Below are positions 1 through 64,000 of a DNA stretch of 64,000 nucleotides, piece after piece. The stretch spans positions 186,001-250,000 of the forward strand of contig NZ_FOFI01000002.1 of NCBI RefSeq assembly GCF_900110605.1. Reading direction: 5' to 3'. Source of the stretch: Epilithonimonas lactis. Its GTDB lineage: Bacteria; Bacteroidota; Bacteroidia; Flavobacteriales; Weeksellaceae. Position numbers and translations under genes: made by a program. The notes under the pieces were generated by a model. It saw only the letters and a list, made by a program, of their open reading frames with translations. It was not told where the DNA came from and did not search any database. Numbering within the stretch: the first letter of the stretch is position 1; each line of letters begins with the position of its first letter.

Positions 1-966
1 TCTCGCGAACGGATCACCTTGTTTATAATTCTCATAGAATCCTTTTCCTTTGGTGTAATGCGCCGTGGTCTCGAGTTTCCACGCGTCAGAAAAACGTTGG
101 TTCCATAGGAATTGATAATGATTTTGTCTGTAATTGTCGGTCTCATTATCATAATACCCTGTGATGTTTTCCCAATTTGCATCGTAGATCGCTCCGGAAT
201 AATTGAATCTCGGATTCGTCTCCCAAGTGGCCTTATCGATTCCATTCCACGCTTGGTACGTTTTTTCTTTACCTCCGAATGCCAAAAACCTCAACTCTGT
301 ATTTTTCTCTTGGAACAAAGCGGAGAAGTTATAGGAATGCAGATCAGAAAAAGCCCTGTCAATAAAACCATCAGAATGGATGTGCGTGTACCTTCCCATC
401 ACAGACAATCGGTTTTTCCAGAACTTCCCGGAATTGACCTCAGCCGAATATTTGTAGGTATTGAACGAGCCATAAGAATCATCCGTTCTCACAGAAAATG
501 TATCCGAAGGATCTCTGGAAATGACATTGACGCTCGCTCCAAAGGCCGAAACACCGTTGGACGAACTTCCCACACCACGCTGAATCACAATTTGGGAGGC
601 CGAGCTGGTCAAATCCGGAACATTCACAAAAAAAGTACCCTGCGATTCGGAATCATTATAAGGAACGCCATTCAACATTACATTGATACTTGTTCCAGCC
701 GTTCCTCTGATCCTTAAACCTGTGTAACCTACACCATTTCCTGCGTCGGAAGTAGAGATGACGGACATTTGGTTTTTCAAAAGTATTGGCAGATCTTGGC
801 CAAGATTCTTATCCGCAAGTTCCTTATCAACATTGATAATGGATTTAGCGACCGGCGTTCGTTTGGTGAATTCTACAGCTTTAATGCTTGTAACTTGTAC
901 AGAATCTGTAGTTTGTGAAAAATAAAATGGAGCAATGAACACTCCTAAAAAAAGTAAACCTTTCAT
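1..966 (-). CDS. TonB-dependent outer-membrane receptor, 5' part (probable thiamin-compound receptor)
   Basis: The complement reads open from ATG at 966 to the window edge (322 codons, no stop), so the C-terminal part lies outside. A signal peptide of about 18 residues (MKGLLFLGVFIAPFYFSQ) is followed by a plug domain with motifs GLRIRGT, NVMLNGVPYND and QRGVGSSSNGVSAFGASVNVISR-like segments, then the first barrel strands rich in aromatic residues. Such receptors import scarce nutrients using TonB-ExbBD energy. The leader carries a TPP riboswitch (1104-1172), and receptors under this riboswitch in Bacteroidota are predicted thiamin transporters, so the substrate is inferred from regulation, not from the protein. 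No CarboxypepD-like N-terminal domain is visible. Confidence 0.9.
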   Translation of the reverse strand, partial: MKGLLFLGVFIAPFYFSQTTDSVQVTSIKAVEFTKRTPVAKSIINVDKELADKNLGQDLPILLKNQMSVISTSDAGNGVGYTGLRIRGTAGTSINVMLNGVPYNDSESQGTFFVNVPDLTSSASQIVIQRGVGSSSNGVSAFGASVNVISRDPSDTFSVRTDDSYGSFNTYKYSAEVNSGKFWKNRLSVMGRYTHIHSDGFIDRAFSDLHSYNFSALFQEKNTELRFLAFGGKEKTYQAWNGIDKATWETNPRFNYSGAIYDANWENITGYYDNETDNYRQNHYQFLWNQRFSDAWKLETTAHYTKGKGFYENYKQGDPFAR

Positions 967-1017
967 TCTTAAAAAAATTTTGTTTGTTAAAATTATTTTA
1001 GAATAAAAGGGGCGACT

Positions 1018-1101
1018 ATAGATATAAATGATGAATGATAGTTGATAAATGATTCTTCTGCAGATGATCAAGTATCGTTGATGATTTATCATTTATAATG
1101 A
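1018..1101. repeat. ATAAATGAT-rich inverted-repeat patch
   Basis: Low-complexity DNA with several variants of GATAAATGAT on the plus strand followed by the inverted form GATTTATCATTTAT near 1083-1096, so the two arms can pair. Similar patches occur at 19258-19362 and 31018-31095. Here it separates the TPP aptamer from the receptor gene. Confidence 0.5.
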
Positions 1102-1103
1102 TG

Positions 1104-1172
1104 TATCCCTAAACAGCATTATCTGTTCCAGGTTCATTGGGTATAATCTCAGCTTGTTACAGCACCCCTTAA
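1104..1172 (-). promoter_or_regulatory. TPP (thi-box) riboswitch
   Basis: On the complement the conserved core appears in order: AAGGGGTGCTG, then GCTGAGAT, ATACCC, GAACCTGG, CAGATAATGCTG and AGGGAT. These are the signature blocks of the thiamin pyrophosphate aptamer (P2/P3 GGGGUGC...CUGAGA, P4/P5 GAACCUG...GAUAAU...AGGGA). It lies about 140 nt upstream of the receptor start at 966, the usual place for a leader aptamer. The outer P1 helix is weak by eye. The stretch between aptamer and start is AT-rich with inverted ATAAATGAT/ATCATTTAT arms that may serve as expression platform. Confidence 0.93.
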
Positions 1173-1205
1173 ATTTCTGACTGCGAAATTACAAATATTT
1201 TTGAA

Positions 1206-1874
1206 TTAATAGGCTTTATTGTTTTTATCCACGTAAAAATAATTCTTTCCGTCTTTTGAAACTTCAAAAAGACGAGCCGTTTTCCAGGAAAGATTCATTT
1301 TGATGTCGGCGTAAACAAAAGGAATAATGACTTTATTTTGCTTGTCAACAATCCCAAACTTATTGTTCCGAATTGCGATCATCATTGGATTTTCCCTGTC
1401 ACTTTCCAGAACATACAACATCTGATATTGTGGGTAGATGTCAAAATCTTTGTAGCCTCCAAGGTCGATGTTGTCTTTGCTCACCAATCCGTACATTCCG
1501 TTCAGTGTGAAGGCTTTAAATCTAGGCATTTCGTAAGGTTGGGAACATTTTCCGAGATCTGCTTTTTTATATTGATAAACTCGTTTTCCTTTTTTATTGA
1601 TGCGGTAAGAAATACTATTTTTCTCAACAGTCGCATAATCAGCGGAGCCGAAAACTCTGGCGTTTTTATTTGGGGAATTCAGCAGGTTGCAATCTTCAGA
1701 AAAGAACATCGCAATGTGATATTCTGGCGTGATTATCATCTTACCTTGTTGGCTCACATATCCAGATTTTCCATCGATTTTTTGAGGGATCAATTCAGGT
1801 AAATGTTCTTCCTTCATTTGGGAAAAAGCTGTAAGGAAACAGCTCATTAAAAGTAAGCTAAAAAGTTTTTTCAT
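1206..1874 (-). CDS. Secreted WG-repeat-like protein of unknown function
   Basis: 222 residues with a clear signal peptide (MKKLFSLLLMSCFLTAFSQ). The rest consists of short beta-rich units such as KIDGKSGYVSQQGKMIITPEY, NGMYGLVSKDN and NNKFGIVDKQNKVIIPFVY. They match the WG/KWG repeat pattern (x-x-x-[WFY]-G-hydrophobic-x-D-x-x-G-x-x-hydrophobic-I-P), with Tyr or Phe instead of Trp before Gly. WG proteins are usually exported and of unknown role. It lies upstream of, and on the same strand as, the TPP-regulated receptor, but the riboswitch leader between them shows that the receptor has its own transcript. A single gene with no assigned function. Confidence 0.75.
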   Translation of the reverse strand: MKKLFSLLLMSCFLTAFSQMKEEHLPELIPQKIDGKSGYVSQQGKMIITPEYHIAMFFSEDCNLLNSPNKNARVFGSADYATVEKNSISYRINKKGKRVYQYKKADLGKCSQPYEMPRFKAFTLNGMYGLVSKDNIDLGGYKDFDIYPQYQMLYVLESDRENPMMIAIRNNKFGIVDKQNKVIIPFVYADIKMNLSWKTARLFEVSKDGKNYFYVDKNNKAY

Positions 1875-1886
1875 CGAAACGTGTGT

Positions 1887-2312
1887 TTAGAGATATAAAA
1901 TAAAATCTTTGTAAAAGTCTGTGTTTTTCAGCAACGAAAATAGTAAAACTATTATTAATACAAGAAAAATGAAGATCTTGCTCCCGAAAAAACGTTTTAA
2001 AATCTGCTTTAAAGTTTCATTTTTTGAGAGATTGATGACCACAACGATCAGCAAAATAGGAATCGAAATAACAAATAACGGATTGAATTTGAAAGCTTCT
2101 AAAAACCTGAAATGCAACAACTCATGCAACGCTCTCTGGACGCCACAACCTGCACATTCAAAACCAGTGGTCAACTTCAAAGGACATTTGAGGAAGTAGG
2201 CACTTTTTGAGGGATCAACAAAAAAATACAGTAAAATCATTAAGATGAAAAACACCCAAACAGCGATCTGCTTTTGATTGTTTTTGATTAATGATTTGAT
2301 TTTCAATTCCAT
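1887..2312 (-). CDS. DUF2752 family membrane protein
   Basis: 141 residues from ATG at 2312; a TTG nine bases further upstream is a weaker start. The family signature CPLKLTTGFECAGCGVQRALHELLHFRF follows the first membrane segment: CP, TG, then C-x-GCG-x-x-RA. Three membrane helices are visible, at about residues 17-33, 79-97 and 108-127. DUF2752 proteins are small inner-membrane proteins with conserved Cys of unknown function, common in Bacteroidota. The gene ends 12 bases upstream of the WG-repeat-like gene on the same strand, so the two may be cotranscribed. Confidence 0.85.
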   Translation of the reverse strand: MELKIKSLIKNNQKQIAVWVFFILMILLYFFVDPSKSAYFLKCPLKLTTGFECAGCGVQRALHELLHFRFLEAFKFNPLFVISIPILLIVVVINLSKNETLKQILKRFFGSKIFIFLVLIIVLLFSLLKNTDFYKDFILYL

Positions 2313-2436
2313 ATATAGCAACGAGGTCGATTTGTAAAGTAGAAATTAATTTGATAAAAATAGATAATATAGATAAATTAAATCTAATTTATTTTGAATC
2401 TAAATTAATCTAATCGTTTAAAAGCGTATAATTTCG

Positions 2437-2444
2437 TAAATTTG
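2437..2444 (+). promoter_or_regulatory. Candidate -7 promoter element for acnB
   Basis: TAAATTTG matches the Bacteroidota -7 consensus TAnnTTTG, followed by a leader of about 145 nt before the acnB ATG. No convincing TTTG -33 box is seen at the usual 19-21 nt spacing, so confidence is moderate. The leader contains AAGGAATAAAATCCTT (hairpin) and pairing arms GTAGATT (about 2520) and AATCTAC (about 2561). Confidence 0.45.
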
Positions 2445-2595
2445 TGCGGTTTGAAAAGGAATAAAATCCTTCCTGGCCGAGACTTTCACCAAAAGTCAAA
2501 CTGCAACATATCAAAACAGTAGATTGTAATGATAAAGATTGGCAACAACTTCCTCTACAAATCTACCTTTAATTTTTAAAAAAGAATTTCTATTT

Positions 2596-5376
2596 ATGAA
2601 TATTTATCAGGATTACATCCAAGAGATCGAAGAGAGAAAAAGCCAAGGCCTTCACCCGAAGCCTATTGACGGTGCAGAATTACTAAGCGAGATCATCGCA
2701 CAGATCAAAGATTCAGAAAACGCACACAGAGAAGACTCTCTTAAATTTTTTATTTACAACGTTTTACCAGGAACCACAAGTGCTGCTGGAGTAAAGGCGA
2801 AGTTTTTGAAAGAGATCATCCTTGGAGAATCTAATATTGCTGAGATCACGCCTTCTTACGCTTTCGAACTATTGTCACACATGAAAGGCGGACCATCAAT
2901 TGAAGCATTGCTAGACCTTGCTTTGGGTGATGACAAAAATATTGCGAAACAAGCTGCAGAGGTTTTGAAAACTCAGGTTTTCCTATACGAAGCAGACACT
3001 GATCGTTTGAAAGCTGCTTTCAATGAAGGTAACGAAATTGCAAAAGAACTTATCGAAAGCTACGCACAAGCTGAATTCTTCACCAAACTTCCAGAAGCTC
3101 CGGAAGAAGTAAAAGTTGTAACTTATATCGCTGGTGAAGGTGATATCTCTACAGACTTATTGTCGCCAGGAAATCAAGCGCACTCAAGATCCGATCGTGA
3201 ACTTCACGGTCTGTGTATGATGACACCTGAGGCTCAGGCAGAGATCAAGGCTTTGCAGGCGCAACATCCCGATAAAAGCGTGATGTTGATTGCTGAAAAA
3301 GGAACAATGGGTGTTGGATCATCCAGAATGTCTGGTGTGAACAACGTGGCACTTTGGACAGGAAAACAAGCAAGTCCATACATTCCATTTGTGAATATTG
3401 CTCCAATTGTTGCCGGAACAAACGGAATCTCTCCAATTTTCCTGACAACGGTTGACGTAACTGGAGGAATCGGAATTGACCTTCAAAACTGGGTGAAAAA
3501 AGTAGATGCAGAAGGAAATGTGATTCGCAACGAGAACAACGAACCAATCCTTGAAGAAGTTTATTCTGTAGCGACTGGAACTGTTCTTACTATTAATACG
3601 AAGACCAAAAAATTATATAACGGCGATCAGGAATTGAAAGATATTTCCAAGTCCTTCACGCCACAAAAAATGGAATTCATCAAAGCTGGTGGTTCTTACG
3701 CGATTGTATTTGGAAAAAAATTACAAACTTGGGCATCTAACATTTTAGGAATAGAAATTCCTACCGTTTATGCACCATCAAAAGAAATTACCAAAGAAGG
3801 TGTTGGTCTTACTGCAGTAGAAAAGATCTTCAACAAAAACGCGGTTGGTTTAGCGCCAGGTAAAGTTTTACACGCTGGTTCAGATGTAAGAGTTGAAGTT
3901 AATATCGTTGGTTCTCAGGACACCACTGGTTTGATGACCGCTCAGGAATTGGAATCAATGGCAGCGACTGTTATTTCTCCAATCGTTGACGGTGCTTACC
4001 AATCCGGATGTCATACTGCTTCTGTTTGGGATAAAAAAGCGCAGGCTAATATTCCTAGATTGATGAAATTTATGAATGATTTCGGATTGATCACAGCACG
4101 TGACCCGAAAGGTGAATACCACGCGATGACGGACGTTATTCATAAAGTTTTGAATGATATCACGATTGACGAATGGGCAATCATCATCGGAGGAGATTCT
4201 CACACAAGAATGTCCAAAGGTGTAGCTTTCGGAGCTGACTCTGGAACTGTTGCTTTGGCATTAGCGACTGGAGAAGCTTCTATGCCGATCCCAGAATCTG
4301 TGAAAGTAACTTTCAAAGGTGATATGAAAGCACACATGGATTTCCGTGATGTAGTTCATGCGACTCAATTGCAAATGCTTCAGCAATTTGGAGGAGAAAA
4401 TGTTTTCCAAGGTAGAATTATCGAGGTTCACATCGGAACACTTCCAGCTGACCAGGCATTTACATTCACCGACTGGACTGCAGAGATGAAGGCAAAAGCT
4501 TCAATCTGTATTTCTGAAGATGATACTTTGATTGAATCTTTGGAAATTGCAAAAGGCAGAATCCAGATCATGATCGACAAAGGAATGGACAATCACCTTC
4601 AGGTTCTTCAAGGTTTAATCAATAAAGCAAACAAGAGAATTACCGAGATCAAGTCTGGCGAAAAACCAGCTTTGACGCCAGATTCCAATGCAAAATATTA
4701 CGCAGAAGTTGTAGTTGATCTTGATGCAATTGTAGAGCCGATGATTGCTGATCCAGACGTCAATAACGAAGATGTTTCAAAAAGATATACGCACGACACT
4801 ATCAGAGATTTGACCTACTACGGAGGTGATAAAAAAGTGGATCTTGGTTTCGTAGGATCTTGTATGGTCCACAAAGGCGATTTGAAGATCGTTTCTCAAA
4901 TGCTTAGAAACATCGAAAGACAAAATGGTAAAGTAGAATTCAGCGCACCTTTGGTTGTTGCCGCTCCAACTTACAACATCATCGATGAATTGAAAGCAGA
5001 AGGCGATTGGGAATTGTTAGAAAAATATTCTGGTTTCGAGTTTAATGACAACGCTCCGAAAGGCGCTGCTCGTACTGAATACGAAAACATGATGTACCTA
5101 GAGCGTCCAGGTTGTAACCTTTGTATGGGTAACCAGGAAAAAGCAGAAAAAGGAGATACGGTTTTGGCCACTTCTACCCGACTTTTCCAAGGTAGAGTTG
5201 TAGAAGATTCTGAACGCAAAAAAGGTGAATCTTTATTAGCTTCTACTCCGGTTGTTGTTTTATCAGCCATCATCGGAAGAATTCCAAATATCGAGGAGTA
5301 CAAAGCGGCTGTTGAAGGTATTGACCTGACGACTTTTGTACCATCTATCAAAGAATTGGTTACAGTTGGTCATTAA
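2596..5376 (+). CDS. acnB: Bifunctional aconitate hydratase 2 / 2-methylisocitrate dehydratase
   Basis: 926 residues from ATG at 2596; the frame runs open further upstream from a TTG at 2539, but MNIYQDYIQEIEERK is the usual AcnB N-terminus. It isomerises citrate to isocitrate through cis-aconitate in the TCA cycle and, in this family, hydrates 2-methyl-cis-aconitate in propionate breakdown. The HEAT-like N-terminal domain (about residues 1-160) precedes the swivel and catalytic domains. [4Fe-4S] ligands are visible in GSCMVHKGD (about 753) and GCNLCMGN (about 839), and the GGDSHTRMSKG substrate motif is near 532. Length agrees with Bacteroidota AcnB. A strong terminator follows, so it is probably transcribed separately from the next aconitase. 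Confidence 0.96.
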   Translation: MNIYQDYIQEIEERKSQGLHPKPIDGAELLSEIIAQIKDSENAHREDSLKFFIYNVLPGTTSAAGVKAKFLKEIILGESNIAEITPSYAFELLSHMKGGPSIEALLDLALGDDKNIAKQAAEVLKTQVFLYEADTDRLKAAFNEGNEIAKELIESYAQAEFFTKLPEAPEEVKVVTYIAGEGDISTDLLSPGNQAHSRSDRELHGLCMMTPEAQAEIKALQAQHPDKSVMLIAEKGTMGVGSSRMSGVNNVALWTGKQASPYIPFVNIAPIVAGTNGISPIFLTTVDVTGGIGIDLQNWVKKVDAEGNVIRNENNEPILEEVYSVATGTVLTINTKTKKLYNGDQELKDISKSFTPQKMEFIKAGGSYAIVFGKKLQTWASNILGIEIPTVYAPSKEITKEGVGLTAVEKIFNKNAVGLAPGKVLHAGSDVRVEVNIVGSQDTTGLMTAQELESMAATVISPIVDGAYQSGCHTASVWDKKAQANIPRLMKFMNDFGLITARDPKGEYHAMTDVIHKVLNDITIDEWAIIIGGDSHTRMSKGVAFGADSGTVALALATGEASMPIPESVKVTFKGDMKAHMDFRDVVHATQLQMLQQFGGENVFQGRIIEVHIGTLPADQAFTFTDWTAEMKAKASICISEDDTLIESLEIAKGRIQIMIDKGMDNHLQVLQGLINKANKRITEIKSGEKPALTPDSNAKYYAEVVVDLDAIVEPMIADPDVNNEDVSKRYTHDTIRDLTYYGGDKKVDLGFVGSCMVHKGDLKIVSQMLRNIERQNGKVEFSAPLVVAAPTYNIIDELKAEGDWELLEKYSGFEFNDNAPKGAARTEYENMMYLERPGCNLCMGNQEKAEKGDTVLATSTRLFQGRVVEDSERKKGESLLASTPVVVLSAIIGRIPNIEEYKAAVEGIDLTTFVPSIKELVTVGH

Positions 5377-5415
5377 TAAATTTTGAAGCTAAGTCTCAAG
5401 ACTTTTTAAAATAAT

Positions 5416-5462
5416 AAAAAGAAAGATCTTGGTCCATTTGGATTCAGGATCTTTCTTTTTTG
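5416..5462 (+). terminator. Rho-independent terminator after acnB
   Basis: AAGAAAGATC pairs with GATCTTTCTT around an 18-nt loop, followed by a T run. It is 40 nt past the acnB stop. The remaining gap to 5688 is AT-rich leader of the next gene with no ORF; I see only a small inverted arm pair around GATTAAATCGAGG. Confidence 0.85.
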
Positions 5463-5687
5463 TTTAGAACATTTCCATATTAGTGGATGAAAGTTTATTT
5501 TAAATTAAATTTAAAGTTCAGGACCTCATTTTTTATTAACTTGATAATTGTAAAATATTGTGCGCATTCATCTTATTTAGCATATTTTAAGGAATGTAGG
5601 AACAAAATTTGATTTAAAGAATAAGATAAATTTCTCCGATTAAATCGAGGAAAATTTGATCAATTAATAATAAAATAAAATCGAGAT

Positions 5688-7958
5688 ATGACTTTTGACT
5701 TGGACATGATAAAAAAGGTTTATTCTGATTTCGAAACCAGAGTGAACGATGCAAGAGCTTTTATGGGAAGACCTCTTACCTATTCCGAAAAAATCCTTTG
5801 CGCCCACTTGGACCCAAAACAGGTGAAAGAAGCTTTCAAGCGTGGAGAATCCTATGTGGATTTTGCACCGGACAGAGTAGCAATGCAGGATGCGACGGCA
5901 CAAATGGCTCTTTTGCAGTTTATGCAGGCAGGAAAAAAACAAGTTGCAGTTCCCTCTACCGTTCACGCCGATCACCTGATCCAGGCGCGAGTTGGTGCAG
6001 AGAAAGATCTAATAGAAGCTGAAAACAAGAACAACGAAGTTTACCAATTCCTTCAATCCGTTTCTAATAAATACGGCATCGGATTTTGGAAAGCCGGCGC
6101 AGGAATTATTCACCAAGTGGTTTTAGAAAATTACGCTTTCCCAGGCGGACTGATGATCGGAACTGATTCTCATACCGTGAATGCGGGAGGCCTTGGAATG
6201 GTGGCGATTGGAGTTGGTGGAGCTGATGCAGTTGATGTAATGGCCGGAATGGCTTGGGAACTAAAATTCCCTAAAATGATCGGTGTAAAATTGACCGGAA
6301 AATTAAATGGCTGGGCTGCCGCAAAAGATGTAATTCTTAAAGTAGCCGGAATTCTGACCGTAAAAGGTGGAACCGGAGCAATTGTAGAATATTTCGGAGA
6401 CGGTGCAGAATCGCTTTCCTGTACTGGAAAAGGAACCATTTGTAATATGGGTGCAGAGGTTGGAGCAACCACTTCAATCTTCGCTTATGACAACAATATG
6501 AGCAAATATCTCCGCTCAACAGACCGTGAAGATCTTGCTGACGCGGCGGATGCAGTGGCTCACGTTTTAAAGGCCGATCCAGAAGTTCTAGCAGAACCTC
6601 AAAAATATTTTGACGAAGTGATCGAGATCAATCTTGATACTTTGGAACCATATCTTAACGGCCCTTTCACGCCAGATCTGGCAACGCCTATTTCTCAAAT
6701 GAAAGAAATCGCTGAGAAAAATGGTTGGCCAACAAAGATTGAAGTTGGGTTGATTGGATCTTGTACCAACTCTTCCTACGAAGATATTGCCAGAGCAGCT
6801 TCAGTCGCTAAACAAGCGAAAGAAAAAAACCTAGAGGTTAAAGCAGAATACACTATTACACCAGGATCAGAACAAGTAAGATTCACGGTAGAAAGAGATG
6901 GATTCCTGAAAACTTTTGACGAGATCGGCGGTAAAGTTTTTGCTAATGCCTGCGGACCGTGTATCGGACAATGGGCGCGTGAAGGCGCTGAGAAACAGGA
7001 GAAAAACACCATCGTTCACTCGTTCAACAGAAACTTCTCCAAAAGAGCCGATGGTAACCCGAACACTTATGCTTTCGTAGGTTCGCCAGAATTGGTAACG
7101 GCATTGGCAATCGCAGGTGATCTGACCTTCAATCCATTGACTGATAAACTTAAAAACAAAGATGGCGAAATGGTCCTTCTTGATGAACCAAACGGCGATG
7201 AACTTCCAAGACTTGGTTTTGATGTTGATGATCCAGGTTATATTGCACCAGCCGAAGATGGTTCTAAAGTTGAAGTGGTCGTTTCTCCTACATCGGATAG
7301 ATTGCAGTTGCTGGAACCTTTCACACCTTGGGACGGGAAGAATATCACAGGTGCGAAACTTCTGATCAAAGCTTACGGAAAATGTACTACCGATCACATC
7401 TCTATGGCTGGACCTTGGTTGAAGTACAGAGGACACCTCGATAATATTTCCAACAATATGTTGATTGGTGCTGTGAACGCTTTTAATATGGAAACGAACA
7501 ATGTAAAGAATGAAGAAGACGGACAGTACAAACCTGTTCCAGATTCTGCGAGACAATACAAAGCGGATGGCGTTCCAACCATCGTAGTTGGTGACGAGAA
7601 TTATGGTGAAGGTTCTTCCAGAGAGCACGCAGCAATGGAACCAAGACATCTTGGGGTGAGAGCGGTTTTGGTAAAATCTTTTGCGAGAATCCACGAGACC
7701 AACCTTAAGAAACAAGGGATGTTGGCGCTGACATTTGACAACAAAGAAGACTACGAAAAGATCCAGGAAGACGACACGATCAACTTCTTAGACCTAGATC
7801 AGTTTGCACCAGGAAAACAATTGTCTTTGGAATTTGTTCACGCTGACGGAACTAAAGATGTCATCGTTACAAATCACACTTACAATGCAGGACAAATTGG
7901 TTGGTTCAAAGCCGGGTCTGCGCTGAACCTTATTAAATTAATGGAAAAACAGAACTAA
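5688..7958 (+). CDS. acn: Aconitate hydratase, mitochondrial type
   Basis: 756 residues, the size of eukaryotic mitochondrial aconitase, and a different subfamily from the AcnB just upstream. Conserved motifs: GTDSHT (about 157), the Fe-S cysteine in [10 protein letters not shown] (about 357), CGPCIGQW with two cluster ligands (about 421), and the swivel-domain [14 protein letters not shown] (about 640). It converts citrate to isocitrate in the cytoplasm. Start ATG at 5688 follows an A-rich leader without Shine-Dalgarno sequence. Two aconitases in tandem probably divide TCA and stress or propionate work; this division is inference. Confidence 0.96.
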
Positions 7959-7980
7959 GAAGTCTTAGTTTTTAAATACA

Positions 7981-8018
7981 AAAAATGCCTCACAGATTAG
8001 TGAGGCATTTTTATTTTT
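7981..8018. terminator. Bidirectional terminator between convergent genes
   Basis: AAATGCCTCAC and GTGAGGCATTT form an 11-bp stem with a 6-nt loop, with A-rich sequence before and T-rich after. It lies between the aconitase (ends 7958) and the minus-strand gene ending at 8022, so it can stop both. Confidence 0.9.
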
Positions 8019-8021
8019 CTA

Positions 8022-8399
8022 TTAAATTTTATTCTCGTCCGTTTCCGTTTCCTGTCTGCAGAACTTAGATTCGAATCTCTGTTTCCACATCTGTTTCATT
8101 TTTTCGCGTTCTTCTTCAGTGCCGCAAAATCTGGATTCCAATTTCTGTTTCCACATTTCCCGGTCGTCGTTCCCAAAACCGTTTCGATTTTTGAATTTCT
8201 CTTTTGCGTTGGCCAATCCCCCAAATAGGATCTTTGAAATTAGCAAAATCCCAAGTGATTGCCAATAAGTAATAGCTTTCACGCCCAAAACATCAGGCAA
8301 AACCATATTCCAAAGCCATTGGAAAAACCAAATAAACAGTCCGATTGCGACGATCACACAAGGGAATGCTAACCAAAATTTCTTTTTATGCTTGTTCAT
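8022..8399 (-). CDS. Small membrane protein with duplicated WKQ-ES-FC motif
   Basis: 125 residues: two membrane segments (about 9-30 and 43-60) and a soluble charged tail with two near-identical units, WKQKLESRFC and WKQRFESKFC, separated by about 20 mostly Glu/Lys residues. Each unit ends in Cys. I do not recognise the family. It starts 10 nt after the ECF sigma factor gene, so it is cotranscribed with it, as expected for a regulator or partner of the sigma factor. It lacks a canonical zinc anti-sigma motif (H-x3-C-x2-C), so an anti-sigma role is only a hypothesis. Confidence 0.75.
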   Translation of the reverse strand: MNKHKKKFWLAFPCVIVAIGLFIWFFQWLWNMVLPDVLGVKAITYWQSLGILLISKILFGGLANAKEKFKNRNGFGNDDREMWKQKLESRFCGTEEEREKMKQMWKQRFESKFCRQETETDENKI

Positions 8400-8409
8400 T
8401 TTCTTAAAA

Positions 8410-8985
8410 TTAATTTTTCAGATCATTATAAAGTCGCTGCATCTTTTTTCGCAAATGTTTCACCGCATATGACTTTCTACTGATGATTGTTTTGATGTTT
8501 TCGCCCTCTGCATCTGCAATTTCCTGCAAGGTTTTATCTTCCAGTTCGTTTTGAACGTAAACTCGTTTTTGTTTTTCCGGAAGTTCGTCCAAAGCTTTCA
8601 TCAGCTCGTCCCAGAACAGATCTTTGAACATGCCGATTTCTGGATTGTTGCTGTCATCAGCCAAAAGAATATCTTTCACATTCAGTTCGCCGTCTTCGTC
8701 CTGATAGACAAAATCTTCGAGTGATTCTGTTTTCTTCTTGCGATAACTGTCGATGATCTTATTCCGGGTCACCGAATATAACCAGGCACCGACGTTTTCC
8801 AACTCATTGAGATTGGTGAGTCGGCTGGTTTGAAACCAAACTTCTTGTAGAATATCTTCTGCATCCTCCGTCTTTGCTACTTTAGAATTGATAAAGCGCA
8901 AGAGTTGAGAGCCGTAATTTTTTACGACCTCAGTAATCGATGCAGATCTAGTTTCGGTCATTTGCTGTAAAGATAGCGAGTCCAT
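8410..8985 (-). CDS. ECF-type RNA polymerase sigma factor
   Basis: 191 residues (183 if Met9 is the start). Region 2 includes EDILQEVWFQTSRL and GAWLYSVTRNKIIDSYRKKK; region 4 includes ALDELPEKQKRVYVQNELEDKTLQEIADAEGENIKTIISRKSYAVKHLRKKM, the helix-turn-helix that reads the -35 element. The spacer between regions 2 and 4 is acidic. It is followed at once by the small Cys-containing membrane protein. ECF factors redirect RNA polymerase to stress or surface-function genes; the signal is not visible here. Confidence 0.9.
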   Translation of the reverse strand: MDSLSLQQMTETRSASITEVVKNYGSQLLRFINSKVAKTEDAEDILQEVWFQTSRLTNLNELENVGAWLYSVTRNKIIDSYRKKKTESLEDFVYQDEDGELNVKDILLADDSNNPEIGMFKDLFWDELMKALDELPEKQKRVYVQNELEDKTLQEIADAEGENIKTIISRKSYAVKHLRKKMQRLYNDLKN

Positions 8986-9040
8986 ATGAATATGACGACA
9001 AGACTTTTTTTTTACTTTAAAGTTTTTGAAAATAAAATGA

Positions 9041-9724
9041 TCATTTCAACTTCAAAAGGAATTCAGACTTGTAGGTTTCGCCGATCGGGATTTCTTTTCC
9101 AGAATTAAGGAAGACATTTCGAACGTCGATTTTTTCGATTTTGTCCAGATTGAGAATGAAAGATTTATGAACTCTGGCAAAATTTTCCGGCAAATGACTT
9201 TCCAGAGATTTTAAAGTATCCAAAACAATGTATTCCTGATTTTCGGTTTTGATGTTGACGTAATCTTTGATGCTTTCAACGTAAAGGATTTCATCAAAAT
9301 TGATTTTGTGTTGCTGTCCGGAAGACTTGACGAAGAAGTAAGAATTGGCTGACGTTTCATTGGTCGGGAATCTTTCTTGCGCTTTCAAAGCACTTTTTTC
9401 GAAACGACCGAATGGAATTGGTTTCAGAAGATAATCGATGACATTGTGTTCGTAGCCTTCCAAAGCGTATTCTGAATAAGCTGTCGTTAAAATATATTTC
9501 AGTTTATCACCAACGATTTTCATAAAATTAATTCCTGACAATTCAGGCATTTGAATATCAAGGAAAATCAAATCAGCTTCATTATTTTGAATATATTCCA
9601 AAGCTTCAATCGGATTTTCGGAAGAGAAAACCAGTTCCAGAAAAGGAATTTTCATCACGTAATTTTCCAGAAGCTGGATTGCCAAAGGTTCGTCATCTAC
9701 AATGATGCATTTTATCTTTTTCAT
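9041..9724 (-). CDS. LytTR-type response regulator
   Basis: 227 residues. The receiver domain occupies about 1-115: acidic pocket IIVDDEP, phosphoacceptor Asp in LIFLDIQMPELSG (about 57), then TTAYSEYA and LLKP with the conserved Lys. The LytTR DNA-binding domain follows (about 130-225) with SIKDYVNIKTENQEYIVL and FARVHKSFILNLDKIEKID. It is coded directly after the histidine kinase (adjacent start and stop), so they are a pair. LytTR regulators bind paired direct repeats; no target site was identified by eye. Confidence 0.93.
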   Translation of the reverse strand: MKKIKCIIVDDEPLAIQLLENYVMKIPFLELVFSSENPIEALEYIQNNEADLIFLDIQMPELSGINFMKIVGDKLKYILTTAYSEYALEGYEHNVIDYLLKPIPFGRFEKSALKAQERFPTNETSANSYFFVKSSGQQHKINFDEILYVESIKDYVNIKTENQEYIVLDTLKSLESHLPENFARVHKSFILNLDKIEKIDVRNVFLNSGKEIPIGETYKSEFLLKLK

Positions 9725-10741
9725 TTATTTCAAATCGATTTTCAAATCTACAGAAAATTCGGTTTCGGTTTCGACAATGTTCAGCTCGTGCTTTTTGGGA
9801 TAAAGGATTTCCAGTCGTTTTTTCACATTCCCGATTCCAATTCCGGAAAGAGAATCTTTTGACCTTTGTTTTTTGAAGTTTTGAAGATGGAAATTCAGAG
9901 TTTGATTGTCATCCGAAATCTTCATTGTGAAACCTTTCCCACTGAAATCACCGTGTTTGAAAGCATTTTCCACAAACGGAACCAAAAGCATAGGCGAAAT
10001 ATTAAGCTTGGGATGATTGATTTTTTTTTCAATCATTAATAATTCTGGGTTTTTGAGTCTTAGCTTTTCCAGTTCTATCAAGCTTTCCAGATAACCGATT
10101 TCCTTTTCCAATGGAATGAAATTTTTCTCCAAATCCTTCGTGCTGTATCTTAATAACTGGCTCAATTCCTCAATCGCAGGCAAAGCTTTTTCTGAATTCT
10201 GATAAACCAAGGAATAGATATTATTTAAAGTATTAAAAATAAAATGCGGATTAATCTGTGTCTTCAAAGCCTGAATTTTCGCCTCGTTTCTTTCCTGTTC
10301 CAGTTTTTGTCTTTCGGTTTCAATCACGCCGAATTTTTCCAGCAACCACATTATTCCGGCAATGAAAACATTGATACAACCGTAATAAATGTTGTCAAAA
10401 AAGTAATAAAGCAATCCTGTTTCCTGATTGTAATTTCTAAATCCAAAAGTGACAGGCAATAAAACTTCCTCCATCAAATATCTCACTGTTGCAAAACAAA
10501 GAATCGAAAGGAAAAACGAAAGAATAACGGTATAAACTTTCTCCTGTCTGAAAACTTTTGGAATGATGACCAGATAACAAATGTAAAACGTGATAATCCC
10601 TGCGAGGAAAAAGGTAATTCTCAAAACCGTACTCTGCAGATCGTTCTCTCTGTCGAAGAAATACAAAGGCGTAATCACAGTTCCAAAAAAGTTGAGACTC
10701 CAATAGATGATTTGAAGCCAGATGATTTGTTTCTTTTTCAT
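9725..10741 (-). CDS. LytS/YehU-type sensor histidine kinase
   Basis: 338 residues: about four membrane segments in the first 140 residues, a short coiled coil (IETERQKLEQERNEAKIQALK), then the His_kinase motif QINPHFIFNTLNNI carrying the phosphorylated His, and an N-box LLVPFVENAFKHG. The end has GIGIGNVKKRLEILYP, the G-box of the ATPase domain. There is no extracellular sensor domain, so the signal is probably sensed in or near the membrane. Its ATG overlaps the stop of the upstream lipoprotein gene by 4 nt, so all three genes are translated from one operon. Confidence 0.92.
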   Translation of the reverse strand: MKKKQIIWLQIIYWSLNFFGTVITPLYFFDRENDLQSTVLRITFFLAGIITFYICYLVIIPKVFRQEKVYTVILSFFLSILCFATVRYLMEEVLLPVTFGFRNYNQETGLLYYFFDNIYYGCINVFIAGIMWLLEKFGVIETERQKLEQERNEAKIQALKTQINPHFIFNTLNNIYSLVYQNSEKALPAIEELSQLLRYSTKDLEKNFIPLEKEIGYLESLIELEKLRLKNPELLMIEKKINHPKLNISPMLLVPFVENAFKHGDFSGKGFTMKISDDNQTLNFHLQNFKKQRSKDSLSGIGIGNVKKRLEILYPKKHELNIVETETEFSVDLKIDLK

Positions 10742-11085
10742 CGGAGTTCTTTGTTATTAATTAATATTGGTCTTGACGAAGAATAGTGCAAATGTATAGA
10801 AACGGAATCTGAATTTGGATTCTCCATTATCAATCTGCTTTTTTTAGGCAATCTGTAATTGAGCTGAGAATTTGCGATAATGGTTTTGGGCATATTCAGT
10901 TCCGAAACCAGATTTACCGTTGCAGGCGAAAGATTTTTAATTTCTAAAGTGGCAGGTGCTTTTAGCTTTTGTAAGACAATGCTGTCTCCAGGCGCAATTG
11001 TCATCGTTTTCCAAACATCTATCCGATGTGTTCCGATGCAGGACGCGATAGATGCTAAAATCAGGATTAGAGTTACTTTTTTCAT
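10738..11085 (-). CDS. Small lipoprotein coded with a LytS/LytTR pair
   Basis: 115 residues starting MKKVTLILILASIASC: a lipoprotein signal with Cys at about 16. The remainder is beta-rich, with a segment on titrating phrases like IAPGDSIVLQKLKAPATLEIKNLSPATVNL, without motifs I recognise. It overlaps the kinase start by 4 nt (ATGA), which implies translational coupling, so it could be a sensory accessory protein of the two-component system; this is inference. The divergent receptor gene begins about 180 bp away. Confidence 0.75.
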   Translation of the reverse strand: MKKVTLILILASIASCIGTHRIDVWKTMTIAPGDSIVLQKLKAPATLEIKNLSPATVNLVSELNMPKTIIANSQLNYRLPKKSRLIMENPNSDSVSIHLHYSSSRPILINNKELR

Positions 11086-11262
11086 ATTCCAAAAATAGGC
11101 ACAGCAAAGACATCCAGAACATCAAATTCTATGAACGCCTATTTTTTACCGATGAAAATAGTTTGGTCGGATTAAAACCTCATCAAATCTAAACGCTATT
11201 TCCAAGGAATGACTTTGAAAATACATTTGCATCAAGATTTACAACTATCTAATAAACTATTT

Positions 11263-13362
11263 ATGAAACTGAAATACTTATTCATCGCGACAATCTTCTC
11301 AACTTTAACTTTTGCTCAAACTCAAAAGGACAGCTTGAAGGAAATTGAACTAGTCAATATATTGGTCAAGAAAAAATTGTTGGAAAGAAAAGCAGACCGA
11401 TTAATCTTCGATGTAGAGTCGTCAATCGCCTCACAAGGACTGGATGCTGGCGAAACTTTGGCCAATGTTCCGATGCTGAAAGTGGATGAGAATCTGGAAA
11501 CGATTTCTATCATCGGGAAAAGTTCGGTAAATGTGATGATCAATGGCAGAATGTTGAATCTTTCCGGCGCTGCACTTTTAAATTATTTAAAATCCATCCG
11601 CTCCGAAAACATCTCGAAAATCGAGGTCATCACAACGCCGCCAGCAAAATACGAAGCGCAGGGAAACAGCGGACTCATTAATATTATTCTAAAGAAAAAT
11701 CCAAATCTTGGTTTCAGTGGCAACATCAACACAGGTTTGACACAGCGAACTTATTTTAACGGAAGTACGAACGGAACTTTGAATTATCAAACCGAAAAAT
11801 TAAGTTTAAGTTTAAAGACGAATTACATAGAAGGTGCAAAACGTGCGGATGAGAGATTCACGATTCTTGGCGCGTCGCAGAATTACAACCGTTCTGTACG
11901 AAAAGATATGTGGCAGATTTTGACGCCGAACCTGAGCGGTTCGTATAAAATCAACAAAAACTCCGAAGTTGGGATGGAATATATTTTCGATAACGGAAAA
12001 AACGGAATGGACATCGTGAACACGACGAGAAACATCAGTCCAAAACTGGACGAAAAAAACTTTCTGACCAACACATTTCACAGAGAAAAATCGCCGACAC
12101 ACACTTTCAGTATCTATTATGATTTAAAGCTGGATTCGCTTGGGAAGAAATTGAGTTTTGCGGGGAATTTCTATCAAAACAGCAATGAGACGGAAGTTAA
12201 TTTTTCGACTTTGACCTTACCGGAAAATACGATTCAGGATGTGAAAACCTTATCGATGATCAAGCCTCAGATTTTTTCGGTTCAAGGTGATTTGGAATTG
12301 CCTTTTTCATTTGGGACGATTGAAACCGGCGTGAAATTCAATCAATTCAGAAATTCTGCGGACTTGCAATATCTGGATTGGAAAAACAATCAATTTGTCA
12401 TTGATGATGAGAAAAGCAGCACGTTCAATTACCGTGAAGAAAATTACGCGGCTTATGCAAGTTTTGGTAAAAGTTTCGGCGATCATTGGGAAACGAAAGC
12501 TGGATTGCGATATGAAAATACGTTTGTGAAAAGTACAGTTAATAATTTCAGTTATGGACAATGGTTTCCGTCGGCCTTTGTTTCTTACAAGGAAGATAAA
12601 AATGTGTTCAGTCTGTCCTATTCCAGAAGGATCAACCGACCCAGTATGAGCAATCTGAATCCTTTCAGATGGTACGAAAATCCACAGTCCTATTCTACAG
12701 GAAACCCTTTGCTGACGCCATCTTACATTAACAATTACGAACTGGGTTACACTTACAACAACAAGTTTTCGACCAGCATTTATTATTTAAGATTGAAGAA
12801 TGCGTTTGGGCAAGTGGCTTATCTAGACGGGATTTCTCAAACTGGAACTTATCTGAATCACTACAACAATGATTTTTATGGAATGAATGCTTCGTACACA
12901 GACACTTTCTTCAAATTCTGGGAAGCAAATATCACGGCAAACGCTTCGTATCAGACTTCGGAAGTTTTCAATATCAATGCACCAACTTTGAAAGGTTATT
13001 CATTGAGTTATTCCATTAATAATACTTTCACATTAAACAAAACAAAAACGATGGCACTTTTCCTAAACTACGACCAAAGTTTGCCTTACAAAAATGTGAA
13101 TACCCGATTTGAGAACTTCTCCAATTTGAATTCTGGACTTAAGATTTCATTGATGGAAAAACAGCTTCAAATCAATGCGACGGTTACCAATATTTTTGGA
13201 CAGCGTTACAAAGGGCAAATGTATTTTGATGACAGCAAACAACTAATGAACAATTATTGGGATGGAAGAAGTTTGCGTCTGAGCGTGAATTACACTTTTG
13301 GAAACAAGAAGCAGGTAAATAAAAAGAATATCAGTTTTGATGAGAAAGACAGAGTTCAATAG
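11263..13362 (+). CDS. TonB-dependent receptor, outer-membrane beta-barrel family (first of pair)
   Basis: 699 residues from ATG at 11263; the open frame extends upstream to 11209, but the signal peptide MKLKYLFIATIFSTLTFAQ begins here. The plug resembles NGRMLNLSGAALLNYLKSI, followed by IEVITTPPAKYEAQGNSGLINIILKK. The C-terminal barrel contains conserved RINRPSMSNLNPF and NPLLTPSYINNYELGY, typical of the Bacteroidota family with an OMP_b-brl_3-like barrel. It lacks an N-terminal CarboxypepD_reg domain. Ligand unknown. It lies divergently from the lipoprotein-kinase-regulator operon and 54 bp before a related receptor, so the pair could be its target; this is inference. Confidence 0.9.
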   Translation: MKLKYLFIATIFSTLTFAQTQKDSLKEIELVNILVKKKLLERKADRLIFDVESSIASQGLDAGETLANVPMLKVDENLETISIIGKSSVNVMINGRMLNLSGAALLNYLKSIRSENISKIEVITTPPAKYEAQGNSGLINIILKKNPNLGFSGNINTGLTQRTYFNGSTNGTLNYQTEKLSLSLKTNYIEGAKRADERFTILGASQNYNRSVRKDMWQILTPNLSGSYKINKNSEVGMEYIFDNGKNGMDIVNTTRNISPKLDEKNFLTNTFHREKSPTHTFSIYYDLKLDSLGKKLSFAGNFYQNSNETEVNFSTLTLPENTIQDVKTLSMIKPQIFSVQGDLELPFSFGTIETGVKFNQFRNSADLQYLDWKNNQFVIDDEKSSTFNYREENYAAYASFGKSFGDHWETKAGLRYENTFVKSTVNNFSYGQWFPSAFVSYKEDKNVFSLSYSRRINRPSMSNLNPFRWYENPQSYSTGNPLLTPSYINNYELGYTYNNKFSTSIYYLRLKNAFGQVAYLDGISQTGTYLNHYNNDFYGMNASYTDTFFKFWEANITANASYQTSEVFNINAPTLKGYSLSYSINNTFTLNKTKTMALFLNYDQSLPYKNVNTRFENFSNLNSGLKISLMEKQLQINATVTNIFGQRYKGQMYFDDSKQLMNNYWDGRSLRLSVNYTFGNKKQVNKKNISFDEKDRVQ

Positions 13363-13416
13363 CTTAAAATGTAACAAAATGAAAGTCTGATAGTCTAATT
13401 GAGTTCAAACAAAACT

Positions 13417-15570
13417 ATGAGAATCAAATCTATCATTCCAATCGCTGGATTATTTCTAAGTCAAATTTACTTCGCGCAGGAAACTCCGAAGAAGGAAAGT
13501 GACAAAGAAAAACAAATCGAAGCGGTAACCATTACCAAAACTAAAAAGGCCGTCGAACAAAAAGCGGACAGAACAATATACGATTTCTCGGAACAGCCAC
13601 ATCTTAATTCTGGCAACACGCTGGAAGGATTGCAAAAAATCCCGGGATTGGTGGTTTCCGAAATGGCAGGAATGATCTATCAAGGAAAAGCTCTGGATGT
13701 CTATATGGACGGACGACCGCTGAACATCTACAGTACACAGTTGACGGCCTATCTGGAAGGACTTCCTGCAAACAGCATCGAAAGAATCGAGATCATCACG
13801 CAACCTGGCGCAGAATTCCCCGCAACTTCGGGTGGTGCCATCATCAATATCATCACGAGCAGAAATGCAAAATCGTACTTGTCCGCAACTTACGCCGGTG
13901 GTTATCGTTTCAGCAATTATGACCATTTCAGAAGTAAATTCAACAATAGTTTGACGCTGAATTCCAAAAACAAATGGTTTGGATGGCAATTGAACGTCGG
14001 CCAATCTTACAACGAAAGCGAAACCAGATCCACGATTGATGAGATTTCGAGATTGTACAATGACAATGTCAATAGAAATCAATATTTGAGAAGTGCTTTC
14101 ACCTTTGATATTGGACAAGATCGATTGCTTTTGAACTACAATCTCAACTTAGGATCTTCGGATCGTTATGTGGATCGCTATTCTTTGTTCAATGGAACCG
14201 AATCGACCGGTAAAGATATCATCGACCAAAGCAATACACGAAATGAGGTGACTGCAACGTATCAGAAGAAATTTGACGATAAGAATAAAAAGTTAGAATT
14301 TAAAGGATCTTACACCAATTTCAGTAATGATTTTGGGCAAACTGGAAGAACGATTTTGCCAACGCCTTCCATCAATGATAAAGTTTTGAACAACGGCTCC
14401 AACCAAAATGTCTACAATTTCAGAATCGATTATGCTCAGCCGATCAAAGTATTAGATGAAGGTAAATTAAGCTTGGGTGCTTTCTACGACCAACTGGAGT
14501 TTTCTGCAGATAACTTTGGAATAGAAAATCTGGATTACAAAAGCAAAACGACTGCTTTCTATTCCGAAGCCAGTGCTACGAAGGGAAAAATGGATTTTGT
14601 TTTGGGACTTCGTGGAGAATATTACAACATCAACGGAACAAGTTTGGATTTTGAAACTGGTGGTTATGATAACCTGAGACCATTTGAGAAATTCAAAGTG
14701 TTTCCAAATGCGAGCATTCAGTACAACATTATTCCGAAAATCGCTTTCTTTAACGTGAATTATAACAAGAAAATCACGTTGCCTAATGTTGCCAACCTAA
14801 ATCCAAATAACACGAGATACGGAAACGATAACATCGATTTTTCCGGGAACCCAAATCTCCAGCCAACGATTTTTGATAATTTCGAAGTGAAGTTAAGCGC
14901 TTTGAATTACGCTTTCATTGGCTATAACTTTACAAATGCAAAAAATCAGGTGGTTCAAATCGTGGAAAGAAAAGGCGATGTCATTTTGCAAACAAGCGAC
15001 AATCTTGATCGAATGAAAACGCATAATTTGAATATTGGATTCCCTATTCCATTAGCAATCTTCAACACGCCGTTCAAAGACATTATGAAAATGGATATGA
15101 ATCCCGATCAGGTGAGTTTTATCTTCCTTTATGGCTCATATCAATTGCAACAAATTGATCAGATCATCAATCCGAAAGGCTACTGGACCTATAACGTGAC
15201 AGGACAATTTATTTTACCTTATAAAACAAAATTCACCGCAAATTATACTTATTTGACCAAAGGAAACGAGTTCTTTTTCTATCCTAACAAATCATTCTAC
15301 AATACTTTGAATTTATCTTTGTCAAGAAAATTCAATCATGAAAGAATGACGCTGACGTTGTTTGCCAATGATGTTTTCAATACCAATGAAACCAATCTCA
15401 GAACAACCAACGCGCTTCCAAATGTGAACATCCGAAACAAGAATGACACAAGAACTTACGGACTTTCTTTCACTTATAAGATCCCGACAAAAAACAGGTT
15501 GGCAAAGGAAACGCCTAACTTGCTAAATCAGGAGAAGAAAGAGGATTCTGGCTCTGTGCAACAATTATAA
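13417..15570 (+). CDS. TonB-dependent receptor, outer-membrane beta-barrel family (second of pair)
   Basis: 717 residues from ATG at 13417 (an upstream TTG at 13399 is unlikely). Signal peptide MRIKSIIPIAGLFLSQIYFAQ, then a Lys/Glu-rich linker and a plug with DGRPLNIYSTQLTAYLEGLPANSIERIEI and TQPGAEFPATSGGAIINI. The barrel has NKKITLPNVANLNPNNTRYGN and GNPNLQPTIFDNFEVK, the same motif set as the preceding gene, so the two are paralogues, probably of old duplication. The C-terminal tail is charged. An efficient terminator follows at 15592. Substrate unknown. Confidence 0.9.
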   Translation: MRIKSIIPIAGLFLSQIYFAQETPKKESDKEKQIEAVTITKTKKAVEQKADRTIYDFSEQPHLNSGNTLEGLQKIPGLVVSEMAGMIYQGKALDVYMDGRPLNIYSTQLTAYLEGLPANSIERIEIITQPGAEFPATSGGAIINIITSRNAKSYLSATYAGGYRFSNYDHFRSKFNNSLTLNSKNKWFGWQLNVGQSYNESETRSTIDEISRLYNDNVNRNQYLRSAFTFDIGQDRLLLNYNLNLGSSDRYVDRYSLFNGTESTGKDIIDQSNTRNEVTATYQKKFDDKNKKLEFKGSYTNFSNDFGQTGRTILPTPSINDKVLNNGSNQNVYNFRIDYAQPIKVLDEGKLSLGAFYDQLEFSADNFGIENLDYKSKTTAFYSEASATKGKMDFVLGLRGEYYNINGTSLDFETGGYDNLRPFEKFKVFPNASIQYNIIPKIAFFNVNYNKKITLPNVANLNPNNTRYGNDNIDFSGNPNLQPTIFDNFEVKLSALNYAFIGYNFTNAKNQVVQIVERKGDVILQTSDNLDRMKTHNLNIGFPIPLAIFNTPFKDIMKMDMNPDQVSFIFLYGSYQLQQIDQIINPKGYWTYNVTGQFILPYKTKFTANYTYLTKGNEFFFYPNKSFYNTLNLSLSRKFNHERMTLTLFANDVFNTNETNLRTTNALPNVNIRNKNDTRTYGLSFTYKIPTKNRLAKETPNLLNQEKKEDSGSVQQL

Positions 15571-15591
15571 TTAACATTATTGTTCTCATAT

Positions 15592-15627
15592 AATAATCTC
15601 TCAATATCAATTGGGAGATTATTTTTG
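15592..15627 (+). terminator. Terminator after the receptor pair
   Basis: ATAATCTCTC and GGGAGATTAT pair around an AT-rich loop, followed by TTTTTG. It ends the receptor transcript just before the truncated DUF4143 remnant. Confidence 0.8.
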
Positions 15628-15653
15628 TTTTAAAATCGAAAAATTCATAGTAA

Positions 15654-16388
15654 ATTTTCGATTCAATTCGAAGAATTCATATTAAAATTTGGAATCAATT
15701 TGAAAAATTGCTGGAACATCGTCTTGTTTTCGGTTATTATCCCGAAATCGTGAACAATCCTGGCGACGAAATCGAACGTCTGAAAAACCTGACCGAAAGC
15801 TATCTGTACAAAGATGTCTTGCAATGGGAAAATATTCAGAAGCCGGAAAAGTTGGAAAAATTACTCACTGCGCTTGCATTGCAAATGGGAAATGAGGTTT
15901 CGTACAATGAACTTTCGCAGTGGGTCGGGATTGATAATTTCACGGTTGAAAAGTACATCAGGCTTTTGGAGCAATCATTTATCATTTTCCGATTGGATAG
16001 TTTTAACCGAAATTTGAGAAACGAGATCAAGAAAGGAAAGAAAATCTATTTTTACGACAACGGAATTCGGAATGCGATCTTGAATAATTTCAATCCGTTG
16101 AATCTCCGTGATGATGTGGCAAAACTGTGGGAAAACTTCTTGATTTCCGAAAGAATGAAAACCAATTCCTATCATTTGAAAAATTTCAAAACCTATTTTT
16201 GGAGAACGCACGCGCAACAGGAAATCGACTTTTTGGAAGAAGCCGACGGAAAAATCTCTGCCTACGAATTCAAATGGAATGAAAGAAAAAAAGCAAAAAT
16301 CCCAAAGAATTTCTCAGAAACCTACAATCCCGAAATCGAGAAGATCGTCACGAAAGATAATTTCCACGAGTTTGTGATCAATCGTTAG
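15654..16388 (+). pseudogene. 5'-truncated AAA/DUF4143 ATPase remnant
   Basis: The in-frame reading after a TAA at 15651 gives a DUF4143 C-terminal domain: FEKLLEHRLVFGYYPEIV, LTESYLYKDVLQWENI, ALQMGNEVSYNELSQWVGID and the nuclease-like FWRTHAQQEIDFLEEADGKISAYEFKW. In intact relatives this follows an AAA ATPase domain with a Walker A loop of about 200 residues; none is present, and no ATG opens the frame. The first codon usable as start is a TTG at 15708. The C-terminus is intact and overlaps the convergent pseudouridine synthase by 11 nt. I read it as a deletion remnant. Confidence 0.75.
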
Positions 16389-17076
16389 ATTCACAAGCCT
16401 TCCAAACCGCATCAGTCTGCGGAACTGGCGCTATGATCTCAATTTCTTCTTTGGTCACTGGATGAATGAACTGAAGTTTTCTTGCGTGAAGAGAAATTCC
16501 GCCATCTGGATTGGAACGTGGTGCGCCGTACTTCAGATCGCCTTTGATTGGAACTCCAATTTTTGATAATTGTGCTCTGATCTGATGATGACGACCTGTT
16601 TCCAGATCAATTTCCAACAGCTGGTAATTGTCCAAAGTTTTGATGACAGTGTAAGTCAGAATAGATTCTTTCGCACCGTCGGTCGGCTTTACAAAAACGG
16701 TGGCTTTGTTGGTCTTCTCATTTTTCTGTAGGTAATGAACCAGCCTTTGGGATTTCGGGATTATTTCTTTTGCCGTGAGCGCCCAATATGTTTTTTTGAC
16801 CTCTCGGTTTTTTACCATCACTGTCAATCGCGTCAAAGCTTTCGAAGTTTTGGCGTAAATCACCAAGCCTGAGGTTGGTCTATCGATCCTGTGAACTAAA
16901 CCTAGGAAAACATTGCCAGGTTTCTCGTCTCTTTTTTTGATGAAATCTTTGATCAATTCCAACAAAGATGAGTCACCCGTTTTGTCACCTTGAACTAATT
17001 GTCCGGACTTTTTGTTGATGACCATCATATGATTGTCTTCGAATATGATCTGGTCTTCAGAAAAATACTGATTCAT
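16378..17076 (-). CDS. RluA-family RNA pseudouridine synthase
   Basis: 232 residues. The catalytic Asp lies in LVHRIDRPTSGLVIYAKT (about 62-79), where the usual HRLDR is HRIDR. Further motifs: KTYWALT, LETGRHHQIRAQL and KYGAPRS. It isomerises uridine to pseudouridine in rRNA or tRNA. It lacks an N-terminal S4 domain, so it belongs with the shorter RluA/TruC-like members, and the target nucleotide cannot be told by eye. It runs convergently to the DUF4143 remnant, and the next gene upstream ends 11 nt away. Confidence 0.92.
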   Translation of the reverse strand: MNQYFSEDQIIFEDNHMMVINKKSGQLVQGDKTGDSSLLELIKDFIKKRDEKPGNVFLGLVHRIDRPTSGLVIYAKTSKALTRLTVMVKNREVKKTYWALTAKEIIPKSQRLVHYLQKNEKTNKATVFVKPTDGAKESILTYTVIKTLDNYQLLEIDLETGRHHQIRAQLSKIGVPIKGDLKYGAPRSNPDGGISLHARKLQFIHPVTKEEIEIIAPVPQTDAVWKACESND

Positions 17077-17087
17077 AACTATATATC

Positions 17088-17414
17088 TTAACCTCTAGAA
17101 ATCCTTTGTCTATTGAATACCGAAACGATAACGCCTGTAAAAAGTCCAATCGTCTTGATCCTTGCAAATTGAGAATCGAAAGGCAAAAATGCGCCAACAA
17201 TACACAATCCAGCAGCGATGTACATTAGATATACAAATTTTTGATTAAGAAAAGTTTGCGCCTGGAAGATGAAACTTAAGCCTATCAAAATATAGAAGAA
17301 CCTTTGATACAGCAAGTCTGTGATCTCAGGAGAAAATAATTTGAACCAGCCTACCGCAAGGCAGATCAACGCTAAAATAGAAAGAACACCTTGTATCGTT
17401 TGAGAATTTTTCAT
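17088..17414 (-). CDS. Small four-helix membrane protein, unknown
   Basis: 108 residues with four hydrophobic segments (about 9-25, 35-52, 58-78 and 84-100) and a short basic C-terminus (NRQRISRG). I do not recognise a family. Its stop is 11 nt before the pseudouridine synthase start, so they are probably cotranscribed. Compact helical proteins like this are common in Flavobacteriia. Confidence 0.65.
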   Translation of the reverse strand: MKNSQTIQGVLSILALICLAVGWFKLFSPEITDLLYQRFFYILIGLSFIFQAQTFLNQKFVYLMYIAAGLCIVGAFLPFDSQFARIKTIGLFTGVIVSVFNRQRISRG

Positions 17415-17509
17415 GTGAATATATTTAGTTGTATTTCAAATGCCAATTGCAATCGCTCAACATTTTTTGTTGTTTGCGTTTACAAATTATGGCGATTTCA
17501 TTCTTAAAT

Positions 17510-18361
17510 TTAATTTTTAGTTTGCTTAAAAAGCCATTTCGGAATCTCATCTACCAACTCGGCGGAAAGAATATTGTTGTGATATTTGTCTTTATATTCC
17601 CACAGGAAAACGTTTCCTTTGGTTTTCATCTCGTCATAAAACTTGAAATTGCTTTGAGGAAAATTGTCTGTATCCAGACTTCCGTGCACGATCCAGATTG
17701 GCATTTTTGTCAGTTTATCTATTTTATCGAATTGAGAAATCCCTGAAACATTGATCGCCGCGGCAAACAGATCTGGTCTTTTGGAGATCGCGTTCGAAGT
17801 CGTTGCGCCGCCCATCGAGAATCCCATGACATAGATTCTTTTCGGGTCGATATTTTCTTTTATAATTAATGAATCAATGGACTCTAAAACCAGATCTAAG
17901 TGTTCATTAGACTCAGAAACTTTCACATTTCTACTTTCATCAAGATGATAATTGGACGACCGAACTGGAAATTGAGGCAATAAAACATAAGCCTGATATT
18001 TTTCCCGATTTTCAGGAAGCAACCAAATTTTTGACAAAACGCCCATTTGAGACGTATTGTTCGTCCCGACTGCACCCGAACCGTGGAAGACCAATATCAA
18101 AGGATATTTTTTATCTTGTTTGATTTTCGAAGGTTTCAGAAAACGATAATTCACAGCTACTTTCCCATCATCAAATTTCCCTGCTTTGAAATCAGAATAA
18201 TCAAGATTTTTGATTGCCTTGATCCTTGCCAAAGATCTCAACGAATCTTTTTTATCGTAGATCTCTGTTCTCGTTCCAAATTTGGTTTGATGACAAACGC
18301 ACGAAACGATTGAAGATAAGATCAAGACGAAAGATAATAATTTAGAGATTTTCTGGATCAT
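17510..18361 (-). CDS. Alpha/beta hydrolase lipoprotein (esterase/peptidase-like)
   Basis: 283 residues with a lipoprotein signal (Cys in SSIVSC, about 21). The oxyanion strand LILVFHGSGAVG precedes the nucleophile motif GFSMGGATTS (about 178), Asp is probably in VHGSLDTDNFP and the catalytic His in KYHNNILSAE near the C-terminus. This order fits the esterase/prolyl-oligopeptidase branch (phospholipase/carboxylesterase-like). Substrate unknown. It stands alone between genes; a short AT-rich gap separates it from the 108-residue protein, and panB lies upstream beyond a terminator. Confidence 0.85.
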   Translation of the reverse strand: MIQKISKLLSFVLILSSIVSCVCHQTKFGTRTEIYDKKDSLRSLARIKAIKNLDYSDFKAGKFDDGKVAVNYRFLKPSKIKQDKKYPLILVFHGSGAVGTNNTSQMGVLSKIWLLPENREKYQAYVLLPQFPVRSSNYHLDESRNVKVSESNEHLDLVLESIDSLIIKENIDPKRIYVMGFSMGGATTSNAISKRPDLFAAAINVSGISQFDKIDKLTKMPIWIVHGSLDTDNFPQSNFKFYDEMKTKGNVFLWEYKDKYHNNILSAELVDEIPKWLFKQTKN

Positions 18362-18378
18362 CCTTATTTAATTATAAT

Positions 18379-18413
18379 TAAAAACCCTTTCAAATTTTTG
18401 AGGTCTGAAAGGG
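18379..18413 (-). terminator. Terminator after panB
   Basis: On the complement CCCTTTCA pairs with TGAAAGGG around a 13-nt loop and is followed by TTTTTAATT. It ends the panB transcript. Confidence 0.8.
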
Positions 18414-18435
18414 CATTATCTATTTTTATGTTTAA

Positions 18436-19251
18436 TTAATAACTTTCCTTCTCGTTCGGGAAGTCAGCACTTTTCACATCTTTCACATATTGCGAAACTG
18501 CGCCAGTGATCTCGCTATAAAGATCCAAATATCTTCTAAGGAACTTAGGTGAAAACCCTTGATTCATCCCGACCATATCTTGGTAGACCAAAACTTGACC
18601 ATCACAATCCGGTCCAGCTCCAATCCCAATCGTAGGAATCGAAATACTTTCTGAAGCTCTCTTTGCAAGCGCTGCTGGAATCTTTTCCAGAACGATTGCG
18701 AAACATCCAAGTTCTTCCAAAAGTTTACAATCAGCGATTAGTTTTTCTGCTTCTGCATCTTCTTTCGCTCGTACTTTATAGGTTCCAAATTGATAGATAC
18801 TTTGAGGCGTCAAGCCAAGATGCCCACAAACCGGAATTCCAGCATTGATGATTCTTCTGATCGATTCTTCGATCTCTTTTCCACCTTCGATCTTCACAGC
18901 GTGAGCGCCACCTTCTTTCATCATTCTTACCGCGGATTCCAAAGCTTTCTCCGGATTGCTTTGATAAGTTCCGAACGGAAGATCTGCCACGACCAAAGCT
19001 CTTTCCACACCACGAACCACGCATTGCGTGTGGTAGATCATTTGGTCGAGCGTAATAGGCAAAGTCGTTTCAAAGCCAGCCATTACGTTCGCAGCAGAAT
19101 CACCTATCAAGATAGAATCTACGCCGCCAGCATCCACCATTTTCGCTGTTGTAAAATCGTAAGCTGTTAGCATTGTGATCTTTTCCTTATCGAATTTCAT
19201 TTTTCGTAAGGTCTCGGTAGTGATCTTTTTTATTTCTGAGTGTACAGACAT
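18436..19251 (-). CDS. panB: 3-methyl-2-oxobutanoate hydroxymethyltransferase
   Basis: 271 residues, the normal PanB length. It transfers a hydroxymethyl group from 5,10-methylene-THF to alpha-ketoisovalerate to form ketopantoate, the first committed step to pantothenate and CoA. Motifs: [33 protein letters not shown] (metal-binding Asp), [27 protein letters not shown] and [23 protein letters not shown]. It is not beside panC or panD in this window. Terminator downstream, ATAAATGAT-rich patch upstream. Confidence 0.96.
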
Positions 19252-19257
19252 GATTAT

Positions 19258-19362
19258 GAATGATAAATTATAAGTGATAAATGATTACGAAAGAAAATAA
19301 TTGATAAAAATGTTAGAAGAATGAATTGCAAATCATTGATTGCTCATCGATTATCATTTATA
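19258..19362. repeat. ATAAATGAT-rich patch between panB and the Crp/Fnr gene
   Basis: Contains TGATAAATTATAAGTGATAA and TGATAAATGAT on one side and the complementary ATTATCATTTAT at the other (about 19350), as at 1018-1101 and 31018-31095. It has no coding content. It lies between panB (start 19251) and the regulator (end 19358), both on the minus strand. Confidence 0.45.
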
Positions 19363-20071
19363 TAACAACGTGACCGAGTTTGATCAGTTTGTCGCGGTTT
19401 AGGATCTTGATGTTTCGTCCTTCCACAGAGATCAGATCATCTTGTTTGAATTCTGAGATCAGTCGGATCGCGCTTTCTGTAGCCGTTCCGATAAGATTGG
19501 CAATTTCCTCTCTCGTCAAAGAAATTTTGATGAATCCTTCTGGATCAGTTCCCAGTTTTTGTTCTAGCAAAATAAGGATCTCTGCTAATCTTTCTCTCAC
19601 TGTTTTCTGTGCAAGGAAGGTTACTGTGTTCGCAGATTCGCCTAATTCGTAAGCAATCTTTTGAAGCATTGCGTAAGACAATTTGGAATCGACCTCCAAC
19701 AAATGCAAAAATACATCGGAAGGTAAAAACTGAACTTTCATAGGTGTCATTGCTTCTGCTTTTGCCTGGAAATTTTCCCCACAAAGCAAAGAGCGGTAAC
19801 CGATGAGATCATTTTCTTTGCAGAATCTCAAAATTTGATCTTTCCCATAAACACCTGACTTGGATAATTTTGCAGTTCCTTTTTCGATAAAATAGACACC
19901 TTTTGGCGACTCGCCATCGTCGAAAACCACATCACCTTTTGAGAATTCCAAAACTTTTAGCGCTTTTTCATATACTTCAAAATCTGTAGAATTAAGACTT
20001 TCGCGCAAAGAATCTTTATGGAAAGCTTTCGAGAAATTTTCTTCTATAACCAATTGTTGTTCAAGAGACAT
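19358..20071 (-). CDS. Crp/Fnr-family transcriptional regulator beside cbb3 oxidase genes
   Basis: 237 residues from MSLEQQLVIEENF (ATG 20071); an ATG at 20092 is seven codons longer. A cyclic-nucleotide-binding-like beta barrel (about 20-120, with KGDVVFDDGESPKGVYFIEKGTAKL) is joined by a long helix to a winged helix: ISLTREEIANLIGTATESAIRLISEF. The N-terminal Cys cluster of true FNR is absent, so direct oxygen sensing by an Fe-S cluster is unlikely. It lies divergently from ccoI, with a palindrome (20076-20089) at the start of its own transcript, so it probably regulates itself and the oxidase genes. Confidence 0.88.
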   Translation of the reverse strand: MSLEQQLVIEENFSKAFHKDSLRESLNSTDFEVYEKALKVLEFSKGDVVFDDGESPKGVYFIEKGTAKLSKSGVYGKDQILRFCKENDLIGYRSLLCGENFQAKAEAMTPMKVQFLPSDVFLHLLEVDSKLSYAMLQKIAYELGESANTVTFLAQKTVRERLAEILILLEQKLGTDPEGFIKISLTREEIANLIGTATESAIRLISEFKQDDLISVEGRNIKILNRDKLIKLGHVVI

Positions 20072-20075
20072 ACCT

Positions 20076-20089
20076 ATGACATTTGTCAG
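20076..20089. promoter_or_regulatory. FNR-like palindrome between regulator and ccoI
   Basis: ATGACATTTGTCAG: TGAC and GTCA half-sites with a 4-nt spacer, the 14-bp layout of FNR/CRP-family sites (TTGAT-N4-ATCAA). It is close to the sequence CTGACCAAAGTCAG before ccoS. The site sits a few bases upstream of the regulator's ATG at 20071 and next to its candidate -7 element, which suits autorepression. Confidence 0.6.
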
Positions 20090-20097
20090 CAAAAATA
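20090..20097 (-). promoter_or_regulatory. Candidate -7 promoter element of the regulator gene
   Basis: On the complement TATTTTTG matches TAnnTTTG. It is followed within a few bases by the palindrome at 20076-20089, so a bound regulator would cover the transcription start. Confidence 0.45.
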
Positions 20098-20132
20098 AGA
20101 CTTTTTAACGCTACATACCAATATTTTTGCCG

Positions 20133-20140
20133 TAATTTTG
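20133..20140 (+). promoter_or_regulatory. Candidate -7 promoter element of ccoI
   Basis: TAATTTTG matches the TAnnTTTG consensus 26 nt upstream of the ccoI ATG. The palindrome centre at about 20082 lies 57 bp upstream of the element's end, a distance compatible with activation by a Crp/Fnr protein. Confidence 0.5.
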
Positions 20141-20166
20141 CAATCCAAATATCTGAGTAATTTTTA

Positions 20167-22545
20167 ATGGCAGAACAATGTTTTCACTGCGGGCAAAATA
20201 TCGATAAGGAACAAATTCTTTTTGATGAAAAATTATTTTGCTGCAACGGTTGCCAATCGGTTTATGAAATTCTGAACGTTCATAATCTTGACAATTTTTA
20301 CAATATCAACAAACGTTCTGGGATAAGACCTAGCAACGAAAACAATTCACAATTCGACTATCTCGACACGCCCGAAATCTTCAACAAAGTGATAGATTTC
20401 TCAGAAGGCGGCACAACGCTTGTGACCTTCAAGATTCCGGTAATCCACTGTTCTTCTTGCATTTGGCTTCTGGAAAGTCTGCACACCATCAACAAGAAAA
20501 TCAAATATTCTCAGGTCAATTTCACCAGAAAAACACTTCAGGTCTCTTTCAAAGAAGAGGAATTGAAATTAAGTGAACTCGCAAAATTCCTGACAAATCT
20601 TGGATACAAACCCATCATCAACCTCGAAACGGCTGAGAAAAAACACGACAAACTAGATAAAAGTCTTCTTATCAAATTGGCGGTTGCTGGATTTGCTTTT
20701 GGAAACGGAATGTTTTTCAGCTTCCCAGAATATGTTTCGGGAGAGGACGTTTGGTTCCATTCTTACAAACATCTATTCCGGGTTCTTTTGTTTTTGTTTG
20801 CAACTGCAGTTGTATTTTATTCAGCTTCAGATTATTACAAATCCGCTTGGTACGGTTTGAAAAATAAGATCATCAATATTGATGTTCCAATTGTTTTAGG
20901 AATATTCGTGCTTTACGGCAGAAGTATTTACGAAGTCGTAACAGATTATGGCCCAGGCTATTTTGATACACTTTGTGGATTATTGTTCTTTATGCTGCTC
21001 GGGAAAACTTTTCAGAAAAGAACTTACAACACACTTTCCTACGACAGAGATTACAAATCTTTCTATCCAATCGCGGTTACCAAAGTCGATTTTGATGGAA
21101 AACAGGAAAATATCTTGCTTTCCGAATTGGCTGTTGGCGATAGAATTATGGTCAGAAATCAGGAAATCATCCCTGTTGATTCGATTTTGATAAAAGGCGA
21201 AGGTAATATCGACAATAGTTTTATCACAGGAGAATCTGCGCATATTTCCAAAAAACCGGGCGATAAGATTTTCGCCGGTGGAAAACAGTCGGGTTCAATT
21301 CTGGAACTTGAAGTTATCAAAAGCGTGGACCAAAGTTACCTGACTCAACTTTGGAACAAGGAAGCTTTCAAAAAATTCGAAACCGGACTTGACACATTAA
21401 CAAATACGATTAGTAAATACTTCACATTCATTATTTTAGGAATTACGCTTCTTGCTGGAATCTACTGGGCGAGAATTGATATGGAGAAAATGTTCCAGGT
21501 GGTTTCTGCAATTTTGATTGTAGCTTGTCCGTGTGCTTTGGCGTTATCGGCACCATTTACTTTTGGTCACATTATGAGGATTTTAGGCCGAAATAATTTC
21601 TACGTAAAAGATACTTTGACGATTGAAAGACTGGCGAAAATCGACACTTTGGTTTTTGACAAGACGGGAACCATTACCGAAAGTAAAAAATCGAACATCA
21701 ATTATTTCGGAACTCAGATTGAAGATTTTGATTTGAAGAATATCAAGTCTTTACTTAAAAATTCGAACCATCCGCTTTCAAAATCACTTTACAATTTCAT
21801 TGAGGTGAATGATGATTATTTTGAAGTCGAAGATTTCGTTGAGATTTCAGGAAAAGGCTATCAGGGGAAAGTTCGTGGTGCGACCTACAAAATTGGTTCA
21901 GCGAGTTTTACAGGTGAAAAATCCCAAGATTTAGAAACGGCGGTTTACATTAAAAAGGATGACCATTTCATTGGCAAATTCACTTTCAAAAATGAATACC
22001 GAAGCAATCTTTCTACCCTTTTCAGCCATTTAAAAAATTATAAAATCAATATTCTGAGTGGCGACAATCCTTCAGAAAAATCGATTCTGGAAAAACTGAT
22101 TCCAAACGTTTCGGAGATGAAATTCAATCAAAATCCGGAAAACAAACTGGACTTCATCAAGGAACTCCAAGACAAAGGACAGAAAGTGGCGATGCTCGGC
22201 GACGGATTGAATGATGCTGGCGCTTTAAAACAGAGCAATGTCGGAATTGCTATCTCGGATGACAGCAATTCTTTCACACCATCTTCTGACGTGATTATGA
22301 ACGGTGAAAAAATCCCAGATCTGGATAAATTCCTAGCACTGGCGAAGGACGCAATTACGATTGTAAAAATCACATTCATAATTAGTTTGTGTTATAATGT
22401 TGTGGGTGTCAGCTTTGCGGTTTCCGGACATATGCATCCACTTTTTGCCGCGATCTTTATGCCTTTGAGTTCTGTCACAGTCGTTACATTCACGACACTT
22501 TCAACCTGGCTTCGAAGTTCCAAATACTTCAGGATAAACATTTAG
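20167..22545 (+). CDS. ccoI: Copper-transporting P-type ATPase for cbb3 oxidase assembly (CcoI/FixI type)
   Basis: 792 residues. The N-terminus has a Cys-rich putative metal-binding module (CFHCGQNI, FCCNGCQSVYEIL), then a heavy-metal-associated domain with CSSC (about 98), eight membrane helices, the ion motif CPCALAL (about 453), phosphorylation motif DKTGT (about 497), HPLS and the hinge GDGLNDAGAL (about 677). Members at this locus supply copper for the CuB centre of cbb3 oxidase. It is the first gene of the oxidase region and diverges from the Crp/Fnr gene. Confidence 0.95.
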   Translation: MAEQCFHCGQNIDKEQILFDEKLFCCNGCQSVYEILNVHNLDNFYNINKRSGIRPSNENNSQFDYLDTPEIFNKVIDFSEGGTTLVTFKIPVIHCSSCIWLLESLHTINKKIKYSQVNFTRKTLQVSFKEEELKLSELAKFLTNLGYKPIINLETAEKKHDKLDKSLLIKLAVAGFAFGNGMFFSFPEYVSGEDVWFHSYKHLFRVLLFLFATAVVFYSASDYYKSAWYGLKNKIINIDVPIVLGIFVLYGRSIYEVVTDYGPGYFDTLCGLLFFMLLGKTFQKRTYNTLSYDRDYKSFYPIAVTKVDFDGKQENILLSELAVGDRIMVRNQEIIPVDSILIKGEGNIDNSFITGESAHISKKPGDKIFAGGKQSGSILELEVIKSVDQSYLTQLWNKEAFKKFETGLDTLTNTISKYFTFIILGITLLAGIYWARIDMEKMFQVVSAILIVACPCALALSAPFTFGHIMRILGRNNFYVKDTLTIERLAKIDTLVFDKTGTITESKKSNINYFGTQIEDFDLKNIKSLLKNSNHPLSKSLYNFIEVNDDYFEVEDFVEISGKGYQGKVRGATYKIGSASFTGEKSQDLETAVYIKKDDHFIGKFTFKNEYRSNLSTLFSHLKNYKINILSGDNPSEKSILEKLIPNVSEMKFNQNPENKLDFIKELQDKGQKVAMLGDGLNDAGALKQSNVGIAISDDSNSFTPSSDVIMNGEKIPDLDKFLALAKDAITIVKITFIISLCYNVVGVSFAVSGHMHPLFAAIFMPLSSVTVVTFTTLSTWLRSSKYFRINI

Positions 22546-22592
22546 AACGCCCTTATTTAGAGCGATTATAAATTATCCATATTTGCACCATT

Positions 22593-22606
22593 CTGACCAA
22601 AGTCAG
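22593..22606. promoter_or_regulatory. FNR-like palindrome upstream of ccoS
   Basis: CTGACCAAAGTCAG: perfect 5-bp arms with 4-nt spacer, resembling the site at 20076-20089. Its centre is 48 bp upstream of the end of the TAAATTTG element at 22641-22648, about one helical turn closer than in the ccoI promoter. Confidence 0.6.
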
Positions 22607-22640
22607 TAATTTTCACTAAATTTGACGACTGTTTTTACCT

Positions 22641-22648
22641 TAAATTTG
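22641..22648 (+). promoter_or_regulatory. Candidate -7 promoter element before ccoS-ccoNO
   Basis: TAAATTTG, 8 nt upstream of the ccoS ATG at 22657, matching TAnnTTTG. TTTG at 22621-22624 is only 16 nt away, shorter than the usual 19-21, so the -33 box is imperfect and the site may depend on the activator at 22593. The transcript would have almost no leader. Confidence 0.45.
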
Positions 22649-22656
22649 TCGCAGTT

Positions 22657-22845
22657 ATGGAGATTCTCTATTTGATGATTATCTGCAGCGTTTCTTTAGC
22701 TGTTATTTTCCTGGTAATTTTTATTATTGGTGCTAAAAAAGGACAGTTTGAAGACGATGAATCGCCTGCCGTCAGAATCTTATTTGATGACGAGGTGAAG
22801 ACAGAAGAGGAGACAGAAACTCCTGACAAAAATGATAAAGAATAA
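22657..22845 (+). CDS. ccoS: cbb3 oxidase assembly protein CcoS
   Basis: 62 residues: MEILYLMIICSVSLAVIFLVIFII, one membrane helix, followed by GAKKGQFEDDESPAVRILFDDE and an acidic tail. The QFEDDESPAxRILFDDE stretch is the CcoS signature. CcoS is needed for cofactor insertion in the cbb3 catalytic subunit. It lies 15 nt before ccoNO and is probably transcribed with it. Confidence 0.93.
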   Translation: MEILYLMIICSVSLAVIFLVIFIIGAKKGQFEDDESPAVRILFDDEVKTEEETETPDKNDKE

Positions 22846-22860
22846 TTGCTATTTGTAGAT

Positions 22861-25146
22861 ATGGAAACACAAAAATTTAGTTATGACAACGGTATTGTTC
22901 GCGCTTTTCTTATCGCGACGGTCGTTTTCGGTTTATTAGGTTTTTTATTAGGACTGACGGCTGCGTTGTTGCTATTTTACCCTGAATTACCAGAATTTTT
23001 CCTGGGAACTGATGACCCTACGATTCAATCGCTAAGAAGCGGCGGAATGCAGGGATTGATTGATTCTCAAGGTGCTTTCGGATTTGGACGTATTAGAATG
23101 ATGCACACGAGCACCGTAATTTTCGCATTCGTAGGGAACAGCTTCTTTGCAGGATTTTACTATTCTATGCAGAGATTGTTGAAAACCAGAATGTGGAGCG
23201 ACACTCTATCTTGGGTTCATTTCTGGGGATGGCAGTTGATGTTGGTGACGACACTTATCACTTTCCTAATGGGAATCAACACTTCCAAAGAATACGCAGA
23301 GCACGAGTGGCCAATCGATATTTTGATCACGGTTGTATGGTTGATCTTTGGTTTCAATATGTTTGCCACAGTGGCAACAAGAAGAGTAAGGCATTTGTAT
23401 GTGGCGATCTGGTTCTACATCGGAACTTGGGTTGCAGTAGCTATGCTTCACATCTTCAATAACTTAGAAGTTCCTTTATCCTTCACAGGATGGAAATCCT
23501 ATTCTGCTTACGCAGGTGTGAAAGATGCCTTGGTACAATGGTGGTATGGTCACAATGCGGTAGCATTTTTCTTAACGACGCCAGTTCTTGGGATGATGTA
23601 CTACTTCGTTCCTAAGGCGGCAGACAGACCAGTTTTCTCCTACAAACTATCGATTATTCACTTCTGGTCGTTGATCTTCGTCTATATCTGGGCAGGTCCT
23701 CACCACTTACAATATACTTCTCTACCAGCTTGGGCTCAGGCAGTAGGAACAGGTTTCTCTATTATGCTTATCGCACCATCTTGGGGAGGAATGCTAAACG
23801 GTCTATTGACTTTGAGAGGAGCTTGGGATAAAGTTAGAGAAAATCCGGTTCTTAAATTCTTTGTCGTAGCAGTAACTTGTTACGGTATGGCAACTTTTGA
23901 AGGACCACTTTTGGCAACCAAAACCGTAAACAAAGTAGGTCACTTTACAGACTGGGTAATTGGTCACGTTCACTTAGGTGCACTTGGATGGAACGGATTT
24001 ATGGCCTTTGGGGTTATCTATTATTTAGTTCCAATTATGTGGAGAACCAAACTTTGGTCTGTAAAACTAGCTAACTGGCATTTCTGGTTAGGAACATTCG
24101 GGATCATTTTCTACGCAGTTCCTTTGTATATCGCTGGATTTACACAAGGTTTGATGTGGAAACAGTTCAACCCAGACGGTACTTTGATGTACAAAAACTG
24201 GTTGGATACCGTAACTGCGATCTTACCATTCTTCAAATTGAGATTCCTAGGTGGATTCCTATATTTCTCTGGAGCTGTACTAATGGTTGTGAACTTAATT
24301 GCAACCGCTAGAAAAGGATCATTCCAAAAAGAAGTTCCGGTAGAAGTTCCTGCATTGGCAAAAATCAACAAAGGAAGAAAGGAAGGCGAAACATTCCACC
24401 TTTGGTTGGAGAGAACACCATTATATTTATCAATATTATCATTCGTTGCAGTAGCAATTGGTGGATCATTAGAAATCTTACCAACCATATTCGTAAAAGA
24501 CAACGTCCCTACAATTTCAGCCGTGAAGCCTTATTCACCATTGGAATTAGAAGGTAGAGATCTATATATCAGAGAAGGTTGTAACTCTTGCCACTCTCAG
24601 ATGATCCGTCCTTTCCGAGATGAAGTTGTAAGATTCAATGGTAAAAACGGACAGTATTCCAAAGCTGGTGAATATATCTATGACAGACCATTCCTTTGGG
24701 GTTCTAAAAGAACTGGTCCGGATCTACAGAGAGAAGGTGGCGCAAGACCAGATTCTTGGCACTTCAAACACATGTACAATCCAAGATCGACTTCTGCAGG
24801 TTCAATTATGCCGAGATTCCCTTGGTTGATTGAAAATACACTCGACAGAAGCAAGACGAAAGCTAAATTGGAATTGATGAAGAATACTTACGATGTTCCA
24901 TACACAAAAGCTCAAATAGACTCTATGGATACTTGGATGAACAATCAAGCGAGTGTCATCGTGAAAAATGTATTCTCTGAAGCGGCCGACGTGAAAACAT
25001 CATTTGCAGAAGCGAAAGCGAACAAAGCGAAAGATGGCGAGCAATTTGTTCCACTTGAAAAGAGAGAGATCGTTGCCTTGATCGCATACTTGCAGAGATT
25101 AGGAACTGATATCAAAACGACAGAAGTAAAAACAGCTAGTAATTAA
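22861..25146 (+). CDS. ccoNO: cbb3-type cytochrome c oxidase, fused CcoN-CcoO subunit
   Basis: 761 residues from ATG at 22861. Residues about 1-480 are CcoN: about 12 membrane helices with conserved His residues (RMMHTSTVIFAF, WWYGHNAVAFFLTTP, WAGPHHLQYTSLP and WVIGHVHLGALGWNGF) that bind hemes b, b3 and CuB. Residues about 540-760 are CcoO: an anchor followed by the heme c motif CNSCHS (about 574) and GPDLQREGGARPDSWHFKHMYNPRSTS. It reduces O2 to water at low oxygen and pumps protons. A single polypeptide for subunits I and II is known in Bacteroidota. Confidence 0.96.
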   Translation: METQKFSYDNGIVRAFLIATVVFGLLGFLLGLTAALLLFYPELPEFFLGTDDPTIQSLRSGGMQGLIDSQGAFGFGRIRMMHTSTVIFAFVGNSFFAGFYYSMQRLLKTRMWSDTLSWVHFWGWQLMLVTTLITFLMGINTSKEYAEHEWPIDILITVVWLIFGFNMFATVATRRVRHLYVAIWFYIGTWVAVAMLHIFNNLEVPLSFTGWKSYSAYAGVKDALVQWWYGHNAVAFFLTTPVLGMMYYFVPKAADRPVFSYKLSIIHFWSLIFVYIWAGPHHLQYTSLPAWAQAVGTGFSIMLIAPSWGGMLNGLLTLRGAWDKVRENPVLKFFVVAVTCYGMATFEGPLLATKTVNKVGHFTDWVIGHVHLGALGWNGFMAFGVIYYLVPIMWRTKLWSVKLANWHFWLGTFGIIFYAVPLYIAGFTQGLMWKQFNPDGTLMYKNWLDTVTAILPFFKLRFLGGFLYFSGAVLMVVNLIATARKGSFQKEVPVEVPALAKINKGRKEGETFHLWLERTPLYLSILSFVAVAIGGSLEILPTIFVKDNVPTISAVKPYSPLELEGRDLYIREGCNSCHSQMIRPFRDEVVRFNGKNGQYSKAGEYIYDRPFLWGSKRTGPDLQREGGARPDSWHFKHMYNPRSTSAGSIMPRFPWLIENTLDRSKTKAKLELMKNTYDVPYTKAQIDSMDTWMNNQASVIVKNVFSEAADVKTSFAEAKANKAKDGEQFVPLEKREIVALIAYLQRLGTDIKTTEVKTASN

Positions 25147-25158
25147 ATTTAAAATAAA

Positions 25159-25356
25159 ATGATTCCGCAAAGTTTTAAAGACATCGTCTCCAATGTGGAA
25201 AATGCAGGTTTGTTTCAGACCATTGCAATGCTCATCTTTATTTTGTTCTTCGTGGTAATGGTTTATGTTGTAATCAACAGGCCAAAAAAATATTATAAAG
25301 AAGAAGAAAATGCACCTTTGGAAAAAGATGATGAGGACGACAGATTTACTTTGTAA
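25159..25356 (+). CDS. ccoQ: CcoQ-like small subunit of cbb3 oxidase
   Basis: 65 residues, one membrane helix (TIAMLIFILFFVVMVYVVI), then NRPKKYYKEEENAPLEKDDEDDRFTL. Size, position between CcoNO and CcoP and the acidic tail fit CcoQ, which stabilises the complex. Twelve nt after ccoNO, 19 nt before ccoP. Confidence 0.85.
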   Translation: MIPQSFKDIVSNVENAGLFQTIAMLIFILFFVVMVYVVINRPKKYYKEEENAPLEKDDEDDRFTL

Positions 25357-25375
25357 TTAAAAAAGATAATTAATC

Positions 25376-26260
25376 ATGAAAAGAAGAACACCTGCTTATA
25401 TTAATATTCCGATCGTTTTAGGATTACTAATTATAGTTTTTTATATGTTTACCCAAACATCAGATTTCCTGTCCACCAAGTTTTTCCTTGGAACAGCTTT
25501 GATCAGTATTGTAGTGGTATTCATCCAAGGTGCAATTGGTGATCTGATAGAAAATGAAAAGTTCAAAAAGCTAACAGATACTGAGAAAGCAACATATCTT
25601 GCGGAGAAAAAAGTTCCTTACTTCCAATATCTTTGGAATGGTGCTTTCAAAAGCCAATCAGAAAAAGAAGAGAAAGATATCCTTATCGACCACGGATTCG
25701 ATGGCATTATGGAACTTGACAATCAGCTTCCTAAATGGTGGTTAGGTCTTTTCTATTTTGGAGTAGCTTACTGTATCCTTTATGTTTCATCTTATTTCTT
25801 GACAGATTTTGCTCATCCTTACAAAGAATATGAGCAGGAATACAGAGAGCAGACTGCTGCGATCAACGAATATATGGCAACTGTAACTCAACCAACTATC
25901 GAAACTGCAGTATTCTCTGAGGATAATGTAGAAGCTGGAAAAGCTGTTTTCGAAACCAACTGTGTGTCTTGTCACGGAGAAGGTGGAAAAGGTGGTATTG
26001 GACCTAACTTGACAGATAACTTCTGGATCAACCAACCAGAGAAAACATTATTTAAAAATGTGTTCTACATGGTTGAAAATGGAAGTACAAATAACCCTAC
26101 AATGCAGGCTTGGGGTAAGAATGGTGTCGTATCTGGATTTGAGATTCAGCAAGTTTCGGCTTATGTTTACCACATCAACCAAGAGCAGGCTCCTATCACA
26201 CCTGCACAAGGTGGCGCAGCTCCACAAGGGACTGAGGCCAACTGGGAAAAAGCTAAATAA
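25376..26260 (+). CDS. ccoP: cbb3 oxidase diheme-family subunit CcoP, single-heme form
   Basis: 294 residues. Two membrane helices near the start, the cbb3 N-terminal domain with DHGFDGIMELDNQLPKWWLGLFYFGVAYC, then a cytochrome c domain with CVSCHGEGGKGGIGPNLTDNFW (about 196) and NPTMQAWG (axial Met). Only one CxxCH is present, whereas proteobacterial CcoP carries two, so this is the shorter form seen in Flavobacteriia. It feeds electrons to CcoO/CcoN. The C-terminal tail is Pro/Ala-rich. A structured element follows (26269-26355). Confidence 0.94.
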   Translation: MKRRTPAYINIPIVLGLLIIVFYMFTQTSDFLSTKFFLGTALISIVVVFIQGAIGDLIENEKFKKLTDTEKATYLAEKKVPYFQYLWNGAFKSQSEKEEKDILIDHGFDGIMELDNQLPKWWLGLFYFGVAYCILYVSSYFLTDFAHPYKEYEQEYREQTAAINEYMATVTQPTIETAVFSEDNVEAGKAVFETNCVSCHGEGGKGGIGPNLTDNFWINQPEKTLFKNVFYMVENGSTNNPTMQAWGKNGVVSGFEIQQVSAYVYHINQEQAPITPAQGGAAPQGTEANWEKAK

Positions 26261-26268
26261 TATCATAC

Positions 26269-26355
26269 AAAAGAGATTGTCAAAGAATATCATCCGCTTC
26301 GGAATGGTATTTGAAAATGAATAGTACACTATTCATTCTCAGGACAATCTCTTTT
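26269..26355 (+). terminator. Three-way-junction structure with T tract between ccoP and ccoG
   Basis: Outer arms AAAAGAGATTGTC (26269-26281) and GACAATCTCTTTT (26343-26355) form a perfect 13-bp stem that runs into a T tract. The loop holds two further hairpins: AATATCATCCG with CGGAATGGTATT (one bulge and one G-U pair) and ATGAATAGT with ACTATTCAT. A simple terminator would need only the outer stem; the two inner hairpins make an rRNA-like junction. It ends 15 nt before the ccoG start. Confidence 0.7.
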
Positions 26356-26370
26356 TTTTATCTAAATATT

Positions 26371-27822
26371 ATGAGTACTACAGAAAAAAAATACAACGAG
26401 GCGGAAAGCTGGGTCGTAGAAGCTGAAACATTCAGAGACTCTGTAGGGACAATGGATAATACCGGTAAAAGAAAATGGGTATTTCCACGAAAACCTAAAG
26501 GAAAATTTACCAATTACAGAGTTCTGGTAAGTATCTTACTATTAGCAATTTACTTTGCTGTTCCATTTTTGAAGATCAATGGAAATCCGGTTCTATTATT
26601 CAACATCATAGAACGTCAATTCTTTATTCTTGGGCAACCATTTTATCCTCAGGATTTCTTTATCCTGGCATTGGGCGCGATTGTTTCACTAATATTCATC
26701 ATCATCTTTACCGTTGTTTTCGGAAGGATATTTTGTGGATGGATCTGTCCTCAAACTATCTTTTTAGAAATGATATTCCGTAAAATAGAATATGCGATAG
26801 AAGGTGACCGAAACAAGCAGATGAGACTCGACAACCAGGAATGGAATACAGAGAAGATCTGGAAGCGTTCCTTGAAATGGTTTATCTTTCTATTGATTTC
26901 CGTTATCATTACCCACATTATGTTTATGTACATTGTCGGGTATGAGGAAGTTCTTAAAATAATGCAACAAGGTCCTTTTGAAAAACCAACCAATTTCTTG
27001 GTAATGATCCTTTTCACTGCGGCATTCTATTTTGTATTTGCTTGGTTTAGAGAGCAGGTTTGTACAATGGTTTGTCCTTATGGAAGACTTCAAGGTGTTT
27101 TAATCGACAAAGAGACCATCAACGTTTTTTACGATTATAAAAGAGGAGAAAACCGCGCTAAATGGAAAAAAGGCGAAGACAGAAGAGCCGAAGGAAAAGG
27201 CGACTGTATCGACTGTAAACAGTGCGTTGTCGTTTGTCCAACCGGAATCGATATCCGTGATGGTCTACAAATGGAGTGTGTGAACTGTACCGCTTGTATC
27301 GACGCTTGTGATGAAGTGATGGTGAAAGTTGGCCTTCCACCAGGATTGATCCGTTACGCCTCCGAAAAAGAGATCGAGGAACAGCAAAACTTCAAATTCT
27401 CTGGAAAAATGAAGGCTTACAGCATTGTATTGCTGGTTCTGATTGGTTTCTTAGGTGGATTGCTCTACAACAGAGGCGAGATGGAAGCTAAATTCCTAAA
27501 ACCTCCTGGATCCACTTTCTTCGTGAGAGACGGAAAAATCACGAACACTTATAATTATACGTTCCTTAATAAATCGAACGAGAACAGAACGGTTATCATC
27601 AAAATCATTGAACCGAAAAATGGGGAGATCTCATCTGGAACTTCGAATAGAATTATTATGAAAAGAGATGCGATGATTAAAGGAACCATCAATGTGAGTT
27701 TCCCGGAAAGTCAGATCAAACTGTCTAAACAAAATCTGGAACTGGGCGTTTATGATATGAATGGAGAACTGCTGGATTCTTACAGCACTTATTTTGAAGG
27801 GCCATTCAAATTTCAATTTTAA
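26371..27822 (+). CDS. ccoG: cbb3 oxidase accessory ferredoxin-like protein CcoG
   Basis: 483 residues from ATG at 26371; an upstream in-frame start at 26311 would run through the structured element and is rejected. Five or so membrane helices, FCGWICPQTIFLE (Cys pair), REQVCTMVCPYGRLQ, then two [4Fe-4S] motifs CIDCKQCVVVCP and CVNCTACIDACD (about 279-310), a last helix and an immunoglobulin-like C-terminal domain. CcoG (RdxA/FixG) reduces copper for delivery to cbb3 oxidase. Confidence 0.95.
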   Translation: MSTTEKKYNEAESWVVEAETFRDSVGTMDNTGKRKWVFPRKPKGKFTNYRVLVSILLLAIYFAVPFLKINGNPVLLFNIIERQFFILGQPFYPQDFFILALGAIVSLIFIIIFTVVFGRIFCGWICPQTIFLEMIFRKIEYAIEGDRNKQMRLDNQEWNTEKIWKRSLKWFIFLLISVIITHIMFMYIVGYEEVLKIMQQGPFEKPTNFLVMILFTAAFYFVFAWFREQVCTMVCPYGRLQGVLIDKETINVFYDYKRGENRAKWKKGEDRRAEGKGDCIDCKQCVVVCPTGIDIRDGLQMECVNCTACIDACDEVMVKVGLPPGLIRYASEKEIEEQQNFKFSGKMKAYSIVLLVLIGFLGGLLYNRGEMEAKFLKPPGSTFFVRDGKITNTYNYTFLNKSNENRTVIIKIIEPKNGEISSGTSNRIIMKRDAMIKGTINVSFPESQIKLSKQNLELGVYDMNGELLDSYSTYFEGPFKFQF

Positions 27823-27832
27823 TTAATACCAA

Positions 27833-28282
27833 ATGAAAAATCTAAATTGGGGACACGGATTGGCCATTGCACTTGGTTGTTTCATCCTTTTCATCCTCTT
27901 TCTGATATTTATATTTCCGATGGGAAAACAGAATGCGGAAATGATTTCCAATAATTACTACGAAGAAGAACTTCAGTATCAGGATATCATCGATGCGAAA
28001 AATAATGCAGCAAAACTAGAGCAGACACCGACATACAAATCTACCGCTGAAGGCATATTGATCACATTTCCTCAAACGATAAAAGTGGATGAGAACACTG
28101 TCAACTTCGTTTTGTTCAGAACTGAAGATTCCAATTTGGATGTAAAAAAAGAAGTGACCTTGCAACACAATCTTTTCTTAATTCCTGCCAAAGTCATCTC
28201 GGCAGGTTCTTACACTTTAAAGCTAAAATGGACAGAGAATAAGAAGCCTTATCAGGTGGATTATGACATCTTATGGAAGTAG
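27833..28282 (+). CDS. ccoH: FixH/CcoH family protein
   Basis: 149 residues: one N-terminal membrane helix (GHGLAIALGCFILFILFLIFIFP) followed by MISNNYYEEELQYQDIIDAKNNA, the FixH signature, and a periplasmic beta-domain. Required for cbb3 oxidase maturation. It starts 10 nt after ccoG and overlaps the next gene by 10 nt. Confidence 0.92.
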   Translation: MKNLNWGHGLAIALGCFILFILFLIFIFPMGKQNAEMISNNYYEEELQYQDIIDAKNNAAKLEQTPTYKSTAEGILITFPQTIKVDENTVNFVLFRTEDSNLDVKKEVTLQHNLFLIPAKVISAGSYTLKLKWTENKKPYQVDYDILWK

Positions 28283-29010
28283 CACTCATCATATCGGCCA
28301 TTGGTTTGGGATTCGCGTCCGGATTCCATTGCATCGGTATGTGTGGACCAATTGCTCTTTCGATGGGATTGACGAAGAACCAGAAGGCCAACTTCTATCT
28401 TCAAAATCTCACCTATCAATTCGGAAGGATTCTCACCTACTCTATTCTTGGCGGAATCCTGGGCATCATCGGTCAAAGTTTTGAGTTGGCTGGATTTCAA
28501 AAATATCTAACTGTTCTGGTTGGAATTTTATTGATTGTAATGGCGATTTTCTCTTTCGGAGGAAAAGACTTCGCCGCTAAAATCCCAATTGTTTCAAGAG
28601 GTTTGCTGAATGTCAAAATGAAACTTGGGAAAATCCTACAACGTCCCGATTACAAATCCCGTTTCGCCACCGGAATCCTGAATGGACTTCTACCTTGCGG
28701 AATGGTCTATATGGCTTTGACGGCTTCTCTCGCAGCCGGCGGAATCTGGCAAAGTTCATTCTTTATGTTACTTTTTGGATTGGGGACTTTCCCGTTTATG
28801 TTTGCCGTCGTTTACTTGGGGAATTTCATCACAACAGCTTTCCGAGTAAGAATATTGAAAGTCATTCCAGTAATGATGATTATCTTGGGCGGATTGTTCG
28901 TTTTAAGAGGCCTGGAACTAGGAATTCCTTACGTTTCCCCACACTCAGAATCATTGCACGTGAATCACTCTACAGACGGTTTTCATACGGACCATACTAA
29001 TTGTCATTAA
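28273..29010 (+). CDS. SafE/TauE-like membrane protein, DsbD-transmembrane type
   Basis: 245 residues, six membrane helices with GFASGFHCIGMCGPIALSM (about 13-31) and a second half motif GILNGLLPCGMVYMALTASLAAGG, the repeat pattern of the DsbD_2/SafE domain (Cys in each half). The tail after the last helix is rich in His (HSESLHVNHSTDGFHTDHTNCH-like). At this position in cbb3 loci it is taken as a copper-handling or cytochrome-maturation protein, but the substrate is not proven. Overlaps ccoH by 10 nt. Confidence 0.85.
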   Translation: MEVALIISAIGLGFASGFHCIGMCGPIALSMGLTKNQKANFYLQNLTYQFGRILTYSILGGILGIIGQSFELAGFQKYLTVLVGILLIVMAIFSFGGKDFAAKIPIVSRGLLNVKMKLGKILQRPDYKSRFATGILNGLLPCGMVYMALTASLAAGGIWQSSFFMLLFGLGTFPFMFAVVYLGNFITTAFRVRILKVIPVMMIILGGLFVLRGLELGIPYVSPHSESLHVNHSTDGFHTDHTNCH

Positions 29011-29026
29011 TCAAAAATAAAAGATA

Positions 29027-29060
29027 AAAAAAAATCGGCCATTTGACCGATTTTAATTTT
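29027..29060. terminator. Bidirectional terminator
   Basis: AAAAATCGG and CCGATTTT with a short loop, flanked by A and T runs, between convergent genes ending at 29010 and 29062. Confidence 0.85.
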
Positions 29061-29061
29061 T

Positions 29062-29535
29062 TTAGAAAGTGACTTCCGCCGTCTCTTTTCCCTTCTGGAA
29101 GTTGAGTGTTTTCAAAGCACCTTTATAAGTGATATTTACAATGTTGACCTGTTTCGGAAACTGTCCAATCAAAATACTGTTCTTGATTTTCAAACTTGAA
29201 ATATCAGAAACGCCACTCGCTTCATAATAAACCCAAACAGACTCTCCATTGACCTGACTTCCTGTGAAAGTCAATTGTTTCGCAGCACCGTTGATGGCAA
29301 CATCTACATTATTGTTCACATACTTTTTCACTTCCGCTTCGAATCCTGCTGTTGCCGGGTCGATTTTAACAGCTTGAGAGATATGACCTGTATTAAGCTT
29401 CGTTGTGAACTTCAAAGTTTTGGTTCCGTCGATGTAATCCACTTTGGTCATTGATGAAAAGAAATCCAATGCTGTAAAGCTAAAAAGCCCAACCAGCAAG
29501 ATTCCTAGAGATAATATGAGTATTGATTTTTTCAT
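29062..29535 (-). CDS. Exported protein resembling DUF6702
   Basis: 157 residues with signal peptide MKKSILILSLGILLVGLFSFTA. After it SSMTKVDYIDGTKTLKFTTKLNTGHISQAVKI and a second half with GQFPKQVNIVNITYKGALKTLNFQKGKETAEVTF. The arrangement (small beta-rich domain, two similar strands pairs) recalls the DUF6702 family found in Bacteroidota. No enzyme motif. Terminator shared with the preceding convergent gene. Family assignment is by memory of the pattern. Confidence 0.65.
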   Translation of the reverse strand: MKKSILILSLGILLVGLFSFTALDFFSSMTKVDYIDGTKTLKFTTKLNTGHISQAVKIDPATAGFEAEVKKYVNNNVDVAINGAAKQLTFTGSQVNGESVWVYYEASGVSDISSLKIKNSILIGQFPKQVNIVNITYKGALKTLNFQKGKETAEVTF

Positions 29536-29593
29536 TTTAATATAATATTTAATAATTTTTACTATTGATTATGGTCAAATTATATGCCACGCC

Positions 29594-30304
29594 TTAGAAA
29601 TTCACACTTACCGAATATTTGTCATAGAACGCTTTGATATGCGCCACCGCATCTTCCGCAGTATCTACAACTCGGAAAAGCTCGAGGTCTTTCTCGGCAA
29701 TCAAACCTTCTTTCAACAATGTTCCTTTGAACCAATCCAGCAATCCGCTCCAGAACTCACTTCCGACCAAAACGATTGGGAACTTCCCTATTTTATTGGT
29801 TTGAATCAAGGTCAAAGCTTCCGACAATTCATCCAATGTTCCGAAACCTCCAGGCATCACCACGAAACCTTGAGAATATTTGACAAACATTACTTTCCTA
29901 ACGAAAAAATAATCAAAATTGATATTGTAACCTTTGTCAACGTACGGATTAAAGTGTTGTTCAAAAGGCAATTCGATGTTCAGACCTATGGATTTTCCGT
30001 GTCCGTTCGCACCTCTATTTCCGGCTTCCATTATTCCTGGCCCGCCGCCAGTGATAACGCCGAAACCAATTTCAGTGATTTTCTGAGCAATATCAACAGC
30101 CATTTTGTAGTAGTAATTATCTTCCTTCAATCTAGCCGAGCCAAAAATTGAAACACAAGGTCCAATTCTCGCCATTTTCTCGTAGCCATCCACAAATTCC
30201 GACATCACGCGGAAAACCATCCAGCTGTCCTTAGTAATGGTCTCGTCCCAGGTCTTCTGGCGCAGACTTTCCTGCAATCTTTTATCGTCGTCCTGTTCTA
30301 TCAT
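29594..30304 (-). CDS. LOG-family Rossmann-fold protein (TIGR00730)
   Basis: 236 residues. Contains CVSIFGSARLKEDNYYY, ITGGGPGIMEAGNRGA, and MPGGFGTLDELSEALTLIQ, the LOG motif. Homologues release adenine-type bases from riboside 5'-monophosphates (cytokinin-activating LOG) or act on AMP. Overlaps the next gene start by 4 nt, so it shares an operon with the nucleotidyltransferase. Confidence 0.92.
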   Translation of the reverse strand: MIEQDDDKRLQESLRQKTWDETITKDSWMVFRVMSEFVDGYEKMARIGPCVSIFGSARLKEDNYYYKMAVDIAQKITEIGFGVITGGGPGIMEAGNRGANGHGKSIGLNIELPFEQHFNPYVDKGYNINFDYFFVRKVMFVKYSQGFVVMPGGFGTLDELSEALTLIQTNKIGKFPIVLVGSEFWSGLLDWFKGTLLKEGLIAEKDLELFRVVDTAEDAVAHIKAFYDKYSVSVNF

Positions 30305-31014
30305 CTGAAAATTCTTTCTGCTTCTACAATAGATTCTGGTCTTCCAACATCTACTAAATTTGAAGTGTGCTGATAACCCACAATGATATCTTCTTTCATC
30401 AATTCCATATATTCATCCATAATGGAGAATTTTCCGGTTCTTGTGAATTTATCAAAAATCTCAGAATTCACGCAATGAACACCGCTGAAAGCCAACTCCC
30501 TCAATTTGAAAATTCCGCCAACGACAGTTTTTTTGTTGGTTTGAAGATTTCTCCAGCCTTTCAAGAACATTTTATCATTGAACATTAGTTTTCTGGAACT
30601 GTCTCTGTCAGAAACTGCCAAAGTAATCATTGCACCTTTGGTCTCGTGAAGTCGGATGAAATTGCTGATATTGAGGTCTGTCAGAATATCAACATTCATT
30701 ATCAAAAATGATTTCTCATTCTCAAGGAATCTCTTTGCGAAAAGTAATCCGCCTCCAGTTTCCAAAAGTTCTTCGTGCTCGTTTGAGATTTCTATGTTTG
30801 CTCCGAAGTTGTCATTCTCAGCCAAAAAAGCCAGAATCTGTCCGCCAAAATGATGAATATTAATGACAAAATCATTGATTCCGAAACCTTGCAGATACTT
30901 GATATTTCTTTCGAGAAGTGGAACGCCGTTGACTTTTGCCAAAGCTTTCGGATGTTCGTCAGTGAAAGGTTTCAGTCGAGTTCCCTTTCCTGCAGCAAAT
31001 ATTAATGCTTTCAT
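30301..31014 (-). CDS. Sugar-phosphate nucleotidyltransferase (MurU-like)
   Basis: 237 residues. N-terminal nucleotide-binding motif FAAGKGTRLKPFTDEHPKALAKVNG, then NVDILTDLNISN (metal-binding Asp), ETGGGLLFAKRF and VDVGRPESIVEA. This is the small NTP-transferase family with MurU (N-acetylmuramate 1-phosphate uridylyltransferase) as a member. MurU works with the kinase AmgK in cell-wall recycling. No kinase gene is next to it, but a RapZ C-terminal domain gene is. Confidence 0.88.
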   Translation of the reverse strand: MKALIFAAGKGTRLKPFTDEHPKALAKVNGVPLLERNIKYLQGFGINDFVINIHHFGGQILAFLAENDNFGANIEISNEHEELLETGGGLLFAKRFLENEKSFLIMNVDILTDLNISNFIRLHETKGAMITLAVSDRDSSRKLMFNDKMFLKGWRNLQTNKKTVVGGIFKLRELAFSGVHCVNSEIFDKFTRTGKFSIMDEYMELMKEDIIVGYQHTSNLVDVGRPESIVEAERIFR

Positions 31015-31017
31015 ATT

Positions 31018-31095
31018 TTATAAATGATAAATAATAATTTGATAAATGATTGAATAATTGGAGATAAAAAATCAATTATCAATTATCGCTTATCG
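31018..31095. repeat. ATAAATGAT-rich patch
   Basis: TAAATGATAAATAATAATTTGATAAATGAT on one side and ATCAATTATCAATTATC and GATGATAAATT on the other, inverted relative to each other. Same style as 1018-1101 and 19258-19362. Its right end overlaps the last codons of the RapZ-like gene. Confidence 0.45.
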
Positions 31096-31510
31096 ATGAT
31101 AAATTAAGGTGTAATTGTTCGTCGTGATGCACTGAAACTTCCGCCTCAGGATATTTTTCTTTAATAAATTGAGCCGTTCTGATTGCCGAATAAACCGAAC
31201 GGTGCTGTCCGCCTGTGCAACCAAAATTGATTTGCAGATGCTCAAAATTTCGGCTTAAATAATTCTCAATGCTGATTGATATTAGTGATTGAATGGACTT
31301 TAAGAAATTCGGCATTTCAGTTTTCGTTTCCAAAAATTCCTGAACACCGATGTCATTTCCTGTTTGTATTTTGTATTCCTCAATTCTTCCCGGATTCAAA
31401 ATTCCTCGGCAATCGAAGACGAAACCACCGCCGTTTTCGGTGTTATCTTTTGGGATGCCACCTTTTTTATAAGAAAAACTATGAATCTCTATATGGAGTT
31501 TGTTCTGCAT
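31079..31510 (-). CDS. RapZ C-terminal domain protein
   Basis: 143 residues: HIEIHSFSYKKGGIPKDN, GFVFDCRGILNPG and FGCTGGQHRSVYSAIR, the conserved C-terminal domain of RapZ. RapZ of enterobacteria also has an N-terminal P-loop kinase domain; it is absent here. In several Bacteroidota this domain is fused to an AmgK-like kinase; here it stands alone beside the MurU-like gene, so a role in amino-sugar sensing or cell-wall recycling is inferred. Starts at 31510. Confidence 0.88.
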   Translation of the reverse strand: MQNKLHIEIHSFSYKKGGIPKDNTENGGGFVFDCRGILNPGRIEEYKIQTGNDIGVQEFLETKTEMPNFLKSIQSLISISIENYLSRNFEHLQINFGCTGGQHRSVYSAIRTAQFIKEKYPEAEVSVHHDEQLHLNLSSISDN

Positions 31511-31583
31511 TAAATCTAATTTTTCCGTAAAGTTACTTTTTTTAATTTTCTTTCAAAAATCTGAGTATTCTGAATTTAAAATT

Positions 31584-31591
31584 TAATTTTG
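31584..31591 (+). promoter_or_regulatory. Candidate -7 promoter element
   Basis: TAATTTTG, 69 nt upstream of the lipoprotein gene at 31660, matching TAnnTTTG. No clear -33 box was found. Confidence 0.35.
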
Positions 31592-31659
31592 CATATTAAT
31601 TGATGTAAGGACGGAAAAATCAAACTAATTTCTTACTTTTAAAAATAAATCACAATAAA

Positions 31660-32823
31660 ATGAAATTCATAAAATACTGTCTTTTAATAAGTTTAATGAT
31701 TTTCACAATCAGCTGCAAGAAAACAAGTGTAGATGGAACCAACCGGATGAGCTTTCAGGAAAGTATCAACGATATGGCTTCCAGCTTACCGACTTTGAAA
31801 CAGGTGAAATTCAATGAAGCGCTTTATATCCTGAAAACCTTCGGCGTAGAAGCTGATGGCGACATTGCAGAAATCGAGGCATTGGGGAAACTTCTAAATG
31901 GTAAGAAAACACCGGAAATTTTCAAAATGGCCGATGAAGTGGCTCAAAAAAATAATATCACCTGGAGCAGTACAGCGCCACCAAGTCTTGGAGAAATGAA
32001 TATCTTTGGGAATGTCACCGCATCCGAGAAAGACCCTAACGACATCGACGCAGCGTCTTTGAACGTCGTGGTAAGAAATATCGCCGGCGACAGTTTAACC
32101 GGTTCAAAAGGCTTGATTATCATTCCTCAACTTCTTGACAATAACGGCAGAAAAGTAGAATTCGAAGGTGCAGCTTTGGAAACCATTATGGAAATTTCCA
32201 GCGGCGGAACTAAAATCTCAACGTCTAAAAACCTAATGCAAGACCCAGCGTTCCGAGGTTTCACGATTAAGTATTCATCACTTCCGAGAGAAAAAATCTT
32301 CGAAGATAAAATCGATATCAAACTATCTGTAAAAACGACCAAAAAGCTTTTACAAATGATAAAAATGGGTGTTCCAGTCAATGGCCAGGCACTTTACACG
32401 CCACCAGCTCCTGTTGTTTCTGATTCGATTCAGGCGCCGCCACCACAGGTTGACCCACAAACTGGAGAAACAGTTGTTCCACCGCCAGCGCCTGTGAAAA
32501 ATATAGCCGACCCAAAAGCCACGGTGACCAAATTTTTGAATAATCTTTCCACTCAGAACTTCAAAGCGGCCTTTGATGCTGCGGATAATCCAAATTGGGG
32601 TTCTTACGACAAATTCTCGAATCCAAATTCAGGTTTCGGTTCTGTGAAGAATATCAATGTGAAAAATATCGCAGTTCCTTATAACAAAGACAATTCAGCC
32701 AATGTGAACGTAACCTACGACGTGACGGACAAAAACGGAAAAGTATCTTCTCTTAATGTCACTTACGGTCTGAAAGCGGTCAACAACACCTGGAAAATCA
32801 CCACCTACAAAATCAACAATTAA
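31660..32823 (+). CDS. Large lipoprotein with Pro-rich linker and NTF2-like C-terminal domain
   Basis: 387 residues. Lipoprotein signal MKFIKYCLLISLMIFTISC with Cys19. N-terminal domain (about 30-100) helical, resembling DUF6694; a beta domain (about 110-250, ASLNVVVRNIAGDSLTG) follows; then a linker PPAPVVSDSIQAPPPQVDPQ and PPPAPVKN, and a C-terminal segment (about 285-387) with FLNNLSTQNFKAAFDAADNPNWGSYDKF typical of NTF2-like folds. Function unknown; probably attached to the outer membrane. Ten nt before apt. Confidence 0.75.
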   Translation: MKFIKYCLLISLMIFTISCKKTSVDGTNRMSFQESINDMASSLPTLKQVKFNEALYILKTFGVEADGDIAEIEALGKLLNGKKTPEIFKMADEVAQKNNITWSSTAPPSLGEMNIFGNVTASEKDPNDIDAASLNVVVRNIAGDSLTGSKGLIIIPQLLDNNGRKVEFEGAALETIMEISSGGTKISTSKNLMQDPAFRGFTIKYSSLPREKIFEDKIDIKLSVKTTKKLLQMIKMGVPVNGQALYTPPAPVVSDSIQAPPPQVDPQTGETVVPPPAPVKNIADPKATVTKFLNNLSTQNFKAAFDAADNPNWGSYDKFSNPNSGFGSVKNINVKNIAVPYNKDNSANVNVTYDVTDKNGKVSSLNVTYGLKAVNNTWKITTYKINN

Positions 32824-32832
32824 AAATAAATA

Positions 32833-33369
32833 ATGGCGTCAGCAGAACTTATCCACAAACTAGAACAAACCATAGAAAACATCCCAGATTTCCCAATTCC
32901 GGGAATCCAATTCAAAGATATCTGTCCCATTTTCCTTCAGCCAAAACTATATGAAGAAGTGATTGCGGACCTTGCAGAGTTCAGCCGTGGAAAAATTGAC
33001 GTCGTTTGCGGAATAGAAAGCCGCGGTTATCTTTTCGGAATTGCAATCGCTGTAGCTTTGGATGTTCCTTTTGTACTCATCAGAAAAGCAGGAAAATTGC
33101 CACCGCCATTCATCAGTGAAAAATACGACCTCGAATATGGCTCAGCAGAAATCGAGATGAAAACCGGACATCTTAAAGAAGGTCAACGCGTTCTAATTCA
33201 CGACGACCTTTTGGCAACCGGAGGAACGACGGAAGCTGCTGCGAAATTAGTTGCAAAGCAAGGTGCAATCCCGACACAATTCAGTTTTTTGATTGATTTA
33301 AAAGATTTGAAAGGTGAAGAAAGATTGTCAAAATTTGGAGCAGAAGTCTATTCTATCCTCAATTATTAA
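32833..33369 (+). CDS. apt: Adenine phosphoribosyltransferase
   Basis: 178 residues. IENIPDFPIPGIQFKDICPIF is the family N-terminus, GIESRGYLFG the substrate loop, and VLIHDDLLATGGTTEAAAKL (about 118-137) the PRPP-binding motif. It makes AMP from adenine and PRPP. Length matches bacterial Apt. Ten nt after the lipoprotein gene. Confidence 0.96.
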   Translation: MASAELIHKLEQTIENIPDFPIPGIQFKDICPIFLQPKLYEEVIADLAEFSRGKIDVVCGIESRGYLFGIAIAVALDVPFVLIRKAGKLPPPFISEKYDLEYGSAEIEMKTGHLKEGQRVLIHDDLLATGGTTEAAAKLVAKQGAIPTQFSFLIDLKDLKGEERLSKFGAEVYSILNY

Positions 33370-33393
33370 AGAATTTTCGTACTAAAAAAAGAA

Positions 33394-33426
33394 TTTTTGC
33401 AAATCAAAACTAAAACATTAAATTTG
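33394..33426 (+). promoter_or_regulatory. Promoter of the TPR gene at 33448
   Basis: TTTTTG at 33394-33399 and TAAATTTG at 33419-33426 give the -33/-7 pair with 19 nt between them, a near-ideal Bacteroidota promoter. The ATG is 21 nt downstream of the -7 element. Confidence 0.75.
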
Positions 33427-33447
33427 CACTTCATTTACTAAAAAATT

Positions 33448-34152
33448 ATGGCAGATCTACATAACAAAAAAAACGAACAAGAAGGAAAAGAAACTGTAGA
33501 ATTCTTTAGAGACCTTGATAAAGAAGCACTTAATATCGAAGGCTTTTTGGAAAAAAATGCCAAAGTATTGAGCATTGGTTTCGGTATTTTGATCGTTGCA
33601 GTTTTAGGCTGGTTCGGTTATCAGCAGTTCATTCTTGGTCCTAAAAACGAAGAAGCTACAAAAAGCTACCTTTCTGCTCAGAAGAATTTGGCAGAAGGAA
33701 AAGAAGACCTGGCTCTTGGTGGAAAATCTGTTGCAAACCCAGGATTCTTGGGAACGTTTGACCAATACGGAAGTACAAAAGCTGGTAAATTGGCAGCTTA
33801 CAATGCTGGATTGATCGAGTTTAAAAAAGGAAACTATCAAAAAGCTTACGATCTGTTGGACAAATTCAGCTCTGGAAACAAAGTTTTGGTTGCGCTTAAA
33901 TATGGTGCAATGGCAGACTGTCTTTCTAACCTGAACAAAAGCGATGATGCGCTAGCAATGGCAGACAAAGCTTCTTCTGCTTCAGACGATGCTTACACTT
34001 CTTACTATTTTACAAAGAAAGCAGGAATGTTGGCTTTGGCGCTTAAGAAAAATGCAGATGCTAAAAAATATTTCGCGGCGATCGACGAGAAATATCAGGA
34101 TTATGACAATGGTCAATCCGATGCATTTATCGAAATGACAAAATATTATTAA
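33448..34152 (+). CDS. Membrane-anchored TPR protein, YfgM-like
   Basis: 234 residues. A cytoplasmic part of about 36 residues, a membrane helix (VLSIGFGILIVAVLGWFGYQQF, about 38-58), then tetratricopeptide-type repeats: YNAGLIEFKKGNYQKAYDLLDKF, ALKYGAMADCLSNLNKSDDALAMADKA and LALALKKNADAKKYFAAI. Topology and length resemble YfgM, the ancillary subunit of the Sec translocon. Ribosomal or Sec partners are not in this window. Followed 13 nt later by ribH. Confidence 0.85.
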   Translation: MADLHNKKNEQEGKETVEFFRDLDKEALNIEGFLEKNAKVLSIGFGILIVAVLGWFGYQQFILGPKNEEATKSYLSAQKNLAEGKEDLALGGKSVANPGFLGTFDQYGSTKAGKLAAYNAGLIEFKKGNYQKAYDLLDKFSSGNKVLVALKYGAMADCLSNLNKSDDALAMADKASSASDDAYTSYYFTKKAGMLALALKKNADAKKYFAAIDEKYQDYDNGQSDAFIEMTKYY

Positions 34153-34165
34153 AATATAAAAAAAT

Positions 34166-34651
34166 ATGGCTACTGTAAATCTTTCAGATTACAAACCGCT
34201 CAACATTTCCAATGCCGATGAATATTCAATCGGCATTGTTGTTTCTGAGTGGAACGACTTCATCACCTACAACCTTCGAAATGGCGCTTTGGAAACCCTG
34301 AAAGCCGAAGGCATCAAGGAAGAGAACATTCATATCCACTACGTTCCCGGCGCATTCGAATTGAGTTTTGCGACTATGAAACTTTGCCGCTCTGGCAGAT
34401 TTGCTGCCGTGATCGCGATTGGAAACGTCATCCGCGGCGAAACACCTCACTTCGAGTTCGTTTGTTCTGGTGTGACGCAAGGCATTAAGGACTGTAACAT
34501 TCTGACCGATACACCAGCTATTTTCTGCGTTTTGACAGATGATAACAAAGAACAATCCATCGCGAGAAGCGGCGGAAGTCTCGGAAACAAAGGTGTAGAA
34601 GCAGCCGTGACCGCTTTGAAAATGATAGACTTCAACAAGAATTCGAATTAG
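34166..34651 (+). CDS. ribH: 6,7-dimethyl-8-ribityllumazine synthase
   Basis: 161 residues. Condenses 5-amino-6-ribitylaminouracil with dihydroxybutanone phosphate, the penultimate step of riboflavin synthesis. Motifs: VVSEWNDFITYNLRNGALETL, HYVPGAFELSFATMKL, AAVIAIGNVIRGETPHFEFVCSGVTQGI and FCVLTDDNKEQSIARSGGSLGNKGVEAA. No FMN riboswitch is visible in front. A short leader follows the TPR gene, so they are probably cotranscribed. Confidence 0.96.
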   Translation: MATVNLSDYKPLNISNADEYSIGIVVSEWNDFITYNLRNGALETLKAEGIKEENIHIHYVPGAFELSFATMKLCRSGRFAAVIAIGNVIRGETPHFEFVCSGVTQGIKDCNILTDTPAIFCVLTDDNKEQSIARSGGSLGNKGVEAAVTALKMIDFNKNSN

Positions 34652-34672
34652 AATTGATGTCTTAAAATTTTT

Positions 34673-34761
34673 AGGAGCTATTTCCTGCTGTCCACTGTAT
34701 CTTTTTTTCCAAAGCTAAATTCCAGCCGCAAAAAAAGGATGCCGTTTCCATCAGGGCTATT
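34673..34761 (-). repeat. Dispersed AGCCC/GGCATCC element, copy A
   Basis: On the complement: AATAGCCCTGATGGAAACGGCATCC, CTTTTTTT ... AAAAAAAG stem, AGATACAGTGGACAGCAGG and AGCTCCT. It fills most of the gap between ribH and the YpfJ-type protease. The same end boxes occur in copies B (37680-37766), C (40923-41004) and D (61099-61198). The stem arms are 34701-34708 and 34730-34737. Confidence 0.85.
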
Positions 34762-34836
34762 AATAAGAGAGATTCAAAAAAATTTGTATAGATATCAAAA
34801 AGAAAGTATTAATTTTAAAACACAAAATATTACAAG

Positions 34837-35685
34837 ATGAAATGGACAAACGACAGAAGTGGCAACTTCGATGACAGACGTGGCTCAGGTGGCGGAGGCG
34901 GAATGCTGGTCGGCGGAGGATTGGGCACGATCATCATTGCGGCAATTGTCTTCTTTTTAGGAGGAGATCCGTCAGCTATTTTAAACAACGGCGCATCTTC
35001 ATCGCAACAAACCGAGCAAAGACAACTCTCTAAAGAAGAACTTAGCGTAGGAGAATTCATCAGTATGTTGACAGCCGAAAACGAAGAAACCTGGAACAAG
35101 ATATTTCAAGAAAACGGAATCCAGTTTACGCCCGCAAAAGTGGTCGCATTCGAAAGAGCAACACAATCCGGCTGTGGACCAGCACAGTCCGAAATGGGAC
35201 CTTTCTATTGCCCTGCAGACCAGACCATCTATATGGATATGAGTTTCTTCAACGAGCTTCAGCAGAAGTTTGGAGCCAAGGTGGGACAATTCACGGTGGC
35301 TTACGTTTTAGGTCACGAATATGGACATCACATTCAAACCTTATTAGGGACCACTCAAAAAGTAAATCAACTAAGAGGAAGATATTCTGAATCTGAAATG
35401 AACAAGGTTTCCGTCGCTACAGAACTTCAAGCGGATTTCTACGCCGGATTGTGGGCGAAACAAACGGATAATCGCGAAAAGTTCTTAGAACCTGGCGACA
35501 TCCAGGAAGCAATGAGCGCTGCAGCGGCTGTTGGCGACGATAACATCCAGAAGAGAGCGCAAGGCTATGTGAACCAAGAAAGCTTTACACACGGCTCTTC
35601 TGCGCAAAGGGAAGAATGGTTTATGAAAGGCTACAATTCTGGCGACATCAGACAAGGCGATACCTTCAATGCGCTTTTGAGATAA
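34837..35685 (+). CDS. ypfJ: YpfJ-family neutral zinc metallopeptidase
   Basis: 282 residues. Start MKWTNDRSGNFDDRRGSGGGGG with a Gly-rich linker and a membrane segment, then GCGPAQSEMGPFYCPADQTIYMDMSFF and HEYGHHIQTLLG (about 160, the HExxH zinc motif) with ELQADFYAGLWAK (third ligand). The family is uncharacterised, but the metallopeptidase motif is intact. Terminator follows at 35709. Confidence 0.93.
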   Translation: MKWTNDRSGNFDDRRGSGGGGGMLVGGGLGTIIIAAIVFFLGGDPSAILNNGASSSQQTEQRQLSKEELSVGEFISMLTAENEETWNKIFQENGIQFTPAKVVAFERATQSGCGPAQSEMGPFYCPADQTIYMDMSFFNELQQKFGAKVGQFTVAYVLGHEYGHHIQTLLGTTQKVNQLRGRYSESEMNKVSVATELQADFYAGLWAKQTDNREKFLEPGDIQEAMSAAAAVGDDNIQKRAQGYVNQESFTHGSSAQREEWFMKGYNSGDIRQGDTFNALLR

Positions 35686-35708
35686 GATCTATTGAAATTA
35701 TAAATAAA

Positions 35709-35742
35709 AATAACAGGCAAATGATTGTCTGTTATTTTTTTT
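35709..35742 (+). terminator. Terminator after ypfJ
   Basis: AATAACAG and CTGTTATT around a short loop, followed by TTTTTT. Confidence 0.8.
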
Positions 35743-35771
35743 ATCTATTCCTGAAAAATTTTGGATATAAA

Positions 35772-35804
35772 ACAAAAAAGACTGCTAATCAATGATTAAC
35801 AGTC
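35772..35804 (-). terminator. Terminator of the tRNA operon
   Basis: On the complement GACTGTTAATC pairs with GATTAGCAGTC (one wobble), followed by TTTTTTG. It ends the minus-strand tRNA transcript that begins at about 36133. Confidence 0.75.
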
Positions 35805-35812
35805 ATATTTTG

Positions 35813-35896
35813 TACCCCAGACGGGACTTGAACCCGTACGTCCTTACGGACACAGGATTTTAAGTCCTGCGTGTCTACCAGTTCCACCACCAGGGC
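35813..35896 (-). tRNA. tRNA-Leu (anticodon UAA)
   Basis: 84-nt cloverleaf on the complement: acceptor GCCCTGG/CTGGGGT with discriminator A, D loop GGAACTGGTAGAC, anticodon stem AGGA...TCCT with loop CTTAAAA (UAA, reads UUA), a long class II variable arm, and T arm GGGTTCAAGTCCC. CCA is not encoded. Confidence 0.95.
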
Positions 35897-35901
35897 AACG
35901 G

Positions 35902-35977
<76 letters not shown>

Positions 35978-36017
35978 ATAAAAAAAATTCCTAATTGCTT
36001 AGAAATTTTTAGCATTG

Positions 36018-36099
36018 TGCGGATGAAGGGACTCGAACCCCCACGCGGTGAAGCACCAGATCCTAAGTCTGGCATGGCTACCAATTACATCACATCCGC
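36018..36099 (-). tRNA. tRNA-Leu (anticodon UAG)
   Basis: 82-nt cloverleaf: acceptor GCGGATG/CATCCGC with discriminator A, anticodon loop CTTAGGA (UAG, reads CUN), class II variable arm and T arm GGGTTCGAGTCCC. It is the first gene of the three-tRNA transcript. Confidence 0.95.
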
Positions 36100-36139
36100 A
36101 TTATTTTGAAGAACTTCTTTTCTTTCGTTTTGGTGAGTG

Positions 36140-36171
36140 CAAATATAGAGACTTTTCATATTACCTCCAAA
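36140..36171 (-). promoter_or_regulatory. Promoter of the tRNA operon
   Basis: On the complement TTTG (36168-36171), 20 nt, then TATATTTG (36140-36147). Both boxes and the spacing match the Bacteroidota consensus TTTG-N19-21-TAnnTTTG. The first tRNA begins about 40 nt downstream. Confidence 0.8.
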
Positions 36172-36268
36172 ATTATTTCTATATTTTTTTAAAGTTTTTT
36201 CGATGGTCGGTTTTGGACTACATCGATAGTTTTTTATTACCTTTACACTCTTAAAACATTTTGAAGAC

Positions 36269-36649
36269 ATGGAATTAACAGGAACAATCAAGAAGATTTC
36301 TGATTTACAAACATTTGCAAGCGGATTTCAAAAAAAAGAACTCGTTCTTTTGACTGAAGAACAGTATCCACAACCAATCAATATCGAATTTACCCAAGAT
36401 AAAGTTGATTTGCTGAACGCATACAAAGTTGGAGATAGCGTAAAAGTTCATATCAATATCAGAGGAAGAGAGTGGACAAGTCCTCAAGGTGAAGTAAAGT
36501 ATTTCAACTCTATCGTAGGATGGAGAATGGAAAAAGGTGGTGCTTCCGATTTCAACGAGCCTACTCAAGCAACTCCTAGTCAAGGTCAGCCAGCTGCTGA
36601 AAACAAGAACGTTTTCGCAGAGGACGAAGATGACGATTTGCCATTCTAA
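36269..36649 (+). CDS. DUF3127 protein with SSB-like acidic tail
   Basis: 126 residues: MELTGTIKKISDLQTFASGFQKKELVLLTEEQYPQ, VGDSVKVHINIRGREWTSPQGEVKYFNSIVGWRME. This OB-fold-like domain is DUF3127, found in Bacteroidota. The C-terminus AEDEDDDLPF resembles the acidic tip (D-D-D-[IL]-P-F) of single-strand binding protein, through which SSB recruits partners. A role in ssDNA binding is suggested but not proven. Terminator follows. Confidence 0.88.
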   Translation: MELTGTIKKISDLQTFASGFQKKELVLLTEEQYPQPINIEFTQDKVDLLNAYKVGDSVKVHINIRGREWTSPQGEVKYFNSIVGWRMEKGGASDFNEPTQATPSQGQPAAENKNVFAEDEDDDLPF

Positions 36650-36671
36650 TATTTTTAGAATCAATCTATAA

Positions 36672-36713
36672 TAAATCCCTGCATTTTTGATAAAAGATGC
36701 AGGGATTCTTTTT
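36672..36713 (+). terminator. Terminator after the DUF3127 gene
   Basis: AATCCCTGCAT and ATGCAGGGATT form an 11-bp stem followed by TTTTTAT. Confidence 0.85.
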
Positions 36714-36736
36714 ATATTTCAACTTTGAAACCGTCT

Positions 36737-37540
36737 ATGGAAATCTTTAAAATCATTGAACCTAAAACGTCAAAAGTTCCCATCATCATTAGTGTTCCTC
36801 ACGCAGGCACTTTCATTCCGGAAGATATTAAGTCTAAAATGAACTCTGAATTGTCTGATAAATTGGACGACACAGATTGGTTCATCGATAAGCTTTATGG
36901 GTTTGCAACAGATTTAGGAATTACAATCATCACAGCCAATTACAGCAGATGGGTTGTCGACCTCAATAGAAATCCGGAAAACCAACCGCTTTACAATGAC
37001 GGAAGAGTGATTACGGATGTGGTGACGGTTACGGATTTTAACGGGAATCAGATTTATAAAGATAATTACATTCCGGATTCTCAGGAAGTTGCCAGACGCG
37101 TTGAGCTTTTTCACAAACCTTATCACGAGAAATTGGATGAACTTTTACAACAAACAAAAGCTGAATTCGGGAAAGTGTTGTTGTTTGATGCGCATTCGAT
37201 TAGGAAATCTGTTCCGGGAATTCGTTCTGAGGATTTTCCGGATTTGATTTTGGGTGATAATGATGAAACCTCTGCAAGTCCAGAATTAATCGAAGCAACG
37301 ATTGATTCTTTGCAAAATAAAGGTTACGAGTTTTCTCACAATCATCCTTTCAAAGGTGGTTACATCACGAGAAGTTTTGGAAAACCTGAAGAAAACATTC
37401 ACGCTTTGCAACTGGAAATGTGCAAGACGAATTATATGGATACTTCGGAAATGAGTTATGATGAAACTAATGCGGAGAGAATTCAGTTGGTTTTGAAAGA
37501 GACTTTGGTAAATCTTATCGAGCAAATGAAATTTATTTGA
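36737..37540 (+). CDS. hutG: N-formylglutamate amidohydrolase
   Basis: 267 residues from ATG at 36737 (a TTG 12 nt earlier is weaker). Motifs of the FGase family: ISVPHAGTFIPEDI, DDTDWFIDKLYGF, WVVDLNRNPENQPLY, LFDAHSIR and FKGGYITRSFGKPEENIHALQLEM. It hydrolyses N-formyl-L-glutamate to glutamate and formate, the last step of the five-step histidine pathway. The next gene, hutF, makes its substrate, so they form a functional pair; the genes for the first three steps are not in this window. Confidence 0.93.
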   Translation: MEIFKIIEPKTSKVPIIISVPHAGTFIPEDIKSKMNSELSDKLDDTDWFIDKLYGFATDLGITIITANYSRWVVDLNRNPENQPLYNDGRVITDVVTVTDFNGNQIYKDNYIPDSQEVARRVELFHKPYHEKLDELLQQTKAEFGKVLLFDAHSIRKSVPGIRSEDFPDLILGDNDETSASPELIEATIDSLQNKGYEFSHNHPFKGGYITRSFGKPEENIHALQLEMCKTNYMDTSEMSYDETNAERIQLVLKETLVNLIEQMKFI

Positions 37541-37564
37541 CTTTAATAATATTACCACACAGTT

Positions 37565-37639
37565 TGTCATTCAGTAGGAAACCTAGCGAAGTGGTTCGAC
37601 GAAGTAAATCTAGATTGTTTAGAGTCCTACGGAATGACA
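37565..37639. repeat. Inverted CCGTAGGA element, copy 1
   Basis: Left arm TGTCATTCAGTAGGA (37565-37579), right arm TCCTACGGAATGACA (37625-37639): 14 of 15 bases pair, with a 45-nt inner segment. A second copy with 12-bp arms is at 40837-40877. It lies between hutG and hutF. Confidence 0.7.
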
Positions 37640-37679
37640 AAATAATGTTTTTATCGCAAAATTTGAATTTATGTTGAAT

Positions 37680-37766
37680 CTGCAGCCCGACTTGAACGGA
37701 AATCCTTTTTTGCGGCTGGTAAAGCTTAGGCAAAAAGATTGGGAGCGGAAGGCGGAAAAGCTGCCC
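37680..37766 (+). repeat. Dispersed AGCCC/GGCATCC element, copy B
   Basis: GCAGCCCGACTTGAACGGAAATCC, stem CTTTTTTGC/GCAAAAAG (37705-37713 and 37730-37737), then GATTGGGAGCGGAAGGCGG and AGCTGCCC. It is the most divergent copy but keeps box order and stem. It lies in the hutF leader; reading through it in frame produces a spurious N-terminal extension of hutF. Confidence 0.75.
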
Positions 37767-37832
37767 AAAATATTAAAATGGCTTCGAGAGCCTCAGCCTG
37801 ACAAATTAAATACAAATACTATTACTTATAAA

Positions 37833-39197
37833 ATGTACACATTCAAAGGATTACTGACCGAAAACGGATGGATGGAAAATGCTTTTGTAAAGCTGGACGA
37901 CGCCGGAAATATCTCTGAATTGAAAACCGTGGAAACACCCGAAGGCGAATATGTTGATGGCTATGTTTTGCCTGGATTTCAGAATGCGCATTCGCACGCG
38001 TTCCAGTATGCGATGTGCGGTCTAGCAGAATATTTTGAAGGCTCGGAAGTTCCTGATGATTTCTGGAGCTGGCGCGATGCGATGTACCGAATTGCGCTGT
38101 CACTTTCTCCTGAACAAATGGAAGATGTTGCGGCAATGTTGTACGCAGAAATGCTGCGAAACGGTTATACATCGGTGGCGGAGTTCCATTATGTGCATCA
38201 CGATAAAGAAGGAAAAGCTTATCAGAATCTCTCCGAAATGGGCGAAAGATTGGTTGCTGCTGCGAAAAGAGTTGGGATTAGAATCACTTTGATTCCGATG
38301 TTTTATCAGAAAGGGAATTTTGGGACGGAACCTTACGATTTACAGAAACGTTTTATTTCTAAAAATATTGAAGACTATTATCAATTGCTGGAAGCTTCTA
38401 AGCAGTCGATAAAGTTTTATGACAAAGCAAATTTGGCGGTTGGGTCGCATTCTTTGAGAGCGGTTCAGAAAGAGGATTTGATTGAGTCTTCTTTGCTGGC
38501 GAAAGATTATCCGTTTCATATTCACATCGCGGAACAGTTGAAGGAAATCAAAGATTCTGTGGATTTTTACGGAAAAAGACCGGCGGAATGGCTTTTGGAA
38601 AACTGTGACGTGAATGAAAACTTTAACCTAATTCATTGCACACATTTGGAAGACAATGAGGTTGAAGGCATTGCGAAATCTGGCGCAAACATCGTACTTT
38701 GCCCGTCAACGGAAGGGAATTTGGGCGATGGAAGATTCCGTTTCAAAGATTATCAGAAGTTTGGTGGGAATTGGTCGATTGGAACGGACAGTCAGATTTG
38801 TGTGAATCCTTTGGAAGATTTGCGACTTCTGGATTACGGACAACGAATCTACACGCACAGACGCGATACTTTTTTCCAGCCAAATCTTGGTGACAGCGGT
38901 TTCAATGCTTTGAAGACGGCCTGGAAATCCGGAAGGAAATCGATGGCTTTTGAGAATGAGAATTTCTTCAAAGTCGGACAAAGTTTTGACGCTGTTGTGG
39001 TTAATGCGAAAGCGCCTTTGATTGCGACTTCTTCTCTTAAAAATCTTTGCAATACGATTGTTTATTCTTCTGATTCATCGCATTTGCTTGGAACTGTCGT
39101 TGCCGGAAAATGGGTGGTTAGAAATGGGAAACACGAGCATTATGAAGAGGTGCGACAAGGTTTTGTTAAATCCATTAATGCAATTAAAATACGCTAA
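37833..39197 (+). CDS. hutF: Formimidoylglutamate deiminase
   Basis: 454 residues from ATG at 37833. The frame is open back to 37671, but those 54 residues are translated repeat copy B and have no family resemblance. Amidohydrolase motifs: GFQNAHSHAFQYAMCGLAEYF (HxH metal ligands), AEFHYVHHD, HIAEQLKEI, HCTHLEDNEVEGIA and GTDSQICVNPLEDLRLLDYGQR. It deaminates N-formimino-L-glutamate to N-formylglutamate in histidine degradation. HutG upstream takes the product. Confidence 0.93.
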   Translation: MYTFKGLLTENGWMENAFVKLDDAGNISELKTVETPEGEYVDGYVLPGFQNAHSHAFQYAMCGLAEYFEGSEVPDDFWSWRDAMYRIALSLSPEQMEDVAAMLYAEMLRNGYTSVAEFHYVHHDKEGKAYQNLSEMGERLVAAAKRVGIRITLIPMFYQKGNFGTEPYDLQKRFISKNIEDYYQLLEASKQSIKFYDKANLAVGSHSLRAVQKEDLIESSLLAKDYPFHIHIAEQLKEIKDSVDFYGKRPAEWLLENCDVNENFNLIHCTHLEDNEVEGIAKSGANIVLCPSTEGNLGDGRFRFKDYQKFGGNWSIGTDSQICVNPLEDLRLLDYGQRIYTHRRDTFFQPNLGDSGFNALKTAWKSGRKSMAFENENFFKVGQSFDAVVVNAKAPLIATSSLKNLCNTIVYSSDSSHLLGTVVAGKWVVRNGKHEHYEEVRQGFVKSINAIKIR

Positions 39198-39201
39198 CTA
39201 A

Positions 39202-39849
39202 ATGTTTCGCTTAGACCCAGAAGATATTTCTTTTCCAGACCCGGAACTTTACGACCCAGATGGCGGACTAATGGCCATTGGTGGTGATTTGAAGCCAGAA
39301 AGACTTTTGTTTGCCTATCAATTGGGACTTTTTCCTTGGTACAACGAAGGCGAAGAAATCCTTTGGTGGTGTCCTGACCCAAGATTTGTATTGCTCCCGA
39401 ATGAAATCAAAATCTCAAAATCGATGAAGAAAATATTGCGAGACGACGTTTTTCAATTTACGGAAAATCAATGTTTTGAAGATGTGATGAGGAATTGCAA
39501 AATGGCGGAACGGAAAGACCAGGATGGAACGTGGATCAATGAAGAGCTGATAGAATCATTTTTAAAACTTCACCAATTCGGGAAAGCGAAAAGTTTTGAA
39601 GTTTGGCAGAATGGCGAATTGGTTGGAGGTTTCTATGGCATCCAAGTCGGGAATGTGTTTTGCGGTGAAAGTATGTTTGCCAAAGTTTCCAACGCTTCTA
39701 AAGCTGGATTTATCCATTTCACAACCAAATATCAAAATGAATGGGAACTTATTGATTGCCAAATCCATTCTGAACATCTCGAAAGTCTGGGCGCGAAAAT
39801 GATTCCTAAAATCGATTATTTAAAAATCTTAAAACAACAAATCTCTTGA
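39202..39849 (+). CDS. aat: Leucyl/phenylalanyl-tRNA-protein transferase
   Basis: 215 residues. FRLDPEDISFPDPELYDPDGGLMAIGGDLKPERLLFAYQLGLFPWYNEGEEILWWCPDPRFVLLPNE is a near-complete Aat signature, later EVWQNGELVGGFYGIQVGNVFCGESMF and HFTTKYQNEWELIDCQ. It adds Leu or Phe to N-terminal Arg/Lys of proteins, marking them for ClpAP. The downstream transporter starts on the overlapping TTGA. Hypothetical link to hutF: only 4 bp separate them. Confidence 0.96.
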   Translation: MFRLDPEDISFPDPELYDPDGGLMAIGGDLKPERLLFAYQLGLFPWYNEGEEILWWCPDPRFVLLPNEIKISKSMKKILRDDVFQFTENQCFEDVMRNCKMAERKDQDGTWINEELIESFLKLHQFGKAKSFEVWQNGELVGGFYGIQVGNVFCGESMFAKVSNASKAGFIHFTTKYQNEWELIDCQIHSEHLESLGAKMIPKIDYLKILKQQIS

Positions 39850-40727
39850 CAGCAGAAAAACAAAAATGGATTCTCCTGATTGCATTATCCTTAATTTGGG
39901 GCTCATCTTTTATATTGATAAAAAAATCACTGGACCATTTCAACCCTTACGAAGTCGGTGCTTTGCGGGTTTTGATTTCGGGGATTGTTCTGATGCCTTA
40001 TGCTATCGCCCAAATAAAATTATTCCCTAAAAGACATTTGAAATGGTTGATTATCGCAGCATTCACAGGAAGTTTCATTCCAATGTTTCTTTTCCCAATG
40101 GCGGAAACCGAAATCAGCAGCAGCATTGCCGGAATCATCAATTCGATGATGCCGATATTTGTGATTATTGTGGGTTCTTTGGTTTGGAAATTCTCAACGA
40201 CAAAACGGCAATTATTGGGTGTTCTGATAAGTTTTGTCGGCGCTTGTATCTTGGCTTTGGGAAGTGGCGAACGTGGTGAAATCAAAATCTATCCAATTCT
40301 GTTATTGATTCTTGCAGTCCTACTCTACGCGATTTGTACTACGACTATCAAGTCAAAACTGCACGAAGTTCCTGCGATTCTGATGTCGGCTTATGTCTTT
40401 TCGTTTGTTTTGTTTTTACCATCATTGATTGCTTTGATTTTTGCAGGCTTTTTCAAAGATTTGACATTGAATCAAAGTACAATAGAAGGATTGGGTTTTG
40501 TGGCGATATTGTCGATTTTCGGGACGGGATTGGCGATGATGATGAATTACAAATTATTGAGTATTTCGACACCTTTATTCGCTTCTACCGTGACTTTGTT
40601 GATGCCGATTGTCGCTATCATCTGGGGAATTTTGGATGGTGAGAAATTGACGACGCAGCAATCTGTTGGTGCTTTGGTCATTTTGGCCGGATTGATATTT
40701 TTGAGGAGTAAGCCGAAGGTGGTTTGA
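39846..40727 (+). CDS. EamA-family (DMT) membrane transporter
   Basis: 293 residues with ten predicted helices in two EamA halves: IALSLIWGSSFILIKKSLDHFNPYEVGALR and a second repeat beginning YAICTTTIKSKLHEVPAILMSAYVFSF. The start is a TTG that overlaps the aat stop (TTGA), since no Met occurs near the N-terminus, implying translational coupling. Substrate unknown; related transporters export amino acids or metabolites. Confidence 0.9.
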   Translation: MTAEKQKWILLIALSLIWGSSFILIKKSLDHFNPYEVGALRVLISGIVLMPYAIAQIKLFPKRHLKWLIIAAFTGSFIPMFLFPMAETEISSSIAGIINSMMPIFVIIVGSLVWKFSTTKRQLLGVLISFVGACILALGSGERGEIKIYPILLLILAVLLYAICTTTIKSKLHEVPAILMSAYVFSFVLFLPSLIALIFAGFFKDLTLNQSTIEGLGFVAILSIFGTGLAMMMNYKLLSISTPLFASTVTLLMPIVAIIWGILDGEKLTTQQSVGALVILAGLIFLRSKPKVV

Positions 40728-40734
40728 TGGGTTT

Positions 40735-40815
40735 TGATGGGTTTTGAACGCAAAGCCCGCAAAGATTTTTTCTACTATATTGAAAATTTTAAGTTTCGCA
40801 AAGACGTAAACTCAT
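40735..40815. repeat. GCAAAG-rich dispersed tract
   Basis: GGGTTTTGAACGCAAAGCCCGCAAAGATTTTTT at about 40739-40771 and TTTCGCAAAGACG at about 40794 have the GCAAAG-repeat style seen in Chryseobacterium-type intergenic DNA. No reading frame. Part of a 314-nt gap filled with repeats. Confidence 0.45.
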
Positions 40816-40836
40816 CAAAGAAAAAGTAATTTTCTT

Positions 40837-40877
40837 ATTCCGTAGGAACTTCAGCATTGAGATTCCTACGGAATGAC
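40837..40877. repeat. Inverted CCGTAGGA element, copy 2
   Basis: ATTCCGTAGGAA and TTCCTACGGAAT are perfect 12-bp inverted arms with a 14-nt spacer; GACA follows the right arm as in copy 1 at 37565-37639. Confidence 0.7.
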
Positions 40878-40922
40878 ATTATCGTGTTTTTAATCTTGAA
40901 TGTTTGATTTGATGACAAGAAG

Positions 40923-41004
40923 CATAGCCCTGATTGCAACGGCATCCTTTTGTGATGAGGAACGAAGAGCAAAAGATATAGTGGAAAGCAGGTTCCCGGC
41001 TTCT
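40923..41004 (+). repeat. Dispersed AGCCC/GGCATCC element, copy C
   Basis: CATAGCCCTGATTGCAACGGCATCC, stem CTTTTG (40947-40952)/CAAAAG (40970-40975), then GATATAGTGGAAAGCAGGTTCCCGGCTTCT. Lies in the gap between the EamA transporter and the TPR gene; its end merges with the terminator of the latter. Confidence 0.85.
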
Positions 41005-41036
41005 AAAAATAAAAAAGCCCAGACGAATCTGAGCTT
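41004..41036 (-). terminator. Terminator after the TPR gene
   Basis: On the complement AAAGCTCAGA, loop TTCG, TCTGGGCTTT, followed by TTTTATTTTT. The UUCG tetraloop and 10-bp stem make it strong. Confidence 0.85.
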
Positions 41037-41040
41037 TGGT

Positions 41041-42411
41041 TTATTTCTTTTTGGCCTTTATTTTTTTGACCTGTTCTTTGATGAACGGATATTTCAGCTG
41101 CATATCTTTGCTGAGTGTGGAATCGAGTTCCAGCGCTTTCTCGAGCATTGCAATACCTTCTGATTCGCTTTTCAAATGCAAGTAGCAATTGCTGAGCTGA
41201 TAGTACAATTCGGCGCGTGGATGCGCTTTCAGAGCTTTTTCGAGGATGGTGATTGCTTCCTCATATTCGCCAAGCAACATCAAGACTTCTGAGTACGCGT
41301 ACCAGTTGTAAAATCTGGTCGGCTCGGATTCTATCAGTTTTTTAAGGCAAATCAAGCTTTCTTCATAATCGCCGCTGGTGATGTAAAGGAAGGCCAAACG
41401 CTTTTGGTATTCGACGTTTCCTTCGCTAAGATTAGCTGCTTCCTGAGCGAAATACAATGACTCTTTGATGTTCCCCAATTCTTCGTAGATGAAGGATTGC
41501 TCCATCATCGCCAAGTAAAACTGTGGGTCTTCTCTCAAAGATTTTTGGAAAGAGGTCAATGCGGGAACCAATTTCTTAGCTTCTTTGTGGCACAATCCAA
41601 TTTTGTAGAACGTGAACGCTTTGGTATATTCCAAATCGAGCATTTCTTCGTAAACGGCAATCGCCTTGTCCCACTCTCCCATCGCTTCATAACAAGCTGC
41701 TTTGTTGGCGTAAACACCGACAGCCTGAGAATTGATGGCCAATAGATAATCGAAACCGTTGATGGCTTCTTCGTAATTCTTCTTGTTGAAATGGAATTGT
41801 CCATACTCGTACCAAGCGGTTTCCGAAAAAGAAAACTTGTCAAGGTACTGATTCAGGAAATCTAACGCTTCTTGTGAACGGTTCAATTTGCTGTAACAAA
41901 CCATCACGTTTTCCAAAGAATAATCGTCATACGGGTCGTGCTCCAAGGCTGAAGTGTAATGTTTCAGCGCATTGAATGGGTCGTCCAGATTGACATATTC
42001 GTCTGCGATGAAATTGTGAAGGAAATTCTCCTCCTCTTCCAATTGCAAAGCTTTCTGGCAATATTCGATTGATTTTTTCGGGTTTCCGAGATTTGAGTAA
42101 TATTTTGCGCAACAAACCAAAAAGTCTGTGTCCTCCAAAGATGACTGATGCAATTCGTCAATCAGTTCTTTAGCTTTCGTGTAACGCTCCAATTCCAGGA
42201 AAACCTCCAATTGCTTGGTTTTGATTTCGAGAGAATTGGGATGTATTTTCAGAGCGTGGTTTACAGCCATTTCTGCATAGCTATAATCTCCCAGCTCCAG
42301 ATAATAGATGATTATTTCTATATACTCTTCGGTATCGAAATAGAATTCATCATTATTCTCTATCATTTCTTCGAACTTTTTCGCAAGTTCGTTTTCAAAA
42401 AATTCTTCCAA
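41041..42411 (-). CDS. Tetratricopeptide repeat protein
   Basis: 456 residues, almost entirely TPR units, about ten to twelve: for example ILYELGDYSYAEMAVNHALKIHPNS, YSNLGNPKKSIEYCQKALQLEEEE, ALKHYTSALEHDPYDDYSLEN and ELYYQLSNCYLHLKSESEGIAMLEKALELD. No signal peptide or membrane helix, so it is cytoplasmic. Probably a scaffold; partners unknown. Terminator follows at once. Confidence 0.9.
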   Translation of the reverse strand: MEEFFENELAKKFEEMIENNDEFYFDTEEYIEIIIYYLELGDYSYAEMAVNHALKIHPNSLEIKTKQLEVFLELERYTKAKELIDELHQSSLEDTDFLVCCAKYYSNLGNPKKSIEYCQKALQLEEEENFLHNFIADEYVNLDDPFNALKHYTSALEHDPYDDYSLENVMVCYSKLNRSQEALDFLNQYLDKFSFSETAWYEYGQFHFNKKNYEEAINGFDYLLAINSQAVGVYANKAACYEAMGEWDKAIAVYEEMLDLEYTKAFTFYKIGLCHKEAKKLVPALTSFQKSLREDPQFYLAMMEQSFIYEELGNIKESLYFAQEAANLSEGNVEYQKRLAFLYITSGDYEESLICLKKLIESEPTRFYNWYAYSEVLMLLGEYEEAITILEKALKAHPRAELYYQLSNCYLHLKSESEGIAMLEKALELDSTLSKDMQLKYPFIKEQVKKIKAKKK

Positions 42412-42572
42412 TATATTTGATTTAGATTCGAGATTCAGCTCCGCTCAGATTGGTTTTATCCGATGTGAGATTTGTAAATCAATTACAATTGCCCGGTCTA
42501 AAATCTTCATTTAATAAAGTTACTCAATTTTATTCTGAAAATAAGCTATGTAACTCTGACAACTTATTAACA

Positions 42573-43253
42573 TTAATCCTTTTTCTGTTCTGAGTAGATT
42601 GTAGTCAAAAACATACCAAACGACTTTTCCAATCCGGTAATATCGCCCGACTTGAGATTCACACCGCCGTAAAGGCTGTCGTTGCTACGAATCTTGAAAT
42701 TGGTCAAAGAAAGATACAAAGATGGCTGTCCGGATTTTGCTGACAATTTTACCGTTGAACCGAGTAATTTCCTGGTGGAGACTGACATAACTTCATTCCC
42801 GTTCAAATCCAGTCTGATGAAACTCCTTGGTTCCAGCTCTGTGGTTTTGTTGTTGATATTGATTTTCTGCTTCTTTTCTGAAGATGAAACCAAGTAGGCC
42901 ACATTCTCCTCTGCAGGAATATCATCGATGTTTGTGTAATACAAATTCAGAATATAATAAGCCGAATTGAATTTTTGAATCGTTCCGTCGATATTCTCAA
43001 TTGGTTTCAGACTGAATGAATTGGCACCAATTTGTTTTGCTTTTTTATAGATATCACCGAAAATCTCCACATCATTATCTGAATAAGAATTCACGAGGAT
43101 TTCGCCCAGGAATTCTGATTTGGAAGGCTCATTGATTTTATAAAAAAACTTGTCTTTGTTGTCATTCGTCTTCTCTACTTTATTCAAAGTAACCATCTGA
43201 AGACAAAAGAACTGACAGCAAAAAACACTTATTAAAAATAATAGTTTACGCAT
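42573..43253 (-). CDS. Exported protein of unknown function
   Basis: 226 residues with signal peptide MRKLLFLISVFCCQFFCLQ. The mature part contains FLGEILVNSYSDNDVEIFGDIYKKAKQIGANSFSL and a region with KTTELEPRSFIRLDLNGNEVMSVSTRKLLGSTVKL. I do not recognise a family. It overlaps the rfbD-like gene by 8 nt, so both are in one operon. The 160-nt gap after it holds no feature that I can see. Confidence 0.7.
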   Translation of the reverse strand: MRKLLFLISVFCCQFFCLQMVTLNKVEKTNDNKDKFFYKINEPSKSEFLGEILVNSYSDNDVEIFGDIYKKAKQIGANSFSLKPIENIDGTIQKFNSAYYILNLYYTNIDDIPAEENVAYLVSSSEKKQKININNKTTELEPRSFIRLDLNGNEVMSVSTRKLLGSTVKLSAKSGQPSLYLSLTNFKIRSNDSLYGGVNLKSGDITGLEKSFGMFLTTIYSEQKKD

Positions 43254-44115
43254 TAGTTATTTTTAGGATTTCTACACAATCCTGAAGGCTGTTTTCCCAA
43301 TGCTTTGGTTCGATGTTGTAATCTTTCTCGATTTTGTCCAAAGACATTGTACTTCTTTTTGGGCGTTTTGCCGGTGTTGGAAATTCCTCGGTCGTGATTG
43401 ATTTTAATACAACGTTGGAATCTGAAAATTCTTTTATTTTATTCGCAAAATCAAACCAAGTGGTTTCCGGATAATTGGAGAAATGGTAGATTCCAAACTT
43501 TTTGTTTTCAGCTTGGATGATATCCATAATAGCTTCTGCCAAGTCATTCGCATTGGTTGGTTGTCCGTGTTGGTCACCTACGATTCCCAATTCGTCTTTC
43601 ACATTGAACAAATGCAACATCGTCTTCACAAAGTTCTTATTGAATTCTGAATACAACCAAGATGTTCTGAGAATTACAGTCTCCGGATTATTTTCCAAAG
43701 CCAATTCTTCGCCTTTTCGTTTTGAAGCGCCATAAACACCAATCGGGTCTGTGAAATCATCTTCGGAATAGCTCAAATTGGTCTCGCCATCGAAAACGTA
43801 ATCTGTAGAAACGTGAATCAAAATGGCATTGTGTTCTTTTGAAACTTCGGCCAAATTACCAACACCAATCGCGTTGACAGCGAAAGCTTTTTCTTCCTCT
43901 TTCTCAGCTAAATCTACAGCCGTGTAAGCAGAAGCGTTGATGACAAAGTCAGGTTGATATTCTTCAAACTCCTTTTCAATCTGCGCTTTATCTGTAATAT
44001 TAAGTGCATCTGACCCCGTAAAATTGAAATCGAATATATCGTGGTATTTTGGTGCTAATTTTTGTAGGCAATGTCCTAATTGGCCGTTTCCGCCAACAAC
44101 TAAGATTCTTTTCAT
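43246..44115 (-). CDS. rfbD: dTDP-4-dehydrorhamnose reductase
   Basis: 289 residues. RmlD family: NAD(P)-binding GGNGQLGHCLQKLAP, INASAYTAVDLAEKEEEKAFAVNAIGVGNLAEVSKEHNAILIHVSTDYVFDG, and the catalytic YGASKRKGEELAL, then RTSWLYSEFNKNFVKTML. It reduces dTDP-4-keto-L-rhamnose to dTDP-L-rhamnose. The other rml genes are absent from the window, so the substrate remains inferred. Followed by the thioesterase gene 2 nt away on the same strand. Confidence 0.92.
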   Translation of the reverse strand: MKRILVVGGNGQLGHCLQKLAPKYHDIFDFNFTGSDALNITDKAQIEKEFEEYQPDFVINASAYTAVDLAEKEEEKAFAVNAIGVGNLAEVSKEHNAILIHVSTDYVFDGETNLSYSEDDFTDPIGVYGASKRKGEELALENNPETVILRTSWLYSEFNKNFVKTMLHLFNVKDELGIVGDQHGQPTNANDLAEAIMDIIQAENKKFGIYHFSNYPETTWFDFANKIKEFSDSNVVLKSITTEEFPTPAKRPKRSTMSLDKIEKDYNIEPKHWENSLQDCVEILKITNA

Positions 44116-44117
44116 GA

Positions 44118-44597
44118 TTATTTGGTTTTGTTCTGGCTTCTGAAAAAAGCAACGCGTTCTTTGAATGTTTTATGGTCAATCTCGACTAGAAAATGGGCAA
44201 ATTTTTCCAAAGTTGCATCGGGCATTTTTTCTGCTCTTCTGGTTTTCATATTGAAGTAGATGACAGTCAGCCAAAAAACAGCGTTTACACGGCCATTTTC
44301 GTCTTTCATCAGCAATTCTACAACCGCAGTGATATCGTCCACAAAAACGGTCTTGCTGGTGATGTCAACCGTCGAATTGTATCTGACTTCTTTCAGGTAA
44401 GCAATTTCGTTTTGTATCGTGACCCACGTGCAGCCAGTTTCCCTTGTATATTGCTCGTAGGTGAAGCCGTAGTTTTGTTCCACGTGGTCTTCTCTCGCAT
44501 TGAGCATATACTCAAGATATTTGACATTGTTGAGATGCCCGATCGGGTCGCAGTCTGCAAAACGGATCTTTACCGTGGATGAAAATTCTTTTTCCAT
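44118..44597 (-). CDS. Hotdog-fold acyl-CoA thioesterase
   Basis: 159 residues. The motif FADCDPIGHLNNVKYLEYM matches the 4-hydroxybenzoyl-CoA thioesterase-type family with a D-x-x-GHLNN active site. Later GCTWVTIQNEIAYLKEVRYNSTVDI and FWLTVIYFNMKTRRAEKMP. It hydrolyses acyl-CoA; the acyl chain is unknown. A terminator (44603) isolates it from the assembly operon. Confidence 0.9.
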   Translation of the reverse strand: MEKEFSSTVKIRFADCDPIGHLNNVKYLEYMLNAREDHVEQNYGFTYEQYTRETGCTWVTIQNEIAYLKEVRYNSTVDITSKTVFVDDITAVVELLMKDENGRVNAVFWLTVIYFNMKTRRAEKMPDATLEKFAHFLVEIDHKTFKERVAFFRSQNKTK

Positions 44598-44602
44598 ACT
44601 AC

Positions 44603-44640
44603 AAAAATAAAAAAACCGCTCCGTAAAAAGAGCGGTTTCG
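44603..44640 (-). terminator. Terminator of the DUF6089-uppS-bamA-skp operon
   Basis: On the complement AAACCGCTC and GAGCGGTTT flank a TTTTTACG loop; a T-rich tract TTTTATTTTT follows. It is 20 nt after the last skp gene. Confidence 0.9.
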
Positions 44641-44659
44641 ATTATTTTCTTGTCTTAAA

Positions 44660-45160
44660 TTAAAGACCTAATTCTTTTTTAACAGCAGCTGTTGCGTCTG
44701 TACCTGCTTTGTAAACTAAAGCTGGGCTAGAAGCATCAAATACGAATTCGTAAGAAGCAGCTTTTGAAACTTTTGCGATAGCATCGTTGATCTTTTTCTC
44801 GATTGGAGCCAATCCTGCATCTCTCTTCTCAGCGATATCTTTTTGAGCAGCAGCATAAAGTTGCTGAAGGTTGTCCTGAAGTTTTTGAACTTCCTGGCTT
44901 CTTTGCTCGTTGATAGCTTGAGTTTGTTTAGGCGCTTCATCCTGATATTTTTTCATCAAGTCCTGAAGAGATTTACCTTGCTTCTCCAACTCACCTTGTT
45001 TTGAAGTCTGCAAAGTTTGTAATTGAGCATCAAGCGCCTTCATTTCCGGCATTGATGTAAAGATCGAATTGATATCAACAGAAGCTATTTTTTGAGCTTG
45101 TGCAAATCCAGTTGCAAAAACCATTACAACGGCTACTAATAATACATTTAATTTGTTCAT
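44660..45160 (-). CDS. skp: OmpH/Skp-family periplasmic chaperone (second)
   Basis: 166 residues with signal peptide (MNKLNVLLVAVVMVFATGFAQA). KIASVDINSIFTSMPEMKALDAQLQTLQTSKQGELEKQGKSLQDLMKKYQDE, then a long coiled coil and the C-terminal EFVFDASSPALVYKAGTDATAAVKKELGL. Skp holds unfolded outer-membrane proteins for BamA. It is the paralogue of the gene upstream, and the last gene of the operon. Confidence 0.93.
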   Translation of the reverse strand: MNKLNVLLVAVVMVFATGFAQAQKIASVDINSIFTSMPEMKALDAQLQTLQTSKQGELEKQGKSLQDLMKKYQDEAPKQTQAINEQRSQEVQKLQDNLQQLYAAAQKDIAEKRDAGLAPIEKKINDAIAKVSKAASYEFVFDASSPALVYKAGTDATAAVKKELGL

Positions 45161-45194
45161 TTTAAAAAGTTATGTTTATAATTTATATTTAATT

Positions 45195-45842
45195 TTAATT
45201 TTCTCTGGCTTCCGCAGCTTTTGCTTTTCTTTGTTGCAAAGCGCCACCTTTTCCTTTGATATTTGTTTTGCTATCTCCTCTGGAATTGGAACCAGGTCTC
45301 AAGTTGTTACTTTTAGTATCCTCTCCTTTTGGCGTACTTTTTCCAAGAAGGTTGAGTACAGCCTCTGTGTAGTCGTATTTTTTATCTAGAAAAATGACAC
45401 TAATGTTGTTGCTTTTATCAAGAACTATGCCCAGATTATTCTTCGTAGAAACGGTTTTTATCGCATTCCAGATCTGATCCTGATAAGGTTTTGTAAGATT
45501 GGACCTCAATTGGTTTACCTCACCATTGGTCCCGAATCTTGCGCCGATCGTATTGCGAATATTAGTTTCCATATCCACTACTTCCTTTTCCCTTAGCTTC
45601 AGCTGATCGCCTACGAGAAGTACTTTTTCATTTTCAAAAGCTTCTCTCTTTCTTTCATATTCTGCCTGCAATCTCTGAATATCAGCCTGCCATTGCGTTA
45701 CCTGAGAATTAAGTCTGCTCTCAGCCTCTTTGTACTGTGGCAATTTGCTCAAAACATAATTTGTATCTACGACACCGATCTTTTGGGCAGAGATCTGCGT
45801 TGCGGTAAAAAGTATTGTTAGAATAAAAACTATTTTTTTCAT
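45195..45842 (-). CDS. OmpH/Skp-family periplasmic chaperone (first)
   Basis: 215 residues: signal peptide MKKIVFILTILFTATQISA, then QKIGVVDTNYVLSKLPQYKEAESRLNSQVTQWQADIQRLQAEYERKREAF, coiled coil, and a basic C-terminal extension of about 40 residues (NSRGDSKTNIKGKGGALQQRKAKAAEAREN) absent from the second copy. Chaperone of outer-membrane protein precursors. It lies between bamA and the second skp, spacing 22 and 34 nt. Confidence 0.93.
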   Translation of the reverse strand: MKKIVFILTILFTATQISAQKIGVVDTNYVLSKLPQYKEAESRLNSQVTQWQADIQRLQAEYERKREAFENEKVLLVGDQLKLREKEVVDMETNIRNTIGARFGTNGEVNQLRSNLTKPYQDQIWNAIKTVSTKNNLGIVLDKSNNISVIFLDKKYDYTEAVLNLLGKSTPKGEDTKSNNLRPGSNSRGDSKTNIKGKGGALQQRKAKAAEAREN

Positions 45843-45864
45843 CGTATAAAAATAAAAAATTATT

Positions 45865-48399
45865 TTATAATGGTTGATTCATCAAGAAATGTTGTTGCCA
45901 TCCGGATGGTTCTGAACTTCCTAATGTTCTATCGAATCCATAAGCGAAGTCAAATCCGATCAATCCAAATGCTGACATCGATACTCTGATCCCAAGTCCA
46001 GCTGATCTTTTCAATTTGAAAGGATTGTAAGATCCATAGCTATTCCAGGCATTACCAGCTTCTACAAAGGTCAAAACGAAGATCTTCGCTGTTTGGTTCA
46101 TAGAGATTGGATATCTAAGTTCTGCTGCAAATCTGTTGTAGATCGTTGCACCTCCATAAGGTGTGATATCATAAGTGGATGATTCACTAAAACCTGTGGA
46201 AGAAGCATTTTCATAACCTCTCAAAGGTACCAATTCTCTACCATCATATCTACCGTTGAACAATCCAACACCTCCAACATAGTATCTTTCGAATGGTGGT
46301 GGTCCTAATTCTTTGCTATAACCGCTCAAGAATCCCATTTCTCCAGTTGTTCTAAGAACCAACTTTCCAATCACCTCGTTGTAGAAATCTGCTTTCAACT
46401 TCACCTTGTAGAATTCCATCCATTTGTACTTGTCCAAAGTACTCATTGTAGAGTAATCTTTGTCGCTGAACCAAGAATATGGTGGCGTAAACTTCAATGT
46501 TGCTTCTACATTGGATCCATAAGTTGGGAACACTGGGTCCAAACCGGCCGAACTTCTGCTCAATCCTATATTAAAACTGAATGATTTTGTACTACCATTA
46601 TTCTCTAGCTTTTCTCCAAAATAGAATGGATAATTGCTAAAATCATAACTCTGGTACTGGATCCCTGTGTAAAGAGAGAAATAATCATCTGGCCATTTTA
46701 ACAATCTCGTCAAACCAACATTCGCAGAGAAGATGTTCATCCTCTGATCGCCTGTAGAAAGAGAATAGTTCACATTGGAATAATTCAATCCGACGCTAAG
46801 TGCAGTTGGTCTTGTCCCAAAAACCCACGGCTCTGTAAAAGAGATCCCGTAGTTGGTGAAAAACTGTCCTGCCTGAGCCTGAAGTGACAACGTCTGACCA
46901 TCACCTTGAGGAACCGGTTTGAAATCTTTGAATTTCAGGAAGTTTCTCAATGAGAAGTTATTAAAGGTCAACCCCAAAGTTCCGATGAACGATCCTCCAC
47001 CGTAACCAGCTTGTAGCTGTACTTGGGAAGAACCTTTCTCTACAAGTGTCCAGTGCATGTTCACCGTATTATCTTGTGGATTTGGTTTCACATCTGTTCC
47101 GATCTGTTGAGGATCGAAAAACTGCATTCCTGCCAATTCGAAATAGGTTCTTTTGATATCTGTTTTTGCAAACAATGCGCCTGGTTTCGTTCTAAGCGCT
47201 CTTAGGATCACGTGGTCATGAGTGGTAACGTTACCAGACCATGTCACACGGTTCCAAGTTGCCTTTTCTCCTTCATTGATCCTGATTTCCAAGTTGATAG
47301 AGTCTCCTTTTACGGATTTCTCGATCGGTGTTACGTTGGAAAACAAGAATCCATTGTTCATGTAGATGGATTTGATATCAGAGTCATCTTCTTTACCGCC
47401 ATCATCTCCAACTTTTTTGTTAAATCCTACAGCATCGTAGATATCTCCGGTTTTATATCCTAAAACCCTTTGTAAAAATTCTGTTGTAAAGGTTGTATTA
47501 CCGATGAAGTTGATGTCACCGATGTAATATTTTTTACCTTCGTTCAGCTTCACATTGATGTTATAACCTTTGTTATTTCTGGTCACAGAATCAGAAACGA
47601 TGGTTGCATCGCGGAAACCTAGTGAGTTGTAGTAACTGATCAGGTTTTTCTTGTCCTCATCATATTTATCCTGAACAAATTTGGATGGCTTCAAAATCCC
47701 AAGAAGAAATCTTTTCTGCTTTGTATCTTTGAAACCGCTTTTTCTCAGCTTTCTGTCGGATACACTGGTGTTCCCTTCAAATTCGATCTTGTCAATCTTT
47801 ACTTTTTTACCTTTCGATACTTCAATCGTCCAATCTACCAGATTGGCATCTCCACCATTGGCTTTCTCCTGGATGTTGATCTTTGCATCTGCAAATCCTT
47901 TCGCAATATATTCCTGTGGGATCTTGTTTTGCAAATTGGAAACAAGGTTGTTATTAATCTTTGTACCAGGCTTCAGATTGTTTTCCTTGATGAGTTTCTC
48001 ATTTTTGGATTTTCCAATTCCTTTACCTGTAAATTTGACTTCTCCAAGTTCTTTGAGGTCTTGCAAAGAGAATTGCAGGACAACATTTTGCCCTTCAACA
48101 TCTTGAATGTAAACCTCTACTTTAGAAAAAGACTGTGTTTCCCAAAGTTTCTTGATAGCGTTGCTAACTCGTTGCCCGGGAATCTCTAACTTCTCTCCTT
48201 TCACTAGACCTGTGAAACGCAAAATCTGAGCTGGAGTGTATCTTTTGACACCGTCTACAACGATATCTTTCAGAACATATTCTTGATTTTGGTTTGGTGC
48301 AAGTTCTGTGTTTTCTGCATTGTTACCCTGTGGAACAACTTGTGCGTGGAAATACGCTGAAGCTGTTAACATAATAATGGGTATAATTCTTAATCTCAT
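45865..48399 (-). CDS. bamA: Outer-membrane protein assembly factor BamA
   Basis: 844 residues. Signal peptide MRLRIIPIIMLTASAYFHA, five POTRA domains (about 35-430; for example YVLKDIVVDGVKRYTPAQILRFTGLVKGEKLEIPG), then a 16-strand barrel (about 450-844). The region KGSSQVQLQAGYGGGSFIGTLGLTFNNFS starts the barrel, and VGGVGLFNGRYDGRELVPLRGYE contains the conserved VRGF-like loop, here LRGYE. It inserts beta-barrel proteins into the outer membrane. In operon with uppS and skp. Confidence 0.96.
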   Translation of the reverse strand: MRLRIIPIIMLTASAYFHAQVVPQGNNAENTELAPNQNQEYVLKDIVVDGVKRYTPAQILRFTGLVKGEKLEIPGQRVSNAIKKLWETQSFSKVEVYIQDVEGQNVVLQFSLQDLKELGEVKFTGKGIGKSKNEKLIKENNLKPGTKINNNLVSNLQNKIPQEYIAKGFADAKINIQEKANGGDANLVDWTIEVSKGKKVKIDKIEFEGNTSVSDRKLRKSGFKDTKQKRFLLGILKPSKFVQDKYDEDKKNLISYYNSLGFRDATIVSDSVTRNNKGYNINVKLNEGKKYYIGDINFIGNTTFTTEFLQRVLGYKTGDIYDAVGFNKKVGDDGGKEDDSDIKSIYMNNGFLFSNVTPIEKSVKGDSINLEIRINEGEKATWNRVTWSGNVTTHDHVILRALRTKPGALFAKTDIKRTYFELAGMQFFDPQQIGTDVKPNPQDNTVNMHWTLVEKGSSQVQLQAGYGGGSFIGTLGLTFNNFSLRNFLKFKDFKPVPQGDGQTLSLQAQAGQFFTNYGISFTEPWVFGTRPTALSVGLNYSNVNYSLSTGDQRMNIFSANVGLTRLLKWPDDYFSLYTGIQYQSYDFSNYPFYFGEKLENNGSTKSFSFNIGLSRSSAGLDPVFPTYGSNVEATLKFTPPYSWFSDKDYSTMSTLDKYKWMEFYKVKLKADFYNEVIGKLVLRTTGEMGFLSGYSKELGPPPFERYYVGGVGLFNGRYDGRELVPLRGYENASSTGFSESSTYDITPYGGATIYNRFAAELRYPISMNQTAKIFVLTFVEAGNAWNSYGSYNPFKLKRSAGLGIRVSMSAFGLIGFDFAYGFDRTLGSSEPSGWQQHFLMNQPL

Positions 48400-48431
48400 T
48401 CTTATTGAAGTTGTTCTCTTTTCTAATATAT

Positions 48432-49178
48432 TTATGAAGTAAGCTGATCGCTTGTCTTTCCGTATCTTCTTTCCTTATTCTGATAATCCAAAATGCATTG
48501 GAAAAATGTATCTTTTGTAAAATCTGGCCATAGAACATCTAAGAACTGCAATTCTGCATAGGCGATCTGCCAAAGCAAAAAATTACTGATCCTCACTTCT
48601 CCACTGGTTCTGATCATAAGATCGACCTGTGGAAAATCTTTGGTGTATAAATGATCTTCAAAACATTTCTCATCAATGTCTTCTGCAGAGATCTTTCCTT
48701 CCTTCACTTCTTGGCTGATCTCTTTCACAGCTTTCAAAATCTCTTTCTGAGAACCGTAGCTCAATGCCAGAATCAGATTTCCGCCTTTGTTGTCTTTGGT
48801 AAGCTCCACCACATTCAAAAGCTGATCTTTCACAAGGTCTGGCAAAGTGGAAACATCGCCGATCACATGCATTCTTAATCCTTTTGAAAAGATCTCTTCT
48901 GCCTCCAACAACAATGTTTCTGACAAAAGATTCATCAGTGTATCTACTTCTTCTTTTGGTCTGTTCCAGTTTTCCGAGGAGAACGTATAAAGGGTAAGGT
49001 AAGGAATATGAACCTCGTTACATGCATTGATCACATTACGAACTGCCGTTATCGCATTCTTGTGTCCATAGGTTCTTTCTTCGCCTCTGGATTTTGCCCA
49101 TCTGCCATTGCCATCCATTATCACAGCAACATGTTGAGGCAAATTGTCTTTATTAATAAGTGTTTTTAAATCCTTCAT
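48432..49178 (-). CDS. uppS: Isoprenyl transferase (undecaprenyl diphosphate synthase)
   Basis: 248 residues from ATG at 49178 (or 49184, two residues longer). Motifs HVAVIMDGNGRWAKSRGEERTYGHKNA (catalytic Asp), YTFSSENWNRPKEEV, and DLMIRTSGEVRISNFLLWQIAYAELQFLDVLWPDF. The usual GE.R.SN.LLWQ motif is intact. It makes the C55 lipid carrier for cell wall and polysaccharide. Its start overlaps the stop of the DUF6089 gene (TAATG), so translation is coupled. Confidence 0.95.
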   Translation of the reverse strand: MKDLKTLINKDNLPQHVAVIMDGNGRWAKSRGEERTYGHKNAITAVRNVINACNEVHIPYLTLYTFSSENWNRPKEEVDTLMNLLSETLLLEAEEIFSKGLRMHVIGDVSTLPDLVKDQLLNVVELTKDNKGGNLILALSYGSQKEILKAVKEISQEVKEGKISAEDIDEKCFEDHLYTKDFPQVDLMIRTSGEVRISNFLLWQIAYAELQFLDVLWPDFTKDTFFQCILDYQNKERRYGKTSDQLTS

Positions 49179-49183
49179 AACCA

Positions 49184-49981
49184 TTATTTGCAATAACAAG
49201 GTGGTCTTCCAAAAGAATAAGACAAAATAAGTGTTGCAGAGTTGACCCAATCTTTTGAATTTGGATTTCCTACATTCCTTTGCTGTACGAAACCTTGGAC
49301 AACCGCGGCTGTTTGTGCTTCATCGAGTGATGTTTGCAAAACTCTCACATCACCTTCTTCCATGGCGCTGTAATCCACTTTGTCTGAGAATGTAGGTCTG
49401 AAAGTGAACTCTCCCGACAATGCCCAATTGTAATTGAATTTATATTTGAGTCCTATTCCAAAAGGCAAGCCCATTGTGAATGTATTTTCTTTCCTGTAGT
49501 TCACAAGTACGTCTGAAGCCGAGTTGATGGTAAGCTCTGGTTTTGAACCGTTCATGTACAATGCAGAGATCCCTCCAAAAATATAAGGACTGATCATACT
49601 TATCTGCTCGTCATTGACTGGCAAGAAATTATATTCGAAAAGCAAGTCTGCAGAGAACACCGAATTGGTTCCTCGCAGTTGTCTCATTCTTCGGTAATTT
49701 TCTTTCGCATACCTGTCATCAAACTGGATATTGCTGAAACCTAGATTAAGCCTTACCGTTTGATATGGGTTAAAATTCATCCTGTACAACAATCCACCAT
49801 AAAATGGCAAACCATTGTCTGAGACGCTTCCAACAGGTTTTTGCAAAACATAATTTGTTCTGCCGATGTCACCCACAAGATTACTCATACCCAGTTGTAC
49901 TCCTATCTCGTGCCTCTGCGCATTGGCAAAACCGAGAAAACAAAACAAGGCGATAAAGGTATAAGTTAGTTCTTTCTTCAT
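49184..49981 (-). CDS. DUF6089 outer-membrane barrel protein
   Basis: 265 residues from ATG at 49981; an in-frame start at 50035 is not supported by the signal peptide MKKELTYTFIALFCFLGFANA. After it RHEIGVQLGMSNLVGDIGRTNY, and repeated amphipathic strands (MNFNPYQTVRLNLGFSNIQFDD). It ends with FTFRPTFSDKVDY and TLILSYSFGRPPCYCK. Family DUF6089 occurs just before uppS-bamA in Flavobacteriia; function unknown. Confidence 0.88.
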   Translation of the reverse strand: MKKELTYTFIALFCFLGFANAQRHEIGVQLGMSNLVGDIGRTNYVLQKPVGSVSDNGLPFYGGLLYRMNFNPYQTVRLNLGFSNIQFDDRYAKENYRRMRQLRGTNSVFSADLLFEYNFLPVNDEQISMISPYIFGGISALYMNGSKPELTINSASDVLVNYRKENTFTMGLPFGIGLKYKFNYNWALSGEFTFRPTFSDKVDYSAMEEGDVRVLQTSLDEAQTAAVVQGFVQQRNVGNPNSKDWVNSATLILSYSFGRPPCYCK

Positions 49982-50021
49982 TTTCAATATGCTGAAACGT
50001 CTTTTACTCAAAAATTTGGTG

Positions 50022-50029
50022 CAAATATA
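50022..50029 (-). promoter_or_regulatory. Candidate -7 promoter of the DUF6089-uppS-bamA operon
   Basis: On the complement TATATTTG, about 40 nt upstream of the ATG at 49981, fits TAnnTTTG. No clear -33 box at the standard spacing. Confidence 0.45.
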
Positions 50030-50131
50030 AAACATTTTTAGTTTAAGGAACTTCTTAAAGTTAAGTTAAATAAGACTCGAAAAATATAAATTATTGTTAT
50101 AAAAACGAACATATCTTTAAAATAGTCTGCA

Positions 50132-50159
50132 AAAAAAATAAAAGCCTTTAAAAAGGCTC
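50132..50159 (-). terminator. Terminator of the exopolysaccharide operon
   Basis: On the complement AGCCTTT and AAAGGCT pair around a short loop and a T run follows. It starts just after the wzc stop codon. Confidence 0.85.
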
Positions 50160-52664
50160 CTATTTTCTGTTGAAAAACATTTTCAGTTTATTTCTGATCT
50201 TGATGATCGTTGGCTCTTTATAATTTTTATCTTCATCAAAATAACCATAACCATAGCCGTAGCCATAACCGTATCCGTAGCCGTATCCATAACCGTAGCC
50301 TTGCTTGATACTGAAGTCATTATAGACCAGACCCAGGTTGACAACTTCCTTGTTAAAATATTTTTCGCTGATCATTCTTAACATGTGCTTCTCGGTATAC
50401 TCGTGGCGGGCAACATAGATCGTGGTATCCGCTTTTTTGATGAGTTCGAAAGAATCGGCAACCAGCCCAACTGGTGGTGAATCTATAATGACATATTCAT
50501 AGATTTCTTTCAATCTTTCGATGAACTTCATATTATTATCGCTCATCAAGAGTTCTGATGGATTTGGTGGAATAGGTCCAGAAGTGATCACATCCAATCC
50601 AGGTATGCTGGTATGATTGATAATGTCCTCCAATTCTACTTGGCCAGTAAGATAATTGGAAATTCCGTTTTTGTTATTGATCTTGAAATCCCCGAAAATT
50701 TTAGGTTTTCTAAGGTCCATTCCCAACAATACGGCTTTTTTCCCGCTCAGGCCTAAAACCGATGCAATATTGATCGACACATAGGTCTTTCCTTCGCCAC
50801 TGATGGACGATGTCACAAGGACCACTTTGCTTTTTTGCTCTTCATCAAACAAGAATCTGAGATTTGCCCTTATCGCCCGGAAAGCTTCTGAAATTGATGA
50901 TTTTGGCTCTTCCAGAACAGTGAGGTTATTATCATAATTATTGTGACCAATGACGCCGAGCAATGGAATCCTAGTAGCGGATAGCAGCTCTTTAAGATTT
51001 CTAATTTTGTTATCCAACAATTCTCCTAAGGCTAAGAAAATTAGTGGAATAAGTAAAAGACCACCTATGATCTGCATCTTTGTAGCATTCACATTGGGTG
51101 CAATAGGTCCTTGTCCGAGATTCTTTGCCCAGTCGATGACACTTAGATTGCTTTGGTTTGTTGCCACCCTCATTTGGGATTTAGCTTGCTCCGTAAGCAG
51201 TGTGTTGTACGTACTTTCGATGATATCATAACCTCTTTGGGCATCTAGAAAGATACGTTGTTTTTCTGGCAGCGTGACAAGATCTTGGTCCATCTTTGCT
51301 ATTTCCGCATTGAGATCTGTCAGTTTGTTGTAATAGCCTTCAAAATATTTTTTCAGTCCATCTTGAGAATTGAATTTGGCTTCATTGATAAGCCGATTGA
51401 TTTCTCTCATTGGCTCAGAATTCGGGGTGTAGATCTGTGCCATCTCTCTTCTTTTGGCATAGAGAGATTTTAGTTCCGATACCGAGGCATTGAAATTACC
51501 ATCTTCAATCCCAGCCAGATTCAAACTGATCATTTTCTCAATACTATTGGTACTGACAGAAGATTTGATATTATTGAGGGAATTGATCTTCGTCACCAAT
51601 TCAGCTTTTTGAGTTTCAAGCTCCGTCAACTTAGCTAAGGTTTTGGAGTCGATGTTCTCCATATCGAAGAGGCGGTTGTTAATCTTCAGATTGTTGAGAA
51701 CGGCACCGCTGGAATCCAGTTTTTTCCTGATCTTGGTAAGATTTTCATTGAGGTACTCCACAGTATTTTGGTCCACTGTATTTTGATCCATCAATCTTTT
51801 CTTGATCAATTCCTTTACAGAATTATTCAGAAAACCTACAATATTATTAAGGTTATACCCCGATTTGCTGATGATCATGATAGACGGAAGTTCCTTGTCA
51901 AAATCCACTGCAATGCTACTGATAATATTATTAACAGCTTGATTGACAGGAATAAGCGTCACCATGATGTTTTCCAGCCCTTTTTTGGGCACAACAGGAT
52001 TTGGAACCAACTTAAATTTCAGATTCGGCGTTTCATACCATTCATTAACACTCAGTGTTTTATTTTCCGGTCTCGCATATGCGGGTACTGATTCCGACGA
52101 TTCCGAAACAAAACTGTATAAATTGGTAGACTCACCTTCTTCTGGCAGGATGATCTCATATTTATCTTTTCCTTTTGGGATAATTGTGATGGGATAATTA
52201 ACCTGTTGCAAATGTTCGTTATCAATCTCCAAGAAGACCGGACTGTCCTCCTGATCCAGATAAGTGGTCTTGATCAAGCCTTTCGTGGTATAATTGGTAT
52301 TCAGATTCAGCTTTTTTACCAAGTACTCGTTATGACTTCTCGACAATAATATTTTTTTCAGATAGACACCGTCTTGGTTTCCGCCTTGTCCCCAAATAAA
52401 GTTAATCGATTGATTAGGCGTAAAATAGCTGGATGTATTATTGGATATACTCAAGGAAAGGTTGGCAGAAAAAACCCTTTGTGCATAATATTTACTATAA
52501 ACATATGAGATACAGTACCCTAAAAAACCTAAGAGGACAAACCAGTACCAATTGCGTATGACCCTTTGCACAAAGTGAACCGGATCAAACAAACTGAATG
52601 ACCCCATTTTTTCAGCATTCTGCGCTGTATTTTGGGCATTGTTGCCGTTTTTATCTGGAATCAT
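50160..52664 (-). CDS. wzc: Polysaccharide co-polymerase/tyrosine autokinase (Wzc family)
   Basis: 834 residues. N-terminal Wzz domain with two membrane helices (about 35-55 and 535-555), a long coiled coil between, and the cytoplasmic BY-kinase: Walker A SSISGEGKTYVSINIAS (about 624), Walker A' LGMDLRKPKIFGDF and Walker B YVIIDSPPVGL. The C-terminus carries ten Gly-Tyr dipeptides followed by FDEDKNYKEP, the autophosphorylated Tyr cluster. It controls chain length and export. Its ATG overlaps the wza stop by one base (TAATG). Terminator at the end. Confidence 0.95.
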   Translation of the reverse strand: MIPDKNGNNAQNTAQNAEKMGSFSLFDPVHFVQRVIRNWYWFVLLGFLGYCISYVYSKYYAQRVFSANLSLSISNNTSSYFTPNQSINFIWGQGGNQDGVYLKKILLSRSHNEYLVKKLNLNTNYTTKGLIKTTYLDQEDSPVFLEIDNEHLQQVNYPITIIPKGKDKYEIILPEEGESTNLYSFVSESSESVPAYARPENKTLSVNEWYETPNLKFKLVPNPVVPKKGLENIMVTLIPVNQAVNNIISSIAVDFDKELPSIMIISKSGYNLNNIVGFLNNSVKELIKKRLMDQNTVDQNTVEYLNENLTKIRKKLDSSGAVLNNLKINNRLFDMENIDSKTLAKLTELETQKAELVTKINSLNNIKSSVSTNSIEKMISLNLAGIEDGNFNASVSELKSLYAKRREMAQIYTPNSEPMREINRLINEAKFNSQDGLKKYFEGYYNKLTDLNAEIAKMDQDLVTLPEKQRIFLDAQRGYDIIESTYNTLLTEQAKSQMRVATNQSNLSVIDWAKNLGQGPIAPNVNATKMQIIGGLLLIPLIFLALGELLDNKIRNLKELLSATRIPLLGVIGHNNYDNNLTVLEEPKSSISEAFRAIRANLRFLFDEEQKSKVVLVTSSISGEGKTYVSINIASVLGLSGKKAVLLGMDLRKPKIFGDFKINNKNGISNYLTGQVELEDIINHTSIPGLDVITSGPIPPNPSELLMSDNNMKFIERLKEIYEYVIIDSPPVGLVADSFELIKKADTTIYVARHEYTEKHMLRMISEKYFNKEVVNLGLVYNDFSIKQGYGYGYGYGYGYGYGYGYGYFDEDKNYKEPTIIKIRNKLKMFFNRK
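50244..50303 (-). repeat. Gly-Tyr hexanucleotide repeat in wzc
   Basis: Ten GY codon pairs in a row, written with varied codons (Gly GGT, GGC, GGA; Tyr TAT, TAC). The unit is 6 nt, imperfect at DNA level. It is in the predicted tyrosine-phosphorylation tail. Confidence 0.85.
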
Positions 52665-53524
52665 TATAAGCTCTTAACAATTAGATAGATAGACATGACA
52701 GTCGTAATCAATGAAACACCAGTGGTTATAGTCTGAAGTGGTTCTTTTCCAAATCCGTTGATGCTTTTCTTGTTGGTATTCAGATAAATGATATCACCAT
52801 TTTGCAACCAATAATACGGGGAATTCATAGCATCCTCGCGCGTTAAATCTAGTTTTGCAGTTTTTATGCCTTCTGGATATTTTCTATGGATGGTTATGCT
52901 TTTTCGGTCAACGGTACGGTTCAGACCGCCGTTCATTGCGATAGCTTGCATGATGTTGAGCTGCGTTACGTAGGCGGTCTTTTCGCCAGTAACGCCTACA
53001 GTTTCCATATCACCCAAAATATAGTATCGGATGCCGTCAAGATTTAGTCTTACCTCAGATTTTCCTTGTAGAAAGTTCTCATTGACACGAGATTGTATCT
53101 CCTTTGTCATATCTTCCACCGTTCTTCCCTCAGCTTTGACATATCCGATTCCGAAGATATTGACATCTCCATTCGTATCGACTTTCAAACCATTGAAATA
53201 GAAAGTGGCGTTCCCACCTGACCCACCACCTCCACCGGTTTGTCCCCCAGCAGCACCCGCCTGAGCGCCTCCACCAGCGCCTGAAGCATTGAGTGCGGAA
53301 TAGAATTGCGCGGCGTCACCTTTCGGGGTCGTTACGACATTCAGTGTCAAAATATCACCTTTTGTCACTCTGTATTCTGGAACACTGTAAGGAACCAAGC
53401 CTTCTTCGTTGATACTTAAGCTTTCACTTGGCTGTAAATATCTTACATCTTTTTGCGAAATACAAGAAGTAGCCCCAAAGAGGACCAGGAGTAGGAGTAT
53501 GTTAAATAAATGACGTTGTTTCAT
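52664..53524 (-). CDS. wza: Polysaccharide export lipoprotein (Wza/Poly_export family)
   Basis: 286 residues from ATG at 53524; lipoprotein Cys21 in LLLLVLFGATSC. Poly_export domain with YRVTKGDILTLNVVT, a Gly-rich insert (GAGGGAQAGAAGGQTGGGGGS), FYFNGLKVDTNGDVNIFGIGYVKAEGRT and SLBB-like YYILGDMETVGVTGEKTAYVTQLNIMQAIAMNGGLN. Outer-membrane channel subunit for exopolysaccharide. The C-terminal segment ITTGVSLITTVMSIYLIV is hydrophobic. Stop overlaps wzc start. Confidence 0.93.
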   Translation of the reverse strand: MKQRHLFNILLLLVLFGATSCISQKDVRYLQPSESLSINEEGLVPYSVPEYRVTKGDILTLNVVTTPKGDAAQFYSALNASGAGGGAQAGAAGGQTGGGGGSGGNATFYFNGLKVDTNGDVNIFGIGYVKAEGRTVEDMTKEIQSRVNENFLQGKSEVRLNLDGIRYYILGDMETVGVTGEKTAYVTQLNIMQAIAMNGGLNRTVDRKSITIHRKYPEGIKTAKLDLTREDAMNSPYYWLQNGDIIYLNTNKKSINGFGKEPLQTITTGVSLITTVMSIYLIVKSL

Positions 53525-53553
53525 CAATGTTTTTTTGCAAAAATATAACAATT

Positions 53554-54660
53554 TTAATCTTTTTTGAATCTCAATAGAAATATTGGCAGATATGCTCCAA
53601 TAAAACCCAAAGTCATAATGACCGCTAACAAGCGATTAACGTCCATATGTCTTAAGAAATAAGCTACTGCAATAATAAAAAGGAAATATGATATAATCAA
53701 ACCTGTGGATCGTTTGTGGGTCAATCCCAGATTCAGTAATTTGTGATGGATATGATTCTTGTCCGGAGACATGATCGACTTACGGTGGTACATCCTGGTG
53801 ACTATGACCGTGATCGTATCTATAATTGGCAAAATCAAAATAGCAACTGCAATAACTGGCGCCGCCTGCAAATGATAAAATACATCGTCTTTTTTCGCAA
53901 TGAAAATATCTATAAACGAAATGCACGTGAATGATAACAAAAAGCCTAAGATCATAGAACCTGTATCACCCATAAAGATCTTACTGCTCCTTTTTTCCGA
54001 CAAATTATAGATCAGAAAACCTAAAGATGCGGCAATTAGAATGGCACAGAGAATGACCAAAGGATCATTGTGATTGCCCAATCTGAAAAAACTGATTCCA
54101 AACAGCGCACTTGTAACAATGGTATAGCTACCCGCCAAACCATCGATCCCATCAATCAAATTAAAGGCATTGATCAGAATAATAAATGTCATTATGCTGA
54201 AAATCACGCTGATGTAATAATTGATCTCATAGACACCAAACAATCCAAATAGACTGGTAATCCTCACATCGGACCCAATCACCATCAGTGCAGAAACAAG
54301 GATCTGCGCCAATAGTTTCTTGTACGCTCGCAGAACCATGATATCGTCCATGATCCCAACAAAAAATAAGATGATGAATGATGCGAAAAGGAATTTGTAT
54401 CGGTCAAAAAGTTCGTAAGCAAAAATTGGTGCGCAAACACCTAAAGAAAAAAATATAGCAATACCGCCCAGATTGGGAATCTTTCTTAAATGAGAACTTC
54501 TTGTACCAGGCTCATCCATTAGATTTTTACGTCTGGAAATTTTGATGATGGTGGGAATAGCGAGATAAGTGATAAGAAATGAAAAAGCGAATCCTAAAAA
54601 CATCTTAAAATAGAAAAAAGATATCCCGTAACTTTCTAAAAAAACTTGGAAATTATTCAT
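53554..54660 (-). CDS. MraY/WecA-family sugar-phosphate undecaprenyl transferase
   Basis: 368 residues with about eleven membrane helices. Motifs: MDEPGTRSSHLRKIPNLGGIAIFFSLG, GIMDDIMVL, FNLIDGIDGLAGS, FMGDTGSMILGF and SPDKNHIHHKLLNLGLTHKR. It starts polysaccharide chains by moving a sugar-1-phosphate onto undecaprenyl phosphate. Between wza and the glycosyltransferase on the same strand. Confidence 0.94.
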   Translation of the reverse strand: MNNFQVFLESYGISFFYFKMFLGFAFSFLITYLAIPTIIKISRRKNLMDEPGTRSSHLRKIPNLGGIAIFFSLGVCAPIFAYELFDRYKFLFASFIILFFVGIMDDIMVLRAYKKLLAQILVSALMVIGSDVRITSLFGLFGVYEINYYISVIFSIMTFIILINAFNLIDGIDGLAGSYTIVTSALFGISFFRLGNHNDPLVILCAILIAASLGFLIYNLSEKRSSKIFMGDTGSMILGFLLSFTCISFIDIFIAKKDDVFYHLQAAPVIAVAILILPIIDTITVIVTRMYHRKSIMSPDKNHIHHKLLNLGLTHKRSTGLIISYFLFIIAVAYFLRHMDVNRLLAVIMTLGFIGAYLPIFLLRFKKD

Positions 54661-54681
54661 TTATGTTGCGGTTTCTGGATT

Positions 54682-55695
54682 TCAATTTTGATTCATTAAT
54701 CTCCGGATAAGTCCCTTAAATCCGAAGAAGTACAAGAGATAATATAATTTTTTTTTCAGTGGCAAAGATAACAGATAATTCTTACCAAACCGATTAAATT
54801 GCAATATATCTTTAGTTTTTAGGCCTTTAGTTTGTATAAAAGTATCCAAAATTTGCGACATTTTGTAAAAATCATCATCTTTTTTCACAAAAGCCAAATA
54901 GGCCAAAAATGTGTAGACACCTTCCAAAATTTGAAAATTCTTCAAAGCTTCCGTATGATTTGAAAATCTACTTTTCTGAAATGATTTTTCCACAGTTTCC
55001 ACAGCATTCAAAATATCGAGCCCTTTCATTGTATGACTTTTGCTGATGGAATCTTGCCTTTCCAAATATTGATAATGAAAATTCGATGTAAAAGCTAAAA
55101 CATTGCATTCCAATAAAAGTTGTGGGATCAACTCAATATCTTCAAAATGAATTCCTTTTTTGAATCGCTTTCCATTGAACAAATCTCTATTGAAAATCTT
55201 GTTACAAGCAAAATATGAAATATCAGAGAAAACAGAGATATTTTCTGCTAGAACAATTTTCTCGGGAAAACCTGGAAGTTGGGTCAACTTTTGAGTGACG
55301 TTTCCGACCTCATCGACTTTTTGAAGATTACAAATCGTCATTTCAGCTTGGTGTTTTTCAGCAAGATTGTACATTTCTTCAAACATCGTTCCCGAAACGT
55401 AATCGTCGCTATCTACAAAACCTAGATATTTTCCTTTCGCTCTATCAATCCCGTAATTTCGCGCATCGCTAAGACCGCCATTTTCTTTGATGAAACCGAA
55501 AACTTGATTCGGATATTTTTGTTGAAAGTCTTCAATGATTTGTTGCGAATTATCCTTGCTTCCATCATTGATGACCAAGATCTCAATTTCCTTCAAAGTT
55601 TGACCGACCAAGGACAACAGACATTTTTCCAGATATAATTCGACATTATAAACGGGTACGATGATTGAAACTTTGATATGAAATTGAAAATTCAT
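54682..55695 (-). CDS. Family 2 glycosyltransferase
   Basis: 337 residues. GT-A start VSIIVPVYNVELYLEKCLLSLVGQTLKEIEILVINDGSKDNSQQIIED, donor motif GFVDSDDYVSG and acceptor region HFEDIELIPQLLLECNVLAF. It probably adds one sugar of the repeating unit. Three nt from the arginase-fold gene, 21 nt before the WecA-like gene. Confidence 0.93.
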   Translation of the reverse strand: MNFQFHIKVSIIVPVYNVELYLEKCLLSLVGQTLKEIEILVINDGSKDNSQQIIEDFQQKYPNQVFGFIKENGGLSDARNYGIDRAKGKYLGFVDSDDYVSGTMFEEMYNLAEKHQAEMTICNLQKVDEVGNVTQKLTQLPGFPEKIVLAENISVFSDISYFACNKIFNRDLFNGKRFKKGIHFEDIELIPQLLLECNVLAFTSNFHYQYLERQDSISKSHTMKGLDILNAVETVEKSFQKSRFSNHTEALKNFQILEGVYTFLAYLAFVKKDDDFYKMSQILDTFIQTKGLKTKDILQFNRFGKNYLLSLPLKKKLYYLLYFFGFKGLIRRLMNQN

Positions 55696-55698
55696 ATT

Positions 55699-56769
55699 TT
55701 AATTTCTTGTAAATCTCGGACTTAGAAATCCTCTTTTGGCCTCGTCAAAATCCGAACGCGAACACGGAATACAATTGTCAATATTCTCATCCTCGCCAAA
55801 ATACCAAAGATTGCTGAAAACATCGCGTTTGAAAGCATATTGCTCATCCTTGATCAAAACAAAAAATGTTTCAAAAGACTTCTCTTTCGGATGCGACCTT
55901 TGAATATTGATCCCCTCGATCAAATACCAAAGCATCTGCGCCAAAAGCTGGTGATTGAGCTGAGAATCAGAATAAATATTATAATTGAAAATCCCGACAG
56001 ACTTTAGTTTTTCACCAAGTCCGATTTCCTTCATATACGCGCAAACTTCCCTTTTATTAAGGCCATTCACCTGTGGATTGATGGAAAAAGCCTCGTTGAA
56101 ACTTTCCACCGCATCACAGTTGATGGTCACCAAATCTGCCTTTCGGAAGTAAGGCTCGGTTTTCTCTGTGGAATTCATCATCTCTGCCAATCGGATAATG
56201 TCAAATTGAACTTCCTTGATGAGTTTCACAGAATCAGATTCGTTCAGATGTTTCTGATAACCAAGGTGATGATAATTCTTGATAGAGAAATTTTTGGAAC
56301 CCAAGATCTTACTTAGGAAATTTGACTCGTGAATCTCTTCGTCTTGTTTCAGAGAAACCACATTGCTGATCTGCGTATAATTGATGTCTTTCTGATGAAA
56401 ACTGAGCGCCGAAAAAAGCGAAAAAGCAAAGTCGTTGCTTCCGCCAATCACGATTGGAATCGCGTGTTTGAAGTGACAAGCTGACAAAACCTCCTGCAAA
56501 ATATAATGCGAATCCTGAGGTGTTTTCCCGGAAACCAAATCGCCCAGATCTACAATCGGAATCTCAAAATCGAGTTGAGATAATTTGTAAAACTCTCTTC
56601 GGATCTGCGTAAATTCCTGACTATCGGCATCGCCGTTTGCACCGCGGTAATCGGACAAAAACAACAACACAATGCTGTCTTCCTTTATCTCGTTGGTGAT
56701 CTTGTCTCCGATCTGCCAATTCTCGGTTCGGACTTTTCTTGGTGGAATAATAAAATCTTCGAAGTTCAT
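55699..56769 (-). CDS. Arginase/formimidoylglutamase-fold protein with degenerate metal site
   Basis: 356 residues. Position and length fit the ureohydrolase fold, and it is often annotated as formimidoylglutamase. The first metal motif GGDHS is GGSND (about 110), the DAHxD motif is not found where SLKQDEEIHES stands, and the third motif SxDxDxxDP is TINCDAVESF (about 215). At least four of the usual Mn ligands are replaced, so catalysis is doubtful. It is embedded in the exopolysaccharide operon (6 nt and 3 nt gaps). Role unknown. Confidence 0.8.
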   Translation of the reverse strand: MNFEDFIIPPRKVRTENWQIGDKITNEIKEDSIVLLFLSDYRGANGDADSQEFTQIRREFYKLSQLDFEIPIVDLGDLVSGKTPQDSHYILQEVLSACHFKHAIPIVIGGSNDFAFSLFSALSFHQKDINYTQISNVVSLKQDEEIHESNFLSKILGSKNFSIKNYHHLGYQKHLNESDSVKLIKEVQFDIIRLAEMMNSTEKTEPYFRKADLVTINCDAVESFNEAFSINPQVNGLNKREVCAYMKEIGLGEKLKSVGIFNYNIYSDSQLNHQLLAQMLWYLIEGINIQRSHPKEKSFETFFVLIKDEQYAFKRDVFSNLWYFGEDENIDNCIPCSRSDFDEAKRGFLSPRFTRN

Positions 56770-56774
56770 TGATC

Positions 56775-58331
56775 CTATTTTATAATATTAATGATGACAT
56801 CTTTCGGCATTTGTTTGGAAAACTCAACCAATTGACTTCTTAGTTTGTCTGTATTTTCTTTTTTCACGGCATAAAATGTAACAATTGACCCGCCACAAAT
56901 GTAATTATCCAGAATCTCAATCGTTCCCACTTTCGTGAAATAATCTGGCATCTTCGCCCAAGTATGATACACCATAGCAACATCGAAATCCTGAGATCTG
57001 GAGGTATTGTAGATGTAATCCTTAAGATCTTTGGTGTCGGCAAATTTACCATGTTCATCTTTTCTAAGTTTCGCAACTTCGATGCTTCCGAGTCCATAAG
57101 TATCAAGCAGATGAATATTGTTGTAATAAGTGATCGCCCCAATATCATTGGCAACAACTTTGGAATCCTTGTAATATTTATGAAGAAAATCTGCCAGTTG
57201 TATCTGTTGGTCATAGATATTTTTAGAAGCAAGTGTTTGATTTTTCACCATCGGAATAAAACGCAGACAAAATACGACCAGAAGAAATACAATGATTTCG
57301 GTTTTTAGAATGACATCTCCTGTTCTTTTCTGAAAAACGCTATCCGCAAAAGGTGCAATTGCAAATAGAACAACTACAACCAAATAAGCCTCATAGCGAA
57401 TAAGCCAACCAAAATTAGCAAACATAAGATGCAATGAAAATCCACAGAAAACGATGAGAGGAATTGCATTTTTGGAAATCTTATTCATCCATAATCTTTC
57501 ACCTTTCGCTTTGATGAAGATCTGCGCAATCAGAATCAGGACCAATATCAGAACGGAAATTCCGCGAAAGCCATTTCCAGCCATTCTGGTCACAAATCCC
57601 ACCAATCCATTGTTTGTATTTCCTTTTAAGATCAGAGAGTTCGGAAGGAAGAATGAACCGTGATCCAAAGAGATCCAACCATAGATCAAAACCGGTGTCA
57701 ACGCAAACAATCCCAATGCAATGCTTTGAAAATATTCTTTCTTGATGAAGAACAGATAGACGCACATGAAAAATATGAAGAACAAGCTTTCGTACCGGAA
57801 ACCTGTCGCCAAAATCGCTATCAAAGCCAAATTGGAAAAACCTCTTGGCGTCTCGTGCTCCAAATATTTTTTGAAGGCGAGCAAAACCAAAACCATTGAC
57901 AACGTGTGGAAAACGTGCTCCATTCCCGTCATGATCATCAGGTGCAATGGCATTAATAAAACTATTGAAGCTAGAAAAATAGTGTAGGTCAATTTTGAAA
58001 ATTGCTTCAGATAATTGTGAGAGATCCAAATTAAAAATAAGCCTGCCACCGTATTGGCAACCAACGGAATATATTCCCAATTACCAAAAACCTTGATCAA
58101 GATCGCCAGCAGAAATGTGAAAAGCGGAGAAGAAGTTGTGGATGAAAATTCGTACTGCGTGATTCCCCAGGTTTGGAATTCTGCAAAATTCTTCGCCATC
58201 GACAAATGGATGTAGGCATCATCCAGCGGGTAAATGTATCGCCCAGCAAAACTAGTGACGGCCTGGATATTGAAAAAGATCAATAGACCCAAAATTAGAA
58301 GTATCAAGAAAAGTATCGTGTGTTTTTTCAT
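56775..58331 (-). CDS. Large membrane protein of the polysaccharide cluster
   Basis: 518 residues from ATG at 58331, 12 helices or so. Opening MKKHTILFLILLILGLLIFFNIQAVTSFAGRYIYPLDDAYIHLSMAKNFAEF has the D-D-A/ASP motif of GT-C-type (ArnT/PMT-like) glycosyltransferases, and a C-terminal soluble domain (about 370-518) contains KDSKVVANDIGAITYYN. It could modify lipid-linked sugars. Its start is 9 nt after the EpsG gene. Confidence 0.75.
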   Translation of the reverse strand: MKKHTILFLILLILGLLIFFNIQAVTSFAGRYIYPLDDAYIHLSMAKNFAEFQTWGITQYEFSSTTSSPLFTFLLAILIKVFGNWEYIPLVANTVAGLFLIWISHNYLKQFSKLTYTIFLASIVLLMPLHLMIMTGMEHVFHTLSMVLVLLAFKKYLEHETPRGFSNLALIAILATGFRYESLFFIFFMCVYLFFIKKEYFQSIALGLFALTPVLIYGWISLDHGSFFLPNSLILKGNTNNGLVGFVTRMAGNGFRGISVLILVLILIAQIFIKAKGERLWMNKISKNAIPLIVFCGFSLHLMFANFGWLIRYEAYLVVVVLFAIAPFADSVFQKRTGDVILKTEIIVFLLVVFCLRFIPMVKNQTLASKNIYDQQIQLADFLHKYYKDSKVVANDIGAITYYNNIHLLDTYGLGSIEVAKLRKDEHGKFADTKDLKDYIYNTSRSQDFDVAMVYHTWAKMPDYFTKVGTIEILDNYICGGSIVTFYAVKKENTDKLRSQLVEFSKQMPKDVIINIIK

Positions 58332-58339
58332 AAAATTGA

Positions 58340-59467
58340 TTAGTAGTTCCAAAGAAAATTGGTGTAAGTCTCAGGCGTGAACCTTCCTGCCTTCCCTTGA
58401 TATTGCGCAAAAACAAAATAATAGAAGATCATAAAGGATACAAAGAAAAAGTGCCAGAATCTTCGCATATTGACCTTTTCCATTCCATAAATGATATTGG
58501 GAATCAGCAGCGCTCCAAATCCAACATACACACCCACCAATCGCGTAGAAAAAACAGGATTGTCCCGGAATATAAAATAAAGACAAACACCCATCACCAT
58601 GATATTCCTGATATATTCATAATACCAAACCCTCTGACAGGCTTCCTTGTCATACATTACCAGTAGAAAAGCATTGAGGATCATGATTCCATCCATGAAA
58701 CTAGACGCCTTGTCCTCATAACCAATATAACCGTTGTAGCCATTGGAAACATCCTGAAGATTGAGGCTACCAAGAAATCCAGCAAACAAGTTATAGATCT
58801 GGAAAGGTGAAAGTATGATGCAGGCAATCACGGCATAAAAAATCCTTTTGCTATTCATCGGGATCGTTACCAGCCAATATGCGGGCATAAAGATGATGGC
58901 AGACTTGTGGAAACCATAAGCAACATACAGACAGAGGAGAAACCAGCCTAGTTTTCTCTCTTTGATGAATTGATAAGAAAGAATACAGATCGACATTCCA
59001 AGTGCCTGCCTCATGTGTCCGCTGTCGGCGATGAAATATCCGGGAATAAGTAGTATCAATGCAGAAAAAACCGGATAAGCCGAATCTTTCCTGAAGGTCC
59101 AAAGCTTTATTCCTATGGAGATACAAGCACTGACAATTGTAAAAGTTTGAAATGGACCGCCAAACGCAAAGACAAACTTGTTAAGCATCACGTACATCCA
59201 TTCGATTTCCAGGTCATTCTTCCGCAACAGCATTTTATCTATCAATTCGGAATAATCTATCGTTGGAAAATATAAGTTGTAGAACGTGCGATAGACTGGA
59301 TAATCTGCGCCTACATTGCCACGCAATCCTGCGAGCACAATCATAACGATACCAACCAACCAGACCGAAAGTGAAGATTTTTTCTCTGAATTTCCGTACA
59401 CTTCCTGAAAACTGAACAAGATCAGCATCACAAAAAGGATCGTATAAGCTGGATGTAATATTGTCAT
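58340..59467 (-). CDS. EpsG family protein (Wzy-like polymerase)
   Basis: 375 residues with about ten helices. Conserved ILFSFQEVYGN, LAGLRGNVGADYPVYRTFYN, the motif ADSGHMRQALGMSICILSYQFI and VAYGFHKSAIIFMPAYWL. EpsG/Wzy proteins join repeat units into polymer. Ninety nt after the next gene upstream. Confidence 0.9.
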   Translation of the reverse strand: MTILHPAYTILFVMLILFSFQEVYGNSEKKSSLSVWLVGIVMIVLAGLRGNVGADYPVYRTFYNLYFPTIDYSELIDKMLLRKNDLEIEWMYVMLNKFVFAFGGPFQTFTIVSACISIGIKLWTFRKDSAYPVFSALILLIPGYFIADSGHMRQALGMSICILSYQFIKERKLGWFLLCLYVAYGFHKSAIIFMPAYWLVTIPMNSKRIFYAVIACIILSPFQIYNLFAGFLGSLNLQDVSNGYNGYIGYEDKASSFMDGIMILNAFLLVMYDKEACQRVWYYEYIRNIMVMGVCLYFIFRDNPVFSTRLVGVYVGFGALLIPNIIYGMEKVNMRRFWHFFFVSFMIFYYFVFAQYQGKAGRFTPETYTNFLWNY

Positions 59468-59559
59468 TGGTTTTCAGGAAATTTTTACAAAAGTATTAAA
59501 ATGATTATTAATCTTGTTCGTTGATGATCATTAAAGGAATCGGCAGGATACAGATGCTA

Positions 59560-60909
59560 TCACCAATAAAAATTCCCGATCATCTGCATCCCAAACGTCT
59601 GAATCAGACAGAGATAAAACAAAACCTTGAATTGGTTGGGATCAACATCCTTCAACAAGATCAAAAAATAAGGTACCAAAAACAGACAGGCTCTCGCCGT
59701 TTCACCAGTTCCGTAAGCGCCTGTGAGAAGCATTGCCGACAGAGCAGCAATAGCGGAGAAAAACAGAATATTGATCTTTGGATTTCCAAAAACTTCGGTT
59801 CCAGCTCTCTTTGAAAAGAGAATTGCCAGGAAGCCAAAAGACAGAAACAAAAATATCTCCCCAATATCTTCCAGCCTGGTCATCAAATAAACAAATGGCT
59901 GATGAAAAAGTCTGAAACCATCCGGATTTTCTGAATGTGATGCCTGTAGGAAGGTTTCCAAATGACTATAACCTGTTGTTACACGAATCATCAGAAATGC
60001 TAAAACAAATAGGATTGTCATCATCAAACTCAGCCAGATGAAATTCCATTTTCCTTTGAGTAAAAAATAGAAACTGAAACAGCCTAAAAATGCAAACAGA
60101 AACAAACCTGAAAAAGTGATCAAATTCGTCAAAAGCAATCCTGAAAAGATGAATACGAATGACCAAACGTCGATTTTATTTTGATTGAAGATCCTCGCAA
60201 ATCCTAAAAGGAAGATAAATGTGGAAGTCAATACCAAAGAATCGATGGAGACCAAAAGATAAATATTGACCGATGGGATCACGGCAAACAAAATCAAGAG
60301 CCATTTTCTTCTCTGCGCTTCGAAGCCGAGATAAACCAGGATCTTATAAAATATAGGAAATGACAAACAGCCAATGGCAAAGAATACAATTGCCAGGGTT
60401 TCGATGTTAGAAATATTCAGGATCCAGAAATGCAAGAGCGTCACAAATGGTGGATGCGTTCTGGTGTGAAGTTGAAAATGTTCCAGATTTTTGGTGAAAT
60501 CACGAAGCCAAATTGCGCCATCTGTGATTTGGATCGCATCAGCATAATACTGTCTTCCTTTCAGGTAAAACGGTTGCAGAAAGGCGATATCAAAATTTCC
60601 CTGACTCAGATTTCCTAAAACTACAAGAGCAATCGCGACCAAAAAGAGAAGATAGACATTCAGTTTTTCTGAATATCGGAAGGCGAAAATCCCGGCGAAA
60701 AAAAACAGAAAGGCGAACACAAAGCCGCTCCACAAAAATTGATTGGGATAGATGACAGAGATCGGAAAAAGCAGACCAGTCCCTGTAAAACCGCCCTGCA
60801 GTTGATAATAGAAATTGGCTCCGGCAATGGCAACCCAAATGAAAATCGCGACGAAAAAGACAATCCAAGGAAAGTTCTTCAGCGTTGCCCATTGTAATTT
60901 TTCGCTCAT
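59560..60909 (-). CDS. Polytopic membrane protein, first gene of the polysaccharide operon
   Basis: 449 residues, about twelve helices. Similar in layout to the 518-residue protein: YADAIQITDGAIWLRDFTKNLEHFQLHTRTHPPFVTLLHFWI carries a possible luminal acidic loop, and GAYGTGETARACLFLVPYF a later motif. A GT-C-like glycosyltransferase is likely, but I do not recognise the family exactly. The operon appears to begin here. Confidence 0.7.
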   Translation of the reverse strand: MSEKLQWATLKNFPWIVFFVAIFIWVAIAGANFYYQLQGGFTGTGLLFPISVIYPNQFLWSGFVFAFLFFFAGIFAFRYSEKLNVYLLFLVAIALVVLGNLSQGNFDIAFLQPFYLKGRQYYADAIQITDGAIWLRDFTKNLEHFQLHTRTHPPFVTLLHFWILNISNIETLAIVFFAIGCLSFPIFYKILVYLGFEAQRRKWLLILFAVIPSVNIYLLVSIDSLVLTSTFIFLLGFARIFNQNKIDVWSFVFIFSGLLLTNLITFSGLFLFAFLGCFSFYFLLKGKWNFIWLSLMMTILFVLAFLMIRVTTGYSHLETFLQASHSENPDGFRLFHQPFVYLMTRLEDIGEIFLFLSFGFLAILFSKRAGTEVFGNPKINILFFSAIAALSAMLLTGAYGTGETARACLFLVPYFLILLKDVDPNQFKVLFYLCLIQTFGMQMIGNFYW

Positions 60910-60940
60910 TCTAGAATGTGTTTTGTTTTTTTAGAATGGT

Positions 60941-60948
60941 CAAAAATA
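60941..60948 (-). promoter_or_regulatory. Candidate -7 promoter of the polysaccharide operon
   Basis: On the complement TATTTTTG, 32 nt upstream of ATG 60909, matches TAnnTTTG. Three TAGAATG words lie around it (60912, 60932 and 60961), perhaps a binding repeat. No -33 box is clear. Confidence 0.4.
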
Positions 60949-61006
60949 TTAATAATACTTTAGAATGTCTTTAGTTTTTTGTGATTGTCCTGGTTTTTGT
61001 ATGTGG

Positions 61007-61039
61007 CTTCGACTTCGCTCAATATAAACTGCGTCGAAG
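61007..61039. repeat. Small inverted repeat CTTCGAC
   Basis: CTTCGAC (61007-61013) and GTCGAAG (61033-61039) surround a 19-nt spacer. Part of the 330-nt gap between the exopolysaccharide operon and the GH gene; the rest is copy D of the dispersed element. Confidence 0.4.
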
Positions 61040-61098
61040 TGCCGTGATCTTCAGATCAATTTTCAAGTCACGAGCAAACGTCGATGCTCCGACCAAAC

Positions 61099-61198
61099 CC
61101 ATAGCCCTGATGGGAACGGCATCCTTTTTCTTGGTTGCCTCGGCCTACGCTATGGCACCGAGAAAAAGATATAGTGGACAGCAGGTTCCCGGCTCCTG
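61099..61198 (+). repeat. Dispersed AGCCC/GGCATCC element, copy D
   Basis: CATAGCCCTGATGGGAACGGCATCC, a 12-bp stem (CTTTTTCTTGGT at 61124-61135, ACCGAGAAAAAG at 61157-61168, one G-U), then GATATAGTGGACAGCAGG and TTCCCGGCTCCT. It has the longest stem loop of the four copies and lies next to the GC-rich hydrolase gene. Confidence 0.85.
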
Positions 61199-61240
61199 AT
61201 TGAGTTTGAGAGTTTGAGAGTTTGAGGGTTTTAACTGCTC

Positions 61241-62323
61241 TTACAAAATCTCGAAGACAAACGTGGTCGAAGTCTCGAACGCGCCGCCCTGCGTGGCACC
61301 GAAGAGGAACTGTGGTTTTTTGCCGTCTTTGCTCATCAGCAGCATCGGGCGCTCCAGCCTTCCGAATCGTTTCAGGTGTTTTGCGGGTTCGGGTTCCTGG
61401 ATGTAATGCTTCATCTCGAGGTAGGCGACCTTTGGTTTTGTCCATTGGATGCCGTCTTTGGTGGTGAGATGCAGGCCGTACTCGTGGTTGTAGAAGCCCA
61501 TGTCGCGCGCCACCATATGGAATCGGCCGTTCTGTTTCCAGATGAACGCGTCTTCCAGTTGGGCATTGTTGGGCATATTTGAGAAGTCGATGACGGGATT
61601 TTCGGAGACTTTGGTGTATGGTCCCAGTGGCGAATCTGATTTGGCCAAGCCGTACTTTCGGTTGCCTCGGACGCTTCCTTTTTGGTTGACATATTCGGCG
61701 GTGTTCCAGGATTTGTAGAACAGCCAATATTGGCCGTCGTTGCCTTTCACGAAAGCTGGATTGGTGGTGCAGTGGTCGTCCCACGCGCCTTCTTTCCCGG
61801 GGAGAAGCAAGGGTTGTTCTGGTCTTGTCCAGTCGCCATCGAGGGTTTTTGAGGTTGCCAATCCGATTCTTTTGGTATCGGTTTTCCCGTTGGAATTGCC
61901 CATAAAGAAGAGCAGATATTGGCCGTCTACTTTTGTGATCAATGGATTGTGGCAAGTGGTCGCATCCCAAAACTCGCCACCTCTTGGGGCAAGAATGACT
62001 TGCTTGTGCTCAAATTTTTCGAAAGGTGAATTGGCCTCTGCACGACAGATCTCGGAGCCATTGAGCCAGCCGCCCATTCCTTTTTCCTTCTTCCATCGGG
62101 AGTAAAACAGATGGACCTTGCCATCGTCGCCCCAGATCGGGGAACTGCACCAGATGTAGTAGCCATCGAGGGAAAACTGCCTTCCAATGGGTTTCAGTTT
62201 GAAGTAAGGCTTCTCAGAAAAATCAAATGCCTTGGTGAAGGATGTCCCAAAGACCACGGCTGCAACGCCTAAGGCTGAGGTCTGTAAAAAGTCTTTGCGG
62301 GTGATATGTTTTGGTGCCTTCAT
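61241..62323 (-). CDS. Secreted five-bladed-propeller glycoside hydrolase family protein
   Basis: 360 residues. The N-terminus MKAPKHITRKDFLQTSALGVAAVVF is Tat-like (RK instead of RR). Propeller-like repeats: GYYIWCSSPIWGDDGKVHLFYSRW, FWDATTCHNPLITKVDGQYLLFFMGNS and AWDDHCTTNPAFVKGNDGQYWLFYKSW, then QLEDAFIWKQNGRFHMVARDMG. This fits the GH43/GH117-type fold. Three hand-counted 60-base lines are 60, 47 and 57% GC, against about 38% for the upstream operon, so horizontal acquisition is likely. Lone gene with repeat copy D downstream. Confidence 0.83.
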   Translation of the reverse strand: MKAPKHITRKDFLQTSALGVAAVVFGTSFTKAFDFSEKPYFKLKPIGRQFSLDGYYIWCSSPIWGDDGKVHLFYSRWKKEKGMGGWLNGSEICRAEANSPFEKFEHKQVILAPRGGEFWDATTCHNPLITKVDGQYLLFFMGNSNGKTDTKRIGLATSKTLDGDWTRPEQPLLLPGKEGAWDDHCTTNPAFVKGNDGQYWLFYKSWNTAEYVNQKGSVRGNRKYGLAKSDSPLGPYTKVSENPVIDFSNMPNNAQLEDAFIWKQNGRFHMVARDMGFYNHEYGLHLTTKDGIQWTKPKVAYLEMKHYIQEPEPAKHLKRFGRLERPMLLMSKDGKKPQFLFGATQGGAFETSTTFVFEIL

Positions 62324-62532
62324 TGATTTGATTTTCAGCTAAATTAATGGAAATGCTTGCGGGGAGTGTCCTGCGGTTTCGGCCTAATATCAAATCACCC
62401 GCAATTTAATCTTTTGATTTTAAGATATTTATTACAAAAACCCATTAGATCGGCCATAAATTAACTTTTGTAAATCCATCGTTTATTTTAATTTTTTAAT
62501 TTCAAAGCCTTAACCAATTAAATTCACAAACG

Positions 62533-63012
62533 ATGAGTACAAAAAATCAGATCAGCATCGACATTCCCAAAACTGTGATTGCAGATGTGACAGACAAATT
62601 ACAAGAATGCAGAACGCTCCTTGCGCCTTATCTACAGGGACTAACTGTCGCAGAGAGAAAATCTCTTTTCAAAATGGGTGATAAAACTGTAGCTACAGTG
62701 CAAAAAGTAAAGGACTATGTGGAGACCAATCCAGAGTTTGCCCCTGCATATATGAACAAAGAAGAATTTTTGAAAGACGAAGCTCTGGTCACCACACTCA
62801 GTCCTCTTGGCAATCTGGCTGATCAGCTGGCATCCGACATTTCGGACACCATTATCCTTGCCGGAAGCGAGGCTCTTGCTGCTGCCCTGTTCTACTATGG
62901 CACTACAAAAGAAGCCGCAGATAGAGGAATTGCCACTGCGGGTCCTATCTACGATGATTTGAAACAGAGATTTGTACAAAGATCCAGAAGATTTCCTCCT
63001 GCAACAGAGTAA
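62533..63012 (+). CDS. Uncharacterised helical protein, 159 residues
   Basis: No signal peptide or membrane segment; MSTKNQISIDIPKTVIADVTDKLQECRTLLAPYLQGLTVAERKSLFKMGDKTVATVQKVKDYVETNPEF is the recognisable start. It is alpha-helical throughout, with GSEALAAALFYYGTTKEAADRG in the second half. I do not recognise the function. It stands alone, with a strong terminator following. Confidence 0.75.
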   Translation: MSTKNQISIDIPKTVIADVTDKLQECRTLLAPYLQGLTVAERKSLFKMGDKTVATVQKVKDYVETNPEFAPAYMNKEEFLKDEALVTTLSPLGNLADQLASDISDTIILAGSEALAAALFYYGTTKEAADRGIATAGPIYDDLKQRFVQRSRRFPPATE

Positions 63013-63034
63013 GAACTCTGAATAACTTCATCAG

Positions 63035-63075
63035 CGACTCTTTGAAGACTTTCAACGTCTGAAAAGAGTCGTTTT
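63035..63075 (+). terminator. Terminator after the 159-residue gene
   Basis: CGACTCTTT pairs with AAAGAGTCG followed by TTTT; the loop holds a smaller hairpin. The next 265 nt up to 63342 contain no frame that I can support; I see the short inverted pair ACTTTTA/TAAAAGT near 63190. Confidence 0.8.
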
Positions 63076-63300
63076 CATTTGAATTTAGACATTCAACATG
63101 TGAAAACACTCGTCCGAGACCAATAACACACCTTATTTCTCTGAAATCAGACACCGAAGACACAAAACGGATCATCACATCAGCACAATAGACTTTTAGA
63201 ATGTAAAAGTGTGGTTTGTGAGTGGTTTTGGGTGGAGTGGAAATTGTGGGTATATTTAAATGACCAATAATTTGAAATTGAAGATTTATATACAATTAAT

Positions 63301-63324
63301 TTTTATTTCTTTGAAGAAATAAAA
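63301..63324. repeat. AT-rich perfect hairpin before the last gene
   Basis: TTTTATTTCTT and AAGAAATAAAA form an 11-bp stem with a 2-nt loop, 17 nt before ATG 63342. It may be a leader hairpin or a remnant terminator; no T tract on the plus strand. Confidence 0.45.
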
Positions 63325-63341
63325 ATTTCAGCAACTGCAAA

Positions 63342-64000
63342 ATGAAAACAATGAAATATGAAGTTTTACTTGTAAATGATTCTTCGGCTGGAGAAATGAC
63401 TGAAAAATGTTATGAGCAACCATACAATATCAATAATTATAGAGAATACATAAAAGAGCATAATTCTTTTCCTTTGGAAAAACCTCCAATTTGGATTAAA
63501 ATTTATGATGACAAAGAATTTAATTCCCTGAACGATTTTGTGTATTCATTACAAGATTTTATAATTAATGATAAAGTGAAATCAATACTTGAAAATCACA
63601 AATTGCCTAATCACGATTTTGTCCCAGCTGAGATTCATCGTAATGAAAGAAAAATATTATTCAATAAACTCTCTAAATACAAACATTATTATTGGTTTAA
63701 TACTATCTCAGATTATAATGACTATGTAGATTTTTCAAAGAGCGAAATCAAATTTACTAAAGACAAAAAAATAATTCAACTTAACATTAATTCAATTTTA
63801 GAATTATATTCTCTCCGTAATTCCAATCAAAAAATATCGAACAGGATTAATATGCTTTACAAGCTATATCCAAATAATCAATCTAAAATTCAAGAAATAA
63901 TTCTACACGAAGATTTATTTGGAGTGAGTTGGCGAGCAGAAAAAATTGTGCTGAATAAAAATTTTGACAGAAGCTTAGATTTGTTTTCGCTTCCAATATT
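63342..64000 (+). CDS. Partial AT-rich gene, possible Imm11/DUF1629-like immunity protein
   Basis: Open from ATG 63342 to the window end (219 full codons). MKTMKYEVLLVNDSSAGEM, then PPIWIKIYDDKEFNSLNDFVYSLQDFIINDKVKSILENHKLPNHDFVPAEIHRNERKILFN, resembling the Imm11/DUF1629 layout (beta start, W-x-K strand, ISEKVKxxLE helix, PVEI strand). One counted line is 23% GC, far lower than the surroundings. Polymorphic-toxin immunity genes are commonly AT-rich and stand-alone. The family assignment is tentative. Confidence 0.55.
   Translation, partial: MKTMKYEVLLVNDSSAGEMTEKCYEQPYNINNYREYIKEHNSFPLEKPPIWIKIYDDKEFNSLNDFVYSLQDFIINDKVKSILENHKLPNHDFVPAEIHRNERKILFNKLSKYKHYYWFNTISDYNDYVDFSKSEIKFTKDKKIIQLNINSILELYSLRNSNQKISNRINMLYKLYPNNQSKIQEIILHEDLFGVSWRAEKIVLNKNFDRSLDLFSLPI

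Follow-up and report, generated by a model that had tools for sequence, protein, structure and literature searches.

We report that the window (the whole stretch of 64,000 nucleotides that was analyzed) carries a gene for a protein with the ureohydrolase fold that has lost most of its metal ligands. At a probability of about 0.5, we favor the reading that this protein is an ancient pseudoenzyme with a conserved, non-hydrolytic sensor or scaffold role, that it is expressed together with TopA, and that it possibly has a link to the T9SS. The metal-less arginase-fold family to which it belongs is found in 141 of the 149 genomes of the class sample and has a clear sequence signature, and many genomes place the family gene between topA and genes for gliding and secretion. 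These observations also call for caution in naming such genes formimidoylglutamase.

The pseudo-ureohydrolase gene (Table 1) has 356 codons, starts with ATG and contains no internal stops. Pfam Arginase (PF00491) matches the protein with an E value of 1.3e-6 and 28.6 bits, above the gathering cut-off of 22, and 19 of 24 family members (set A1) match the same model at E 0.01. A profile of the family (24 rows) ranks solved formimidoylglutamases first, with the Bacillus subtilis enzyme 3m1r as its top match (E 9.8e-15), and a phmmer search of the PDB gave 8ryi_C, subunit B of metformin hydrolase, as the top match (E 0.00023). An AlphaFold model from 81 close relatives is of modest quality (pLDDT 59.0, pTM 0.59), which suffices for the fold and not for pocket geometry; an earlier one, built on 38 close relatives, had a poor pLDDT of 50.5. 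The best structural alignment of the pLDDT-59 model is to the Trypanosoma cruzi formiminoglutamase 4myk (Z 18.1, rmsd 3.3, 224 residues), and the top 10 rows from Foldseek, with a model of the same protein, are all metformin hydrolase chains, 8ryi_C being the third. The 356-aa protein is, thus, a genuine but remote ureohydrolase with homology beyond chance.

Table 1. Coordinates, strand and basis of assignment of the pseudo-ureohydrolase gene, its motifs and its direct neighbors
Feature	Position in window	Strand	Basis
Pseudo-ureohydrolase gene, 356 aa (P0001)	55699..56769	-	ORF and Pfam/profile/structure matches
GGSND, residues 109-113 (GGDHS/GGDNS position)	56431..56445	-	Alignment; coordinates from residue numbers
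SNVVS, residues 135-139, replaces DAHxD	56353..56367	-	Alignment; coordinates from residue numbers
EPxxR, residues 205-209, family-specific (E and R invariant)	56143..56157	-	Alignment; coordinates from residue numbers
TINCD, residues 215-219, replaces SxDxD	56113..56127	-	Alignment; coordinates from residue numbers
C-terminal extension, about residues 296-356, with invariant F313, W322 and C336	55702..55884	-	Alignment, model
Downstream neighbor: family 2 glycosyltransferase (GT2)	54682..55695	-	Pfam; gap 3 nt
Upstream neighbor: membrane protein, weak PMT_2 match	56775..58331	-	Pfam below cut-off; gap 5 nt

Alignment with 3m1r and 2a0m places the six ligand positions of the Epilithonimonas protein at N112, S135, V137, S139, N217 and D219, giving the string N-S-V-S-N-D versus N/H-D-H-D-D-D in the enzymes. 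Four of the six positions are, therefore, changed, and the six-ligand binuclear site is gone, in agreement with the original observation of an intact ureohydrolase-fold gene without the usual metal ligands. The case for ligand loss is made by the replacement of DAHxD and the loss of the first SxDxD Asp, and not by the Asn at the first position. GGSND had also been read as a sign of ligand loss, but it is not diagnostic: the motif is GGDNS in 3m1r and GGGND in T. cruzi 2a0m, and the title of PDB entry 4myn names an N114H variant, which implies that Asn is natural at that site. GGSND is present in 79 of the 80 closest named relatives (the best 80 of 187), all titled Epilithonimonas or Chryseobacterium, and a simple pattern scan of the same best 80 of 187 left the second motif unmatched in 4 and the third in 10. 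DAHxD had been called missing, which is correct for its ligands but not for the motif as a whole, since SNVVS occupies its place; similarly, TINCD in place of SxDxD has lost the first Asp and kept the second.

The loss extends far beyond the host. In a 90-row alignment, from which L225 was excluded as too short, D-H-D-D-D is kept in none of the 82 orthologue rows and in seven of the eight enzyme-type rows, the eighth (L222) having Asn as the last DAHxD residue. The enzyme-type label (L222, L223, L224, L226, L227 and L228) denotes second copies or out-of-class matches together with their motifs, and L227 is from a genome without an orthologue. The DAHxD His and the second SxDxD Asp, which we take to be ligands of the second metal only (MnA and MnB in arginase numbering), are never both present across the 82 orthologue rows. 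Before the residue and ligand counts, 19 near-identical genus rows and seven partial or very divergent rows (L206 and L209-L214) were dropped; the latter seven also lack the ligand set. The three first-site Asp residues are kept in 33 of 44 non-core rows, where the first position is Gln in 21, His in 9, Asn in 2 and Lys in 1, and in 0 of the 12 rows of the core group to which the Epilithonimonas protein belongs. The DAHxD His site holds Arg or Lys in 27 of the 44 non-core rows, and the position of the Glu in EVDP, presumably the catalytic Glu, is Asn in all 12 core rows. Judged from these alignments, it is well supported that the classical active site has been lost in the Epilithonimonas lineage and that the full binuclear site has been lost across the family. 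Because none of the 82 orthologue rows has D-H-D-D-D, the pseudoenzyme claim appears to hold more widely than it was made.

Homologues are present in 52 of 59 genomes of the relatives sample, host counted, at one copy per positive genome. In the class sample, a few of the 141 profile matches are weak or broken: the weak or partial ones include those in G503, G532 and G534 (E 1e-17 to 1e-18), and the match in G500 is interrupted by stop codons. The out-of-class profile matches listed end at or before position 316 of 381 and lack the C-terminal part, and the three that were read (L222, L223 and L228) have a full or nearly full ligand set. No relatives turned up in a scan of viral contigs. When 24 members were compared with Pfam and NCBIfam, every match was to a known enzyme family or at chance level, and the two collections seem to hold no dedicated model for the family. 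In a 66-row tree, which excluded the 19 near-identical genus rows and five of the seven partial or divergent rows, a branch supported at 100/100 separates the eight enzyme-type rows from the rest. The enzymes attach beside L049 with support of 86/84; this attachment in an unrooted tree does not prove a single early loss. The data are most simply explained by an early loss of the second metal site and a later loss of the first in the Epilithonimonas lineage. It is quite plausible that the family is an ancient, unnamed and conserved pseudo-ureohydrolase that is spread through the class, in what we take to be the phylum Bacteroidota, and that it derives from formimidoylglutamase-like ureohydrolases.

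The pseudo-ureohydrolase is under strong purifying selection in the genus, and its rate of evolution is close to the low rates of uppS and bamA. In a comparison in which dS is near saturation and the number of usable pairs varies by gene, its median dN/dS versus genus relatives was 0.042 (16/21 pairs usable), compared with 0.035 for uppS (9/20 pairs), 0.029 for bamA (17/20), 0.070 for the PorG-like gene (19/20), 0.074 for the gene at 59560-60909 (18/19), and 0.098 for both the adjacent GT2 gene (17/21) and the upstream membrane-protein gene (14/20). The value of 0.035 for the WecA-like gene derives from just 1 of 21 pairs, and Wza, Wzc and EpsG had 0 usable pairs. Median dN was 0.062 for the pseudo-ureohydrolase, 0.060 for uppS, 0.144 for GT2 and 0.196 for the upstream gene. 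A conserved function in the genus is well supported.

In the window, the gene had been placed 6 and 3 nt from flanking glycosyltransferase genes. Downstream, both the spacing and the GT2 assignment stand; upstream, the computed gap is one base shorter, and the neighbor matches a membrane glycosyltransferase family only below the cut-off (PMT_2; E 0.0048, 17.6 bits versus 26.1). Scans for promoters and terminators found about as many as in shuffled sequence on average. Several other genes in the window deserve mention. The gene at 49184-50035, located after the polysaccharide genes and before uppS, encodes the T9SS outer-membrane protein PorG (NF052316, 156.2 bits, above 130). A Wzc-like tyrosine autokinase is encoded at 50160-52664 (TIGR01007 above cut-off) and has a long alternating Gly-Tyr run near its end, presumably a phosphorylated tail. 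The gene at 59560-60909 encodes a 449-aa protein, multi-pass membrane by eye, which has no Pfam or NCBIfam match and whose cluster is found in 21 of 49 loci. Finally, 61241-62323 encodes a GH43/GH130-like protein (GH43 38.3 bits, above 32.2), which has a weak twin-arginine signal match below the cut-off and whose cluster is found at the same place in 8 of 49 loci.

Outside the genus, the setting of the gene is a different one. Of 27 family and order loci, with the names of topA and T9SS neighbors assigned by NCBIfam, 21 have topA as the immediate upstream gene in the same orientation (gaps of -1 to 100 nt, median 9), and 25 have it at some point in the locus. In 17, the next gene downstream is a T9SS gene, either porP or gldK (median gap 104 nt); these loci represent 27 of 29 gene-positive genomes, G036 and G052 being left out. 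In the genus, where 22 of 23 gene-positive genomes were used (G001 was left out, with its gene on a 3.3-kb contig), none of the 22 loci has topA directly upstream, and 10 have it within the fetched stretch. Among the best 80 of 187 relatives, from Epilithonimonas and Chryseobacterium, topA is in the locus in 69 and directly upstream in 25. The host topA (C6:250313-252901; L231:10314-12902) lies on the same strand 7.5 kb upstream, 313 bases past the window end. In 33 more distant class loci, which were hand-picked, partly for divergence, topA is adjacent in 6 and a T9SS gene directly downstream in 9. topA is absent from the fetched stretch in 27 of these 33 loci; hence, the topA link is not class-wide. 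A shared-neighbor search of 24 class loci, comprising those labeled as outside the topA/gld arrangement except L194 and L192, identified one recurrent opposite-strand gene, epimerase-like by eye, in 7 of 24, and no other gene common to more than three of these loci.

The alternative that survives best is that the protein is a cytosolic accessory of the T9SS and gliding machinery. The pseudo-ureohydrolase gene is linked to gld/por genes: 65 of 118 class genomes have it no more than 8 kb from gldM, a count that contig breaks may depress and for which ~0.7 is expected by chance (140 of 141 gene places were available, 121 genomes had a listed gldM place, and 118 had both). The T9SS genes found directly downstream in the family, order and class loci argue in the same direction, as does PorG, which belongs to the gene's co-directional run in the window. 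Moreover, 139 of the 141 gene-positive class genomes have a GldM match; however, GldM itself is found in 142 of 149, and because the two are near-universal in the class sample, their joint presence says little. Five of the 149 genomes lack both, three lack the gene alone and two lack GldM alone, and these include drafts: one of the three is 72% complete and the two are 95% and 81% complete. Among 21 genomes picked for lacking the gene or GldM, 13 are GldN-positive and none of these has a clear orthologue, with the caveats that G027 is 79% complete and that G047 has only an enzyme-type relative. A strict dependence on the T9SS was, therefore, rejected, and conversely the T9SS does not require the pseudo-ureohydrolase. 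In one of the 13, G561, a weak match of 39 positions that includes two stops (E 0.254) may be a gene remnant. Because the tight spacing is to topA and not to the T9SS genes, and host gldM is on a different contig (C7), we consider an accessory function in the T9SS possible but unlikely.

The sequence signature of the family bears on the possibility of retained chemistry. E205, R209, W281, F313, W322 and C336 do not vary across the 56 orthologue rows counted, and 52 of these rows have C243; E205, R209 and C243 are found at those positions in none of the eight enzyme-type rows. Structural alignments to solved enzymes mostly stop at residues 286-296, leaving ~60 residues of the protein beyond them, and in the alignment used for the ligand counts, orthologues exceed the end of the T. 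cruzi enzyme by a median of 79.5 residues. The model blocks from 301 to 356 score pLDDT 71-90. A new activity that relies on the conserved Cys, Glu and Arg is possible. H-D-x-D-D is kept in nine relatives outside the core group, and these could bind one metal. An active hydrolase that turns over a new substrate with a single metal ion or without metal would be consistent with these nine relatives, with the invariant Glu and Arg and the nearly invariant Cys, and with the strong purifying selection, but the loss of all three first-site Asp and the change of the EVDP Glu to Asn throughout the core group make such an enzyme rather improbable.

A dedicated function in exopolysaccharide synthesis or export, close to the new role in polysaccharide export or regulation first proposed for the gene, is suggested by the tight co-directional run with GT2, WecA-like, Wza-like and Wzc-like genes in the window and by GT2 directly downstream in 68 of 80 named Epilithonimonas and Chryseobacterium loci (best 80 of 187). 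Also, nucleotide-sugar dehydrogenase-like genes, an identity read from the sequence of cluster c32, are found at or soon after gldN in 4 of 27 family and order loci (the order-level L035, L041, L042 and L044), which implies that polysaccharide genes were not wholly foreign to the ancestral locus. Nevertheless, the proposal is poorly supported: in the loci read, polysaccharide genes adjoin the gene only inside the Epilithonimonas family, and loci from other families often have topA and T9SS genes next to it. Even inside that family the picture is mixed, with L033 and L050 having topA, the pseudo-ureohydrolase gene, GT2 and polysaccharide genes, and L034 and L051 having topA, the pseudo-ureohydrolase gene and gldKLMN. 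Among the family loci L073-L079, four (L074, L077, L078 and L079) keep the gene with the order broken and without GT2 directly behind it, and, as judged from dN/dS, the pseudo-ureohydrolase is more constrained than the adjacent glycosyltransferase. The polysaccharide setting in the host, thus, looks like a secondary, local rearrangement, and we regard the exopolysaccharide role as improbable, below the T9SS and new-chemistry roles, with only that of a partner subunit ranking lower.

The best NCBIfam match of the protein is hutG (TIGR01227) at 35.2 bits, far below the equivalog cut-off of 229.15; the expectation that automatic pipelines would call the gene formimidoylglutamase is, thus, right about the best match, but the NCBIfam model alone would not make the call. 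The pathway logic drawn from the HutF/HutG pair elsewhere in the window was right. The gene at 36725-37540 matches N-formylglutamate deformylase (250.8 bits, below the curated cut-off of 278.75), the gene at 37671-39197 matches HutF above the TIGR02022 cut-off, and together they make a two-step route in which formimidoylglutamase is not needed. At E 10, PF00491 matches nothing else in the host genome. In the genus, a second strong arginase-family match (E ~1e-53 to 1e-56) is present in 12 of 23 genomes and lacking in 11, host included, and the 10 others have no other PF00491 match at E 0.001; accordingly, no catalytic partner of PF00491 is needed. That the protein is a non-catalytic subunit completing an active ureohydrolase, like MetCb of metformin hydrolase, which passages of PMC11271267 describe as a metal-free binding partner, would fit the top PDB match and the first Foldseek rows but is very improbable in a host whose genome shows no second arginase-family gene to complete a pseudoenzyme-enzyme pair of the MetCaCb type.

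In the reading that we favor, that of a conserved sensor or scaffold expressed with TopA, the pseudoenzyme would have abandoned guanidino hydrolysis via a metal pair and taken on a ligand-sensing or scaffolding role in the cytosol, for which it could use the old pocket or the newer E205, R209, C243 and C336. This role would serve a housekeeping process that is co-expressed with TopA, and ancestrally with topA and the neighboring T9SS genes; a link to the cell-surface secretion system would be possible, not obligatory. A more specific version, suggested by the gene order, the spacing and the conserved fold without a catalytic site, is that the protein is a guanidino or polyamine sensor that acts on or with DNA topoisomerase I and links DNA topology to the production of the T9SS/gliding machinery; this is a long shot. 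In the open-licence literature, we found no paper tying formimidoylglutamase to gldK, arginase to gldK and gldL, or an arginase family protein to the T9SS, and among the papers listed none was recognizably about this gene; an earlier description elsewhere is possible; "topA" is absent from the passages of PMC8986121 examined.

In its Discussion, PMC11271267 counts few metal-less arginase-fold proteins, with a mostly unclear role. In passages of the same paper, MetCb/MfmB is likewise a bacterial pseudo-ureohydrolase without metal; it works only with a catalytic partner, whereas the host shows no arginase-family partner. TbARG of Trypanosoma brucei (4rhj and related entries) is likewise a metal-less member of the arginase fold, described as metal-free in a title cited in PMC11271267. 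The title of its S149D/R151H/S153D/S226D mutant implies that the natural residues are Ser, Arg, Ser and Ser, and the natural Arg at the His site resembles the Arg or Lys in the non-core rows of the Bacteroidota family. TbARG differs in being eukaryotic and in structural similarity to our model (Z 14.2-15.6 vs 18.1 for the T. cruzi enzyme). HutG (B. subtilis 3m1r; T. cruzi 4mxr and 2a0m) provides both the best profile match (3m1r) and the best structural match (the T. cruzi entries) and shares the Asn at GGxN with the Epilithonimonas protein. Unlike HutG, the Epilithonimonas protein lacks the DAHxD ligands and the first SxDxD Asp, and it has a C-terminal extension and the EPxxR motif.
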